Source: Adineta ricciae (taxonomy: Eukaryota > Rotifera > Eurotatoria > Adinetida > Adinetidae). Taken from it: DNA of 64,000 nucleotides. The position numbers were made by a program, and so were the translations under genes. Below the pieces are notes generated by a model. That model was given only the letters and a program-made list of their open reading frames with translations. It searched no databases and was not told the DNA's origin. The stretch spans positions 9,902-73,901 of the forward strand of contig CAJNOJ010000417.1 of the NCBI GenBank assembly GCA_905250025.1, read 5' to 3'. Position 1 is the stretch's first letter. Each line of letters begins with the position of its first letter. Below are positions 1 to 64,000 of the stretch, one piece after another.

Positions 1-89
1 AGATATATTAAATATGAAACTTGACAACATTGAAACTTGTGATGTAATTTATTTATGAAAATAAAATAAAATAATTTTCATTATTTTAG

Positions 90-1306
90 AAGGAACAAGT
101 CAACTCAAATCCATCAAAAACATCAACTAATCGATTCATATCTTTGTATGTATTTTGTAATAAAGAATTGAAATATTTTCAAAAAAGAAAATTAATATGC
201 AACATGATTTTTCTTATCATTCTTATTTTGATAATAATTATTCCAATTATTATTATTAAAACAAAAAAAAGTAATGTTATCAACCTCTCAACAACAATGA
301 TTATAATCACAACTGAAAATACGAAAACAATTAATGAATAAACAACAGAAGGTAAAATTTATAGATTAAGTAAATAAACGATTATTAATCTTTATTCTTA
401 GAACGAATTCTATCAAAATACAAGAAGTGGAAACAACAAGGAGTTACTGTTGCTGGAGGAAATGGAGAAGGAAGTGGATTAAATCAACTCTCTTATCCTG
501 TCGGCATCGTTATTGACGAGAACAAAACTATTCTTATTGCTGATAATAGAAATAATCGTATTGATGAATGGAAATATGGATCGAACAATAGTCAAATCAT
601 TATAGATGGAAATGAAAAAGGAAATATAAATTATCGATTGTGGAATCCACTAGAGGTGATCATTGACAAAATAAATAATGCATTGATCGTTTATAGCCAA
701 GCTAACGAACAAGTTCTTCGATGGTTTCGTGAAAATCAAACGATTCAAGAACTTTTCGATTTGGATTCGTCCCGTAATCATATCGCAATGGATAAAAGTG
801 GATCTATTTATATTTCTGAAGTTCAACAGGATCAAGTGACACGATGGAAAGACGGAGACACAGATAGGACAATAGTTGCAGGTGGAAATGGAGTAGGAGA
901 TGGTCTCAATCAATTAGAAAGTCCTCATTTTATCTTTATCAATGATAATTATTCTGTTTATGTATCAGATTATGGAAATGATCGTATGATGAAATGGGAA
1001 AAAGATGCAACAGAAGGAATTCTTGTTGCTGGTGGAATAAATAATTTCGACACAATGCCGTTTCCTGAAGGAGTGATTGTTGATGATGTAGGTCACATCT
1101 ACTCGGCAGACGTTTTTAATCATCGAGCGACGCGTTAGTGTAAAGGAGATCTACAAGGTTCAATTGTTGTTGGTGGAAATGGTCAAGGAGCAGAATCAAA
1201 TCAATTGAATGGTCCCACTCGTTTATCATTTGATCATGAAGGAAATCTTTATGTTGCTGATTCAAATAATAATCGAATTCAAAAATTTGAATTAGTTTCT
1301 GATTAA
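90..1306 (+). pseudogene. NHL-repeat propeller protein with N-terminal membrane anchor, interrupted by two stops
   Basis: The reading frame runs from an exon beginning after an AG at 89, through a strongly hydrophobic isoleucine-rich segment (about 199-260), across an intron (GT at 352, AG at 400-401, phases agree) and on to a TAA at 1304-1306. It encodes about six NHL blades of the form GGNGxGxGLNQL-x-P followed by IxVDxxxxxYxADxxNxRIxxW. This layout, a signal anchor followed by an extracellular six-bladed beta-propeller, is a greatly expanded family in bdelloid rotifers. Two in-frame stops lie in it: TAA at 339-341 in the first exon and TAG at 1136-1138, where the repeat expects Trp. The 5' exon(s) lie outside the window or are lost. 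The ligand is unknown. It could be a recent pseudogene, or the stops could be sequencing errors. Confidence 0.75.
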
Positions 1307-1991
1307 ATTTTTTGTAAAATAAAAATCTTTTATAAAAACTACTGATGAATATAGTCTCCTAGATTGATGAATCCTATTATCTTAATTAGCATATTGTTTC
1401 ACTTATCACAAAATTATAAACGAATTTTTTGAACACTTTTATTTTGAAATCAATCAACAAAATATCCTAGACACATGACATGATAATATAGATTAGAATT
1501 CTCAAGCAACATCTTACAAGAGAACTACTTCAAATATTTCCTGTAAAAGAGATTAGCGAAATGCTTTTTCTATTAATAAATATTTGAGAGTGATAGGATC
1601 TATTGAATTGTCGATGCAGAATTTATTTCTTCAGACCAAAAAATAACTTTAACCAGAATGATATTTTATGAAAAACTTTGGTGTAAGAATTTTGTATCGA
1701 TTTATAGAAATTCAAGATAAAAAAGTTCCCTTTAGATATTTGTTGACACCTTAAGGTAGTGTCTCTAGTGTCTCCCAAATACAAAAACGATTTTTTAAAT
1801 GAATTTATATTTCTTAGAGAGCAGAATGAACACTCTCAAGTAAAAACGTTAAGCTATATAGACGATTTCTGAAGTACTGAGTGTAAATCAATTTATATAT
1901 CTTTGATACAAAATAATCTGCTTTTGGCTTTTTCATTATTATTATTATTATTTGTTTATTTGCATTCTTACAACATCGAAGTTCTATGATA
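1307..1991. other. intergenic, no feature seen
   Basis: AT-rich spacer between the 3' ends of two convergent genes. No coding exon or clear repeat was recognised. A short ATT-repeat tract lies near 1936-1952. Confidence 0.5.
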
Positions 1992-3167
1992 TTACAATTT
2001 GGATGTATAATTCATTATTAACAGATTATTTTTTCTAATATCGTCAATAGTTTGACATCCACATAACATCATAGCTAATCGAAATTCTTTTTTCAATAAA
2101 TCTAATACTTTTTTAACTCCTTGTTCTCCATCAACTGCCAATCCCCATAAAATTGGTCGTCCAATAAGCACTGCTTTAGCACCTAATGCTAATGCTTTCA
2201 AAATATCTGTTCCTCGCCGTATTCCACCATCGACATAAACATCGATTTGTTGATTTTCTGTACGAATAGTATCGATAATATAAGGTAAAGCATCAATTGT
2301 ACTTAAACATGTATCTAGTTGTCTTCCACCATGATTTGAAACAATAATACCTTGTACAGAATATTTAAGAGCTTTCCGAACATCATCAGGATGAATAATA
2401 CCTTTAAGAATTAAAGGTAATGATGTGATTGATTGTATCCAATCAAGATCTTTCCATGATAATGCTTCATCTTCTGAAGGTACATTATAATCTTTAGCAA
2501 AATCATTTGTTTCATCATCAATCATATTTTCAGCTTGAATTCCATTAGGTAATGAAAATTGATTTCGAACATCACATTCTCTATTACCTACAACACATAA
2601 ATCAACTGTTAAAACTAAAGCTTTATAACCAGATTTTTCGGCTCGTTGAATAAGTTTTTTCGTACATGGACGACTTTTTAATACATATAATTGAAACCAT
2701 AATTGTGAAGTACTTTGAGGATAATTTGTTTTAATTTGTTGTTGATATTCTTCAGCAATTAATTCCATACATGTTGATGCAGCAGTACTAACACACATTA
2801 TTGTAGAACAAGCAACAGCTGCTCGAACAGTTGCCAATTCTCCATATTCTCTATGTGCAAGTCGATGTAAAGCTGTTGGAGCAATAATACATGGAAAAGA
2901 AATTGTCGCTGTAGATTGTAAAAGTTGTGTTTGACAATTTAGAGAATTTTCTCTTTGATGTGATGAAACATCAATGAGTACTTTTGGACGTAATTTTATT
3001 CGTTGAAAAGATTCTTGATTATCGATTAATGTTAATTGATCATCTGAACCGGTACTATAAAAATCATATATCATTTTATCTAATTTTTCTTTTGCTTGTT
3101 GATGATAATCTTCTACATTTAATAGAGCACTTGTTGAGTTTTTTTCTAATATTTTATATGACGACAT
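1992..3167 (-). CDS. FMN-dependent 2-hydroxyacid oxidase (glycolate/lactate oxidase family)
   Basis: A single uninterrupted 391-residue frame, close to the usual ~370 residues of animal HAO1/HAO2 and plant glycolate oxidase. These enzymes oxidise a 2-hydroxyacid to a 2-oxoacid, pass electrons to O2 and release H2O2, usually in peroxisomes. Family hallmarks are visible: the active-site block SNHGGRQLD (catalytic His plus substrate-binding Arg), then VDGGIRRGTDILKALALGA and GRPILWGLA, which form the FMN phosphate site of the TIM barrel, and an upstream APTALHRLAH block. The start was chosen at the ATG at 3165-3167 because the N-terminal alpha-helical extension has normal length there. The C-terminus ends TSKL, close to a type 1 peroxisomal signal (SKL). 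The gene looks intact and intronless. Which hydroxyacid it prefers cannot be told. Confidence 0.93.
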   Translation of the reverse strand: MSSYKILEKNSTSALLNVEDYHQQAKEKLDKMIYDFYSTGSDDQLTLIDNQESFQRIKLRPKVLIDVSSHQRENSLNCQTQLLQSTATISFPCIIAPTALHRLAHREYGELATVRAAVACSTIMCVSTAASTCMELIAEEYQQQIKTNYPQSTSQLWFQLYVLKSRPCTKKLIQRAEKSGYKALVLTVDLCVVGNRECDVRNQFSLPNGIQAENMIDDETNDFAKDYNVPSEDEALSWKDLDWIQSITSLPLILKGIIHPDDVRKALKYSVQGIIVSNHGGRQLDTCLSTIDALPYIIDTIRTENQQIDVYVDGGIRRGTDILKALALGAKAVLIGRPILWGLAVDGEQGVKKVLDLLKKEFRLAMMLCGCQTIDDIRKNNLLIMNYTSKL

Positions 3168-4011
3168 TTGGTTTTTGTATGTTGAAAGAAAAATGTTTAA
3201 TTCAATATAATTTTTTCTTTATATGATGAAATAGATAAAGGTCATCTTTTTTTATATTCTTATCTTATCTTTATGAAAATGAGTAAAACCTTTTTCATGT
3301 CATCAAATATTTCTTTATTGTAATTTTAATAAATATTATTCAACAGGATGAAGTTAGATATTGTTTCTCTTAAAGAACAGATTTCATTTTGATTTTTGTC
3401 ATTCTTGTGTATAGATCTATTAGTACAATATCATCATTCACATCTATAACGTTACCTTCTCAGTATTGCAATGTTTTATTCTCACAGAACGATATGTTTA
3501 TACAACAGTCTTTGGCTAAGTGTCTATAAGTTATGATTTCTTTTATATATTGTAAATTTATTATTATAGTTGAATGAGGATTAAATAAATATTGAACATC
3601 TATTTCCAGAACTTTATTTGTGTATAGTTCACATTTCAAATACAAATGAATATTATTTATGGAGAAACTCATTTGTGTAATTTAATCAAAAATATAAATA
3701 TCTATACTTCGAAATTTACTAATTGAAACGATTTAAATATTCAGTATTATGTAAGGAAGATGCTGTTATCATTTCTATTCTATATAAATATTGAAAATAT
3801 TCTTACTAATATTTTCCCAAGAAATATTTAAATAATTACTAATTTAATAAATTCAATTAATAAACGTTCGGGTACCGATCTTTGAAAATGATTTGGAGAA
3901 ACAGGAGAAAATAGAATTGAATTATCTGTTCGATCCCAAACCGTTCAGAGATGCATTATTTTGATTTCTGAAAGATTCGTTCTATGACGTATTATGATTT
4001 GTTTTCAATAG
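3168..4011. other. intergenic, no feature seen
   Basis: AT-rich region upstream of the oxidase, presumably holding its promoter. No coding domain or repeat recognised. Confidence 0.4.
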
Positions 4012-4221
4012 AAAAGGATTGTTGCAGATACAGAAATTAGACAAGAAATTATCGAACAGAGAGATATCTTGGAAATAGCAGCTGGTACTTCTTCACAAAA
4101 GAAAACAATGTATGAAGAAGATAACAAACAGGAAAAGAAGAGTAATACTCATTGCTCACAGCAAGTATGTTCTACACCGAGCCATTCTTTCTCATTCGAT
4201 TTGACATCTCCTATTGACTAA
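4012..4221 (+). pseudogene. orphan terminal exon of an unrecognised gene
   Basis: A 69-codon open frame follows a plausible splice acceptor (TTTTCAATAG, ending 4011) and runs to TAA at 4219-4221. The peptide starts KRIVADTEIRQEIIEQ and is charged and helical, then Ser/Thr-rich near the end (STPSHSFSFDLTSP). It has no initiator ATG near its 5' end, so it would be a last exon. No upstream exon was recognised, so it may be a stranded remnant. No family recognised. Confidence 0.3.
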
Positions 4222-4357
4222 AATTTACTCTCAAAACTCGTCAAAATGAAATGCACATTCGGTAATAATTTACTTTATGTCTATCTCGTCTATTTTTTGA
4301 TATAAAAAACAAACTAGTCAAATGATGTAGGCATATTTTATTGTGATACGATACAAT

Positions 4358-4560
4358 TTTTCCCTCGACTGAAAGGAGGGCGATGTGCAAAAAAAGTGGG
4401 GTCAAAAATTGAAACTCGTTTGTTTGTTTGTCTGTCTGTCACAGGTCAAAGGTCAAAGGTCAAAAAAACATTTTTTTCAAATTCTTTAAAACGTTCAAAA
4501 GTCAGAAAAACTCGATCTGCCACGGTTTCTGCGGTTAAACAAACAAGTTTCTAGTATTCT
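4358..4560 (+). repeat. dispersed repeat family A, copy 1
   Basis: Begins with the small hairpin CCCTCGACTGAAAGGAGGG (arms CCCTC and GAGGG), followed by GATGTGCAAAAAAAGTGGGG, a short TTTG/TCTG tract and tandem GGTCAAA repeats. The same module in the same order recurs near 14083, with a diverged copy near 63632 and short partial copies near 5435, 6345 and 62585. It encodes nothing recognisable. It is probably one end of a non-autonomous mobile element; the class is unknown. Confidence 0.7.
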
Positions 4561-6540
4561 TGGGTTGTTCATTGACACAGCGATTTTTAATAATAGACTG
4601 GAACCTAGGGTAGTATTTCATGTTCTAACTTTGCTGCTCTATTCGTTTCCCTGACCTTGGATTATGGGTAGCACATGTTTCATCGTTTGAGAAATGCAGT
4701 GAATTGTAGATCTTTCGATGCTCACCTGTGGATTAATATAAGATTTCATCAGGTTGGATACTGAGGCTGTCAGAAATCCTCGAATAGTTTGGGTAAACGA
4801 CACTGTTTAATCATATCATCTAGTGGGATCGGTGAGTAAAATGGGGAAACTATGAAAGTGAGTGAGAAAGATCGTAGGCAAAAGACCACCGTATAATGGC
4901 TAACTAGGTGTAGATAGGCAAGCGGCTAGTGGTGAGTGGCCGACCGGAGGGTGGCCGACGAACGACTAGGTGTTTCTATAAGAGACTTTCATTCAGTAAA
5001 ATGACTAAAGTTAAAGAAAGCTTTGAGAAGTGTTGAATAATTCGATTAATGAACTATAAGGCAAAATTTTTATTTTAAATTTTCACTATCTTTTCAATAT
5101 GTTTCTGTTTGTTCTTTAAACTCACCACGTGAATATCTTAACTCATCTGTTGTTGTTGTTGTTGTTGTTCTTATAGTTCGATTATAGATATAATTGATTC
5201 ATATTCTCTTCATCCTACTTGAAATTGTTCACTTTGACTGGTGATTTCTGAGAACGTATTATTTACTGTTTTAACAATATCAACTTGAGTAGAAACTGTA
5301 GAATTAATTCGTCATTGAGGACCGTGTAGTCGGTGTGATATGAATACATGTAGAGATACATTCGAAAAAGTTAACTTGTCAATTTTTAAACGTTTCGAGA
5401 CTAACTGAATTTAACCTTGACAGAAATCTTTTTATTCCCTCGACTGAAAGGAGAGTTTTTGAATAAGTCTCGATAATCTTTTGAATTCTAAATGACCAAT
5501 ATAACATAACAAAATGGGTATCGTTTCTTTTCAAATGATTCATGCAGCATTCTCATCAGTTCTTTACTGTATGAAATGAATTGAACAGCAAATCATTCTA
5601 AACAGCATGATATATTCCTGTCTATGATGAAATATAAAATATTTCAAATTGAAAAATCTTCTTAAAAGCTGTTCTCCTTCTCAGTTGGTTAGTATGGTAT
5701 CTAGTCTTCCAACGAATCATACACGAGTAACAAAGTAAAACAAACAAAAATATTCTAAAATGAAAAACTCGAAAGCGACATTTTTACTTTTGTTTCATAT
5801 AACAAAATATGTAAAAATTTCTGCTAATCGTCGGTCGTGTCCTATTCTTATTCATTATTCAATTTCATTTATTATTAAACTGAAATTTCGTGAATCAATT
5901 TATAAATGACTGAGAATAGCTCGAAATATTTTTCGATATTATCTAATTGTGTTGTTTTGCTAATTATTCTCGTTATAAATTAAATTATTTTCGTTCACAT
6001 GTTTATGAATGCCTTCTACATTAGAAAATCATCTGAAATCGATTAAATACATTCGATTTAAATCTTCAATAGGATCACAAAATTTCATTGACTAACTTTA
6101 TCGATTCAGTATCGTATCACAGAAAGCTATTTTTGCAGTGCCATTCATTATTGGTCTACTCCTCAATACCGATAGTTGCCGTCAAAACTTCTTTAGATTT
6201 CTTGTCATTGGAAGTTTTTCATTTCATTTTATTCGCACTGGAGGTTTTTACGAATAGTATTATATTGTAGGAGAGTATTATTTTCAATGTCCCTTGACTT
6301 GACAAATGTTTTCTCGAATTTTGTTTCACTGTGACGTCAATCTGAAGAGGTTCAGTCGAGGGTAAAGTGAGTCGCCCTCGACAAGCGTTATTTATATATT
6401 TATAACTCACCCTGTTAGTTATGAAAATAACTACCTATCTGCTTCTTCTGAATTTAAAGTTTTTAAGATTAATTTTGGAAGATTTCTATTCTTTTAAAAT
6501 TGATATTAAGAATTCTAAATTCAATCATGCAGATTTATTT
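4561..6540. other. noncoding stretch with a (TGT)n microsatellite and repeat fragments
   Basis: No coding region recognised. A (TGT)n microsatellite lies at about 5149-5169. A 5' fragment of dispersed repeat family A lies at 5435-5455 and an inverted fragment at about 6345-6360. The inverted fragment is followed by an 8-bp palindromic arm, so GTCGAGGG and CCCTCGAC flank a 12-nt loop there. At 6391-6410 is a 20-bp string identical to the tail that follows the hammerhead-like fold at 6543-6594, ending in CTCACCC. Confidence 0.5.
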
Positions 6541-6542
6541 CT

Positions 6543-6594
6543 TACCACCTGATGATCGACTTATTAAACAAAAGTCGAAATCCGGATTGTGGTA
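6543..6594 (+). ncRNA. hammerhead ribozyme-like fold A
   Basis: On the + strand the core CUGAUGA (6549-6555) is exact. Stem I pairs UACCAC (6543-6548) with GUGGUA (6589-6594), six perfect pairs. Stem II pairs GACUU (6558-6562) with AAGUC (6572-6576), directly followed by GAAA (6577-6580). Stem III is minimal, AU-CCGG-AU (6580-6587), and the predicted cleavage site is AUU at 6586-6588. An oddity is two extra bases (UC, 6556-6557) between the core and stem II, which could lower activity or allow an alternative longer stem II. CCCTCA repeats start 17 nt downstream. Very short stem III and a neighbouring C-rich telomere-like tract are the known arrangement in Penelope-like and Terminon retroelements. 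Confidence 0.65.
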
Positions 6595-6610
6595 GTTTAT
6601 ATATTTATAA

Positions 6611-6632
6611 CTCACTCTCACCCTCACCCTCA
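6611..6632 (+). repeat. CCCTCA telomere-like tract 1
   Basis: About 3.5 units of CTCACC/CTCACT immediately downstream of hammerhead-like fold A. The C-rich strand reads left to right, as expected if the chromosome terminus lies to the left. The tract joins at 6633 to a 5'-truncated copy of a second ribozyme-like fold. Confidence 0.7.
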
Positions 6633-6633
6633 A

Positions 6634-6671
6634 GAATATGGTCGAAACCGGTCATGGCAGCTATTCTCACC
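6634..6671 (+). ncRNA. 3' half of hammerhead ribozyme-like fold B (truncated copy)
   Basis: These 38 bases match 9484-9521 exactly: the 3' arm of stem II, GAAAC, the CGGUC cleavage site, the 3' arm of stem I and the tail leading to CTCACC. The 5' half (core and stem I left arm) is absent, and a CCCTCA tract abuts the break. This is the structure expected if a broken element end was re-capped. Confidence 0.7.
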
Positions 6672-7779
6672 ACTGCTACCCAGGCCAAGGTCGCCCGGCC
6701 GTAAACGACCGTATACACATGATTTACGACGAAAAACGGTGGCTGCTTACAGTGATCGTCTAAGACAGTCGTTTACGGTGTTTTACGGTATAGTACGATC
6801 AGCGTAAACAGTTATCGTGAACGTTTACCGTCTACGACTATCGTAACTGAGTACGATGACTGTAAACGGCAGCCGAATTGTATCGTAAAATGTCGTAAAC
6901 GTCATATGTAAATACTGCAATATACACTCATCGTTCCTCACCGTATCCGACCGTAAACAGTCGTTTACGATAATGAAATAAACATTCTATCAAATATAAC
7001 TAATGAAATCAAGATTTTGTCTCTACAAGACTTGAGTCTTTTCCTATAATACTTCTCAAATTTCGTAAAATAAGGAAAATTTTCAGAAAATCTTCTGAGG
7101 TCAATACGACTCTTTATCCTTTGTAGCCTACACAAATACACTCTTTGGATTTTCTATTAACAGATCAACCAAACAAAAACTACTAATTTCAAATTTTCTT
7201 ACTAAAAATTTTTGTTTGGTTGCACAGTTATTGAATCATCTTATTCTCTATCGCATAATCGTTATATCTTCCCTTTTCTGAGAAAATGTTTTCGCAATTT
7301 CATCTTCATCGTTATACCATGATGAAATAATAACACACATCAATAACTGTACACCAAAATACCATAAACACATTGAATGTTATTTTTGCCATATACAACA
7401 TCCAAAAAACTATCAATCAGATGAACTTTCGACCGAGATCGTGGTCGTCGTTCATTCAGTTAACATATGTTTCAATTACTCAGTATAGCTTCACCATTTC
7501 CGAAAAAGCATCCTCAACGCCATATGAATAAAAATACCAACACTAGTATATATCAAAGGGTCTAGCAATATTTTTTATGAAGAACTTCAAATCCGCACTC
7601 GGTTCAGATTCTATTCACTTCTTTGTTTCGCGTGCATTGGCCTATATAAGTGGCTATATTCTTTAAAAACGAAGTGAAAAATTGTTCGCAAGCGTGTGTA
7701 ATCGTTTTGGACTTATGTGATACATTGCATCCAATTTTGATACTTCCGCAGAATTTGAGTAAAATCTTGATCAGATCTA

Positions 7780-7992
7780 GTGAAATTCTGTTGAAATCCC
7801 GATGAAATCCTGGAGAAATCCTGATGAAATCCTGTTGAAATCCAGGTGAATTCCTGATGAAATCCTGGAGAAGTCCTGGAGAAATCCTGAAGAAATCCTG
7901 AAGAAATCCTGAAGAAATCCTGGAGAAATCCTGAAGAAATCCTGAAGAAATCCTGAAGAAATCCTGGTGAAATCCAGGTGAAATTCTAATGA
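7780..7992. repeat. 12-bp minisatellite GAAATCCTGAAG
   Basis: About 17 tandem units of a 12-bp repeat (consensus GAAATCCTGAAG, with T/G variants) inside the CGTAAACG element. Because 12 is a multiple of three it gives a spurious open frame of ISSGFLQDF repeats on the minus strand. Confidence 0.85.
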
Positions 7993-8904
7993 ATCTTCAG
8001 TGCAATCCTTGCCTTTCGTGCAATAATTGTAAAATTGAAAAGAGTCAAACAAAATATGATTCCATTCTAGTCGCCATTTTGAAGTTCTTTCGAATATTTG
8101 TTGCGTTCACAGCGACTTCGATTCCTTTCCTATCGACGAACCATGCCTTATATTAATTAACCCCCTTCGTTGGTTACTTATTGACTTATACGATATATCC
8201 CTTTTTATGGAAAGACTTCTTTCAACATTAAATGGTTATTGATTTAAATATATTACTAATATCATATTTCGTAACACTATTTTACCATCAGAGAGGATAT
8301 CGCAAGTGCTAAGAGCACCTAACTCAAATCCATCTAGATTTCTATACTCACCATATAAACTTCCAAAGCAAAATCATTTCTACCATCTGCATAATATATC
8401 ACCTCTGCCCATCAAAAGTTCAAATACACGCGTCAATATTGATATTTCTTCGAGTGTAGTGTTTATTGCATACAAGAAACGATTTCTGAATATCCAACTG
8501 AGCAACGCCATGGATATTCTGATGCGCCTCAAAAATCCCTTACTCATGAGTCTCTACCTGTTCACAGTTCCGGCTTGTTCAAGTATCCACTAACCTTTGG
8601 CGACTACAGTTTCGCCCAAACATACGTTTAGCGAAGTCCTACTTAAACAACATTTCACAGATCACACAAGAAGTTTTCATGTAATCACCATAATAGATAA
8701 GAAATATATACACTAGCCTTCGATCCTATAAGTACCTCTTCACTTTATAAACTTCTTTACTCCTCAGCGAAACTGCAAAAATTGAAATACACGAAATCTG
8801 GATTTTGTCCAGATTATATTCACCTTTTTGTTTTTGCTGAAATTGGCCTATATAAGTAAATAGATCTTTTGCATATGAAATGCAAAAAAGATCTCCACAA
8901 ATAG

Positions 8905-9012
8905 TGAAAACCTAGCGAAATCCTAATGAAATGCTAATGAAATCCTAGTGAAATCCTAATGAAAACCTGGTGACATCCTAGAGAAATATTAGTGAAATCC
9001 TGGTGAAATTTA
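8905..9012. repeat. second, diverged array of the same 12-bp minisatellite
   Basis: About 8-9 degenerate units (GAAATCCTAATG type). Both arrays are preceded by the same diverged ~70-bp segment containing ATTGGCCTATATAAGT (near 7637 and 8833), so the segment plus array has been duplicated within the element. Confidence 0.75.
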
Positions 9013-9464
9013 GTGAATTGTTTTTGGAATTACGAAGATCACGGTTTTTTACGGCCGGTTACGGTCGGATGCGATGGAAAACCGCACGTATACTGTCGTT
9101 TTTGGCGCAATACGCCACCGTAAACGACCCATATTTCATGGTAAACGCTGTTCGTATTTCGACGTATACGGCCGTAATACGGCGCATACCAAACGGGTTA
9201 TTTACGGGCCGTATACGACCGTATTTTGAACGGTTACGGGCGTTAACGTCAACGTGCACGGCCGTATACGGGCGTTTACGATCGTAGTATTGATTGGCCT
9301 GGGTAGAGATAAATCTGTCATTATAAGTTGAAATTTGTTCAAAATTTTCGATTTTGAATAAAATTTTGATTTATAACAGTGCAAATGTATTAGATTTGAT
9401 TTAATTTATATGATTTTAGCTATTTTAATTAAAATTTTATGTTTTGAATCATTTTTAGTATTAA

Positions 9465-9508
9465 GCCATTTGATAAGACCATTGAATATGGTCGAAACCG
9501 GTCATGGC
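9465..9508 (+). ncRNA. hammerhead ribozyme-like fold B (complete fold, core with two changes)
   Basis: Stem I pairs GCCAU (9465-9469) with AUGGC (9504-9508). The core reads UUGAUAA (9470-9476) where CUGAUGA is canonical. Stem II pairs GACCAU (9477-9482) with AUGGUC (9488-9493) around a 5-nt loop, followed by GAAA (9494-9497). Stem III is minimal (A-C-CG-G-U) and the cleavage triplet is GUC at 9501-9503. All three stems pair perfectly while the core has two substitutions, which suggests an inactivated copy. A CCCTCA tract begins 8 nt downstream. About 155 bp of AT-rich sequence lies between the CGTAAACG element and the fold. Confidence 0.65.
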
Positions 9509-9515
9509 AGCTATT

Positions 9516-9532
9516 CTCACCCTCACCCTCAC
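9516..9532 (+). repeat. CCCTCA telomere-like tract 2, fused to a broken piggyBac gene
   Basis: Nearly three units of CTCACC between hammerhead-like fold B and the interior of a piggyBac transposase frame, which begins at 9532 without any start codon. Orientation again fits a chromosome end lying to the left. Confidence 0.75.
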
Positions 9533-9875
9533 AAATCTTTGAAAAGTATGGAAGTCAACAACATTCAAGAAGAGGTCGACCTTCTGTGAACAAACCACTC
9601 CGATTGACGGCTCGTCATTTTCCAGCACTAACCGGTGGAGGAAAACGACGATGTATTGTCTGTAGCACAACTGTCAAACGACCAAAAAAACAGTCTCGTA
9701 CTAGATATGAATGTTCAGATTGCAATGTAGGTTTATGCATTCCGAATTGTTTTCGAGAATATCATACTCTAAAGTCATATTAATAAACCTGAATGAAAGT
9801 TAGAATCATTTGATTCTTGAACTTTGATTTTTGTATTTTTTTTCAAAAAAAATAATCCCGTCCTGAAAGGGTTAA
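9532..9875 (+). mobile_element. piggyBac transposon, 3' remnant with terminal repeat and TTAA
   Basis: An open frame from 9532 to TAA at 9781-9783 encodes the C-terminal cysteine-rich domain of piggyBac transposases. It contains CIVCSTT, then RTRYECSDCNVGLCIPNCFREYH, a CxxC/CxxC zinc-binding layout that recognises the transposon ends. Catalytic domains are missing: the frame is cut at its 5' side by the CCCTCA tract. Downstream lies CCCGTCCTGAAAGGG (9857-9871) followed by TTAA (9872-9875), matching the CCC...GGG ends and TTAA target of piggyBac. The right end therefore looks intact and the left part was lost in the event that placed the telomere-like repeat. Confidence 0.8.
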
Positions 9876-10122
9876 TGTATATGATGAACAAAGAAAACTT
9901 CTCTTATTTTTATTATTTTCAAACAAACATAATATTATGAAACAAAAAAAAGTGACAAAGATGACCATGTGAATAAAATAAGGCGAACATACAACAGATA
10001 ATCAAAGGAAAACTATAAAAAGACGTCATTACCCATATTTCAGTAATGTAGAATTCGTCAACTCCATTCAAGTTTTAGAACTTTCTAATCGATAGTTGGA
10101 AGTTAAAACAACCATTGAGTTT

Positions 10123-12647
10123 TTACATGTATGTCCTTTTTATATCTCGCGAACATGGTCTCCGTAACACTTTTATTATCGTTCTATTCTTCAGTTGAAA
10201 ATTTTCAAACACTTCTTCAATATCTTCTAGTAAGACTCCTTTCGTTTCTGGACAGAAAAGATAGACAAATACTACAGCTAATAAACACAGGCCACTGAAA
10301 AGATAAAATACTCCATGTATTCCTAATGGAGTTATTAACTCCAACATATAAGACATAAGCATACCCAAAAACCAATCACCTGCTGTCGTTATTGAAACAG
10401 CTCTAGCTCTCACATTAAGAGGAAAAATCTCAGCCGCATAAATCCAAGCGACTGGTCCCCAGGAAAGTGCATAACTAGCTACAAACACAACTGTAAAAAT
10501 AAGCATTAATACACCAGAACTTGTTTTGCAATTTATAGTTTCTTCATTCACCGTAGTGTCATTAATAATAGTTTTCACTACATTGCAACCTGTGACAAAT
10601 AGCGTTGCTGATACAAAATGGCCCACTATCATACCTAAGCCACAGTATAGAAGAAGTTTTCGACGTCCTAGTCTATCAAATAAGAATAATGCTGGAATTG
10701 TACTTAACATATTTGCACCAGATAAAATCAATAATGATATGATACCCTTTCCAATAATACTTTCGAAAATGATACCACCAAATACAAATATAATATTAAT
10801 ACCTGATAGTTGTAAAAAAGCGTGTACGCCGACACCTATACCGAGCCTTTGAAGCATTTTCTTTGTTGTAAATAGTTCTTTGATTGAAACTTCATTACCC
10901 TCTTCTCGTATTGCATTCGCAATAGCGTCTAATTCAGCAGTTACATCGTCAATTTTACGAATGCGTTTCAAACTTTTCTCTGCTGATTCTCGACCTTTTT
11001 CCTTGAATAACCATCGAGGAGTTTCAGGACAGAAAAATATACCCATCATAATAATAAGTGGTGCAATTAAAATAACTCCATTTGATAATCGCCAACCCCA
11101 TTTATGATCTTGTAAAAAAAAATTTACCACATTAGCAGCAAACAAACCAAGTACTATAGTCATTTGCATAAAGCCAGAAAGCATTCCACGTAAATTTGTT
11201 GGAGCTATTTCTGAAGCATATGGGCATGTCCACGTAAAGTGACACTTCACTGATCAGGTTTTGAAAAATTTTTTTTTCAATAACAGCGTTTCTAAATACT
11301 GTTTCAGATGTAGTTTTTAGCGCTGATTACGAATCTGACGTTTATTTTGTTCGTAGTCGACTTTTTTCTCTAAGAAAATATTTTTCAAGCTTTTTCATAA
11401 TCGTATTTTGGGTGGTCTCAGCAAAAAATCTCCTTAAAACATGTTCTTTTACATGTCATTCGATGCAGAATTTGATTCTCTACAAAATGACATATTAAGG
11501 TTTGGGTTTTGTAGCAAAAGGCGATTTATCAGTTCCTTTCAAGTTCTCGACTTATTGCTTCTAATATGGGCTTCTACATGAATATATTCATTCCATTTCC
11601 AGGTATAAATCATCACAATACCGAGTAGACTTACACTTTAAAAAATCACTTCATTCTAAGCATCCTAAGGATCTGAAAAATGATCAGCAAAAAACTGTGT
11701 CACAACGTTACGAAAAATGTCACAGCGTTACGTTTGTATTTCGTATTTTCTGTACGAAATAAAACAGTAGGAAGAAAATCTTTTTTAGCAACACAAAATC
11801 CTTTGAAAGCTGTACAAAACACTGCTTTCTTATATTTGATTTGAATAGTATCTTATGGAAAAATTAGCAACGAGAGTGATGTAGTGCAAGGTCAGGGTCC
11901 TTTTATGTCACGCTGTTACGCGACACTAAAATGATCGCAGAAATACAAGAGCTCAAGCGAAATCTTTGATTTTTTTATGATTGATAGAGTTTAACGAGCT
12001 GCATCTATGAGCGTTTGAACGAGATCCGTAACTTTTATAGTCTTCGAGAAAATCGAAAAATACTTTGTCAAAATGTCACAACGTTACGTTTGGACAAGCC
12101 GATATAATGGACAAGAAAATGAAGAACATCCAACACCTGCTCCTTCCACAATTCGTCCAATAAGTATAAAAATCATTATCTTTGTTGAACCTCCTGGTGG
12201 AAAAATAACCATTGAAGTACCAATTATAAAGAGAACGGCTGATGTGAAAATAATGGCTCGACGTCCATATTTTTCTGCTATAAATGAAGAAATGAAGAGA
12301 GCACCAAGAGAACATCCAACATTATATAGTAACGTAAAGAGCACTAAAAACCTTCTGTAATCAGAAGGTAAACCAGCTACTGACAGATCGCAAACGCTTG
12401 CATTTCCATATACACCAATACAGAAGTCATTTTTAAATGAACTCATAACAACTATACCACCTGTAACACCTTGATCATAACCCAAAAACCATCCACCTAA
12501 TGAAGAAAAGGCAGCTAATAATACAGCAACATGTGGCTTTCCGTAATGAACATTCTTGTGATGATGATTATGAGACACTTCTGTTCCAGATCCCATCGAC
12601 ATTTTGTTGATATATTGGCCAGATTCAGCTACAGATTCTAGTGACAT
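10123..12647 (-). pseudogene. MFS hexose-type transporter split by a transposon
   Basis: Two pieces form one sugar porter of about 545 residues with 12 predicted membrane spans. The N-terminal piece (12647 down to about 12102) has FLGYDQGVTGG in TM1, EKYGRRA in loop 2-3 and GRIVEGAGVG. The C-terminal piece (11221 down to 10123) has ASEIAPTNLRG, PETPRWLFKEKGR, LQLSGIN in TM7, DRLGRRK, WGPVAWIYAAEIFP in TM10 and FCPETKG. Such carriers move monosaccharides across the plasma membrane, by facilitation or proton symport. GYDQGV and the TM10 string resemble fungal and plant monosaccharide transporters more than animal GLUTs, so horizontal origin is possible. The frame is continuous across the 4-bp ATAT target site. 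An 880-bp element interrupts the coding sequence, so this allele should not give full-length protein. Confidence 0.85.
11222..12101. mobile_element. 880-bp non-autonomous DNA transposon inserted in the sugar transporter
   Basis: Flanked by ATAT on both sides (11218-11221 and 12102-12105). Imperfect terminal inverted repeats start GGGCATGTCCACG on the left and CGGCTTGTCCAAACG on the right (complement). TGTCACAACGTTACG-like motifs recur at both ends and internally (11699, 11724, 11907, 12073). No transposase is encoded. Superfamily not assigned: the target duplication is 3-4 bp and partly palindromic. Confidence 0.8.
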
Positions 12648-13720
12648 TTTCTTGATTGTTTTTTTGATTTCCTACAATCAAGCGATACAAATATTCTTTT
12701 TAATGATTATAGTTGTGATAATTAAGGAATTAAAAAGACTTGTGTTCATATTATTATACATTTCCGCTACGAAATTACGCGGCAGATAACTGCATTAGAA
12801 ATAATATATTTAGATATTTTCTTGTGAAAACAGAAGCTCCTCTGTTTTCTCCACGCTTTTAATTCTTTGAAAGAGTAAGCATCTATGGTTCGTCAAAGTT
12901 TAAAGTGAAACATTTTATATAGAAATATATGGCAAGACTGATTCCAGCCTAAAAAGAGTTTTTATAAAAGATTTCTTGTGAAACTCACTGTTGGCTTCCT
13001 TTAATGGTATATGTACGTCTTGCCGATTATGACGATGTTTGATTTTGAGCTGTAGACAAACACTTGTATTTAATCTTTTAATGTTTTTCACTAGAACGAT
13101 AAAGAATCAAATAAATGGTACCGAATAATGTTGTTTTTATCTTATTGCCATTATAATGATCTATGCATTTGCTTGACTTTCAAACTGAATGTTAAACATT
13201 ATGAATAATATCACGAGACTTGTCCAAGCCTAAAAAGATTAAATACGTACCCAAGCAATAATCTATACAAATTAAAGGTCGAATACAATGAAATTATTCA
13301 TTCGAGTTAAATGGTTTCCATTTCTAGAAGAACAATGCGTTTCCTGAGACAAGGATTGAACTCAAACAATGAAGAGTCTAAATGTTTTAGATGAATATAT
13401 CTCAGATGAAAGCTGGCATGTTATATTAATGAAAATCCACGCAATTGATCGTTGGCGAAAATAAAGTATTCAATTGTCTCTAATAAGGAAGTAACCAAAT
13501 TGAAATGTATTCTGCGTGCAAAAATCGGTTTCTCAGACCAGGTTGCATTGTAAACAGACTTATACTCACTTCGAACATGATCCACAGAAAAAGTTTACTG
13601 TATCTTCTTTATTTCTAGTTACTTTTTGTCGATAGTGATAATATAGCTGATTACAGGTTACAAAAATGCTGTGTCCTACGGACGTCTGGTGACTAGGAGT
13701 GGACTTTTTATTTTAATCTC
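12648..13720. other. upstream region of the transporter, no gene seen
   Basis: AT-rich noncoding DNA. A short string, AGCCTAAAAAGA, recurs at about 12945 and 13226. No coding exon recognised. Confidence 0.4.
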
Positions 13721-13721
13721 A

Positions 13722-14076
13722 CTCAATTAAGCGGAGGAATTAAGCATTTTACTTAATACTTAATATTAATGTTAATGCAAAACTTAATTTTTGAATTAAG
13801 CGTTAATACCTCACTTAACGCTTAATTTTTCGACTTAATTAAGTGAAATTAAGCTTTTGAGATGGGCTATATCTAATTCAACTTCGACTTTTGTGGCTTT
13901 AAAATATCATTTTAAGGAGTTTTTATGCAAAATTTATTCTGAAAATCTAATAAAAAATGATTTTTTTCGTAGATCCACTTTTATTTCGGAAGATATTCAT
14001 GTGAAATGAAAATTATCTCGTATTGGCCACTTAACACTTAATTCTGACTTAATTCTATGGTTAAGTGAAAAACTTA
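13722..14076. repeat. CTTAATTAAG-rich patch, probable end of a DNA transposon
   Basis: Two bursts (13725-13860 and 14025-14076) of CTTAAT, TTAAGTG and related palindromic variants separated by ordinary sequence. This resembles the motif-cluster ends of the other elements here. The right part abuts dispersed repeat family A directly, so the element seems truncated there. No coding content. Confidence 0.5.
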
Positions 14077-14079
14077 ATT

Positions 14080-14600
14080 TTTCCCTCGACTGAAAGGAGG
14101 GTGATGTGCAAAAAAAGTGGGGTCAAAAATTGAAACTCGTTTGTTTGTTTGTTTGTTTGTCTGTCGCAGGTCAAGGGTCAAATGTCAAAAAAACATTTTT
14201 TTGAGATATGCTGAAAAATATTTTAAAATCCAGGAAGACTGATTTTCACGGGTTCAAAACAACAGTGACTCTAAAGGGTACCCTCACGTCCTCAAGTCCG
14301 ATGTTAAGTTGGTACCCGTGGGTCCCTATATACTATATGATGGAGATGCTCTTGGATCCTAACATACTGTACTACGGGAATATTCTTGGGCCATCAAGTG
14401 CTATACTATGGGGGTGTCCGTGGATCTTCAAGTCCTATATTCTGGGGGTACCTTGGGGTCCTCAAGTCCTATACGATGGGGGTACTCCCGGGTCCTCACG
14501 TCCCATATTCCGGGGCTATCCATGGGTCCTTAGAAAGTATATTACGGATGTATTCTTGGGTCTTCAAGTCCTACTATAGCGAGGCAATCTGATACGATGA
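14080..14600 (+). repeat. dispersed repeat family A copy 2 with a ~48-bp tandem array
   Basis: Starts with the same CCCTCGACTGAAAGGAGGG hairpin, GATGTGC string and TTTG tract as the copy at 4358. From about 14280 it continues into about seven degenerate tandem units of ~45-50 bp, each built around GGGTCCTCAAGTCC and TATACTATGGGGG. A single unit of the same array follows the diverged copy near 63770, so the hairpin module and the tandem unit belong to one element. Confidence 0.75.
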
Positions 14601-15389
14601 GTTGCTCGCATGATATTTGATGTGATCAAATACGAAAACGTAAGGAATTGGCCAGGACATCATATTTCTAATCTAGTATACAGTCAGTATTTCTTTGTGT
14701 GAGGATGTTTGAGGATACAATAGAAGAAGAAGGCTTTCATCCTGGTAGAGGTGTCTTGGGCCAAAGCTTGAATCCGAAAACATATAAATCGTTGCGCTTA
14801 ACGGCAGACCACCTATGAGCTCAGTGGTTCCGTATTGCGAAGAGATCTTCTACAGTGAATCTAAATGTAAGCCGCTAATTCACTCAGTATTCTTTTAACT
14901 TAAAGCATCTCTCTAGAAGTGGTTGTAGCCAATTAACAGTTATTTTGAGTCTACAATACTCACCATATCGTAAGCATTCATTTGATTCCTCGTTCCTTAG
15001 GATGTTAACCTGCACGCACCTATGCATTTTGTTTGAGCAAAAATGAAAGGTGTCGACTAGCCCTCAGTCGGAGTCAGTTACAATGATAATCAGCCGAAGC
15101 GGTTAGTGAACCCATTTCTCGTAGAATAGTACACAAGAAGAAAAGCAAATCATCAAACAAAACACAGTAAAAACTACCAGTTCTTATTATGAAGGTATAC
15201 ACAAACCGTCACTTAATAGGCACCAACTATCTTCAGCCTAAAAAATAATATTTTTCAGTGCAAACAAACATTCGTCCCTATCCAATTCACTCTAGTGCTT
15301 TATCGAACCGTTTCCGAGTTAAATTATGAAAATAAAATAAACTCACACAGAAACGGATCGTTCTCCAATCGTTCTTTGCACATATCCAC
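14601..15389. other. noncoding, nothing recognised
   Basis: No coding domain, RNA or clear repeat seen. Confidence 0.4.
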
Positions 15390-15950
15390 ATGTATATTAT
15401 GTGTATGATAACTTTCAACCGAGAAATTCTCTCTATCAGAAAATTATTTTCGAATTCAAAAAAGTACATTTTCATTTAGAAATCGCTTTAGTTATTCGTA
15501 ACACTATTTCAAAATTCGAATTCCAAAACAAGAAGAAAACGGCGAAGGAAAAAATAGTCCTAAAATCGTTTGTATTGTGTATGTTTGTACATACATTGTG
15601 TATGACGACGTTGAAGAGACAAATTCTCTATATTAGAAAATTATTTTCAAATTCAAAGAAATCAACTCTAATTCAGAATTCAATCTAGTTTCTCATGAAA
15701 CTATTTGAAAAACGATATTTCGAAATATGATGAAAATCAAAGACGGAACAACATGCTACTGATATCGTTTGTGGTGTGTATGTACACGTTTAGTACATTT
15801 ATTGAGGCCGCTAAATTAATTTCGTTGTATTACGAACTTTTTTCTGAATGAAAAGCGACATATTTTGATTCACAATTTCATCTAGAATTTGAAGAGCGTA
15901 TTGAAAAATTGATACTGGATTTCATTTGGGGATTGTTTATTTCGGCAACA
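15390..15950. repeat. ~200-bp satellite-like repeat, at least two to three units
   Basis: Units share GAGAAATTCTCTCTATCAGAA, then TTATTTTC-AAATTCAAA, CATTT or ATTCA-ATC and a tail ATCGTTTGT followed by a GTGTATGT tract. Unit starts lie near 15415 and 15610, with a more diverged one near 15830. The complement of the same unit occurs at 18365-18720, and fragments occur near 27300 and 27541. Confidence 0.6.
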
Positions 15951-16795
15951 GCGAAGTAGAATAGAACTGTAATAAATGAACATACTCTCTAACTTTGATT
16001 TCTCAAGAATAAATTTAAGATGGAAAAAGTTCCTCATCTTTCAATTAAGTTGCATGTAAAAATACATGTCTAACAACCTCATATATCTTGAGCATATCGA
16101 TATATTTTTTTTCTTCAAAATTTCATTGCAAACATCTGCATTTGATAGAGGAATGGATGAATAGTATTCTGATTTTTTCAAATACAGATACTGTTGTAGT
16201 TTCACTGTTTCATAAGAAAAATAAATGCTTTTCCAGGATTCTCAATTGTTGTCAACTGTTTTTTGTCTATTGGTTCATAAAAGATAGATTGTTTCATGTG
16301 AGTAATTGTTTTAATTATGGTTTTATGGTGAAAACGAACAATGTGATATCTGAGTAGTGGTAGATTACGTGACTAAATTTTGTTTCAATAGTGTAAATGT
16401 ATCATACCAAATAGTTTAAAAGGGTACGTGCATTTAGTTGATCAGACTGTAGATTAAAAGTAGTTATCAGCAGAGTACAAGGACTTCTTTTTCGTTTATC
16501 AAACGAAGTATTCGAACACGTATTATCCTTGACCGTACGTCTGACAATATTTTTTTTTCTCTTAATTGTTCTTTTAGTTAAGTTAGGCTTTTTGATTGAT
16601 CGAAACATCGGTTGTGCATCGTTATCATCTCGTTCCAAATAAAGCTAGTCTTTCGAAATTTTACGTTATATTTTCTAGTAAGTCAACTTGTAGAACAATA
16701 GCGAGATTTTAAAAAATAAGGAATACAGGAGGAAGTGATATGAAATGTGCTTGTATTTTGTTTGATGTTTGATGCCTTTCATCTTTCTATGTAGG
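15951..16795. other. noncoding upstream of a small membrane-protein gene
   Basis: AT-rich. A splice-acceptor-like TTCTATGTAG ends at 16793, just before the ATG at 16796. No other feature supported. Confidence 0.35.
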
Positions 16796-17143
16796 ATGGG
16801 TACGTTCTTCTCAACTAGTTCACATTACAGTACACATATAAATGGAGGCCGTGTTAATATATGGATTAATAGTGAAGCTCTGTTTCATAATATAACATCT
16901 ATGATTGATGAAAAAATTATGACTGGAATCCAAAAGTTTCGTCATACACTTACGGTCAATAATACACTTATTATGCTTAATATTCTAATGATTTTAACCA
17001 TTCTCATTCTATGTATATTAAAACAGTGGCAACCTGTGTCAGGTGAAACAGATGTCATTGATGATCCATGTAGCTGTTCTACCGACTGTTCAACATCTGA
17101 TGGAAGCGGTCGAAAAAACAATGTGAAAGAATATTTGGTTTAA
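16796..17143 (+). CDS. small single-pass membrane protein, unrecognised
   Basis: An uninterrupted frame of 115 residues if started at the ATG at 16796 (a further in-frame ATG lies at 16772). The order is a short polar N-terminus (SSHYSTHINGGRVNIWI), an amphipathic stretch, one strongly hydrophobic segment at about residues 65-85 (LIMLNILMILTILILCIL), and a polar tail with a Cys cluster (CSCSTDC) ending KEYLV. No signal peptide is evident. The N-terminal segment resembles that of the next gene (SYSMHVQGDAEGINLHI), and both have one membrane segment and a tail of about 40 residues, so they may be diverged tandem copies. The function is unknown. Expression evidence would be needed to be sure it is a gene. 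Confidence 0.5.
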   Translation: MGTFFSTSSHYSTHINGGRVNIWINSEALFHNITSMIDEKIMTGIQKFRHTLTVNNTLIMLNILMILTILILCILKQWQPVSGETDVIDDPCSCSTDCSTSDGSGRKNNVKEYLV

Positions 17144-17579
17144 CATGTCTTATGATCCTAGATATTACATGGTGTTTTATCTGCGCATGCATAAAAATAC
17201 ATAAACGATTAGATAGAATTAGTTATAATTGAAAAATATTTCATTCTTTTTTGTTCTTCTTTCATCTTTGTGAAATAAAATTAGCAGTTATACTGAACAA
17301 TTATATTTTGTTTTCAATGATACTTTTTCATTTTCACGTTTGAAGAAAGCATATCGTACTTTTACAAGTAGTATTAATCACATACTCTTACTAATCATGG
17401 AACGACTTTTTATCGATACGTGATGACAGAGAAAAGTTTGTTTTTTTTCTCTCCCATTTTTGAGATTATATGAAGTTATATATAAAAAGAATACAAGCTA
17501 GCTTTTCGTACATAAATTAAATTGAAACACATCCAGCTATTCGTATCATCGTATACCGATATTTTTTTGTCTATTGAAT

Positions 17580-18035
17580 ATGGCTTTCAAAATCAGCAAT
17601 ACTGAAACCAAAAATTCATACAGTATGCATGTTCAAGGTGATGCCGAAGGTATTAATTTACATATTGTCGACGGAACAACGAAAGGAGAAGAAACACCCG
17701 TTCGAGCGGTAATGAATAGTGTTGGCAAAACTGCAAGTAAAGTTATCACGAGCGCCCGTGATCTTCTAAGTGCACCAGGAACCTGGTTAAAAGATATGCA
17801 ACAAAATTGGTTTTCATATATGGTTGTTATTGCCATCATCTTTGGATCAGCTGCATTATTATATTGTGCTTTATCGATTTACTGTCATCGAAAGAAAAAC
17901 AGTAAAGTACAAAGCCAGTTTATGGAATTGAGCAAAATTTTTGCCAACAAAATTACTCATTCACCACGGTCACCAGCATTACCAACAAAATTTGCATCTG
18001 TCTTACCATCTTTAGAATCAAATTTACAGGTTTGA
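17580..18035 (+). CDS. small single-pass membrane protein, possible paralogue of the preceding gene
   Basis: A 151-residue uninterrupted frame from the ATG at 17580 to TGA at 18033-18035. A roughly 80-residue N-terminal region carries a Thr/Ser/Gly-rich start (NSYSMHVQGDAEGINLHI) and an amphipathic stretch (RAVMNSVGKTASKVITSARDLL). It is followed by one hydrophobic span (MVVIAIIFGSAALLYCALSIY) and a basic tail (CHRKKNSK). The basic residues after the span suggest a cytoplasmic tail (N-out). Codon use and composition look coding: it is less AT-rich than its flanks. Same strand as the orphan cluster that follows at 20 kb. No family recognised. Confidence 0.65.
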   Translation: MAFKISNTETKNSYSMHVQGDAEGINLHIVDGTTKGEETPVRAVMNSVGKTASKVITSARDLLSAPGTWLKDMQQNWFSYMVVIAIIFGSAALLYCALSIYCHRKKNSKVQSQFMELSKIFANKITHSPRSPALPTKFASVLPSLESNLQV

Positions 18036-18364
18036 TCAAAATGGAGAAAAAGTTTCAAAAGAACATTGCTTTTCAATTTGTTTACGTTTTCGGTAGTTTT
18101 AGTTTAATTTTTTTCATACTTTGTTGTTTTAATCGTACCACTTAATCTGGCTTCTTTTTTTAATCCATGTTTTCTTTCTAATGAATTTGCTACCATATTG
18201 ATAATTCCAATAAATGCATGTGCTTTAAACGTTTAAAAAATAGTTCTTTTATTTGCCATACATCTATTCAAAAACCTACTCTAATTTTACTACATCAGTA
18301 TCGGCAGCTCCATTTTTGTATATTATTAGTTTTTTCATTTGAAAATTTCCTTTAACCAACAGGT
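18036..18364. other. noncoding, nothing recognised
   Basis: AT-rich 3' flank of the small membrane-protein gene. Confidence 0.35.
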
Positions 18365-18720
18365 TCATGTAAAACTACATGGAATTGTGAATCAAACAAT
18401 ATTTCTCTCATTTTGAAAAAAATTATCTTCTCAACGTTATCATATGTACTAAATATGCACACAAATAGAACAAACGATTTTAGCACCATCTTTTTTTTTC
18501 TTTGATTTTCGTCGTTTTTCGAAATATGAATTTTTAAACAGATTTATAAGAAAGTAGATTGAATTATGAATCAAAAAAATATATTTCTTTCAATTTGAAA
18601 AGAATATTCTAATAGAGAGAATTTCTCTCTTTAACATTACTCTGTGCACTGTCCATTCATACAGAGAGAGAACGAACGACTTTAGCTCCATCTTTTTTTC
18701 TTAAATTTTCTTCGACTATG
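18365..18720. repeat. ~200-bp satellite-like repeat, inverted copies
   Basis: The complement of this stretch matches the units at 15390-15950 (AGAGAAATTCTCTCTATTAG, TTTTCAAATTGAAAGAAAT, TTCATAATTCAATCTA, AAAAACGACGAAAATCAAAG). About two diverged units. The two satellite patches flank the pair of small membrane-protein genes in opposite orientation. Confidence 0.6.
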
Positions 18721-20057
18721 GTATTGACAATTTGGCACATGTGTTATAATATGCCATTATATACCTGAAATTAGTGTTAAGATGTTAAAGTTAATGAAAT
18801 CTACATCGATATTCTCTGTCGAAGATATATTTGGAACGAAAATGTGTTTTTTGTAACCTTGAAATAGTTGTATTTTTAGATAGCTTTGTATCACGATCTG
18901 GAATAAGAGATACGTGCTATAATCAAGGCTGTTGTGTATCTAACTGCATATTTGAAGATAATCGATAATATAAATTTTAACTTCGTGGAGAAAAAGAAAA
19001 AAGAAGAACCAAAAAAAAGTGTATATAAAGGGAACAAGTAGATTAAATATCGACCGCAATACGATTCGGTACTGTTCCATTTTTCGACAAATTTATAACT
19101 GATTCAACAAGATAATAAGTACTTAGCTGAACAAAGTAACGTCTTCTGATCTTTTTATTACATAGATTTATATACTATTACTGTAGAGTACAAGCTGATG
19201 AATATTTACGTCTAATTATTTGAACGATATCAATTGATCTTTACATTTTGTAAGTATAGATGAGTCTGGTCCTAGACTAGCACTATGATTTCCATTGTTG
19301 GGGGAAAATACGAGTGGCTCGCATGAGCTACAATATGATTTATTGATGTGACAGAGTTTAATGAGTTACAGATTTAAACACTTGCAGAAGAACTAGAATA
19401 ATATATAAATATACAATGAGTTAAATAAAAAAAAGAACATGTATTTGAATGATAGGCATGAGCGAGCCAAGACTTCGAGTTGTAGTTAAATAATACAGAA
19501 GAGTAAAGAGAAACTGTTTCGTTAAGAAAACAATTTAATAGCTGAAATTAGGCTGTCACTTATCACTTAAAATAGAAGTCAATTTTTGAGTGCCGTAGAA
19601 ACAATACGAATAGAAATATGGTGCTGTTGAGTGTAATAAAAATGAAAACAGACATAGGTAGATAAACACAATAATCGAGCAACAATGTAGCTCATCCATC
19701 GCATTATCGATAAAATATGACTGAATATAAATCGAAACGAATTTGATCACCTGAAAGTGAAATTGAATCATTATTCCGAACAAAAATGCTCCATTATGAA
19801 CCAAAACGAGCAAAAATGAATTCGATTAGAAATTGAATTTTCGATATCGACTATGATTCAACACAATTGATAACAAAATCGAATGGCAATAAAAAGGAAA
19901 GTATCGTTTTTTGGGATAAGAAATAGAAGTATTGAAAATGAAAAGAGATATTCTTCACATGAATGTCAGAAAATTCAAATAAAGCAGAAAAGCTAGTCTT
20001 TATTATTTGAATTTTTATAAACTTTGTATACAATGATGTCGTTTTATTTACTAGTTG
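18721..20057. other. noncoding, nothing recognised
   Basis: No coding exon, repeat or RNA gene supported in this AT-rich stretch. Confidence 0.35.
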
Positions 20058-20964
20058 ATGAAGTACCAACGCGTTCTTTACACAAACAAATTCTCTGCTG
20101 AATTAAAATCAAAATTACGCATCGTATCTTATGAGAAACGACGATCATTAAAAGGAAATGTTTATTACGTTAGTTTTGCATCCGATGCTGATATTACATA
20201 TGCTGGTCGAATTTGCAAACGACTTCGAAATGTAACCATGAAACCTTTTCAATCACGTTCTGCTGATGAAATTCAATATCAATGTCGATCTAAACGATGT
20301 GACGAAAAAAAGACTCATGTATCAGCTGCAACCATCATTACGTCTACTCCTGGTACTAATTGTCATACCGTTATATGTTCACCTAAACAAATTAATAATC
20401 AAGTCGTTGAATTGCCCCCTGATGTTTCAAACATCAAACTTTGTAAGGCATTTTAATATAAACGATAAAAAAGATTTTTCGTTACATTATCAATTATCTT
20501 TTTTTTTCAACTCTGAAGAACAAACAGCAACTCGTAGACAATGTTCAATCATGTATTGATGCTATGAAAACAGCTCAGCGTGTGGCTAATGATGTTTATC
20601 AACTTTTTAGTAAGTATCTTTTGATTTCATAACAGAGAGACAAAAAGAATATTTCTCATCAACTATAGAAAATGGTATGGATTATGATGTCGTATTGGAC
20701 CGTTTATTACAAGCGCATGCAACGGCATCTTACTTAAAAGCAGCTACATCTATTAAAATAAAGGATGTTCTATCTGCTGGTGTTACATTGTCATGGCCTA
20801 ATGTTGCTGATGATATCAATGAATTTAGATTAGCTGTTAGTCATGAACGATCATTTATAATGAAAATGGCATCTGCTCAACATATCTTATCGAAAATTAA
20901 TAATGAGTCATCAATTACTTTGTCATCAAAATTAGTATATCAACTTACAAAACTATCTCATTAA
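20058..20964 (+). CDS. orphan gene 1, multi-exon, unrecognised
   Basis: At least three exons. The first runs from the ATG at 20058 (MKYQRVLYTNKFSAELK) to about 20442, where GTAAGG offers a donor. A middle exon (about 20520-20609) encodes QQLVDNVQSCIDAMKTAQRVANDVYQLF, with donor GTAAGT at 20610. A last exon from about 20669 encodes NGMDYDVVLDRLLQAHATASYLK onward to the TAA at 20962-20964. The last splice is phase-consistent; the first is less certain. The product would be about 250 residues, helical in its C-terminal half and basic with scattered Cys in the N-terminal half. No membrane span or known domain. It starts a run of six same-strand genes. Confidence 0.6.
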
Positions 20965-21933
20965 TATTTGTAAATTTTTTTTGTCATCTATTGCATGTCA
21001 ATAGTATCAAATAGTTTTCTTTTCACATTACATTGAAATACTTTGTACCCGCTTCAAAATATTTTTTTTTCATTTCAAAAAGAATAAATGAAATCGTCTT
21101 CAGTGTTTTATATTAGTCTTTTACGCTGAATAGTGAGCGTTGTGGAAGTAAAAAGTATTTAGTAACTGACCATATCAGATAGAGTAAATAGAGAAAAAAA
21201 ATCTGATTAGAAAGAGCAGAATGATAAAATGAAAAGAGATATGCGCACATGTTAAGAGGAAGAGCAAAATAAATGCGCGGACGGACGAACGGATGGAATG
21301 AATGTACATGAACGACGAAGAAATAATTAGTTGACGAGTCGAATATGATGACCGTATCTTTTCAAGAAGATATAGCTATCGGCGTTAATAACTGATACAA
21401 AAGAGAAAGACACAATAACATTATCAGAAATGATATTCAATTATACGTATTGTAGATGTTCGGATATAAATATGAATAATTTAAAAAAAATAAAACATTC
21501 GAAACCTTATGAATTGAGAAAAAATCTATATGATTTATTCAGTTCTTAATTTACAAAACTATTACGAACTAGTTTCTTAGACACAAACGTGAGAGTGGGA
21601 CCAATGACGAGTTGATATCAAATGAATAAAAAAACAAGATAATTTGTACTTATTGTGTCATTATAAACAAAGTGTTCTTTTTTCGTATCATCTTCAGCAT
21701 TTATACGCATGACTATGCTTAAAACGAACTTATTGAGAGAATTTTATTATTCATTGGTACATAATTTATTTATTTAGCTTTTTAAGGATGATATTTTTTC
21801 ATTTTTAACAAAAGTACGATCTTCCTCATCAATGAAATACGTTTTGTACACGTATTAATAATAATAAAAATTTTATTACTCTATTCGATTGCTTTGTTCA
21901 TTTTTTCAGATTTTTCATATAGTTTATTTCAAC
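20965..21933. other. intergenic within the orphan cluster
   Basis: AT-rich spacer. It contains a short GACGGACGAACGGATG string (about 21280), a variant of which also appears in the next spacer near 22760. TTTTTTCAG at 21901-21909 may be the acceptor of a 5' UTR intron of the next gene. Confidence 0.4.
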
Positions 21934-22500
21934 ATGACTGAAATCTCACCATTAAATTGCACAACCGCAACGCATGAAAAAATAGTGGTACTTAATCGAG
22001 ATGTAAGATATATGTTGATCAACAAACTTAAAGGTTTAGATGCTATTAATTTCATGGAAGCTGTAAATCGGTCTGAGCAATTTGGTGTAATCGAAATAAA
22101 CGAAGATCATTTTTTTAATGTTGTTTTCATGAAAATCTCCAAGAATAAAACCATCAAAATCAAAATGCCATATCATTTTGCTTGCTTAGACAGTCTGTAC
22201 ATTGATGATCAAGGATATTTGTATACTCAAAAATATTGTCAAGAAGAATGTCCACCGATTCGTATATTCATTCATCCTACTTTTACAGTAGATGCATTTG
22301 AAATGTTATGTTTCACATACAAAACTGAAGCTTTTCGATGCCACAGTCGTTTATTACCATTCAATTGCCATCCATATGTTGGTAATTTAATCTTAGTTGA
22401 TTATTTCAATTATAAAGATTCAATTGGTTCTGTACGTGAACTCAATAAACACGAGAAATATCTTTTCAAAGATATGATTTCTCAAAAAAAGGTTCCCTAG
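21934..22500 (+). CDS. orphan gene 2, unrecognised
   Basis: One 188-residue exon from the ATG at 21934 to TAG at 22498-22500, preceded by a polypyrimidine tract and CAG that suggest a spliced 5' UTR. The protein begins MTEISPLNCTTATHEKIVVL and is mixed alpha/beta in appearance, with several Cys residues in the middle (YCQEECPPIRIF) and no signal peptide or membrane segment. No domain recognised. Confidence 0.6.
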   Translation: MTEISPLNCTTATHEKIVVLNRDVRYMLINKLKGLDAINFMEAVNRSEQFGVIEINEDHFFNVVFMKISKNKTIKIKMPYHFACLDSLYIDDQGYLYTQKYCQEECPPIRIFIHPTFTVDAFEMLCFTYKTEAFRCHSRLLPFNCHPYVGNLILVDYFNYKDSIGSVRELNKHEKYLFKDMISQKKVP

Positions 22501-23070
22501 CTAATTAAAATGAAAAGAATGTAAATACAACCAAATATATATTTAAAAAAATAGAATATAAGATAGATAAGATATGAAAAAGGAAAGAAAAGAAAAAGCG
22601 AATAAATTTTCAGTTTTGACTCTGATGATGAAAGACAAAAAGCCCCCTGTTGTGTATAATGATTTAAATGTAATATATATAACATACAGCTGATTAATAG
22701 ATGACTTCATGAGTGATGAGAACAGGAAAGAGAACGAGAACGACGGGCAAATAGAAGCAGACGGATGAACGGACGAACGGTAAAAAAAAAGAAATGACCT
22801 TTCTGTGTCAGACTAGTGTGTGATTATGTTGGCGGATATTTGTCTGATGAAATAAGAAAAAAGAAGAAAACAATTAAGTCATCAGAAAGAGATAAAAAGA
22901 AAATTAATTTGAGTCTGTCATGTCAACTGTAAGAATCTAACGAAATAAAATTTTACTATAAAATAATTCGAAGAAAAAAGACAACAAATATTAAAATCGA
23001 TATGAAGACTTTATATATCGAATAAAACATGAAATAAACATTTTTCTATGTCTAACTTTGTCTGCATTTA
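22501..23070. other. intergenic within the orphan cluster
   Basis: Purine-rich on the + strand (many GAAAAAG strings), no coding exon seen. The acceptor TGCATTTAG ends at 23071, just before the next gene's first visible exon. Confidence 0.35.
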
Positions 23071-23071
23071 G

Positions 23072-23963
23072 AGTCTACGTCTTTTTGCTCACAAAATCAC
23101 AATAATGAAAATAATCAGTTGAATTTTGTTCAAACAATTACTCAATTTATGATGAACTTTGAAAGTCGTTTTAAATCTGATGAATGGATTGAAGCAATTG
23201 ATTTCAATATATTTCACATATCCGGTGGTTCTATACTAAATAGTCTTTGTTGTGAACCATTTCTCGATACTTGTGATCAGCAAGTGGATTTGAATTTTAA
23301 CGGAGATTCGTATGATGAATTCAAACATGCTGTTGTCAGTACATTTGCCAATTTGACATTAATTATTTCGAAAAAAAATAGTTATCGTTCAAATAACACA
23401 TTGATACAAAAAGATAATGGCATCTATTTCGCCAAATTACATGTTGGTGTCACATTATGTTTTCGTTTTAAATATGTTCCTGATGCAATAGCTCCAATAT
23501 CGTATGTCCTTCACTCGAGTGATATCGACATTAGTCAAATTGCATATACAGGTTAGTTACAGTAAAAAATAAAATAAAATAAAACTAACTGAATTGTTTC
23601 GAAATAGGTTCACAAGTAGTATGCACATTTGCTTTTCTTCAAGCCATTGCAACTAAATCATTTATTTGCTATACTCTATATGAAGATATGACAAAATGCG
23701 TTTACAATCGAATTAATCGATACTGTCAAAGAGGTTTTGTTTTTCTCGAACCTCAATCATTCAATACTGCATGCTATTCTGATGTCATGGTTAAAACGGT
23801 ATTCGACACGAAAACAGTAGAAACACGACAAATATTGGATGATGATGGAGAATTTCAAACTGCAACCATTACACGCGAACCGAGCATATTACCATTCTTT
23901 AATGTTGATCCTTGTTTCCTTCAAGAGGCTTTCATCAAACAAATTTGTTCTGAAAAAAATTAA
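23072..23963 (+). CDS. orphan gene 3, GGS-containing protein resembling nucleotidyltransferase-like families
   Basis: Two clear exons: about 23072-23551 and 23609-23963, joined in phase over a 57-bp intron (donor ACAG/GTTAGT, acceptor GAAATAG). The first visible exon lacks a start codon, so a short 5' exon is missing. The protein (~280 residues) contains FHISGGSILNSLC, then VDLNF about 20 residues on. It later has the pair YTGSQVVCTFAFLQAIAT and RINRYCQRGF. The order GGSxLNxL, (V)D-hydrophobic pair, then CQ/Q-V and RxxRYxxRGF is one I associate with uncharacterised, possibly nucleotidyltransferase-like proteins of large DNA viruses and fungi. The second acidic residue is Asn here, so catalysis is doubtful. 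Stop TAA at 23961-23963. Confidence 0.65.
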
Positions 23964-24199
23964 TAGACATCTATTTCAATTACTTTTTAATGCATGAAAT
24001 TCATTTATCTTTTCATTATCTTTACATTTAGTATATAAACAATACAATAAGGCTTCCAAAATACTAATTCAATTATTCAATTATTGTTCGTAATTTAATT
24101 ATAGCTAACTATTTCCTGTATTTTTAGATTATTCATATTAATATTTCAAAGCTTTTCAATTATCTAAAACTTACAATTACAACAATTAAATTTGTTAAA

Positions 24200-24457
24200 A
24201 TGTCAAATCCAACGTCACCACCATCAAATAATGCAGCAAAACGATCAGCTACCGATGATTTAGATGAACAAGCAAAGAAAATGAAAATTGAAACACCTGT
24301 ACTTGAAAGAAAAACTCCAATGAATTCTGCTGAAAATAATGCTCCAGCTAAATTTGTTACTGCATCAGCACTAATGAATGTACCAATTCCAGAAATTAGT
24401 GATGAAGAGCTATTGGCATTCACGCTTGAATTTGAACGTACACATGGTATCAACTAA
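24200..24457 (+). CDS. orphan gene 4, small acidic/basic protein with NLS-like motif
   Basis: An 85-residue intronless frame from the ATG at 24200 to TAA at 24455-24457. It starts MSNPTSPPSNNAAKRSATDD, then DEQAKKMKIE, a plausible bipartite nuclear signal (KR ... KK-KMK). It ends in a conserved-looking helix PEISDEELLAFTLEFERTHG. Coding signal is good for its size. No family recognised. It lies about 240 bp after gene 3 and on the same strand. Confidence 0.6.
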   Translation: MSNPTSPPSNNAAKRSATDDLDEQAKKMKIETPVLERKTPMNSAENNAPAKFVTASALMNVPIPEISDEELLAFTLEFERTHGIN

Positions 24458-24884
24458 TATCTTGAATAGTCGTCGGAAAAAAACATTGAACCATTTTTTT
24501 CCTTTTTTTTGTGCATGATCATTCATCTATCGTATTTTCAGTATGTTTTTTTCCAGTATTCAAATGAAAAGAAAGATTATGTTAATCACGCTTTTAGTTA
24601 GATATATATAGTTATCAATATCATTAGCAATAGATCATTCTTTTTTCTTTTAGATCAAATTAGTCGTTAACGAAATTCTTTTTCACAAGCATTTGTTAAT
24701 TGTTGCATATCAATCAACACATCGGTTGGGGGTAAGATAACATTGATCTTGATATACATATGTATACATAGATAGTGTGAAATGGAAGAGTATATTATAG
24801 ATAATTTAATGTCATTTAACGTGATGCTCTTCTGTTCTAGCTATTTTCAAAATTGCACACAAAAGAAGCACAAGAAAAATTACA

Positions 24885-25542
24885 ATGGATCGTATCGAAG
24901 AAAATCAAACTGATGCACCATCAGTCATTTTCAAATCATGGCCAATAGATTGGGATGACGATGAAGAGTTTCGAGCTGGATATCCATTTGAATTAAATCC
25001 ATTGGAAGAAATCGATGGTTGTGAATATCCTATCACAAAGACTAATGAATAAATGTTTTCTTTGTAATTTAGAATTACAAAACGAAGGAGAAAAAGAATC
25101 ATGTCTTGTTGAATCATCAACAGAATCTAATAATTATGATGATAGTCAACAATCAGTTACTCTGTCAAGCAGTAAATAAAATTAAACCGAAAGTGAATTT
25201 TTTGAATGTATTTTTTCTATCATTTATTTCATCAGATGATTGCAAACAAAATAATAACAAAGGATCAGAGAAAAATTACGAATCAAGCGAACTTTCATTT
25301 TGTCAACAGGTAAAAAAAATAAAACTTTATTATACATTCGAAATACTATGATTAAATATAAATTTAAGGAGATCGACAAAAAAAAGTCAAAAAATTACAA
25401 TAACGAAAGTGATTGTGATACAAATACGAATGAGAACGAATTCCAGAAAAAATGTGAACAAAATCAACCTAATGCTTACTGTATTGTTCAGGTCAATGAT
25501 ATTAGTCAGAAAAAGAAGGATAAAACGGATTTAGCTAAATAA
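24885..25542 (+). CDS. orphan gene 5, acidic then lysine-rich low-complexity protein, multi-exon
   Basis: Starts at the ATG at 24885 (MDRIEENQTDAPSVIFKSWP), preceded by a TTCTAG acceptor for a likely 5' UTR intron. Several short exons can be read: an acidic one (PIDWDDDEEFRAGYPFELNP), a Ser-rich one from about 25071 (NEGEKESCLVESSTESNN), a third from about 25239 (DDCKQNNNKGSEKNYESSEL), and a last one from about 25370 (EIDKKKSKNYNNESDCDTNT) to TAA at 25540-25542. Introns are 50-65 bp with GT/AG ends, but the first donor is weak. Composition suggests a disordered nuclear or structural protein. The exon boundaries are approximate. Confidence 0.45.
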
Positions 25543-26098
25543 AGAAACAACTATTTTGCAGCAGTTTATGAAAAAACAGCAATATTATATTAAAAAACTT
25601 TATCCTTTTCTTTAATTTTTCAGTTATATTAGCAGTAGTTGTATACTTATTAGTTATATTTACTTCGGAACACGTTTTCAGTCAGCACTTATCTTTAAAA
25701 AATTGAAATAGAACATTTCTTTTTCGTTTGAATAAAATAAAAAATAAGCAACATGCTAGTAGATATAAACTGTGTATCGGGACGACGTCACTCACGGAAG
25801 ATAAAGATGGCAGCAACATGTCTTTTTTTGAAAAGTTGGCTTCATTGAAAAAGAAACATATCAAATTCATTGCACTCATATAGTGTATAGTTTGGAACAG
25901 CACACGTATATCATGCTGAAATGTTTATTTGTTCTGATACGCGAATAAAATTTGACATATAAGTAGCAAAAGCTATTCATACATATATATATATATATAT
26001 ATATAATAGAATGAAAAAATTTGACTTCTCTCATTTGAGTATATTGTTGATCATTGTTCTACTCATTGCTAAAATTATTTTAAGCATTTTTTTCCATA
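25543..26098. other. intergenic with a TA microsatellite
   Basis: No coding region. (TA)n at about 25981-26004. Confidence 0.5.
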
Positions 26099-26750
26099 AT
26101 GAACGGAAATTTCACACCGGAGTATATCAACGAACGTATTGCAAATAACATGTGTCACTTTGGGCACTTAATGAATAAAGACGCACAGGTAGTACCATCG
26201 CCAATATATATAACCGATGTTTATGATGGCCACGATGATGCAGGTCCTCTCTTCTTGATAGGACACTTGAATGGTGAACCAATCTACCGAACCACGCACA
26301 CGGTGGCCCATTGTAAGATTAAAATTTGAAAAGATTAAAGATTCACCACACATATAATTTACTTCGTAGATCTGGAAAAGAAAAAACGCTGTTGCATAAA
26401 ATGGCCACCATTGTTTCCTAATGTCTGGCTACCAGAATGTAGTTTAATGCAACGCGATGTCGTCATTCCAGGAATAGTAATAACATTGTTTGGGGATTTG
26501 CCACGTAAAAGAGTTACGCTTTATTTTTAAATAGATCCCGGCATTTGTTGAGGAAATGATTAACGACGACGATGATGATGATCACAATGACGATCGTAAT
26601 GATTATAGCGACACAGTGTACGAGTTTATAGCCAACGAAGAGGACGATACACATAGCATCAATGATGAATATGATATCGTCGACATTATCGACGAAGAAA
26701 AAGAATTAGAAGGCACGTATACGGTGGTCGAAAAAATCAACATCAAATAA
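26099..26750 (+). CDS. orphan gene 6, three exons, very acidic C-terminus
   Basis: The exons are 26099-26312, 26370-26476 and 26535-26750; all GT/AG ends and phases agree, with introns of 57-58 bp. The roughly 178-residue product begins MNGNFTPEYINERIANNMCH. It has a folded-looking N-terminal half (DVYDGHDDAGPLFLIGHLNG), then KKKRCCIKWPPLFPNVWLPE. The last exon is dominated by Asp/Glu (a run of seven or more Asp, then DIVDIIDEEKELEGTYTVVE). No signal peptide or membrane span. No family recognised. The clean splice structure argues that this is a real gene, the last of the same-strand cluster. Confidence 0.7.
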
Positions 26751-28067
26751 TTTTATCAGAAATGATCGTCTTCTCAACTTAAACATAAACAATTCAAGTT
26801 TCTTTTTAGAAAAACTTTAGCACTATCTAGAGTGCAAAACATATTTTACACATACCTATATTCTCGCAGGCATTTTTCGTTTTTGATTTCTTCATTTGAA
26901 TAAAATATTATGTTATCTTCTGGAACATGATCATCGCTGACGCCGAACACGAATGTCGCAATAACACAACACAATCCACCCATGAATGAAAATATCATTA
27001 TATAAATATGGAGTTTGCCGTTCAAATAGAAAACCAATAAGAACAAAAAGAAAAATGAAACATTTTGATGTGATTCTTCAAATAGATCTATGTATAAGAA
27101 TCATTCTGAAACTACCAGAAGATACACTCTCAACTCAACGAAAATATTTTACCACAAAAAATCTCCCACTTACCTACGTCACTGAACCATTGCTGTATTA
27201 ATCAATTTTCAACTAAATTCAACAACAATCTAAAGCAAAAAATATTAGTACCTAATTACGTTTCATCAACGTAACACATACATGTAAGAAGAGTAAAAAA
27301 ATCTCTCTATCAGAAAACCTTTTTATAGTGTCAAACCTACGTATTCAGACCCAGCAAATGATTCTCTATCCGACCCATCTACAAAATAAACCCTTTTTCA
27401 CAAAAAATTTCAACGAAAAAAATATTTCGATTTCTGCTGTTACCATATGCATACATGAGATGAAATTGAAGAGAAGGGATATTTGACTTGGTTAGAAGCT
27501 GTTCTATGGACTGAAAGTGACAGATTTAGATTCAAAATTGAATTCTCTATCAGAATCATCTACAAAATTGGAGACTTTTCTTCAAATAGAAGATGTTTTC
27601 GTTGTGAAGGCAAATTGTGCATGTAATGTTGAAAGGTAGAGGTAAGTTGAAGGAATGGTAATTTGTTCGCTGCTAAAAATTGCTTGTGTCGATACAAGTT
27701 AGATAGTGGGATTGAGGATTGAGTGTGGTGTATGAATCTGAAGTTCGAAGTGAAAGATATTTGTGTAAAAAGAAAATTAGTGAAAGAGAAAGGCATGTCT
27801 TTCAGATTCATTTGTGCACATATATTGATGTACGTAAAGGGTAATTGTGAGATAAATTTCTTCTGCATGAGAGGTGGAGTGAGACGATAAAGGTTTCAAA
27901 GGAAGATTTGTAGTCGAATGTTATATATGGATTGGCATTAAAAAATGAAAAACGCATATGAAAACAATTTGAAAACGTATTAAATGGAGTTTTGTTTATT
28001 AATCTTGTTTTAGATATAATTTTGTTCTAGATTTATTAAATAGTATTACATCTTCGAATATATCATT
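26751..28067. other. noncoding with satellite fragments
   Basis: Between the orphan cluster and the Helitron. Fragments of the ~200-bp satellite (TCTCTATCAGAA, CCATCTACAAAAT) lie at about 27300-27380 and 27541-27570. No exon supported. The open frames here lack coding character. Confidence 0.4.
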
Positions 28068-31000
28068 ATGACCGTCGAATGCATATTTTGTTGTTCCCAA
28101 TGTACAAATTACTGTTGTTCTGCTTGTGATCGAATGAGCCGTGGTCAGAAATTTGGTCGATTACTTCGGCTTTTGGAGCGATGCTCGGAAAGAGTGGCTT
28201 ATTATGAGGAGATTGGGAGTGCTGTTCATCGAATTCGTCGAGTAAGGCTATATTTTCATCATTCTAAGTGTTTGTTTTGTTGTGTTCAGATCGAATCTAT
28301 AATGACACCATTGGAATTTCGTCCATACGGTGTGTTCGACGATAGAATCCATGTGGTGGATTTAGTTGCAAAGCAATATTTAGAAAAGGCAGCGACTGAT
28401 GTGCAGCATCTTATTCCAGTAGATGTTGATGGTGACGGAAACTGTTTATACCATTCTATTCTTCTGTTAATGAATAATTCAACATTAACGACAAGTGAAC
28501 TACGAGGTAAGTAAACGTACTCGATTTGTATTTGCCTAAGAAATAACTGATTGACAAATGCATAGTTCGCACGATTATTGAACTGGTAACGAATCAAGAT
28601 TTTTATGGAAATGCTTATACATATGTGGTCCAACCTATTGACATAGCTATTAAAGCTATATGCAGAAATCGTACATATTCTGAATTATATGAAATTTGTG
28701 CTTTATGCAGTATATTGAAATGCAATATACGAAGTGTGTATCCTGAAATTGATTTTCGCGATGATATGGCTGTCATGAATAGCATATTTCAACCTATTCC
28801 ACCAATCGTCGCTAATTATCAAGTCGCGATTTTGTGGTGCAACCTTTGGAAAGAAATGGATGTGCGTGCGGTGAATAATAGCACATGGAGTCCGAATCAC
28901 TTTGTTTCACTTTTGTTGCCTAGTTTACAGTCTGGATCTAGTAGCAGCAATCACAGAATATCACTGGCTAAAGTAAGTGATTGGATTTTGAAATTGGGTT
29001 ATCATGATTCTGAAAAATTTTTTTCATTTCTTAAGACTCCTGAGAAGAAAACGGTTAAAAATAACGTTGTTGCTCAAATACGTCTGTCCGACTTTGAATC
29101 GTCTCCTAGTAGACGTTTACGTAGTGACAGCCGCATGAGCGGTGATCAGATTCAATTAATCAATTTGGACGCAATCGAACAGCATTCGAAAGATGATGAA
29201 CCAAAACGTCAAATGCGACTTTCTATTTTAAGAGAACGTGCTCGTTCAAGGCGAAATAGTGAGACAGATCAACAACGTCAAGATCGGCTCGTGAAAGTTA
29301 AAGAACGCGCTCGATCAAGACGAGCAAGTGAAGTTGAAGGACAACGTCAAAATCGACTTGATCAAAACAAAGAACGTGTCCGATCTATTCGAATGAATGA
29401 AACTTTGAATGAAAGTGAAAGTCGACTCGAAGAGAACAGACGGCGTGTTGAGTCTATTCGAATGAATGAGACGGAGACTGAACGTGAAAGTAGACTCGAA
29501 CAGAATAGACAATGTGTTGAGTCTATTCGAATGAATGAAACAGATGAAGAGCATCAAATTCGAATTAATCATCAACGAATACGAAGTCAAGCAAACAGAA
29601 CCAACAAAAGACTAGACAAGGAAACGTCTGATATCACCGATATTCAAGGACATAGTATTCATGCACACTCAAGCAGAAATCGAAATAATTTTCGTAATGT
29701 TGGTGGCTCTACAAATGATTTTTTTCTAAATGAAACAATGACAAGTATTCAAAAAAACCAAACTTCTTCAGCATGGCCTGCACCGATTCCTACTGCGTTA
29801 AAAGAAGCTTGCTTGCAGCAATTTCTTCAAAGAATGTCTATGTCAGCACTAGCTGAAGTTACTTGTGCAATCTGCAATATTCGTACTCCAGAACAACAAT
29901 CAAAAAAAATAGCAACATCGGAAATACCTCATCTACATTTACTCAAAGTTTCCGATTGACTCAAAAATATAGTCACCAACACTCAATACTCAAACTTACA
30001 AAATTCTAACGGTAATATTATACAAAACATAAACTAAAATATTTTTATTTTCGAAAAGATAAAAAACCTCAAACTCTATAAGTTACAAAGAAGACGAATT
30101 CTGTTTTAGGTTCACCGACATCTAATTCATCCTCTTACTATTGTGAGAATGGAATTATTTTTTACAAAAATGGTCTATTTCAACAAAACAGAACTAATAT
30201 GTGTATTATTTGTCTGAAGTGTTATGAATCTTTGTCGAAAGAAAAAATTCCAAAATTTTCACCAGCGAACAACATGTGGTTAGGTGATGTGCCTATTGAA
30301 TTGCAAGGATTAACAATTCCAGAAGAAAAATTGATATCCCTCCATCGACAAAATAGCTGTGTAATAAAACTTCAATCACCTTTCCATACATCAACCACTG
30401 CACAAGGTGCATTAAAAGGCAACTGTATCACTTTTCTTCAAAATACACCAAATATTGTTAACAGCTTACCACTTACCATGGAAGATTTATGTGACACACT
30501 TAAAGTGATATTTATCGGTGCTCGTCCTTCTCAGCGTATTCAACTAAAAAGAGTTCTAACAGTACGAAAGAAAAAAGTTGCTCAAGCGCTGTATTGGTTA
30601 AAAAATAATAATATATTTTATAAAAATATTGAAATAAATATGGATAATATTATGAAATTACCTGAGGACGATGTACCAGAATCTATTATGCTAACAATGG
30701 AACAAAAAATAGGTGATGAACAGGAACCATCTGCAAGAGCTGGATACATTCCTGATCCTTTATTAAATCCAGTAGAATCTGTTAATTCAGATAGCATTCC
30801 TATTAACAACAGGTAGATAACATTATTTACGAAAATTTCTTAGAGATAGTAATGTTTTTCTTCTCATTAGTGCTGTTCTTGATGTAAATGGTTCATTAGT
30901 ATCTTCAGATGAAATTAACAATTATATTTTGACAAAAATAAAAAATGATGGAACAGATAATCAAATGGATGTTGAAAGAGTTTACTTGATTCCTCATTCT

Positions 31001-31424
31001 TCCAAACCTGCCAATGAATATTTTAACCCAAAACTATTAGCAGGTCTATATCCAGCTTTGTTTTGTTATGGACGTGGCACACCTGAAGATCAATCAAAGT
31101 CAATCAACATAAGCCTTCGAGAACATATACGTTATCTTCTATCATATGATGATCGGCGTTTTGAAAAGAATCACAGTTTCATTTTTTTAGTCTTTAATAT
31201 CTTGCAAAGACGTGATGCCTGCCTTCATGCTCAACTTATAGCTACGAAACCTTACTTTCGATCTTCTGCTCAGGAAATTCAATCATTAAAGAGTTCTGAC
31301 ATTGAGACAGCTCTCAAGAATATATCTACTAAAACATATGATATGAGTTCTAACAAGGCATTAGGTAAATTATTAAATCATATTAAAACAATCGGTGGTA
31401 GAGTAATCGAGTACTATCATTACA
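28068..31424 (+). mobile_element. OTU-domain Helitron, 5' part of the transposase gene, truncated
   Basis: A multi-exon Rep/helicase-type gene. Exon block 1 (28068-28505) has VDGDGNCLYHSI, the catalytic Asp/Cys motif of an OTU cysteine protease. A 54-bp stretch at 28230-28289 with GTAAGG and TTCAG ends may be an in-frame intron. Exon block 2 (from about 28565) completes the OTU fold (STWSPNHFVSLLLP) and carries a charged array of ERARSRR/RMNETE repeats. It ends in a cysteine module and a TGA at 29957-29959, within what looks like continuing frame. A further exon (about 30109-30815) matches the DUF6570-type region (KFSPANNMWLGDVPIELQGL, ALKGNCITFLQN). After a 60-bp intron, the Helitron-like N domain follows (NPKLLAGLYPALFCYGRGTP, HSFIFLVFNILQRRDA). 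It stops at about 31424 before the HUH Rep and helicase parts. Non-functional. Confidence 0.85.
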
Positions 31425-32557
31425 GATATTCTTACTATTTCACCATCTGGTATGACTAAAAGTTCAATTACATTAGATCCAAATGATAATAATACGTATA
31501 TCATGTTTATTCAATGGACTCCTCGACCACATCAATATGGTATTCATCAACTCTGTTTGACTCCAGTCGATTCTATCGGACAAACGGGACAACAAGTCTG
31601 TTATACATTTCAAGTCGATATAGCTCCACCTCAATTTGTCGATAGATCAATGACACCCAGAGGACTTGTATCACGAAATCAAGCTATCTGGTCGATATCA
31701 ACTGATCAAAACATAGTACCCTCGATACAAGCAATTGCATATATTCGATATTTCAAACGAATCATTGGAGGTACAGATCAAGAAGTACTGCGTATCAGTA
31801 CCGCTAACAATGTTATATATCAATCAAGACGAATTCTAATCAATACAGGCAGTATGACTTGGGAAGAAGTAGGAACTTTCTATACAGTTCGATTTTTGAC
31901 ATTCTAAGTATTTCAAACCTATTTTAGGATGCACACTATTATATTTTATTTGATAGTGGCGTAGTATCTATCAATCAATCATGTGGAATTGAATCAAGTC
32001 CAATTACTGATAAATATTTTTGGGAATTTTGGACTGAATCAGCAAGAATTACAACACAAGAACCAGTCACTACTAATGTTATTACAACTTCAACAACAAA
32101 ATCAATCTCTACTACAACGACTCGTATTGCACAACCAATAACGACAACAATAAACAACAATGTATCAAATAAATTTTGTCCCAAATGGTTAACATTCAAT
32201 ACTATACTCAATCTTACAAGTAGTATTGTTCAACCAAATCATGCATTTTGCTTCACGGTTAATACTACTTTTGCTGATGTAACAATTGTAGCTAATACTT
32301 GGGTTTCTTGTTCTACTTGGAAAATATCGGGTACTGCTGATCCTCTTCTAGAATTATTTACACCAGAAACAAATATTGGTTCACCAATAGCTCAGAATGA
32401 TGATGGAAATAGTATATCTCATCTTAATTGTTATGCTGCTGTACTTAGTTATCGATTAATGAAAGGTAATCATCGAATCGTTATTCGTCATCAAAAATGT
32501 GCTTATGGAAACTTTGAATTACGTATATCAAGTGAAACAAACAATATACTCAAATAA
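31425..32557 (+). pseudogene. secreted protein with Ser/Thr linker and prepeptidase-C-like C-terminal domain, 5' truncated
   Basis: Coding sequence begins abruptly at the Helitron junction, in a frame reading ILTISPSGMTKSSITLDPND. It runs to about 31876, then over a ~52-bp intron to an exon from about 31929 (DAHYYILFDSGVVSINQSCG) ending in TAA at 32555-32557. The first half looks like an Ig-like extracellular module with Pro-rich boundaries (FQVDIAPPQFVDRSMTP). A Thr-rich linker follows, and then a Cys-containing beta domain (HAFCFTVNTTFADVTIVANT, HRIVIRHQKCAYGNFELRIS) resembling PPC-type domains of secreted proteins. No start codon or signal peptide remains, so the 5' part was lost where the Helitron remnant now sits. 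Confidence 0.6.
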
Positions 32558-32923
32558 AAGAAAAAGACTTATGACTTTCTTTACCTAACATTTAATCAAG
32601 ATTTTATTCATATTTAATCATAATCATATTTTATATAAACATAATGAAATAAAGATTTTCTCTATACACAACTACTATTTCATATAACATATTGTTATTT
32701 GAAGTTAGTTCATTTATTTTAATAACATAAAAGAAACACGGTTAACTTGTTTGTTATTTCAGAAAAATAGAATAATTTTGTTTTTCTTTCTGTTAATATA
32801 GCTGTAAAACATAGCAACCAGTTCTTTCCACGTTTATAAATTGTCATTTAAAGAATATTTTTTGAAATATAAAACAATTTGTATTTTTGGGATTTCTAAT
32901 CGAATTTCGAACGATAGTGAATC

Positions 32924-33925
32924 ATGTCTGTTACAATAGAAAAACGTTGCTCTATCATAGCGTCTATTATTGTCGATGTTCTTAATTTATGTGGACAAAT
33001 TGGGATTTATTTTGCACAAAAAGCAGAACAACTCGATGAGTATAAAAAACGACAATTTTTCTTTATTATTCTTGGTATTAGTGCAGCGAATCTTTTCAAA
33101 TCAATCTTTTTGAGTGAACGTATCAAAATAGGAATTTCATGTTTAAATGAAATCGGTGAACTTTTCTGTTATTTACTTGTTCTTGAACGTACATTGATAG
33201 TTTTGATTATTTCATTAACATTCTTTGGACTTCAATTTTTATGTTATCTTATCACGTTTTATTTCACTCAAACTGATCATCAGACAAAATTGATTGCATA
33301 TCGAATTGGAATCTTCATTTATCGTCTTTCTATGTATATTGGTACAAATGGTAGTTCTCTCTTAACATTATTACTTAATTCAGAATCTCAATTTCGTCAA
33401 ACACTTTATGAAATGAGTATAATTATTTCGATTTTTTATCTACTGTATTGTTTGGAAATTCAACCATTACTGATCCATCGACAAATCAAATACAAATTCA
33501 AAGGACAACCGGTTGGGAAATGCCTGTCCGTTTCAATTTCGAACAGTGTTCGAAAGATACTAGTCGTTCTGAACGTTTGTGGACTTTTACAATTTATTTA
33601 ATTTCAACCGTATTTCGTTGTTTCTATATGGCTATTTTAACAGTTGTTTGAGCAAGTCTTGAACTGGAAGAAAAAGGATCACAAGTATCATCTTACGATC
33701 GATGTGTTTGTATTTTCTTTTTAGTTATTACTTCATGTGTTCTACTTGCTAGTCCTCGTTTCTGTTGTGCTATATTTTTTGTCATATATGGTATTATTTC
33801 CAATAAATCGATGTCTCGATAAGTTCATTAATAAGTGGAACGTTTCAGATAAAAAAAAGGAAGCAGAAATAGTCTCGAAAATGATAATATACCAGATCGA
33901 ACAGATTGATCTTCCGACTTCATGA
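32924..33925 (+). pseudogene. multi-pass membrane protein of unknown family, frame-broken
   Basis: From the ATG at 32924 (MSVTIEKRCSIIASIIVDVL) a frame with about six hydrophobic spans runs to about 33460. The coding signal then shifts to another frame (FGNSTITDPSTNQIQIQRTT, about 33448-33651), meets TGA at 33649-33651, and resumes in a third stretch (about 33670-33925; FYLLVLVSVVLYFLSYMVLF). The whole would be a roughly 330-residue protein with 8 or so membrane segments and a conserved-looking extracellular loop. At least one frameshift and one stop separate the parts. No transporter or receptor family was recognised. Confidence 0.55.
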
Positions 33926-34004
33926 TATATTGGTTATATTTGTTTTATACTTGATCAGACAGGGATCCCTATGAAGAATTATTCTAGATCTTTATCATTT
34001 TATA

Positions 34005-35699
34005 TCCCTCTGGCGGAAATAAACGACACACTCTTTTTTCGATCGTTACTTACCTAAACGATAGAATTTGTAGCTGAAATTTATATCATATATAGTACAT
34101 TGAAGGACTGAGCTGTACATCATATCATTGATCTTGAACTACATTAGCTTGTTAGTAAATCAGGCAATATCTTCTATCTGATTTTATGCCTTTGTAAAGA
34201 TGCAATTTTTCGTGGAAATATTTTCAATTTTTTTTGTGCTTTTCAATGATATTTTTATTTGGTTATAACGTCACAGATACGACATCTGTAGGAACCATTC
34301 ATGTATCATGTGATTAGTTTTGAGAGGAATAGAATGTACGATATATAATATAATTGAGTGAAGTGAAAGATAATGAAAAATATGGCTGAACATCTTTCGA
34401 TACGTCAACGTTGGACAGTTATAACACTACATCAAGACTCACATTTGTCTTTAAGGACGATTGCTTCAAGAGTAAATTGTTCATTTAGTACTGTACGAAA
34501 TATTATACAGTTATATGAAGAAACACATGATGTGATAGAACGACAAGGAAGAGGAAGACGTAGATTAATTGATGGTCCAGTTCGACGATATTTTCGACAA
34601 ATAATGTCTCAACATCCTACTGATACATCATTTTCAATTGCGAATCGATTACAGCAGCATAGTGGTGTGACAGTTAGTGCTCGAACAATACGTGAAGCCT
34701 GTCGAAACGAAAACTTCCATCCAGTTCATGCCAGAGCGCACTGGCAGATAAATGAACATCAAGCTGCACGTTGTTTTCAATATTGTTATACACACAGATT
34801 GAACAATTGGCGACAAGTTATTTTTACCGACGAGAAAAAATTTCAAGTAGATCAAGCTGGTTTTGTTTATTGGGTACCAATTGGTGCTCCTCGACCAAGA
34901 ACATTTGTGGGTCAAGTGAAATATCAAGTTACGGTTTTTGGAGCCATCTGGTTTAATCAACGATCTCATTTGGTTTTTATTCAAGGATCTAGTAACTCCA
35001 CAACATATTTACAACAGGTACAACTTGCACTTGGTAATTATCAACAAAGATTACATGGTTATTCATTTATTCATGATCGAACGACATGGAGCAATAGTAT
35101 TATGGTACATGATTGGTTGGCGTCTTTTGGTATTGATTGTATGGATGATTATCCTTCAGTTAGTCCTGAACTGAATCCTATAGAGTCAGTTTGGGGCTGG
35201 ATGAATCGTTATGTTCAATCTCGTCATCCAAGATCACAACGACATTTAGAAGTTTTGGTCAGACAAGCCTGGCAAGAAATTCCCATCATCACTATTCGAG
35301 TCTACATACAACATGTTCGTACCATTATTCAAATGATAATTGCTGCTCAAGGTTGGGACGTTGATGCGTGATATTTGAATAAACATTTTTCTCTTATTGT
35401 ATAAAAATTCTTTAATAAAATACATGTAGCTCTTACTGAAATAGAATAAAAATATCACTAAAAAGCACAAAAAAAATTGAAAATATTTCCACGAAAAATT
35501 GCATCTTTACAAAGGCATGAAATCAGATAGAAGATATTGCCTGATTTACTTACAAGCTAATGTAGTTCAAGATCAATGATATGATGTACAGTTCAGTCCT
35601 TCAATGTACTATATATGATATAAATTTCAGCTACAAATTCTATCGTTTAGGTAAGTAACGATCGAAAAAAGAGTGTGTCGTTTATTTCCGCCAGGGTGA
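34005..35699. mobile_element. complete Tc1/mariner-type transposon with ~250-bp terminal inverted repeats
   Basis: The left end starts TCCCTCTGGCGGAAATAAAC, the right end (complement) TCACCCTGGCGGAAATAAAC. The repeats stay nearly identical for about 250 bp (34005-34255 versus 35445-35699). TA lies at both outer edges (34003-34004, 35700-35701), the expected target duplication. It carries one intact transposase gene. Length 1,695 bp. The near-identity of the long ends and the open reading frame point to a recent insertion. Confidence 0.92.
34373..35371 (+). CDS. Tc1/mariner-family transposase, intact
   Basis: A single 332-residue frame, normal size for the family. The N-terminus has a helix-turn-helix (SLRTIASRVNCSFSTVRNII), then a basic GRGRRR hinge and a second HTH with VTVSARTIREACR. 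The DDE catalytic triad is visible: Asp in FTDEKKF (about residue 160), Asp in FIHDRTTW (about 240) and Glu in SPELNPIESVWGW (about 276). I count 35 residues between the second Asp and the Glu, so it may be a DD35E-like variant rather than the commoner DD34E. The enzyme cuts and pastes the element at TA sites. No stop or frameshift is seen. Start at the ATG at 34373; the next in-frame Met is three codons on. Confidence 0.95.
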   Translation: MKNMAEHLSIRQRWTVITLHQDSHLSLRTIASRVNCSFSTVRNIIQLYEETHDVIERQGRGRRRLIDGPVRRYFRQIMSQHPTDTSFSIANRLQQHSGVTVSARTIREACRNENFHPVHARAHWQINEHQAARCFQYCYTHRLNNWRQVIFTDEKKFQVDQAGFVYWVPIGAPRPRTFVGQVKYQVTVFGAIWFNQRSHLVFIQGSSNSTTYLQQVQLALGNYQQRLHGYSFIHDRTTWSNSIMVHDWLASFGIDCMDDYPSVSPELNPIESVWGWMNRYVQSRHPRSQRHLEVLVRQAWQEIPIITIRVYIQHVRTIIQMIIAAQGWDVDA

Positions 35700-35738
35700 T
35701 ATACAACAAACATTGTATCCAATACATATACTTCACCA

Positions 35739-36944
35739 ATGGCTAGTACAAAATTAACAAGTAAGTCTGTTTATTTGGTTAAGGTCATTTTGCAGGATAG
35801 TTTTCGATTTAAAATAAAGTTTTTAATATTTCAATTTATTAACAATAATCAAGATGAACTCATCCAATTATTACGAGAATTTTATTTTGATTTTTATTAT
35901 TTCATTTAGCTGAACAAACTACGAATGATATATCTACACAGACACTTCAATTAAATGTATGGCGTCAAATACAGAATATGAGCGTAAGAAGAGTTAGTCA
36001 TAAAAAGTACATATATACCAGAAACAGGCAATGTTCTTATTATAGGTGGTGAAAGTCAATCATCTATAAAAATGTTTGTATCTGCAAATAGATCATTCAT
36101 TAGAAAAGGAAATATGACACGCATCAGAGCATATCATACTATTGATCGTCTTTCTACAAATGTTCTCTTAATTGCTCGTGATAAGACAGTTGATCTATAT
36201 GATCCTATAAAAGAAAAAATCAATAGTACTATAAATATGAATATACCTTGTGCCTGGCATAAATCGTCAACGATTAATATTTCTGGAAATATAAAAACAC
36301 TGCTTTCTGGTGGAGTTCCTGGTAATTGGTCATCGGCTTTTCTATCATCTGCTAATTTGTTTGATAGTTCGAACAATACGTTTATTCTAAGACACATGTC
36401 AGTTGCTAGATATTATCATACATCAACATCATTACCGAATGGTAATATTCTCATTGCAGGAGGACAGACGATGGGTAATGGTGTTCTCAATAGCTTGGAA
36501 TTGTTCAATAGTAGTTCAAATTCGTTTGTAACTATTGCTGCAACAATGTCTAATAATCGTTACTACCATACAGCTACTTACATTCCTTCTATTCAATCAA
36601 TTCTTTTTGCTGGTGGTTATATTTCAGGCAATATAAATACATACGATTTATTTAATGTAACAACACTTACATTTGTTCGAAATGGTACATTAAAATATGC
36701 AAGATGTGCTCATACAGCTACTCTACTAAATGATGGACGAATTTTACTTGTTGGTGGCTATCCTTCTATGAATCAAGTGGAAATCTTTAATCCATTAACA
36801 TTTACATTTAGTGTAGCTGCTAATTTATCTACAGGTCGTAGTTATCATACGGCTACTTTACTAGATCATTCGGGTCAAGTTCTTGTTTGTGGTGGTGACG
36901 GAGCATCGGGTTATCTTAAAACTTGTGAACTTTATCAACCATGA
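35739..36944 (+). pseudogene. kelch/galactose-oxidase-like propeller gene with a frameshift
   Basis: A short first exon (ATG at 35739, MASTKLT, donor GTAAGT) and a second after TTTCATTTAG (about 35910) lead into repeats of the type YHTATLLxxGxVLVxGGxxxxxxxxxxELF (about six blades, up to TGA at 36942-36944). The frame shifts near 36000, between SVRRVSH and YIPETGNVLIIGG, so the annotated exon order does not give a full protein as it stands. Such kelch propellers are another expanded bdelloid family of mostly extracellular, ligand-unknown proteins. The N-terminus lacks the usual signal or membrane anchor, so 5' material may be lost too. Confidence 0.7.
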
Positions 36945-37152
36945 TAATAAATATAAATAATCTTATTTATTCATCTTTTTATTTTAATCAATAAAACTTT
37001 CATATTACTTCTTCTCATCAATAATAATTAAAGTTAGCAGAGATGAGGAGAAAGTGATATCTACACTCTCAAGATGATTTATTATTTTAATATTTTTTTA
37101 TTTCTTTGATATACTTATCAAGTATTTTTGTGTTAATTACAATCTATACTTA
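36945..37152. other. short intergenic spacer
   Basis: Separates two convergent genes. Nothing else seen. Confidence 0.4.
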
Positions 37153-38458
37153 TTAAAAAAAAGGAATGATAACACTTGATGTAGCATCAAATACAGTAGT
37201 TGTACAATCATTTGTTCCGAAATTTCCATTACATTTTGCTGGTAATGTCGTTCGAGGCCATCCATGTTGTCCTCTAGTAATTTTATATCCTATAACAATA
37301 CTATTTCCTTTACAGTTGCTATTCCACGTCTGAATTTCAACCAATTGTTGAGGATCTCTTCCTTTTGATAAATGAGAAATTGTCGGTTTATCTTGACAAC
37401 CCTTGCGTGATGCCCATCCTTGTCGAAAATTATCTGCACTGACTTGAAATGCACCGTTTACTTTGCCACCATAATAGAATGAAACACTGTCTGAAGTACC
37501 GTGAAAATCGAGAACAGGTACGGCACGTTGAGTAGGACAATTTCCATTGAATGTAGTCTTGTAAAGAGCTGCTGAAACTGTTGCAAAAGCAGCAAACTTT
37601 GCAGCTATCCATGGTGTACAGGCTAGAAGGTTAACGAATCCAGCACCTAGATAGTTTCAAAAATTATAAATCAAATTTCACATATTGGCAAATTTCAGGA
37701 TATTTTTTCGAAACAAACTGTATGTTTAAATTTAGATTACCAGTACGACAGTAGGATTTCTGGAAGAAAAATGAAACGACAGAATTTTACTCAGAATTGT
37801 TCTATGTGAAGAAACTAACAATCAGTAATAAAATGAAAACTAACCAGAAGGGATATAATGTCGTATAGTAACAGGACGTGGAAATAAATAATTAAAAACA
37901 TCAACATACCATTACTTTTACCAGTTGCATAGATTCGTGACGAATCAACGCAAAATGTACTTTGTAATGAAGCGATCACTGTATTTACAAAGGCAATCTA
38001 TATTAAATTATTATTTCGTTTGCTATAGAAATGGAAAAGGATCATGGAAAACTCACATCATCGACTCCAGGAGCAGAGTACGGTGCACCTTGCCAAGCAG
38101 TTTGTCCATCGGTTCCTAACTTTCCTTTAGGATAGACGGCAATGATTCCCGCACCATCGATAAGTAGACCTTTCTCAGACAATTGAGATAGATCTTCTTG
38201 TTTATCCATATCTCCATTGTGGCCATGGAAAGAGAAGACAATAGCATGTCCTCGATTGTTTTGAAAGTTAGCTGAGAGATGTACTTTGTAGTGACGAACG
38301 GGTTGACCATTTGCTGCAGGAATCTGTATTGATTTTGTCTCACCTGGAGAAAAACCACTTGGAAGTGGTTTTCCACAACCAGAGCTCAGTGCAGATTCTG
38401 ATGGAATTACGAAAAGAACAAGAACACTTGTCCAACAGAGTAGAAGTTGTCGTAGCAT
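37153..38458 (-). CDS. secreted CE1-type esterase (feruloyl esterase / PHB depolymerase-like)
   Basis: Three exons on the minus strand: 38458-38058, 37997-37910 and 37646-37153, with GT/AG introns of 60 and 263 bp that join in phase. Residues 1-22 form a signal peptide (MLRQLLLCWTSVLVLFVIPS). The alpha/beta-hydrolase core shows FSFHGHNGD (oxyanion region), GVDD then FVNTVIASL, RIYATGKSNGAG (nucleophile Ser in GxSxG), VLDFHGTSD (catalytic Asp region) and GQHGWP (catalytic His). This set is typical of carbohydrate-esterase family 1 enzymes that cut feruloyl or acetyl esters of plant polysaccharides, or short polyesters, outside the cell. The gene appears intact. Such enzymes are common in fungi and bacteria and rare in animals, so horizontal acquisition with later intron gain is plausible. 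Confidence 0.88.
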
Positions 38459-38565
38459 GATTTATTTGAACGAATGAAGAAATACTTTGCAATATTCACC
38501 TTCTTTATATAAAGAAAAAAAAAAGAAGGTTAAATAATGAAAATAACACTCCCTTTGAAAAAAAC

Positions 38566-38569
<4 letters not shown>

Positions 38570-38606
<37 letters not shown>
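38570..38606. repeat. (TA)n microsatellite at an element edge
   Basis: About 37 bp of alternating TA directly left of the inverted-repeat element, likely the insertion target. Confidence 0.9.
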
Positions 38607-38607
<1 letters not shown>

Positions 38608-39474
38608 CGGGTGCGGCAGAGGAAATTGCCGGTTTTTGCATGCCAATTTTCAATCATATAGTACGATGTATTAAAAGAACAAAATATACTAAAAGATGCA
38701 GCAAGAAAAGCTCTACGATTTTCATAGGACAGCTAATTTTACAGTTGTAATTTTTGTTATCAAAATTGACAAAACTCTGAGTCACCAAATTTCGATGTTG
38801 CTCAAACGCTATCTTCTTTTTGGTAAAGGGCGAATTCGTTTTTCTCATTTCATCTTCTTATAATGGTTCTTCGTAAATTGTAGAGCTAGTCACGCTGCAT
38901 CTGTTGTTGTATTTTGTTTCTTTTTTAATAAAACATATCAGAAGATAAATAAGAAAGAATGTATTCGTAGTGTATCAAAAAAATATGATTTTCGTCGTGT
39001 CGCAATTTAGTTGCTTAGAATTTTGTCGATTTCAAGAACAAAAGGTGTATAAAGAAAATAAATTGTTTTTCATAAAATGTAGAATTTTTCACGATGTATT
39101 TTGTGATGTATTTTCTTTTTTTAAATGAAACACATCTAGTGGTAAATAATAACAGCCGCATCCATCCTATACCGAAAAAAAAGTTTTTCCTAGCGTCGAA
39201 GATTAGTCGCTTAGAATTTTGTCGACTTTGAAAATGAAATGTGCAACTGTAAAATAAGATATTCTATGTAAATTGTAGANCAACATCGAAATTTGGTGAC
39301 TCAGAGTTTTGTCAATTTTGATAACAAAAATTACAACTGTAAAATTAGCTGTCATATGAAAATTGTAGAGCTTTTCATGCTGCATCTTTTGGTATATTTT
39401 GTTCTTTTAATACATCGTACTATATGATTGAAAATTGGCATGCAAAAACCGGCAATTTCCTCTGCCGCACCCGT
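38607..39474. mobile_element. 868-bp foldback element with ~190-bp inverted repeats and internal tandem units
   Basis: Left end ACGGGTGCGGCAGAGGAAAT (38607 on); the right end is its exact complement ending at 39474. The inverted repeats extend about 190 bp (to about 38800 and from about 39288). TATA flanks both sides, though the left flank is a TA microsatellite, so the duplication is ambiguous. Inside, a ~200-bp unit (ATTGTAGAGC...GCTGCATC...TTGT, then CTTAGAATTTTGTCGA) is repeated two to three times, and the ends are inverted versions of the same unit. One ambiguous base lies at 39280. No coding sequence. Confidence 0.85.
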
Positions 39475-39849
39475 TATAATTGAGATAAGACAGATAATAA
39501 ATGAAAAATATGTGATCGTTGACAGCTGTCTTGTATTTGTTGATCAGTTCTCAATTTTTTTAGGGCGAGAGTGCAGATATGATCAATTCTTATTTCTCTT
39601 TACTCACATCCGTATTTACCTAGTGTGATTATTAATAAAACAAATGACCTATATCGATGAAGAGGAAGTTTGATATAAAATATAACATATTTTTATCACG
39701 ATGATAAATATTTCTTCCTATCAAAAGGAAGTAACCTTTGAATAAAATCGATAGATCAGATTACAAGAGAAAGTTTTGTATAAATTGACTCTCAATCATT
39801 TGATGATTCAATTGAAAAACCATCAACTACAAGATAGAACTTCTTTAAA

Positions 39850-40660
39850 ACATGCTATTCAAATGTATGATTTTTCTTATTGTTGCATTAATATTTCAGT
39901 TTAATACTGTTCAATCAACAGTTAAACGAATTATTTTAAAAATAAAAACTAAAAATAGAACTAAATTAGAGTTTTAAAATGAATTCATTTTTATATTTAT
40001 TTAATCTTTATAGTTTCTTGGGGAGATATCAATAGTTCATCATTAATCATGAACAACACACATAGAAATCATTATTCAAATGTTTTCTTTGGTCTATCCG
40101 TAGAAAAACCCAAAGAATGGTATTCAATAAGTCAAGAAAAAATGTTAGATGAAATTGAAAAGAAAAGTTTTCCATTTAAAGTGCATAGTCATAAATCAAT
40201 AGAAGAACGACTTGAACAAACTTTGGAAGAATCAATGCCTCTTTTTACTTTTTCTCAATATGAATTTGATTTATCAAATGGTAAAATGAATCCAAACATT
40301 GTAGTTAATTCTTTAAATTTGGAGACTTTGTCAAAAGTAAAAAGTAACTGTAATTATTTGAACAATGTTCGAAGTCATATTGAAAAATCAGAAAGTAAAG
40401 ATGCACATGGCAAAGGTTTTTCTTGTTTTCGATGTTTGAAAATTAAATTTCGAGGCAATTGTGAAGAAATCAAATTGGCTAATAAAACTTTTGCGAAGTT
40501 AATGTCTCGTGCAGAAATTCCAAATCATATAATAAGTAAACAAACGAGATATGCCATTATAATGAATAATGATTATGTTCTTTACTTTATATTAAATTAT
40601 TATCATCGAACAAGTCAAAGAAAATTGAAAAATATCATGCGTAGTGTTCGATTTACTTAA
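39850..40660 (+). CDS. small secreted protein of an unnamed family also seen in bacteria
   Basis: A first exon from the ATG at 39850 encodes a signal peptide (MLFKCMIFLIVALIFQFNTV). The main exon opens after TTTATAG (about 40013), reads SWGDINSSSLIMNNTHRNHY, and ends with TAA at 40658-40660. The mature part has NVFFGLSVEKPKEWYSISQE, then PLFTFSQYEFDLSNGKMNPN. I associate this arrangement (FFGxSxEKPxxWY ... PLFxFSxY ... NPNI) with small exported proteins of unknown function in bacteria and in bdelloids. The donor of exon 1 is uncertain because the phases do not match at the first GT. The C-terminal third is Lys/Asn-rich and not recognised. About 220 residues in all. Confidence 0.6.
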
Positions 40661-41146
40661 TAACTTGATTGATTTTCTATTTATTAAAGAGAATAAAATA
40701 TCATTATTTACAAAATATAAAAATGTTTAATGATCATATTATACGCGTAACACGTCAATTCGAAATCAACATATCGTAGAGAATATAGTCGGAAACTTAC
40801 AGAAAGACAGAAGTATCTTTATGCAAAATGAATTGTTTCTAATACTTTGTGATTTGCCTTCACGGCGATCTACAAAACTTCTCTTTTTATTCACTCATCG
40901 TGTGGCAAAAATTTAATTATTGTTGTTTTTCCTGCTCATCAAGTCTCGGGATGTTTTTCGGAAAAGCCAACTTTTTATGAACCATGTAACAGAGATATTT
41001 TTATTGAGAAACAATTAATTCATCTGTTTAAATAATAGTTCGTAATGCGATAATGATTTTTCACTTTTTCGTTTTTCTTGTTTGCTATTATATTCTATAA
41101 ATAAGGATTGATATTCGAGAAAAAAAATTCGACCGATCGGTCTATA
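40661..41146. other. intergenic, nothing recognised
   Basis: AT-rich spacer between the small secreted gene and the piggyBac element. Confidence 0.35.
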
Positions 41147-42560
41147 TTAAGCCATTCGCTACGATGGTACCCATCGGTGGGTCCCACATTATTTTTACTA
41201 GAAAATCAATAAAGAAACACTTTCTTCCCTTTTTTCTTTCTCAGTTAGAGGTTACAAATTAAATGTCACAAGTTCTACTTAAATACGATGCTTTTGACTG
41301 TTGCTGCCTTATTTTCTCGTAGCAGCCAGCACAACGTTACTTTTCTTCGAGCTTGTCATCAGCAAGTTTACGCTTCGTTTGACCTACGGATTTTCGTGTT
41401 GACTTCAGTTTCAAATTCTCGAATACCTTGCCAAGCAGTAAGGATCGGACAAGACTTTCACGAAACTGCAGAATGGTTACTTTGCCTATCGCATATATTT
41501 CCTTCTATATCAAATCGCTATTTACTAGTGCCGTCGCTAAAACTAATTCAAATGCCGTCTTTCGGTACCACTTTATTGATCGCCTGAGGCACGTGTAATA
41601 TGATGATAACTGATCAGATAAATCAGTATACTGATTCTTCCTTCATTGTAATCCAGGATTGATCAAAGTTGCTGAATGCGACGGACGTGTAGATATCATC
41701 AAGACGTCTTTCCATTTGATCAGTTTCACGCCGTTTTTGTTCTGTAGCCTATGAACTGCGCTACCCGATCCGGCACGATTACTTCTTAATGTTCCAATAA
41801 GAGAGGTATCATGTTCTAACAAACGATTCACCAGAGGAATGCCGGTAAAGAAGTTATTAGCTACTACAGTCCGATAACATCCATCATCACTGTTTGAGAA
41901 TGCCCAAGACTTGCCATGAAATCTTGTTGACTAGTGTAGATTATATAATTCCAGGTGTATCCATTGGTAGTCGCTAGCTAGTAAACTTTGACGCCGTAGT
42001 TGTGCGCTTTTCCAGGAATATATTGTTTGAACAAAAGTCTGTCTTGCCATGATACCATACTTTCGTCGATGGTGACAACCGAATCAGGTCTATACACTGA
42101 TGAAATGTCGATAACAATCGATAGGACGCAGTGTATTATCTTCTGAAGTGGAAGCTACTTCTTCGACGGAACTTCCAGATTACAGATGCATGTTATTCAA
42201 ATCATCATCCAAAGAACTCACTTCACTTAGTGGGCTAGTACTTTCTTGTGTATCAATTTCTTCGGACGATATATGCAATATTTCGAAATTTGGGTCGCTT
42301 TTATACATACACGGATAGAGATAAGAAGAAAGAAAAAAATCTGGAAGTTTCTTTCTCTTATCTTATATGTGCTACTCGTAAAATGTCAAAGAATGCAAAA
42401 ACAACTTGAGAGATATGTGATGAAACAAAAAAGAACAATGGACAATTGATAGAAGATGATGGAAAGGTTACTAAAGGCATCTGATAGAAATTAAATTTTC
42501 ACAGAAATTCATAGTTCAACGAAATTTCTTAAAAAAACCGAATCGTAGTGAGTGGGTTAA
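41147..42560 (-). mobile_element. internally deleted piggyBac element with both ends and TTAA targets
   Basis: TTAA flanks both sides (41147-41150 and 42557-42560). The terminal repeats are similar in inverted orientation: GCCATTCGCTACGAT on the left, CCCACTCACTACGATTCGG (complement) on the right. On the minus strand the transposase parts come in order. First is an acidic N-terminus (about 42280-42130, SSEEIDTQESTSPL). Next is the first catalytic block VTIDESMVSWQDR with FKQYIPGKAHNYGVKVY (about 42080-42000). Then come LLEHDTSLIGTLRSNRAGSG (about 41830) and the C-terminal FRESLVRSLL region (about 41450). Roughly 150 residues are missing between the N-terminus and the catalytic block, and several stops and shifts are present. 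It is a dead copy related to the fragment at 61.6 kb. Confidence 0.85.
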
Positions 42561-42882
42561 CCGCACCTGTTATCTTATTCTTTCTTGCATTACTATGTCT
42601 GATTCTCTCGTATATATCCAAGAGTATGGATTCAAAGGAAAACTCTTGGATATTTTCTCTCGTTTATCCCACCAATAGTCACTTTCCTAATTTTTGTTTT
42701 ACCCTCAGAGTCCGGCAGAAAAGAATGTAAAAAATCCATTTCTAGTCGATCAAACACTGTTTATCCCTTTTCTCAATGACGATTTTTGTCTTTTGTAAAT
42801 ACGAATTTGCTTTGTTCAATAAACTTGACGGTCTTGGACAGAGCTGGTTTCTATGTAGATAATTCAGTTAGTATCCTTCGTT
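42561..42882. other. noncoding, nothing recognised
   Basis: Right flank of the piggyBac element. No exon or repeat supported. Confidence 0.3.
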
Positions 42883-43034
42883 TTAACCATTTTTTCGGGC
42901 GAGGGTCATAAGCACGAATAAATATCTGACATCTTTGATGGAGTAATCTTTTCCATCTGAAATAGGTATGTTCGGAACATCATGTTTTCGCAAAATACAA
43001 AAAATCCGTTCACGAGGTGGGTGGGGGGATCTCC
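42883..43034 (-). other. unrecognised coding-like end fused to an EF-hand exon
   Basis: The minus-strand frame reads HPPRERIFCILRKHDVPNIP, then SDGKDYSIKDVRYLFVLMTL and ends ARKNG-stop near 42890. It looks protein-coding (no low complexity) but no family was recognised. It joins an EF-hand exon at about 43035, where a second copy of that exon (46434) instead continues normally. This is therefore a breakpoint rather than a natural gene end. Confidence 0.35.
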
Positions 43035-45259
43035 CCTTAAATTTATCCAACGTAAGAAATCCGTCACCTGATGTATCCAACCTACACATAAAATTTTCGA
43101 TTCTTATCCATAACTTCGAAACAGAGACCGGCGGTATTGCAAAAATTTGATACCGTCTCGTACCGTGTACCGCTTTCACTCGTATCATACCGTACCGTAC
43201 CGTACCGTACCGTACCGTACCGTTACCGCCTAGAGTCTGAAGTATACCGTCTCGCGAAATACCGTACCGCCAGAAAATGTTTTATAAGTTTTCTCCGAAG
43301 CTGTTATGATCCATTTTATTGAGTTATTGAGTCATGTAGGGAACACTTTTTCGATGAATGTTGACAACAAAGTATAAAAAATTATCTGCGCATACGTAAA
43401 AAGGAATTCCGAGAACACATTAACTTATCATTCGATATATAACATTGTGCTATTTTATCGAAACAAAACATGGTCAAGTCAAGTTTCAAACTGTATAAAT
43501 ATATACCAGTGTTTCATGCACGTCAGTATTAGTTTTGGGCGTAAAATTATCAAAAGTTTTAAATTAAGAACAATAAAATAAACTTGTAGGATGGAATTGA
43601 CTCTTAAGATAGCAAGTCAAGTCCTTTTTCGACTCGAATCAATTTAAATTAAGCCGAGTCAAATGACTTGTGACTTGACTTAAACTATAACTTTGACTTA
43701 AAGATTTTCGAGACATATCTTGACTTCATCTATTCGAAATTTTCAGTTATTAATTTTTACTTGACTTGGGGTCAAAATATCGTTGACTTGCCCATATCTG
43801 ATCAAAACCATCGTTATAGTAAATGTTTGTACATCTTTATATATCTTTTAGACTAATCGATATTTCCTTTCTTGGGCATTAGAACTAAGGAATCAAACAG
43901 TTTTCGGATGATTATGTACAGTAATTAAATTTTTCGAAGATGATCAGGCCTCAGATCAAAGTAAAGTAAGATAGCTTTTTCGTCAGATAATTCGCAATTA
44001 TGTTTCTTAAGAAACGTATTGCTGCATGAAATGTACGAACTCGTTGTAAAGCAGAATTCAATCTTTTTCTCAGAAATACCATGGATATCGAGTTTGACAG
44101 AAATCCAAATGATTATCAGCAAATAAGTGCATGACTTTTTATAATTTTGATTTTCGAGAATAACATGTTGTCTCATTACGTTCTAAAAAGTGTTGAACCG
44201 TTTAACGATTGCACTTTTCATTTAACAATAATATTTATTAGAAAAAACAAAATGCAAGTGATAAAAATCGTTCTCCTACAGCAATTGTTGACATCAGTTG
44301 ATCGTTAATATATGATAATCACGATGGTTCTTAAACATCTTCATCTGACTTCCTAGGGTTTAATTGAGTGTAGTTTATTTTCGGCGAGATGATAAGAAAT
44401 TCAAACAGATGCGGATAAGAGACTGAGACAGGGTTAGCTTTGCCAAATTCCTTTCAATGTATAACACGAATGAAAATAATATAAAAGATGTCTTCGAAAA
44501 TCATAGTTAGAGGGATGCTTCTAATGGAGACGCGGGAGTGCGGTATAGTCCTCTCATACCGCAGACCGTATCGTACCGCGGCTTTGCAATACCGTACCGT
44601 ACCGTACCGCCCTACTTCTTTTTTTCCTATACCGTCCCGTCCCGGTACGGTACGGTACTGGTACCGCACACCGCCGGTCTCTGCTTCGAAAGACTCTTAC
44701 ATGTGAAATGAGTGGGTCAACATAATATCCAACTCATTATTGCTGATTGCAACGACTGCCAAAATAAATTCACGGAAAGTTACGGTACCATCATTATTTG
44801 TATCGAATGCACCAAATATTGTGCTAAAAACAATCGATGAGAGTATCGAAAGAGATACATCGAAGAACATACTCAGTTTTTACTCGATCGAGGCTATCAT
44901 TTCCGAATAGTTTTCGAGCAAAATTATGAAATTCTTCCTTTGTCAATTTGCCATCGCCATCATCTACATTTACAAAATGCTGAGCAAAAAACAGCAATGA
45001 ACTAACTGAAATCGTTCATGAATTCTCTTACTTCGTAATATTTGCGAATTTCTAAATAGCGGAGAAAAAACATATGTAAATTTTAGAGGGGAAAAGTATT
45101 TGCACACTTTCTTGTACCTTCTTCACTCATAACTGAACTGGCTTTAAGTGCATCAAGTTCTAATAGAATCCAAATGATTACCACCGAAAGATTAGAGAAA
45201 ATCAAACAAACCTGCATCAGTCAATTCTCGTTTGCTGCCTTTGTCACTCATAACTTCGT
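43035..45259 (-). pseudogene. EF-hand calcium-binding protein (calcium-sensor type), copy 2, carrying a hAT insertion in an intron
   Basis: On the minus strand: ATG at about 45259 (MSDKGSKRELTDAG), a short exon near 45155 (LDALKASSVMSEE), and EIRKYYE near 45050. Next is an EF-hand-like HFVNVDDGDGKLTKEEFHNF (about 44970), a canonical hand FDTNNDGTVTFREFILAVV (about 44800), and a third LDTSGDGFLTLDKFK (about 43060). Introns are short. The intron between the last two hands would be only about 49 bp (GTAAGAG ... TGTGTAG) but holds a 1.6-kb hAT element plus its 8-bp duplication. The 3' end is broken at 43035 and fused to unrelated sequence. EF-hand proteins of this size act as calcium sensors. Intron 1 is inferred from GT/AG sites only. 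Confidence 0.65.
43122..44683. mobile_element. hAT-type non-autonomous element with TACCGTACCG-rich ends, 1.56 kb
   Basis: Perfect 13-bp terminal inverted repeats CAGAGACCGGCGG (43122-43134) and complement (44671-44683). Both sides carry the 8-bp duplication CTTCGAAA (43114-43121 and 44684-44691), which fits the nTnnnnAn target preference and 8-bp duplication of hAT elements. Each end holds about 130 bp of TACCGTACCG/CGGTACGGTA repeats (43140-43275, 44525-44665). The interior includes a patch of TGACTTGACTT repeats (43605-43790), possibly a nested element. No transposase frame. Confidence 0.9.
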
Positions 45260-46234
45260 TGATTTGATAATGAAATAAACCCTCAAGAAAAAACCAACGA
45301 CATTTATAGAGGAAAAACAAACAATCATTCTTTTCGAACACATAGGCAAATATAAAAATTTTTAGATAAAAAAACAAATCAAAAAGGTGATTGCACACGT
45401 CTTCTTCCTCAAATAGCGTCATTAGTCGAAAATTTCGTCGATTAATCGAATACTACCGATGTATTTACTAGTGCGATGTTGGTAAAATCCAATCGTGGAG
45501 AACTGAAAATTGAGTACAGGACATAGTGTTTTTCGTACTTTGCACCGAAAAACCTTGACGCGATAACGTGTTCAAAATTCGATGAGAAATTTTAGGAATA
45601 TTTTTAGATATTCTTCGTATAAGAAATTAACCGATAATTTTATCTAATATACTAAACGACAGAGCATGGAACGTGAAACAAAATTCACCTCACATTTTCA
45701 ATTGCAAAAGAACTATTAGAAACGAATCCTGTTCAGTGTCCAATGCTGTCAAGTATTCATTACGTGAAAAATATCACAACTGAATTCTCATCGGCAGAAT
45801 ATACAACTTTCATATGACTTATGTATAAATTGAGTATTAATGACTTCGTGAAATTTATGCTGAAGATTTCAGTATATACGCTAATTAGGACGGTAATCGT
45901 TCCGGTTCATACACATAATTTAGACAAGGTAGCGAAATGTGACGGTGAGTCATATTTACACTTTGTTTGATGTAAAAATGAAGTAAAGTAATGTCTAAAT
46001 ATCATATTTTTCGATACAACTAATCGTCGTCAGTGGTTCTAGATGAAACAACATGACTTTTTTTTATTTAATGCATATTTATTAAAGACAATAAAATTCT
46101 TTAAAACTAAAATTATGAAGATGAAAGTTTATTTTTCTCCAGTAAGAAAACTGATAAATTCTTTGTTCTTTTTACATCTAGAACAAAATTTCTATTCAAA
46201 ACAAAGAAAATCATCAGTATTTCATTCGCTTACC
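45260..46234. other. spacer between the EF-hand copies, nothing recognised
   Basis: AT-rich. No exon or clear repeat supported. Confidence 0.35.
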
Positions 46235-46511
46235 CTTCTATAAATTGTTCTTTGCTTATTTTCTTTGTTGGATGAAGACCGCATTGTTCAAAAATCTGTT
46301 CACTAAATTTATTTATATCGATTTGCCTTGCCAATTCTGGACCCATTCGAATTGAGAGCTTTAAAAAGAACAGAATAATCTCCTGCTTTGCTAAGCATAA
46401 AAAAAATCATTTACTATTTTTTCTATAGAATCCTTAAATTTATCCAACGTAAGAAATCCGTCACCTGATGTATCCAACCTACACATAAAATTTTCGATTC
46501 TTATCCATAAC
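46235..46511 (-). pseudogene. EF-hand protein copy 1, 3' exons, cut by an assembly gap
   Basis: The bases 46434-46511 repeat 43035-43112 exactly and encode the hand LDTSGDGFLTLDKFK. Here the frame continues (DSIEKI), and a further minus-strand exon (about 46390-46240) reads LSIRMGPELARQIDINKFSE then QCGLHPTKKISKEQFIEG, a plausible last EF-hand region, followed by GTAAGC. A 3-base N run (46512-46514) marks a scaffold join exactly where the duplicate starts. The duplication could therefore be a true tandem gene copy or an assembly artefact. Confidence 0.55.
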
Positions 46512-46635
46512 NNNGGCGTCCGTAGGAGGGAGGCTTCAAAAAGAAAGAAAATATTTCTTGCTTTGTGAAAAAAAAAAGAAAAGATTTCTTGTTTTTTTAT
46601 GAAGTTCTCAGGGGGGCCCCCCCCCCCCCCCCCCC
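46512..46635. other. assembly gap (NNN) and G6C19 homopolymer
   Basis: Three Ns at 46512-46514, then a GGGGGG-C19 run at 46611-46635. Both mark low-confidence assembly. Confidence 0.9.
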
Positions 46636-47723
46636 GCTTCCCGCAAAGCTACACATTTCGTCCGTTTGATCTGAAACTTTCGATACAGGTAGGAGAGTCC
46701 AATCAGGAACGATACTACCCAACGACATTTTCTCTCGAGACCCAAATCAAAGCCAAAACTGACTCCCTGTCTTATTCTCATCTACACCCGTACTCTCAAG
46801 ATTTCAGTTTAATGTCAGTTGATCCAAATAGATAAAGTTGAAGGATGATTGTCGTCGTCGAAGTCAGCAGTTACATCTAGACTCATCGTAAGTTCTGGAA
46901 CTGAAACCAACTATTCTGATAGGAAAAACATGGATTCAGAAGAGGGGCCGATTTCAGCTCTTATCGTCTCCCCCTCCTTTGATTTAAAAGTATTTGATAA
47001 AATAACGAATTGTTCATTAACAAATGTTAATCTTCTTATTGAAAGTCTTGATAGATTTCTATTAAAATTAGATTTATCATCAAATAAATTTAATTCATTT
47101 AATTCAACTTGATTTATCAGATAATCGAATAAAACATATTGCATTATTTTTATCTGATAATCATTTAAATTCTCTTGAAATTATTACAATTCATAATAAA
47201 ATTAAATCATTTTTAAATCCATTAAATGAAACATTAATTACATTTTATTTATCAAATAATTTCTTACATGACTTTAAATCTTTCATCGTTAAATACATGA
47301 ATAATATGTTGTAATAAAATAAAAGGATTAAATGAAAATTCATTTCAAAATACACATTAATTTCAAACAATTGATTTAGGTTTTAATCATATTGAATTAA
47401 TTCATCCAAAGATTTTTCATGGAACAATTGTAAAATATTTAAATTTATCATCAAATTTGTTTTCTTCATTAGAAACAACAACAATTGTCTATAATAAACA
47501 TTTTAAATCTATTAATAAAACATCTTCATTTCTTGATACAATTTAATTAACACTTGAAACTTTCGAAATGATTAAAAACAGATCAATTTTGATTTATTAG
47601 ATTCGACAAGATAGTTCATCTATTCAATGGAATTATTCTTCAACAAAAGATCTTCAAATTTTTCTTAATAATATTCATTTCGACAATGTTAATTATTGTT
47701 TATCAAAATCATTCATGTAATTA

Positions 47724-48535
47724 GAGTGAAACCTCCCTTAATGAACACCTCTGTATAATGAACACCTCTTGTTTGAACACGTATCTCGGTCCCTCCAAGT
47801 GATTTTTGCTGTAATTGCACCTCTACATAATGAACACCTCCCACCTCTGAACATTGAACGCTTTTCCCGGTCCCTGTGACAAAGAAAACCTCTCTGAAAT
47901 GAACAAATTTGTGATAAAATATACTATTTTATGGGAGAAAAGAAGTCGAAATTCTTTTGAAACTTCGTTTTGTCCAATCTTTTGACGATTTTTTGATATC
48001 TAGAAAGTGAATGTGCACAGGAAACAAAAAAGGCGATGCGAATATTTCGCGCATTTCAATTGATTTCTTGCCGATCCTAATTAGGGTAGGCAGTAAATCG
48101 ACTGTAGAAACAAGGTGGAGGATGGGAAAGTAGATTAACACTTCTGAAGGCGTCAGCGAGATATTAGCAGTGGTCTTATAACCTAATCTTTCTACTAATA
48201 ATGAGCAATCACAACACTATGATCTTATCTCTCGGCTACGTTTAAAATTCATCCATCCTCTCATCGAATTGAACAAGATTAAAGAGACGATAGAAAACAA
48301 TTAATTTCACAACAATTCCCTGGATTTTGTGATCAAGAGGCACTACTTGATTGACTTCGCGTTTACTCGATGAAATGTAATACAAACAACTCATGGATAC
48401 CATTCAGTCGTGTTCACTGTGAATTCTACATTGGTATCCTGCCAATCTATTCAAAACCTCTATATAATGAACACCTCCCATAATGAACGCTTTTCATGCG
48501 GTCCCGTTGGTGTTCATTTTACGGAGGTTTCACTG
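47724..48535. mobile_element. pogo/Tigger-like non-autonomous element, 812 bp
   Basis: Ends GAGTGAAACCTCCCTTAATG on the left and CAGTGAAACCTCCGTAAAAT on the right (complement), flanked by TA (47722-47723, 48536-48537). Repeats of TAATGAACACCTC occur inside both ends, a style seen in pogo/Tigger elements of the Tc1/mariner superfamily. No transposase frame. It sits inside the LRR gene. Confidence 0.85.
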
Positions 48536-49584
48536 TATTTTATATTTATGTTCAAAGAAATACTTGATTCAACAAAATATCCAATTTCTCTATTAAATCA
48601 ATCGGTCATTCAACAATTAACTACACAATGTATGTATATTAATTTGAATTGTACAACTATATTACCGACCAGAGATGAGCACAGGACAGGACGGTGCGGT
48701 CGTCCTGTAGTCCTGTCCTGTCCTGAGCGGCGGGACAGGACGAACTTTTAAATTTTGTCCTGTCCTGCCGCCGCACAGGACGAGCACAGTGGGTGCGGCA
48801 GGACAGGACAGGGCAGACTAGCTTGTCCTGTAATATTCATATTAAGTTTTTATTTAAAGTTTTTCTGATATATTTTTTATTTTTTTGTGTTTTTCTTTAA
48901 GGCCCCCCCACCCCTCCAAAAGAGTCAATTTTTTTTAAAATTTTCGAAATTGAGATAAATGCATAGGATGATAGCCCATCATCAGATCTTTCAGAAATGA
49001 TATGGTTTTTTTATCAAAAACCGTTTTTTTTAGTGAAAATTTTGACGATTTCCGTGATGAACCACCTAAACAACGTGTTTTCTTGTAAAAGAAAATTTGC
49101 AAATTTTACGAGAAAAACTAATATTTTAATAGAAAAAGTGTTTTGTCACACGTTGATAATTGTTATTGACAAAGCAAGTGTCAAAAAATAAAAAAATAGT
49201 AAAATTTTACTTTTACTATTAGTCCTTTTACTACCATATATAATCTCGCATTAGTCATATAGAACGAAAAAAAAGATGTCGTTATCAGAAGAGACAAAGC
49301 TCGTTCCTAAAACCATTACTAGTGTTGTAATTGTCTAAACATGGTGTAATGTTTATTATGAATATAATATATATTACAAAGATAAACTTGAAGGTTTGTG
49401 GTAGTGACGGTTTTGCGATGAAAAAAATCCCTTCATTTGAATACTATACATAGATATATAACAGTTCGTAACTTATCTCTTTGAAAAAGCAAAAAAAACA
49501 CGCAAAAGTTCAAAAATCTGAAAAAATTTCACTTCAAAAAATGTATTTCGCTTTTTCTCGATTTCTGTTTTTTTGATTTTATTT

Positions 49585-49893
49585 CCAAGAATTCTCGGTC
49601 CAGTGTGATCGGATACGTTTAATTTTTTTTTTGTTGGAAAGAGCATGTTCGAATTGAGAGCACCACAGAGCCCTTTTTTCCGATTAACCTTTTTTTTTTA
49701 AACAGTGCAAGGATTTCCGTGATTAAACACCCCTTTTTCTAAGGTCATTGAACTTTGATATTTTTTTTCAACAAAAAAGTAAGAAAATAAAAAAAAGGGC
49801 TCTGTAGTGCTCTCAATTCGGACATGCTCTATCCAACAAAAACAAAATTAAACGTGTCCGATGACTCCGGACCGAGAAATCTTGGAAATAAAA
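49585..49893. repeat. ~310-bp foldback nested in the hAT element
   Basis: The arms at about 49585-49690 and 49791-49893 are inverted copies, sharing GAATTGAGAGCAC, AGAGCCCTTTTTT, ACGTTTAATTTT and CCAAGA-TTCTCGGTCC. The ~100-nt spacer is AT-rich. Likely a small hairpin-forming inverted-repeat transposon. Confidence 0.75.
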
Positions 49894-50131
49894 AGACCTA
49901 GTTTTTGACCTTGTTCGAGTCAGATCTCTGGAAAACTAGGTGATATCGAGCTGAAAATTTTATTACAAACTCCTCACTTCAGTCTTAACATATGCTGAAA
50001 GTTTCAGCTCATTCTGACTTTCCTGGACCGAGTTCGTCTTTTGAGGGGGGGGGGGGGGGGGGCTAATTGCATTTTCTAGTGTTTGTGTTATTGGTGGAGG
50101 TCGGCGTGGAGAAGTGGACGATGGTGGTTAT

Positions 50132-50306
50132 NNNNNNNNNNNNNNNNNNNNNNNNNNNNNNNNNNNNNNNNNNNNNNNNNNNNNNNNNNNNNNNNNNNNN
50201 NNNNNNNNNNNNNNNNNNNNNNNNNNNNNNNTGGCTCTCCGCCGCCCTCCGCCTGGCCGGGCCGCTCCGGGGGCCGCGGGGGCGCGGCTCGCCGGTCCCG
50301 GCGCCT
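50132..50306. other. 100-N assembly gap followed by a 75-bp extremely GC-rich block
   Basis: Ns occupy 50132-50231. The next 75 bases (50232-50306) are almost pure G and C (GCCGCCCTCCGCCTGGCCGG and so on), unlike anything else here, and switch abruptly to AT-rich DNA at 50307. Preceded upstream by a G20 run (50044-50062). Most likely a gap-filling or contaminant artefact. Confidence 0.8.
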
Positions 50307-51639
50307 TAATGTAATATTCATACTATTTGTGAATTACTGAAGGCATCGTTATGCAAATGGCATAATGATTGTATTTTGAGTGTTTGAGAAGCATATATCC
50401 TGAAATTCAAAAGAGTGAGCGCAAGGATTACTTTTATAAAAATTTATGAAAGCTCCAAAAATATTCAAACACTTTAGGACTTTTTCAAAGACTTTTTATA
50501 TTTATCAAATCTTCTAGATATTTCTAGAACTCTGTAAAAATGTTTACGTTTTTTAAAAACTTCAAGAATATTTCTAAAATCATCCAAAACTGTTTATGAA
50601 ATGACGAACAAAAGAAACAAAATTTCCAAAGACTAGGGAGCTTTGGAGGATGTATTTAGTGCTAATCAAGCTGGATGCGTAGTATACAGTCCGACTGTAT
50701 TTGCACATGCCTTGTAATAAGATAAGAGTTCTAACAACGCTCATCAGGATATCCGTGTGGGAAAGAATCATAAAAAAATACTATCATTAAGAACTCGTTA
50801 TTCATTGAGATTTTTATTTATTTCTTGTGCACGCATCTGTTTTTTTCTCGTTCTATACTCTAGTTCATTTATAGCCGGCAGATTTTTTCGGTTTCAGTCA
50901 CTATATCAGTATAAAAGCAATTTTTCTGCCGTTGTTTTCGTATCTTTTTCCTAAAATATGAGTGTTCTTCTTGCAGTAAATTATTCTGTTGTTTTGATAT
51001 TTATATAATTAGCTACATAGTACAAAAATCCAGCTACAACAGCTGAAAAGATAGTCAATTTTTTGAAAACTATCATGTATATATTACAGATTAAAATGTA
51101 ACAAATATTACTATGTTCGTCCTGCTTAAAATCCTGTCCTGTCCTGCGCGGCAGGACAGGACGTAGTTTCAGTTTTTGTCCTGCCCTGCCGCCGCACAGG
51201 ACGAACACAGTCGGTGCGGCAGGACAGGACAGGACGGAAAAAGTTGTCCTGTGCTCATCTCTGTTACCGACTGATTCTACAACAAATGAAACAGAAAAAT
51301 CATCAACATCAATTATAGATTCTTCAATTACAATGAATACTATTAAATCAACAATGACTATAGTACTATTAGGTATAAGTTAATTGAAAAATTATTTATT
51401 CTTTCGTAGAAGAAATTCTTTTATTTGACTTTGTTTTCTATTCATTTGTTGTCAAAACTTGGTAACAAATTTGTAAAGAAAAAAATATTAACTTTCGCAT
51501 AATTAATAAAAGTCGGAAAAAACATAATTAAATTGATTATCATTTCTTTTGTTAATTTACAAAAAATAATAAAAAAGAGTTTGAAAAAAAGATAAATTTC
51601 TATTTCAGTTCTTTCAATTAATCAACTAAATTTGTCTTC

Positions 51640-51835
51640 AGATGTAAAATGGAATTGAAATGCAACCACTTTCGCTAATCAATCCATTTTTGATGATAAA
51701 CCCACAGATATTTTTATTATTACAAATAATACAACCAATGTTCTTCTTAAAGACAAGAAACAAATTTTAGTATGAAATGATAATTGTCTCAATCCAACAG
51801 ATATCATTCAAGACAATTTCTCAAAGCCTGATTTG
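51640..51835 (+). pseudogene. NHL-protein N-terminal fragment
   Basis: After an acceptor-like CTTCAG (about 51642) the frame reads VKWN-stop-NATTFANQSIFDDKPTD and IFIITNNTTNVLLKDKK. This is the usual first-blade leader of bdelloid NHL proteins (WNQ-ATTFA-N ... P-IFI-TNNT-YV). One in-frame stop replaces the expected Gln, and it is cut by the small transposon at 51836. No later blades follow. Confidence 0.5.
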
Positions 51836-52167
51836 ATGCGTTACAGCGTTTTCCGAGAAATCAAATTTTCCACTGGCTATAGACGACAATTACGGAAACT
51901 AGAAATAAAATCCATATTGGACATAATCACTATATGGATGAAGTATAAGGTAGTATATATCCATTGTACCCGTTGTTGCAGTCTTCCTAAAACTGAGATA
52001 AACTTCTCAACATGCTTCGAAACACCCTCAGCGCGATAAACTCTTCATCACTTCTCGTGGCACTCTCAATGAAAATTTTGTGTATTGACTTTAGAATAAT
52101 CGCTTGGACCATCAAGAAATTTCGGAAAATGTTTTTTTGACTTTCCGGGAAAACACTGTAACGCATT
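51836..52167. mobile_element. ~330-bp inverted-repeat element (MITE)
   Basis: The ends read ATGCGTTACAGCGTTTTCC on the left and ATGCGTTACAGTGTTTTCC (complement of the right), continuing with AGAAATCAAA versus GGAAAGTCAAA. No coding sequence. The target duplication is not clear. It truncates the NHL fragment. Confidence 0.7.
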
Positions 52168-52440
52168 ATATCTATAGAGATGTGCAACTAGATTGATACC
52201 CCATGAAAAATAGTGTAATTTCAGGGTAAGGGTGTATGATAAATTTATACCAAATACAAGCTCGTGAAAAACTCGATTTAGTGGTACTAAATAGTAAGGA
52301 CTCTGTAAACTATGTAATTTGGAACTTAGGAAATTTCGAGCAATTCTACACAAAAAACGTTGAAAAACTTACATTTTCTATATGAAAGAAAAACACTAGA
52401 TTTTCCCATAAAACTAGCTTCTTCCACGGTTTCTACTGTC

Positions 52441-52467
52441 TCACCCTCACCCTCACCCTCACCCTCA
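52441..52467 (+). repeat. CCCTCA telomere-like tract 3
   Basis: Four perfect CACCCT/CCCTCA units, same orientation as the tracts at 6.6 and 9.5 kb, ending CCCTCAAG at 52469. No hammerhead core was found upstream, although a degraded one cannot be excluded. Confidence 0.75.
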
Positions 52468-53093
52468 AGATGGTGGCGTATCCTGGTGGTAGGCATTGCG
52501 CAGTTACCCAATAGTTAAAAATTGATATACTTGCATATTGTGAAACTTAAATGAATTTATTTTCCCGCTGACTGCTGTTGAAATATAATCAAAGAATAGA
52601 GCGACATCCAAATAAAGAAAAATGCTCTTATCGCTCAAAGCCATATATTTGGAAGGAAAGAAGAAAATTTGACAATCTTCGGTTACGGCCCACGTTTCAA
52701 AATAATTTTGCTGGGGACTGGCCCAATACTCAAAATATACTGATTACGCCACTGCTTCTAAATATTTTGTGACTAACAAGATGGCTGAATCACTTGCAGA
52801 AGGCTGCAAGTTTTACATTTTGTTGAAAGAGAGAGAAAGAGACACTATGACTCAAATAGTTTATTCTCATGAAAAACATTTTTGCATCATCGACCTTGAG
52901 AGATATCTTTATTTTTTCACGGAAAATTCTTTCTCAATTTATCTGTGTGAAGAATGTTCTTTTATTTAATGATACACTTAAGTTTTTATCTCTTATTCTT
53001 ACAACAAAAAATAGGAAGTGGAGTTCTTATTTAAACTGAGTTAAAGTTGTTTTTCGATACACACTAGAAGAATAAGAAAAAGAAGTAAAAGTC
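52468..53093. other. noncoding upstream of the protease, nothing recognised
   Basis: AT-rich. No exon supported. Contains the promoter of the protease by position. Confidence 0.35.
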
Positions 53094-54374
53094 ATGTTTT
53101 CTTCAAGCATCTTTGTCATTGTTGCTTTTGCTGCTACGATCACCTACCTCAATGCAACAACGTACGTATGTGATAGAAACCAAGGATGTGGCTGTTCAAA
53201 ATATGATACAACAACTGTGAACGCACGTATCGTCAATGGTGAAGCAGCAGCAGCTGGTACTTGGGGCTGGGCTGCCTCTCTAAAATTGAATTCAGAGAAT
53301 CCAAATTTTTGTGGTGGCACAGTAATTGATGAACAACATATCCTAACTGCTGCACACTGTATTGCTGACTTGGGTGAATATGGATTCAGTATTTATGATA
53401 TTGAAGTTCGTCTTGGTCTTATTGATATCTCAGATCCCGGTCCACATGCAGAAAGCTATAGTTTGGAAAGCGCCACAATTCATCCCAAATACAATACTCA
53501 TGATGCTGCAGCAGGTTATGATATAGCAGTACTAACACTAAGTCGAGCCATTGATTTCAATCGAAACGCATTCATTTCAAAAGTATGCCTTCCGTTTCTC
53601 AACTCTACACCACCAAGTGATTTAGCAAATCCAGAATATCCATTGCCGAACACGAATTTGATTGCAATTGGATGGGGTGTTAAACGTGAAGGTAGTCATA
53701 TAACATCCGACACTCTTCAACAAGTGACACTACAGGCAATTGATAAAGACGATTCGAAATGTCGCTATCCAGCAGATTTTCCGATACCAGCACAAGACAA
53801 TAATCCACAGATACAAATGTGTGCTACTGCTCCGGGCAAAGGTAAGTTACATTCTGCAAGCTTCCATTAGCACAAAATTTCACTACGAATTCGTAATTCT
53901 TCTTCTTTTAATTTCATAGATACATGTCAAGGTGATAGTGGTGGACCACTGCTAATGTTTCGCCCAGATACAAAAGTTTGGGAATTAGTTGGTGTCACAA
54001 GCTTTGGACAAGGATGTGCAGAAGCATCGTACTCTGGTGTCTACACACGAGTTGCTGCCTATCTTGACTGGATCAAACAGAATGCACCGACACCTGCGCC
54101 CACTCAAGCAACTACTCCCGCATCGACACCTGGGTCAACTCAAGCAACTACTCCCGCATCGACACCTGTGCCAACTCAATCAACTACTCGCGAACCGTCC
54201 ACTCAATCAACTACTCGTGCACCGTCCACCCAATCAACTACTCGCGGACCGTCCACTCAATCGACACCAGTGAAATCCTCAACTACGCCTTATTACAATG
54301 GTGCACAACCACTGCGTGGATTTGATGGTCTTATCGTGACAGTAGTGAGTCTTTTCCTCTCTCTCTACGTATGA
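53094..54374 (+). CDS. trypsin-like serine protease with mucin-like tail
   Basis: Two exons, 53094-53841 and 53920-54374, joined in phase over a 78-bp intron (GTAAGT...TTCATAG). Residues 1-20 are a signal peptide ([20 protein letters not shown]). A Cys-containing propeptide follows, then the activation site RIVNGEAAA. The S1 catalytic triad is visible: His in LTAAHC, Asp in YDIAVLTL and Ser in [10 protein letters not shown]. The residue six before the nucleophile Ser is Asp ([10 protein letters not shown]), predicting trypsin-like cleavage after Arg/Lys. After the domain come Thr/Ser/Pro repeats (about 60 residues, TTRxPSTQS units) likely to be O-glycosylated, and a hydrophobic C-terminus ([15 protein letters not shown]) suiting a GPI or membrane anchor. 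Intact; an extracellular, surface-tethered protease. Confidence 0.92.
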
Positions 54375-55479
54375 TGCATGAAAAGAATGATTTTTTTAAT
54401 TGTAAAAGTAACTCCAATGATTTCATTTCGATAATAAACTGCACTATGAAGACTAAAGTAACTTAACTGTATACCAGTTTATTTTAACTGAAGGTTAGTT
54501 ATTTACGAGGGTGTGAGTGAGAATACTACTTAGTTCCCTCTATCCACACTCAGACCCTCAAGATTCAATTTAACATGAACGAATGCTAATATATGTACAA
54601 TACTAGCACACTATTATATTCAAATTTACTATGGCATGCGTCACAGGGGATATTCCCATAGAACGTATCTTTTTTGTCCTAAGATGCTAGAATAGAAAAG
54701 AAAGTTTTAATAATATGGTGCTATAAGTGATGGAAGAACAAGAGCAAATAAAATTGTATACATGCCAGATCAGAGAAGAAACAAGAGCAGATTAAAATGG
54801 AGTATTAGATATTCGATCATGGTCCGGTGATGAATTTGATCTTGGAACATTCTTTTTCTTTTTCTTTTTTTCCCCTTCGTCTACGACATACACGGCTCAC
54901 CAACTAGATAACCAAGTGACATTAGTATTTCAAGCCAATGTTAGAACTTTCGAATTTGTTTAGTTTTACGTGCTGGTACACGTGTTGATTTTGTCGATTT
55001 AGCTGAAGTAGATCCTGAACCTGTTTGTACCATTCTATGTGATATCACACTTTCTTCTTGTGTAACCCTTCACTCCTCAAAGCTAGTTGTGACAGATCCA
55101 CTGGAAACTTAGAATTTTTTTGCTTAATCACAATTTATTACGTTTTTTTGTATACCAAGGGTTAGCTTTTTGCGTCAGTTTACAGTAGAAGGAAACTATT
55201 TTTTAATATGACATAACGTTAGGTAACAGTATCAAATGGACATTGGGGGCTAAAGGATTAAGACACTGAATGAATTTTCATAAACTTGGATACGGTTGAA
55301 TCACATGAGAAAGAAAACGGTGATTTTGTGTTAGAAAGTAAATAAATAAAAACGAATATTATTTTGAGAGTTAGGGAAAGATGTGGAGGGTAAGTTATGA
55401 CTGGAATCGATAGAGCTCGTCGAGTTTTACTTGGAACCAGTATGATCAGAGTTGGAACCCATTCTCATGCGAATCGGTC
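54375..55479. other. noncoding, fragments only
   Basis: A diverged C-rich junction (CCACACTCAGACCCTCAAG, about 54541-54559) lies opposite a GAGGGTGTGAGTGAG string at 54509. No gene supported. Confidence 0.35.
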
Positions 55480-56240
55480 CATAAGATATCCTATATGTTT
55501 CTCATCAATTTTTGGTTGCTATTCTTCGTGTTGGCTGTATCATTATTGAACCAATTTTAAAGCTTTTTCTGTATTGTAATAATATCTCAAGTGCTTGCGT
55601 GACTATTCGACGAGCAATGCAAGTTGTCAAAGGTATTAAATTTAACAAAAAATAAGAACAAAATGATTGCTCGATGGATTATTTTTATTCTACCATTTTG
55701 TATTAGGGTAAGTCTTATTCGTGAACCTTTACATCGAGACATGCACGAATATGAAACTGAAAGTTTTCTAAAGAAAGTAATAACTAGAATCAAAGAGCAA
55801 TAGAACATCAACTGATACAATCTATAAAAATATAATAAATTACCATGTCTGGTGTGTTATTCGTTATTCTTCATTTTCTATTCAAACTTATAATATAATT
55901 ATTTTATATTTTCGTCTTCTTATTCCATTCATAGCTAATTTATTCTCAACTTTATTTATTGTATTCGGATCTGTTCGACAACAATCATTAATACAAAAGA
56001 ATCAAACTTATAAAGAACATAAACAATTAATTATTAGTCGAATTGAATTATTTCACCATTACCTGGATGTATAAGAACGTCAAAAAATTCGACAGAAATC
56101 CTTTCTTTCTCTTTGATTTCTTCTTTCTTTTATTCGAATGTAAAATTCATTATTGATTCTCGTTACAAACTTTCTCTCAATGAAAAAATATTATCATTAT
56201 TAAACCTTAGACAGTTACAAAAGGAATAGGTTTTGGTTTA
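55480..56240 (+). pseudogene. rhodopsin-like GPCR remnant
   Basis: Translated pieces in changing frames give membrane-receptor-like sequence: LLVAILRVGCIIIEPI, SACVTIRRAMQVVKGIKFNK (helix 3-loop 2 like), REPLHRDMHEYETES (extracellular loop), SGVLFVILHFLFKLII, then IANLFSTLFIVFGSVRQQS and KEHKQLIISRIELFHH (helix 5-6 region). The composition and order resemble the bdelloid-expanded class A orphan receptors. Many shifts and stops are present, and the 5' third is absent. An assignment to a ligand class is not possible. Confidence 0.45.
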
Positions 56241-56324
56241 TATCCTAAAACAATAACATTTGGACGACGATTATCTCTGAAATGTTCAAAATTAACTTCA
56301 TTATAAGGTGGTGAGAATGTGACC

Positions 56325-56520
56325 TAATCAAATCGGAGCAGAAGGAGCACAGCACCTGGCTAATGCTCTGCGTGTCAATACGGTAATCTTTCATAACTCT
56401 GTCCGTCACTCTCATTCTTCGTGAAAACTCTTCTATTCAGACATTCACTTCACTAAACGTCGATCACAATCAAATCAGAACAGAAGGAGCTGTGAGCTCT
56501 CTGTAATAAGACGATAATCT
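56325..56520 (+). pseudogene. ribonuclease-inhibitor-type LRR fragment
   Basis: The frame NQIGAEGAQHLANALRVNT, then a GT...TTCAG intron (about 56380-56440), then LNVDHNQIRTEGAVSSL. These are the ~28-residue LRRs (NxIgxEGAxxLaxAL) that are encoded one repeat per exon in bdelloids. Only two repeats remain. Confidence 0.6.
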
Positions 56521-57691
56521 TTGGCTCAGAAATGTGAGAGATTCTTAGCTTAACCGATATTTATTCGAAAAAACAGAACAGATAATTAATCCATAGTCTC
56601 ACATGGATCACTAAACAGAACAAAACAGACTTAAAAAGAATGTTATTGTAAATAACATTGTTTTGAAAGAAAAAGAACGAAAAAGAATAGAAGCGAGCAT
56701 ATCATGATCGCTAACAGAATGACAACTTTATCATTCATTATACTCATGAAAATCGATTTGCAAGCTATAAACAAGATATACATCAATTGTGGAACGATCA
56801 ATTTCGTCAAACTCCAGTCATTCACACCCGTCTGATAGTGGGAACTAGAAATAATCCCAACCTCAAAAGAGAAATCCACAACTGGTAAACACACCCACCG
56901 CTAATCAATACTGTAAAACAATACGTCAATAGCTGCTCTTTCTGTGAACAAAACTGCTTTTTCTATTTTCACTCTTTTGTTAATAAATAAATGAATACAG
57001 ATATAACCAAAAGATCATCGACAACGACCAAAAAAAGAAATCATGAGAACGGTAGCTATACTCACCCTCACACCCTCAATTTCGACTAAATGCGTGTCCA
57101 TTGCGAAAGCTCTACAGGTTATCTCAACATCACCTCTGCCACAAATTTACAGCGGAAATCACAAAAACTTAATCCTATGTTTACAAATTGCATAAAAAAA
57201 TTTGTGTCAGTAAGCAACTACTCAAAAAAAACGTAACCCATTCGTGTTTCGTTAACAATGCTCCGTTCGTTACAAATATTTCATTGTTTTCGCTTATTCC
57301 TGTAAATACCAATCTCAGAAAAACGTTTCTGAAAATCATCCAGTTGATCGAAACATGTATTCAGCAACTTCTGTTTACAGTAAGAAAATTCTTGCATCGA
57401 CCATCGTCAAACATAGTAAGTCTTTCTCAGCCTATTTCGCTATCCATTCACTTACCCGTTTTACTCCCATTCTCTCATAATTATTTTCTCCTCTTTTCTG
57501 TTTTTTATACTGCTCAATAATGGCTAAGTATTTCGTCACGAAATCGCTCCTCCCAAACAACAAAAAGCAGGACTCATACGTCCTCAGTATGTCCATTTTA
57601 TATTAATGCTTTTCCTTCTTTTTATTGATCAGCAACCAAAACAAAATAAAGATCACCCCAGGGTAAAATTTAAAAAAAAAGATACTGATCT
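56521..57691. other. noncoding with a C-rich tract
   Basis: Holds the tract at 57060-57080. No gene supported elsewhere. Confidence 0.35.
57060..57080 (+). repeat. CCCTCA telomere-like tract 4 with a hammerhead-tail-like leader
   Basis: CTCACCCTCACACCCTCAA preceded by GGTAGCTATA, which is close to GGCAGCTATT preceding the tract at 9516. It may mark another, more decayed copy of the same element end. No intact core could be folded upstream. Confidence 0.55.
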
Positions 57692-59473
57692 CTATCTCGC
57701 AACACCAAAAAATGAGTAACTGCCTATCCACGAGCCGTACGAAAATGAGTTCACTCCATTTCTATTCGATGCTGTGTAAGAAGATTGACCGGGCAAGATT
57801 TTGACAATGATAGTGCTTGTTTGACCTACACGGAGAATGCCAGCATGGACTGCTGCTGTTGCCAGATTAGAATCATCAGTATAAATGTTTGTTCCCCAAA
57901 TGGACCCACCGACGGCACCAGTGATAGTGAAAAAGAGATTTTGTCCAACTTTGTCACGATAATTTACGAGGTTTGCTGTACTTGCTAGCACAACGTGAGT
58001 TGTAGAACTGCCTACGGAACTAGACTTGACTGTTGTAGTCGACGTAGTTGTGGAAACGGTTGTGGGTGAGGGTGTAGTCGTCGTTGATGCAACGTTGGTT
58101 GATGTTGTGGAGGCGACACTAACAAATGAGTAACTGCCTATCCACGAGCCGTACGAAAATGAGTTCACTCCATTTCTATTCGATGCTGTGTAAGAAGATT
58201 GACCGGGCAAGATTTTGACAATGATAGTGCTTGTTTGACCTACACGGAGAATGCCAGCATGGACTGCTGCTGTTGCCAGATTAGAATCATCAGTATAAAT
58301 GTTTGTTCCCCAAATGGACCCACCGACGGCACCAGTGATAGTGAAAAAGAGATTTTGTCCAACTTTGTCACGATAATTTACGAGGTTTACTGAAGTACCA
58401 AGAGTAGTGGCAACTGTGGAGCTCTCTAATGCGCTGGATGTGACAGTTGGTTTTGAGATGGCCGTCGAGTTTGTTGAGGAAATAGGCAATGTGGTTACTG
58501 TGAAATTGCTGTTGGAATGATTTCCAACACTAGAGGTCTGAACTGTAGTTGAAGCTATCGCTGTAACTTGTGCAGAACTGGAAGTAGTAATTATTGATAA
58601 AACAGTTGTAGAATGCGCTGCAATGTCTGACGTCGAAATTGTTTGCGAGTTGGTTGTCGAAGTTGAGTATGATGCGTTTTGGGAGTTTGTCGCAGTTGGA
58701 AGCGTCAAAGGTGCGTATGAGGTGTTCGTGCTATTTGGCGCTGTTGCAGGCAGCGTAGCTATAAGTGATGCGTTTGGATAATTTGTCAGAGTTACCGACG
58801 TGGAAGTTGTGCGAGAGCTGTTCGTGGTATACATTGTAGTATCAGGCGTTAGGGTAGTGTACGAAGTGTTTGTGGAATTAATTGCTGCAGCAGGCGTCGC
58901 GCTCATTGTGGGTGTAGTGCAGTAAGTACAAGGTGAAGACGTGTAAAAGGAGTAACTTCCAGTCCATGAGTCGAATGAGGAAGATGTGACACCGTTTTGC
59001 GTGGAGCCCTGATAGTAAGTTTGACCTGGTAAGATCTGAATAGTGATGTTTTTTGTTTCGCCTACACGAAGGATCCCAGCATGAACAGCAGCCATTGAAA
59101 GATTAGAATCATCGGTATATATGTTTGTTCCCCATATACATTTACCTAAGACTCCGGTCACAAGATAGGTAATGTTTTGGCCATATTCGTAGGGATTAGT
59201 CTCAAGCATTGTTACTTGTGTTGTGGCTGCAGCGACATTGTTGCTTGGATAGATTGCTAAATATTCGAAGAACGCGCGATCTTTAGATTGGTGGTCGGAG
59301 GATCCGTTTTTGTAGTTTAGGAGTTGCACTTGATGTGCTCTCAATTTTTGTGAAAGAACAACTGATATATTGGCCGGGAAAGACGAAAACTGAGTTAGTC
59401 TCAGTGTAAGGGGTAGATTATTCAGCGATAAGAATAAATCAAAGAAATGACATACATCGACCGAATATGTCAA
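57692..59473 (-). CDS. LCCL-domain secreted protein with Ser/Thr-rich linkers
   Basis: A long open minus-strand frame (about 590 residues) with three LCCL domains. Each has the hallmark GxxxGSIWGTNIYTDDSNL then AAVHAGILRVG, ILPGQ and GSWIGSYSF. Domain 1 (about 59190-58940 in window coordinates) is diverged. Domains 2 and 3 (about 58390-58122 and 57976-57705) are identical at DNA level over roughly 270 bp. Long Ser/Thr-rich linkers, likely O-glycosylated, separate domain 1 from domain 2. LCCL domains occur in secreted matrix and sensory-type proteins (cochlin, Limulus factor C). The frame opens with MTYSVDVCHFFDLF but no clear signal peptide, so an upstream exon is likely; a splice acceptor may lie near 59392. 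Confidence 0.8.
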   Translation of the reverse strand: MTYSVDVCHFFDLFLSLNNLPLTLRLTQFSSFPANISVVLSQKLRAHQVQLLNYKNGSSDHQSKDRAFFEYLAIYPSNNVAAATTQVTMLETNPYEYGQNITYLVTGVLGKCIWGTNIYTDDSNLSMAAVHAGILRVGETKNITIQILPGQTYYQGSTQNGVTSSSFDSWTGSYSFYTSSPCTYCTTPTMSATPAAAINSTNTSYTTLTPDTTMYTTNSSRTTSTSVTLTNYPNASLIATLPATAPNSTNTSYAPLTLPTATNSQNASYSTSTTNSQTISTSDIAAHSTTVLSIITTSSSAQVTAIASTTVQTSSVGNHSNSNFTVTTLPISSTNSTAISKPTVTSSALESSTVATTLGTSVNLVNYRDKVGQNLFFTITGAVGGSIWGTNIYTDDSNLATAAVHAGILRVGQTSTIIVKILPGQSSYTASNRNGVNSFSYGSWIGSYSFVSVASTTSTNVASTTTTPSPTTVSTTTSTTTVKSSSVGSSTTHVVLASTANLVNYRDKVGQNLFFTITGAVGGSIWGTNIYTDDSNLATAAVHAGILRVGQTSTIIVKILPGQSSYTASNRNGVNSFSYGSWIGSYSFFGVAR

Positions 59474-61129
59474 GAAACGGTTATCCGAATAATGATTTTT
59501 AAAGTCGATACTAATTGTTGGTGATATAGTTTACATTTCATCTTTTCCTATTTTGACCTACTTTCTTCTTTCTCTTTTCTGTCTAGGTCCTTGTTATTCT
59601 TCACATGACCAATAGTCATACACACGACTATTGCGTACATATATATATATTAGTATATATATACATGTTCTCTCTCTCTCCCTGGATTCTTCTTTCACTT
59701 GTTTTCTTCACCTTTTTTTCTCTGTCTGTCTTTTTCTGTGGTGTTTGTTGTTGTTCAATAAAACATATTGAACTCACTTAAGACAAGAACATCAACACTA
59801 ATGAACCCTAACAAAGTTTTGTCAAGATTGGGATCAAGAGTTACTAGCAGTGTGCTCCTAATTTTGGTTGACAAAGATAATACAATCGTGACGTAGAAAT
59901 GGTGCAAATGAATGTGTTTGAAAATAGAAATTTCTGTTACCGTCACTCTTGTATCTTCAGTTGTAGCGGCAACGGATTATATCCGTTTGGAATATGGTCA
60001 GAATGAAAGTAAAAGAAGAACACGAAACCAAAAAAATTTGACTCCGTTCATGTTTACATAATGTCCTTATATTTTTTCAAAATACCTTCTGAAACTCTTC
60101 TCGATAAATGTGCTAAATCATTTTGAGGATTCAGAAATATCTCACCTATACAAAGAAGAAGCTTGATTGCGACGTGAAGTATTGAATACATATTGCAGTT
60201 TGAAATGATGACAAACAGTGTATGTGTATGTGTGTGCTTACGGACTAGTGGAAGCTACTTTTATATACCGAGAACACTGCTATTCGATGAAAAAAAGAGT
60301 CTCTTCACTAAGCTTTTGGGGTATCATATTACTCTGTTAGATACTAATATTTCGACGAATTTTAAAGTTGAAACTCGAACCATTGCGCCAACATTCGGAT
60401 TAGAGAACCACCTACATCACAAAGAATGATGTGTCGGATACATCGTACTTTTTTTTTGATATTGCATTTATTAGTTATGTGACACTCTGAAGTGCTTACA
60501 AAAAAAGAGAAAAAATAAATGCGGAGACTTCGGATTTTATCCGAGAGTTACGTTTACTGCAAAAAGTGTATGAGAGAGATGAACCATTCTAGAATGTCTA
60601 CGCATCAAAATTACCACGAGAAATTTTTCGATGAGCAAGATTTCTGATGACTTATTTTTGTATCAATTTTTGTGTTTGAATCTATCGGAATAACCGTCAT
60701 ATGCAACCGCATCAATCTATAAAAGATCTATGATAGAAACACATACCGAATTTTCATAATAAATCTTCTATATGAATGACTACGGAGATCAGGGTTTTCT
60801 CTTTTGATAGCCCTTCTGACTACCTACAAAATCAAGCATTTTAGAAACGTAAACTACAGGTCATCTGAGACGTATCTAAGAAATTTGGTGTTAAACTACA
60901 GTTTATGCGCATTTTGAGACATTTTTCAAGCATTATTTCATTACGAAACGAGTAATACTTGGCGTGCCGACTCTCTTTACCTCGACTGTGCAAGACAGGG
61001 ATTTTCCGCGTGAGCCAATAGTGAGATGAATAGAGAAAGATGACGTAGAAGCATACACAACACCGTAGTAAGATTATATAACTCTCGATGTGCCTATCGG
61101 CACAATATCTTATCAAGCCTATTTCCACT
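59474..61129. other. noncoding with TA microsatellites, no gene seen
   Basis: TA-rich tracts at about 59638-59665, and a CT-rich stretch near 59670-59690 and 59715-59735. No exon supported. Confidence 0.35.
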
Positions 61130-61583
61130 CATCCGGTTCATTTTCACCCAAACTAATCCATTAATTTTCACTCATACTAATGCGTCCGTTTTGACTCACC
61201 CTATTCCAACCACATTTTCACGAGTACCCAAACGCATCCACCTGTTGATACCTATCGAGCTCATTTTTACACACAACCACCCATTTGCCCTGAATTTCAA
61301 CCGACACCAACTAATCTCCCCCCACACCAATCGCCCAGCTGATTTTCAATGGCACCCACTCATCTACGCCCACACAAACCCATCTCTACTCACAACCGCT
61401 CACCCAGCTCAGTTTCAACCACACCCACCCATCTCTACCAACATCCGGTCACCGAGCTTATTTACATTCCCACCAACACCCAGTCGCCCAGCTGATTTTC
61501 ACCCACATCCTCACCCTCACCCCACACCCCACCCTCACACCCGCCACCCTCACCCTCACCCTCACACCCCTCACCCTGGTCTG
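61130..61583 (+). repeat. long C-rich, almost G-free tract ending in CCCTCA repeats (telomere-like tract 5)
   Basis: About 450 bp in which the + strand is rich in C, A and T and very poor in G. It starts with degenerate minisatellite units of about 60-75 bp containing CCCAGCTGATTTTCA and CACCCACTCATCTAC. From about 61504 it becomes CACCCT/CCCTCA/CACACC repeats, and at about 61583 it runs straight into a broken piggyBac frame. Same orientation as the other tracts. Confidence 0.75.
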
Positions 61584-62151
61584 CATGCTTCTTTTCATTG
61601 TTAGAAAAATGATAAAATTTGAGAAGTAATTCAAATCTATCTCTTGACATTGTATTTTGAATGACTGCGGATCCATACAACTTGCTTTTGCTCCAATAGT
61701 AATCCACTTTCGGTATTTGTACCAATCCCATCTGAATAACAACTCCCAAAAATTGAAGCATCTCTTCATTAGTAGTTGATTTCCATTGAAGAGTTTGTGA
61801 TCGTTTGCTAAGCTCCTTGGTTTGTAAATGTTGTTCTGCATATCGATTAGTTTCATGCACCATGAGGCTAACAATTTCGTCGGTAATGAAATGTCGATAG
61901 CAATCAATAGGATTGATTGTATTATCTTCTGAAGTTGTCGGTACTTCTTCGACAATTCCATGATCCTCCTGAAATTCAGCATCCGATTCTGATTCTATTT
62001 CATTCCAAACTTGTGAATCACGGTCATCATCAGAAATTTCTTCCTCGGAACTTGATGATTCAAATTGCATTCTAGCAAAATCATCATCCAAAGAACTGAC
62101 ATCGCTTTGTGAATTCCTGCTGTCTTCAGAATCGGTTTCTTCAGACGACAT
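61584..62151 (-). mobile_element. piggyBac transposase, 5' portion fused to telomere-like repeats
   Basis: From the ATG at 62149-62151 (MSSEETDSEDSRNSQSDVSS) the minus-strand frame shows the acidic N-terminus and then the conserved piggyBac start: INPIDCYRHFITDEIVSLMV, NEEMLQFLGVVIQMGLVQIP, KVDYYWSKSKLYGSAVIQNT and MSRDRFELLLKFYHFSNNE. No stop interrupts it. The catalytic Asp residues lie beyond the break at about 61583, where the frame runs into the C-rich tract (…HADQGEGCEG). The terminal repeat would lie to the right. A string CGACTCAAAAGGGTTT at 62470-62485 could be a decayed end, but it lacks a perfect TTAA. Confidence 0.85.
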
Positions 62152-62700
62152 GTAAATCAGATCCAAACTTCAATTGTTTTGATACAAATGAAAAGAAAGA
62201 ACCAAAGATAATGCTTCGAAAAGAATGCAAAAGAAAAAAATCGAAAATTCGTTTTGTTATATTATTCCTAGTGAGTAATACGTACAAGAAAGAGAAAGGC
62301 AAACATGAATAATTATTCAGCTACACCTGAAAAAGGACCGTCTATATACTGATACAAGTAAGAAAAGAAAAAGAATGGTAGCTCATACCGAAAAGATCAA
62401 TGAGTGCATTTATCTTTCGATAAATGTACGTAAAAATGAATTTATTAAAGGTATTTTCTAAAATAATTGATTCGACTCAAAAGGGTTTACTTATAGATTT
62501 AAGAAAGTATATTTGTTTTTGTAAGGATCCAAAGGAATCTGTCGGAATCCAAATTGACAGGTTTTCGCTCTTTCCTCCTTGCTTGACCCTCGACTGAAAT
62601 TGATCCGATTATTGTCTATCCCTTCTTTTAAAACTTTTCAATTTCCGACCTACCACTAGCGAAAGACATGCATAACAAAGGCTGCAGTATTCTCGTTAAC
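62152..62700. other. 5' flank of the piggyBac gene, short family-A fragment
   Basis: Noncoding. A short ACCCTCGACTGAAAT string (62585-62600) is a fragment of dispersed repeat family A. Confidence 0.4.
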
Positions 62701-62701
62701 A

Positions 62702-63449
62702 ACCCACGGGAAAAGTTTTTTAGTGAAACTGCTGATATCAGCGGTATTTTATCACACCGCGGTGTGATCTTAATAACCACTGTTAGCGCCGGTTTTTTAG
62801 GACAGCGGTAATAGTAAACCGCGATGTACCAACTATTAACCGCAGTTTTACATATTGTGATTACCAGCGGTTTTGTATTTTGCGGTGTGGTAGTCAGTAA
62901 CCGTCGTTTCATATATTATGGTTATAACTGTTTTCATAAAACCGCCGTGTGAATGCCAGAAACCGCGTTTTTCTCATATCGCGATTATAACTGATTTCAC
63001 AAAACCGCGGTGTACTAGCTTACGAACGCGGTTCATCAATCAAAAACTGAATGTGTAAAGACTTAGAGGATGTCATGCCCTGCTTTGTCGTAACTTTTTG
63101 CACAAATCTTCTTGTGTGGCTCAGTCATTAAAAATGACATACGAGTTCAATGGGACTTGAAAAGTTCCTGCAAAGCCCCTCGAAGAGCAACCTCTCTGAG
63201 GATGGAGAGGGTAACCTGGTTCACCTTGGATGAACTCAGGTGTGTGGAGTTTCGAAACCGCGGTTTTCAGCGGTTTTTTTCACCGCGGAAATCAGACCAT
63301 TAATGAAGTTTTCATAAACCGCCCCAAACCGCGGTTTTTGGCACCTTCGTCAATGGTCTGACTTCCCCGATGAAAAAAACCGTCGATAACCGCGGTCTCA
63401 AAAACCGCTGATTGGGAGCGGTTTTCTGCCTTTTTTTTCTCGTGGGTAG
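62702..63449. mobile_element. inverted-repeat element with AACCGCGGTTT-rich ends, ~750 bp
   Basis: The left end starts ACCCACGGGAAAAG (62702), and the right end in complement TACCCACGAGAAAA (to about 63449). Both halves are studded with CCGCGGT/AACCGCGG/CAGCGG motifs (62740-63020 and 63255-63430), separated by about 200 bp of ordinary sequence. The design matches the two proven hAT elements, but the target duplication is not clear. Confidence 0.65.
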
Positions 63450-63627
63450 GCTCAACATCGTGTGATCCATGACATTTATAATATATTGTGCAAGATATTT
63501 TATGAAGCACTAAGGCAACATCTACTTTAATGCCACTGGTAGATGCAGCTTTTCACGGGCTTTAATTTGATAAAAAAAACTTTCCGATTTTATCCTGTAT
63601 ATGGTGATACATTTATTCGAATATTCG

Positions 63628-63800
63628 TTTCGTCGACTGAACGGAGGGTGATGAGTCAAAAACTGAAATTCGTTTGTATGTATGTATGTGTGTATGTTAC
63701 CAGTCAAAAGTTAAAAAGAACACGATTTATAAAAGTCTATGTAAGTCAGAAGAAACACGTACAAGAACCTGAGTCCTCAGATCTTATACTATGGGGGCTG
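63628..63800 (+). repeat. dispersed repeat family A, copy 3 (diverged)
   Basis: TCGACTGAACGGAGGGTGATG, then AAAAACTGAAATTCGTTTGT with a (TATG)n tract, and one GTCCTCAGATCTTATACTAT-GGGGG unit. This is the same order of modules as the copy at 14080-14600, with the tandem array reduced to one unit. Confidence 0.7.
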
Positions 63801-63830
63801 AGGGTGAGAGTGGGTGGGTGTGGTTGAGGA
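63797..63830 (-). repeat. GAGGGT/GGGTGTGG tract, opposite orientation
   Basis: CTGAGGGTGAGAGTGGGTGG and following TGTGGTTGAGG. It is G-rich on the + strand, the reverse of the other telomere-like tracts, and lies at the end of repeat family A copy 3. Confidence 0.55.
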
Positions 63831-64000
63831 TGCTTTGAAGCATACGGTTCCACTAAAGTAGAGCTATGTTGTGTAAGACGTCAGATGCAAAGTCAAGTCG
63901 TCGAAAGTGGCTGATTGAAGGGATTGTGATTACCAAATGCTCCGCAGTGTGAGTAATGTTCAATTAGTTTTATCTTAGCTGATATATAAGGCACTGCGTG

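Follow-up and report, generated by a model that had tools for sequence, protein, structure and literature searches.

Terminons are endonuclease-deficient Penelope-like elements (PLEs) of bdelloid rotifers (PMC6431247); according to the accessible text of that paper, their 3' end consists of a hammerhead and, after it, (ACACCC)n or (TCACCC)n, which pairs with G-rich chromosome ends, and most copies are 5'-truncated by telomeric repeats. Endonuclease-deficient PLEs may prime at deprotected telomeres or at double-strand breaks (PMC3846280). The published bdelloid telomeric repeat is TGTGGG (PMC7943196), and in A. vaga TERT reportedly could not be found (PMC5405514). The window, i.e., the whole stretch of 64,000 nucleotides of Adineta ricciae analysed here, carries a hammerhead-like fold (9465-9508), a CCCTCA tract (9516-9531) and, from 9532, a headless piggyBac gene, all three in the order given in the original prediction. 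The locus shares with Terminons and Athena elements (Arkhipova et al. 2017; Gladyshev and Arkhipova 2007; via PMC6431247) a 3' hammerhead followed by TCACCC/ACACCC repeats, copies truncated by telomeric repeats, a reverse transcriptase (RT), read as PLE type, upstream in related families, and the capture of sequence between neighbouring elements. It differs from them in that the window copy, which abuts a broken piggyBac gene, is a short 3' fragment lacking an RT, that several families share a U3-A8 core, and that one family (five copies) has the divergent core UCGUAAA. We consider it probable that the locus is the 3' end of an Athena/Terminon-type endonuclease-deficient PLE, attached via a short TGAGGG tract to a chromosome broken within piggyBac. 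The proposal that an element attaching to telomeres was joined by telomere-like repeats to a gene that had broken fits both this anatomy and the published Terminon model as far as the available text gives it (PMC6431247, PMC3846280); the locus belongs to a known kind of element, and its compensated core, itself a known variant, is frequent in this genome.

The piggyBac-type remnant (9532-9783, + strand) comprises the last 83 codons plus stop, with the C-terminal zinc finger. Its frame opens abruptly at codon 9532 (QIFEKYG...LKSY), leaving 83 of 575 codons when compared with an intact piggyBac transposase of the same genome (L029), so that the tract is indeed fused inside a piggyBac frame, as had been proposed. 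Of the 83 residues, 66 are identical to this intact 575-residue copy, whose first 492 codons are absent from the window. Among transposase domains, Pfam recognised only the zf-Tnp_2 zinc finger in the remnant (a C1_2 match fell below the cut-off) and did not find the DDE_Tnp_1_7 catalytic domain there; L029 has both the DDE domain and the zinc finger. An uncapped piggyBac allele, proposed as something to look for, was not found in the genome, the best other match to the flanking gene, a sugar transporter (Pfam Sugar_tr), being 72% at most over its length. About 0.9 kb (11220-12110) interrupts the Sugar_tr frame, and the 40 bp at its left end have matches (88-100%) in 13 other places; to judge from these matches it may be a transposon insertion. 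Another piggyBac remnant (L045, 8939-9607) lies near a different hammerhead copy and ends about 200 nt upstream of it.

On the other side of the joint, the 3' end of the element and its tract (9509-9531, + strand) consist of a 7-nt spacer (AGCTATT) and CTCAC, leading into CTCACCCTCACCCTCA (9516-9531; TGAGGG on the G strand). The rest of the 3' part of the element occupies 9307-9464 (+ strand), and in the longer matches homology to other copies starts at 9360-9395, leaving 9307-9359 outside it. Only this short 3' part of an element is present; no RT adjoins the copy (9465), which counts against its identification as a Terminon. Directly 5' of it lies a putative DNA transposon (6676-9306, no strand assigned) with 13-bp terminal inverted repeats (CTACCCAGGCCAA), around which no target duplication was seen and which includes 11-bp tandem repeats of the GAAATCCTGAA type at 7782-7975 and 8902-9017; the 5' side of the copy thus meets this putative transposon and not telomeric repeats. 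Further upstream, a 38-nt hammerhead stub (6634-6671, + strand), 100% identical to 9484-9521, ends inside the ribozyme and is joined to a preceding telomere-like tract, CTCACTCTCACCCTCACCCTCAA (6611-6633, + strand). The same 5' truncation inside the ribozyme by telomere-like repeats was found at L087. A second hammerhead-like sequence (6543-6594, + strand; CUGAUGA, UCCGGA) with an irregular core register is covered by a 24.6-bit match spanning 6541-6673 and may represent the 3' terminus of a second element on the distal side. Elsewhere in the window, a degenerate TCACCC/ACACCC array was seen at 61507-61577, with no hammerhead recognised there. A sequence of events compatible with this layout would begin with a chromosome break inside the piggyBac gene, after which the exposed 3' end would have gained about two TGAGGG repeats; Terminon RNA, with a 3' end formed by the hammerhead and CUCAC(CC), would then have paired with the G-rich end and been copied on by its own reverse transcriptase, as in the published model, and further attachments and the putative DNA transposon might have been added distally.

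The fold at 9465-9508 (+ strand) comprises stem I (GCCAU/AUGGC, 5 bp), the core UUGAUAA, stem II (GACCAU..AUGGUC, 6 bp), GAAA and a palindromic stem III (CCGG), followed by UC and AUGGC; cleavage is predicted after GUC (9503). It presents three helices around a conserved core with the 3-8 pair, GAAA and a cleavable NUH, stem III being formed only in trans. All three stems had been described as pairing perfectly, which holds for stems I and II; stem III remains open in the single-strand fold prediction, where CCGG has no loop, and is predicted to be able to pair only between two RNA copies. The two-strand prediction pairs ACCGGU in trans, at -34.9 kcal/mol against -28.8 kcal/mol for two monomers in the window. 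Such trans pairing of stem III was predicted in three of five families (the window, L010 and L085), and other duplexes were predicted for L072 and L026. The core does read UUGAUAA in place of CUGAUGA; the defect suspected from this finds no support, since the change is double, C3-G8 to U3-A8, and keeps the 3-8 pair. C3 and G8 pair; several natural hammerheads have U3 and A8 by covariation instead, and such ribozymes had been shown to be active in vitro (Perreault et al. 2011, PMC3088659, in the part accessible); the 3-8 pair is also named in PMC2837043. A dead core was therefore rejected: both partners of this tertiary pair have changed, they covary, and the variant is known from nature. The window core resembles those hammerheads (PMC3088659) in having U3-A8 for C3-G8, whereas here entire telomere-associated families normally carry U3-A8 (16 of 48 folds). 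Dimeric hammerheads of amphibians and the axolotl (PMC7229834, as far as its accessible text describes them) share the short palindromic helix III and are expected to work better as dimers; in contrast to them, the motif here, a predicted ribozyme, belongs to another class of element and occupies another position. The compensated U3-A8 pair and the palindromic stem III suggest that the ribozyme most likely folds, and may also cleave, as a dimer. By its folding energy it stands out only moderately (z -2.63 over 51 nt; -1.41 when the tract is included). Rfam models, including Hammerhead_1, gave no match to the fold at the gathering score, and in one scan the control genomes gave no signal either; a home-made model (R1) did detect hammerheads where Rfam did not. 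The group of L010 has one additional nucleotide 3' of A9. An additional nucleotide after A9 is tolerated in a viroid ribozyme.

We searched the genome (130.46 Mb, 1033 contigs) for both parts of the joint. The pattern GAAACNNGTCATGGCA gave 55 matches and (CCCTCA)3 gave 87, in each case against 0 for the reversed control, and therefore neither the fold nor the repeat is due to chance. The stretch 9310-9532 had 18 matches, namely itself, the 38-nt stub at 6634 and 16 other loci (71-85% identity), and the flanks of these 16, compared by eye, differ past the tract; the junction is thus not an identical part of one ordinary transposon inserted in many places, the outcome that, together with an unrelated telomere repeat, would have counted as refuting the original prediction. 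Among the parsed sites, flanks were common to only three pairs, as duplicated loci. All 55 pattern sites were read; two duplicate the sequence of a neighbour, leaving 53 distinct sites, and five more were set aside, namely L059 and L061 (chance matches with no fold), L066 (no recognisable 5' side of stem I), and the window stub at 6634 and L087 (cut off inside the ribozyme). The 48 remaining folds have the core CUGAUGA in 16 cases, which confirms that intact cores exist in other copies, UUGAUAA in 16, UCGUAAA in five and other cores in 11, several of which carry changes that, to judge from their letters, should be harmful to catalysis. Positions 3 and 8 are C-G in 25 folds, U-A in 21 and neither in two (one U-G, one C-C), i.e., Watson-Crick in 46 of 48. 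Stem III is palindromic in 43 of 48 (CCGG 18, CTAG 17, CGCG 8), and a telomere-like hexamer follows within 40 nt downstream in 38 of 48. Stem I carries little information in this set because the search pattern fixes its 3' side. Searches without fixed stem I were noisier (C3: 78 matches against 31 in the reversed control; U3: 138 against 59); stem II supports 25 of the 78 C3 matches with C3-G8 and one with C3-A8, and among the U3 matches listed (to C373), 28 rows with GAAAC were picked by eye, five of them with a supported stem II, all U3-A8.

For covariation we used 36 distinct folds (37 minus the chance match L062), in which 95.7% of cells pair, compared with 83.0% in shuffles and at most 53.5% in slid controls. 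Both sides have changed in 33 of the 72 cells that cover the 3-8 pair and the two central positions of stem III, a value matched by none of 500 shuffles and inflated by shared descent. Because the 3-8 pair and stem III covary, the alignment suggests that selection acts at telomere-attaching ends on the ribozyme fold, including its tertiary pair and the dimer contact. The UCGUAAA family (L085, L094, L095, L096, L097; U4C and a missing A6 in the alignment) has intact stems and telomere-like tails, and its fold may have been retained without catalytic activity; its member on C661 has a PLE-type RT 1.4 kb upstream. Near a contig start, L012 carries two hammerheads (1337-1392 and 1511-1554), 174 nt apart from start to start, with the cores CUGAUGA and UUGAUAA.

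The link to Penelope-type RTs was examined with an RT from the same genome, read as PLE type, for which Pfam gives RVT_1 only. This query had 91 matches in the genome, of which we compared 58 that stop short of its C-terminal part, assumed to be the endonuclease side, with 21 that extend into it; the remaining rows were not used, and RT type and endonuclease absence were judged by alignment extent and reading. The 58 matches short of that side have a hammerhead (from the fixed-pattern and C3 searches) within 5 kb downstream on the same strand six times, at five loci (C661, C580 twice, C884, C442 and C632), with the RT 1.2-4.1 kb upstream of it, compared with three hammerheads upstream and one on the opposite strand; the 21 matches with the endonuclease side have none within 5 kb downstream on the same strand. 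All six RT-linked hammerheads are followed by CTCAC or a TCACACCC-type sequence, and C661, C632, C442 and one C580 copy (4 bp) have a good stem I, which is poor in C884 and in the second C580 copy. None of the five RT-linked loci carries a hammerhead of the window's own family, which counts against the Terminon reading. In the stretches examined upstream of other copies, no RVT_1 match was found (150 of 216 candidates scored). Among RVT_1 matches considered by eye as hammerhead partners none adjoined a hammerhead, those upstream on the same strand (C646, C725) lying about 17 kb away. Some copies have an upstream open reading frame in common, which, to judge from its sequence, looks like a coiled coil; the RT on C436, next to a frame common to some elements, was read as not of PLE type, and no hammerhead was present in the two stretches examined there.

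TGAGGG is a telomere-like repeat, and among the matches listed, the literature that pairs it with telomeres is nearly all human or mammalian. In the genome, (CCCACA)3 has 76 matches, nearly as many as the 87 of (CCCTCA)3, and the two are often mixed, which again counts against the Terminon reading; (CCCACA)3 has no usable reversed control, since the repeat is palindromic in reading order (the same backwards). The sites showed no orientation bias toward contig ends (23 of 52, p 0.49), a further point against a Terminon; these 52 sites lie on contigs C246 or higher, and relatives of 9310-9532 also occur on C32, C49, C75 and C193.

In four families the 3' end changes little up to about CTCAC, and the later repeats differ in number and kind; because of this constancy followed by variation within families, the most fitting reading is that the repeats were, for the most part, already on the target end when the element attached. 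A tail of repeats that belonged wholly to the element was considered, and it is weakened by the within-family differences (TCACCC, ACACCC). A related possibility, to which we give clearly less than even weight, is direct attachment with no prior healing, in which the Terminon RNA's own 3' tail (CUCACCCUCACCCUCA) would have paired over a few bases with the broken piggyBac end. It would agree with L083, L090 and L092, which have no further repeat after CTCAC, with the ACA at the piggyBac joint, which is common to intact relatives, and with the priming at double-strand breaks suggested for endonuclease-deficient PLEs (PMC3846280); however, one fixed RNA tail leaves the differences in repeats within families, in both kind (TCACCC, ACACCC) and number, unexplained.

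Hammerhead repeats are known in many invertebrates, rotifers being named among them in the accessible text of PMC7229834, and no RT was found beside the window copy or in the stretches examined upstream of others, so a small non-autonomous, retrozyme-like element with a hammerhead and no relation to telomeres might be envisaged. We regard this as improbable, since the window copy showed no tandem array with a fixed monomer, telomere-like hexamers end 38 of 48 folds, two copies are truncated by such repeats, and PLE-type RTs lie upstream at five loci. An assembly chimaera of two unrelated sequences, for which the fragmented assembly and the single occurrence of the window joint could be cited, is very improbable, as the same type of joint occurs at dozens of loci with structured, family-specific ends. 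The attachment of a Terminon-type 3' end to a broken chromosome is the reading that we retain.

The joints themselves carry a recurrent motif. In the 87 junctions compiled, TCA follows the last CCC in 35, nine of which start TCACAC and were treated as continuing arrays; the other 26 array ends continue with A in 19 cases and with AGA in 11 (CCCTCA-AGA; read CCCTCAAGA; G strand TCTTGAGGG). AGA at 11 of 26 ends compares with about 1.7% expected (p ~2e-13, for a motif picked after inspection), and at one of these 11 ends (6634) the GA comes from the element. TCAATT also recurs, four times, among the array ends; of two ends read later, C884 reads CCCTCAAGAG and C442 does not. Telomere-like arrays ending CCCTCAAGAT before unrelated flanks were seen in the window (52441-52469) and at L002, L003, L005, L010, L013, L060 and L072. 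At 6629-6634 of the window the intact copy (CCATATTC) shows which bases preceded the joint, and what was added there, TTGAGGG, is one repeat plus one T; at the stubs L087 and L015 the added repeats start otherwise than at 6634. Because the AGA motif recurs and the 6634 joint carries TTGAGGG, we tentatively raise the idea, which we hold to be rather doubtful, that the synthesis of repeats begins with pairing at a single position of a fixed RNA template, which would end at about CCCUCAAGAU and could serve a Penelope-type RT if bdelloids lack TERT. A preferred break site was considered as the source of the motif and leaves the 6634 case unexplained, whereas a fixed template start would account for the motif. 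No such junction motif appears in the accessible parts of the rotifer hammerhead and telomere literature compared, a set that lies outside the main Terminon papers, and the motif (11 of 26 array ends) is possibly new.

The locus is a readable scar, in which a recognisable gene cut short, telomere-like DNA and a retroelement stand side by side, in animals known to survive DNA breakage. The junction motif offers a sequence handle on what adds short telomeric repeats in animals in which TERT is reported missing, and if repeat synthesis does start at a fixed template and bdelloids are without TERT, such scars would expose what writes bdelloid telomeres.
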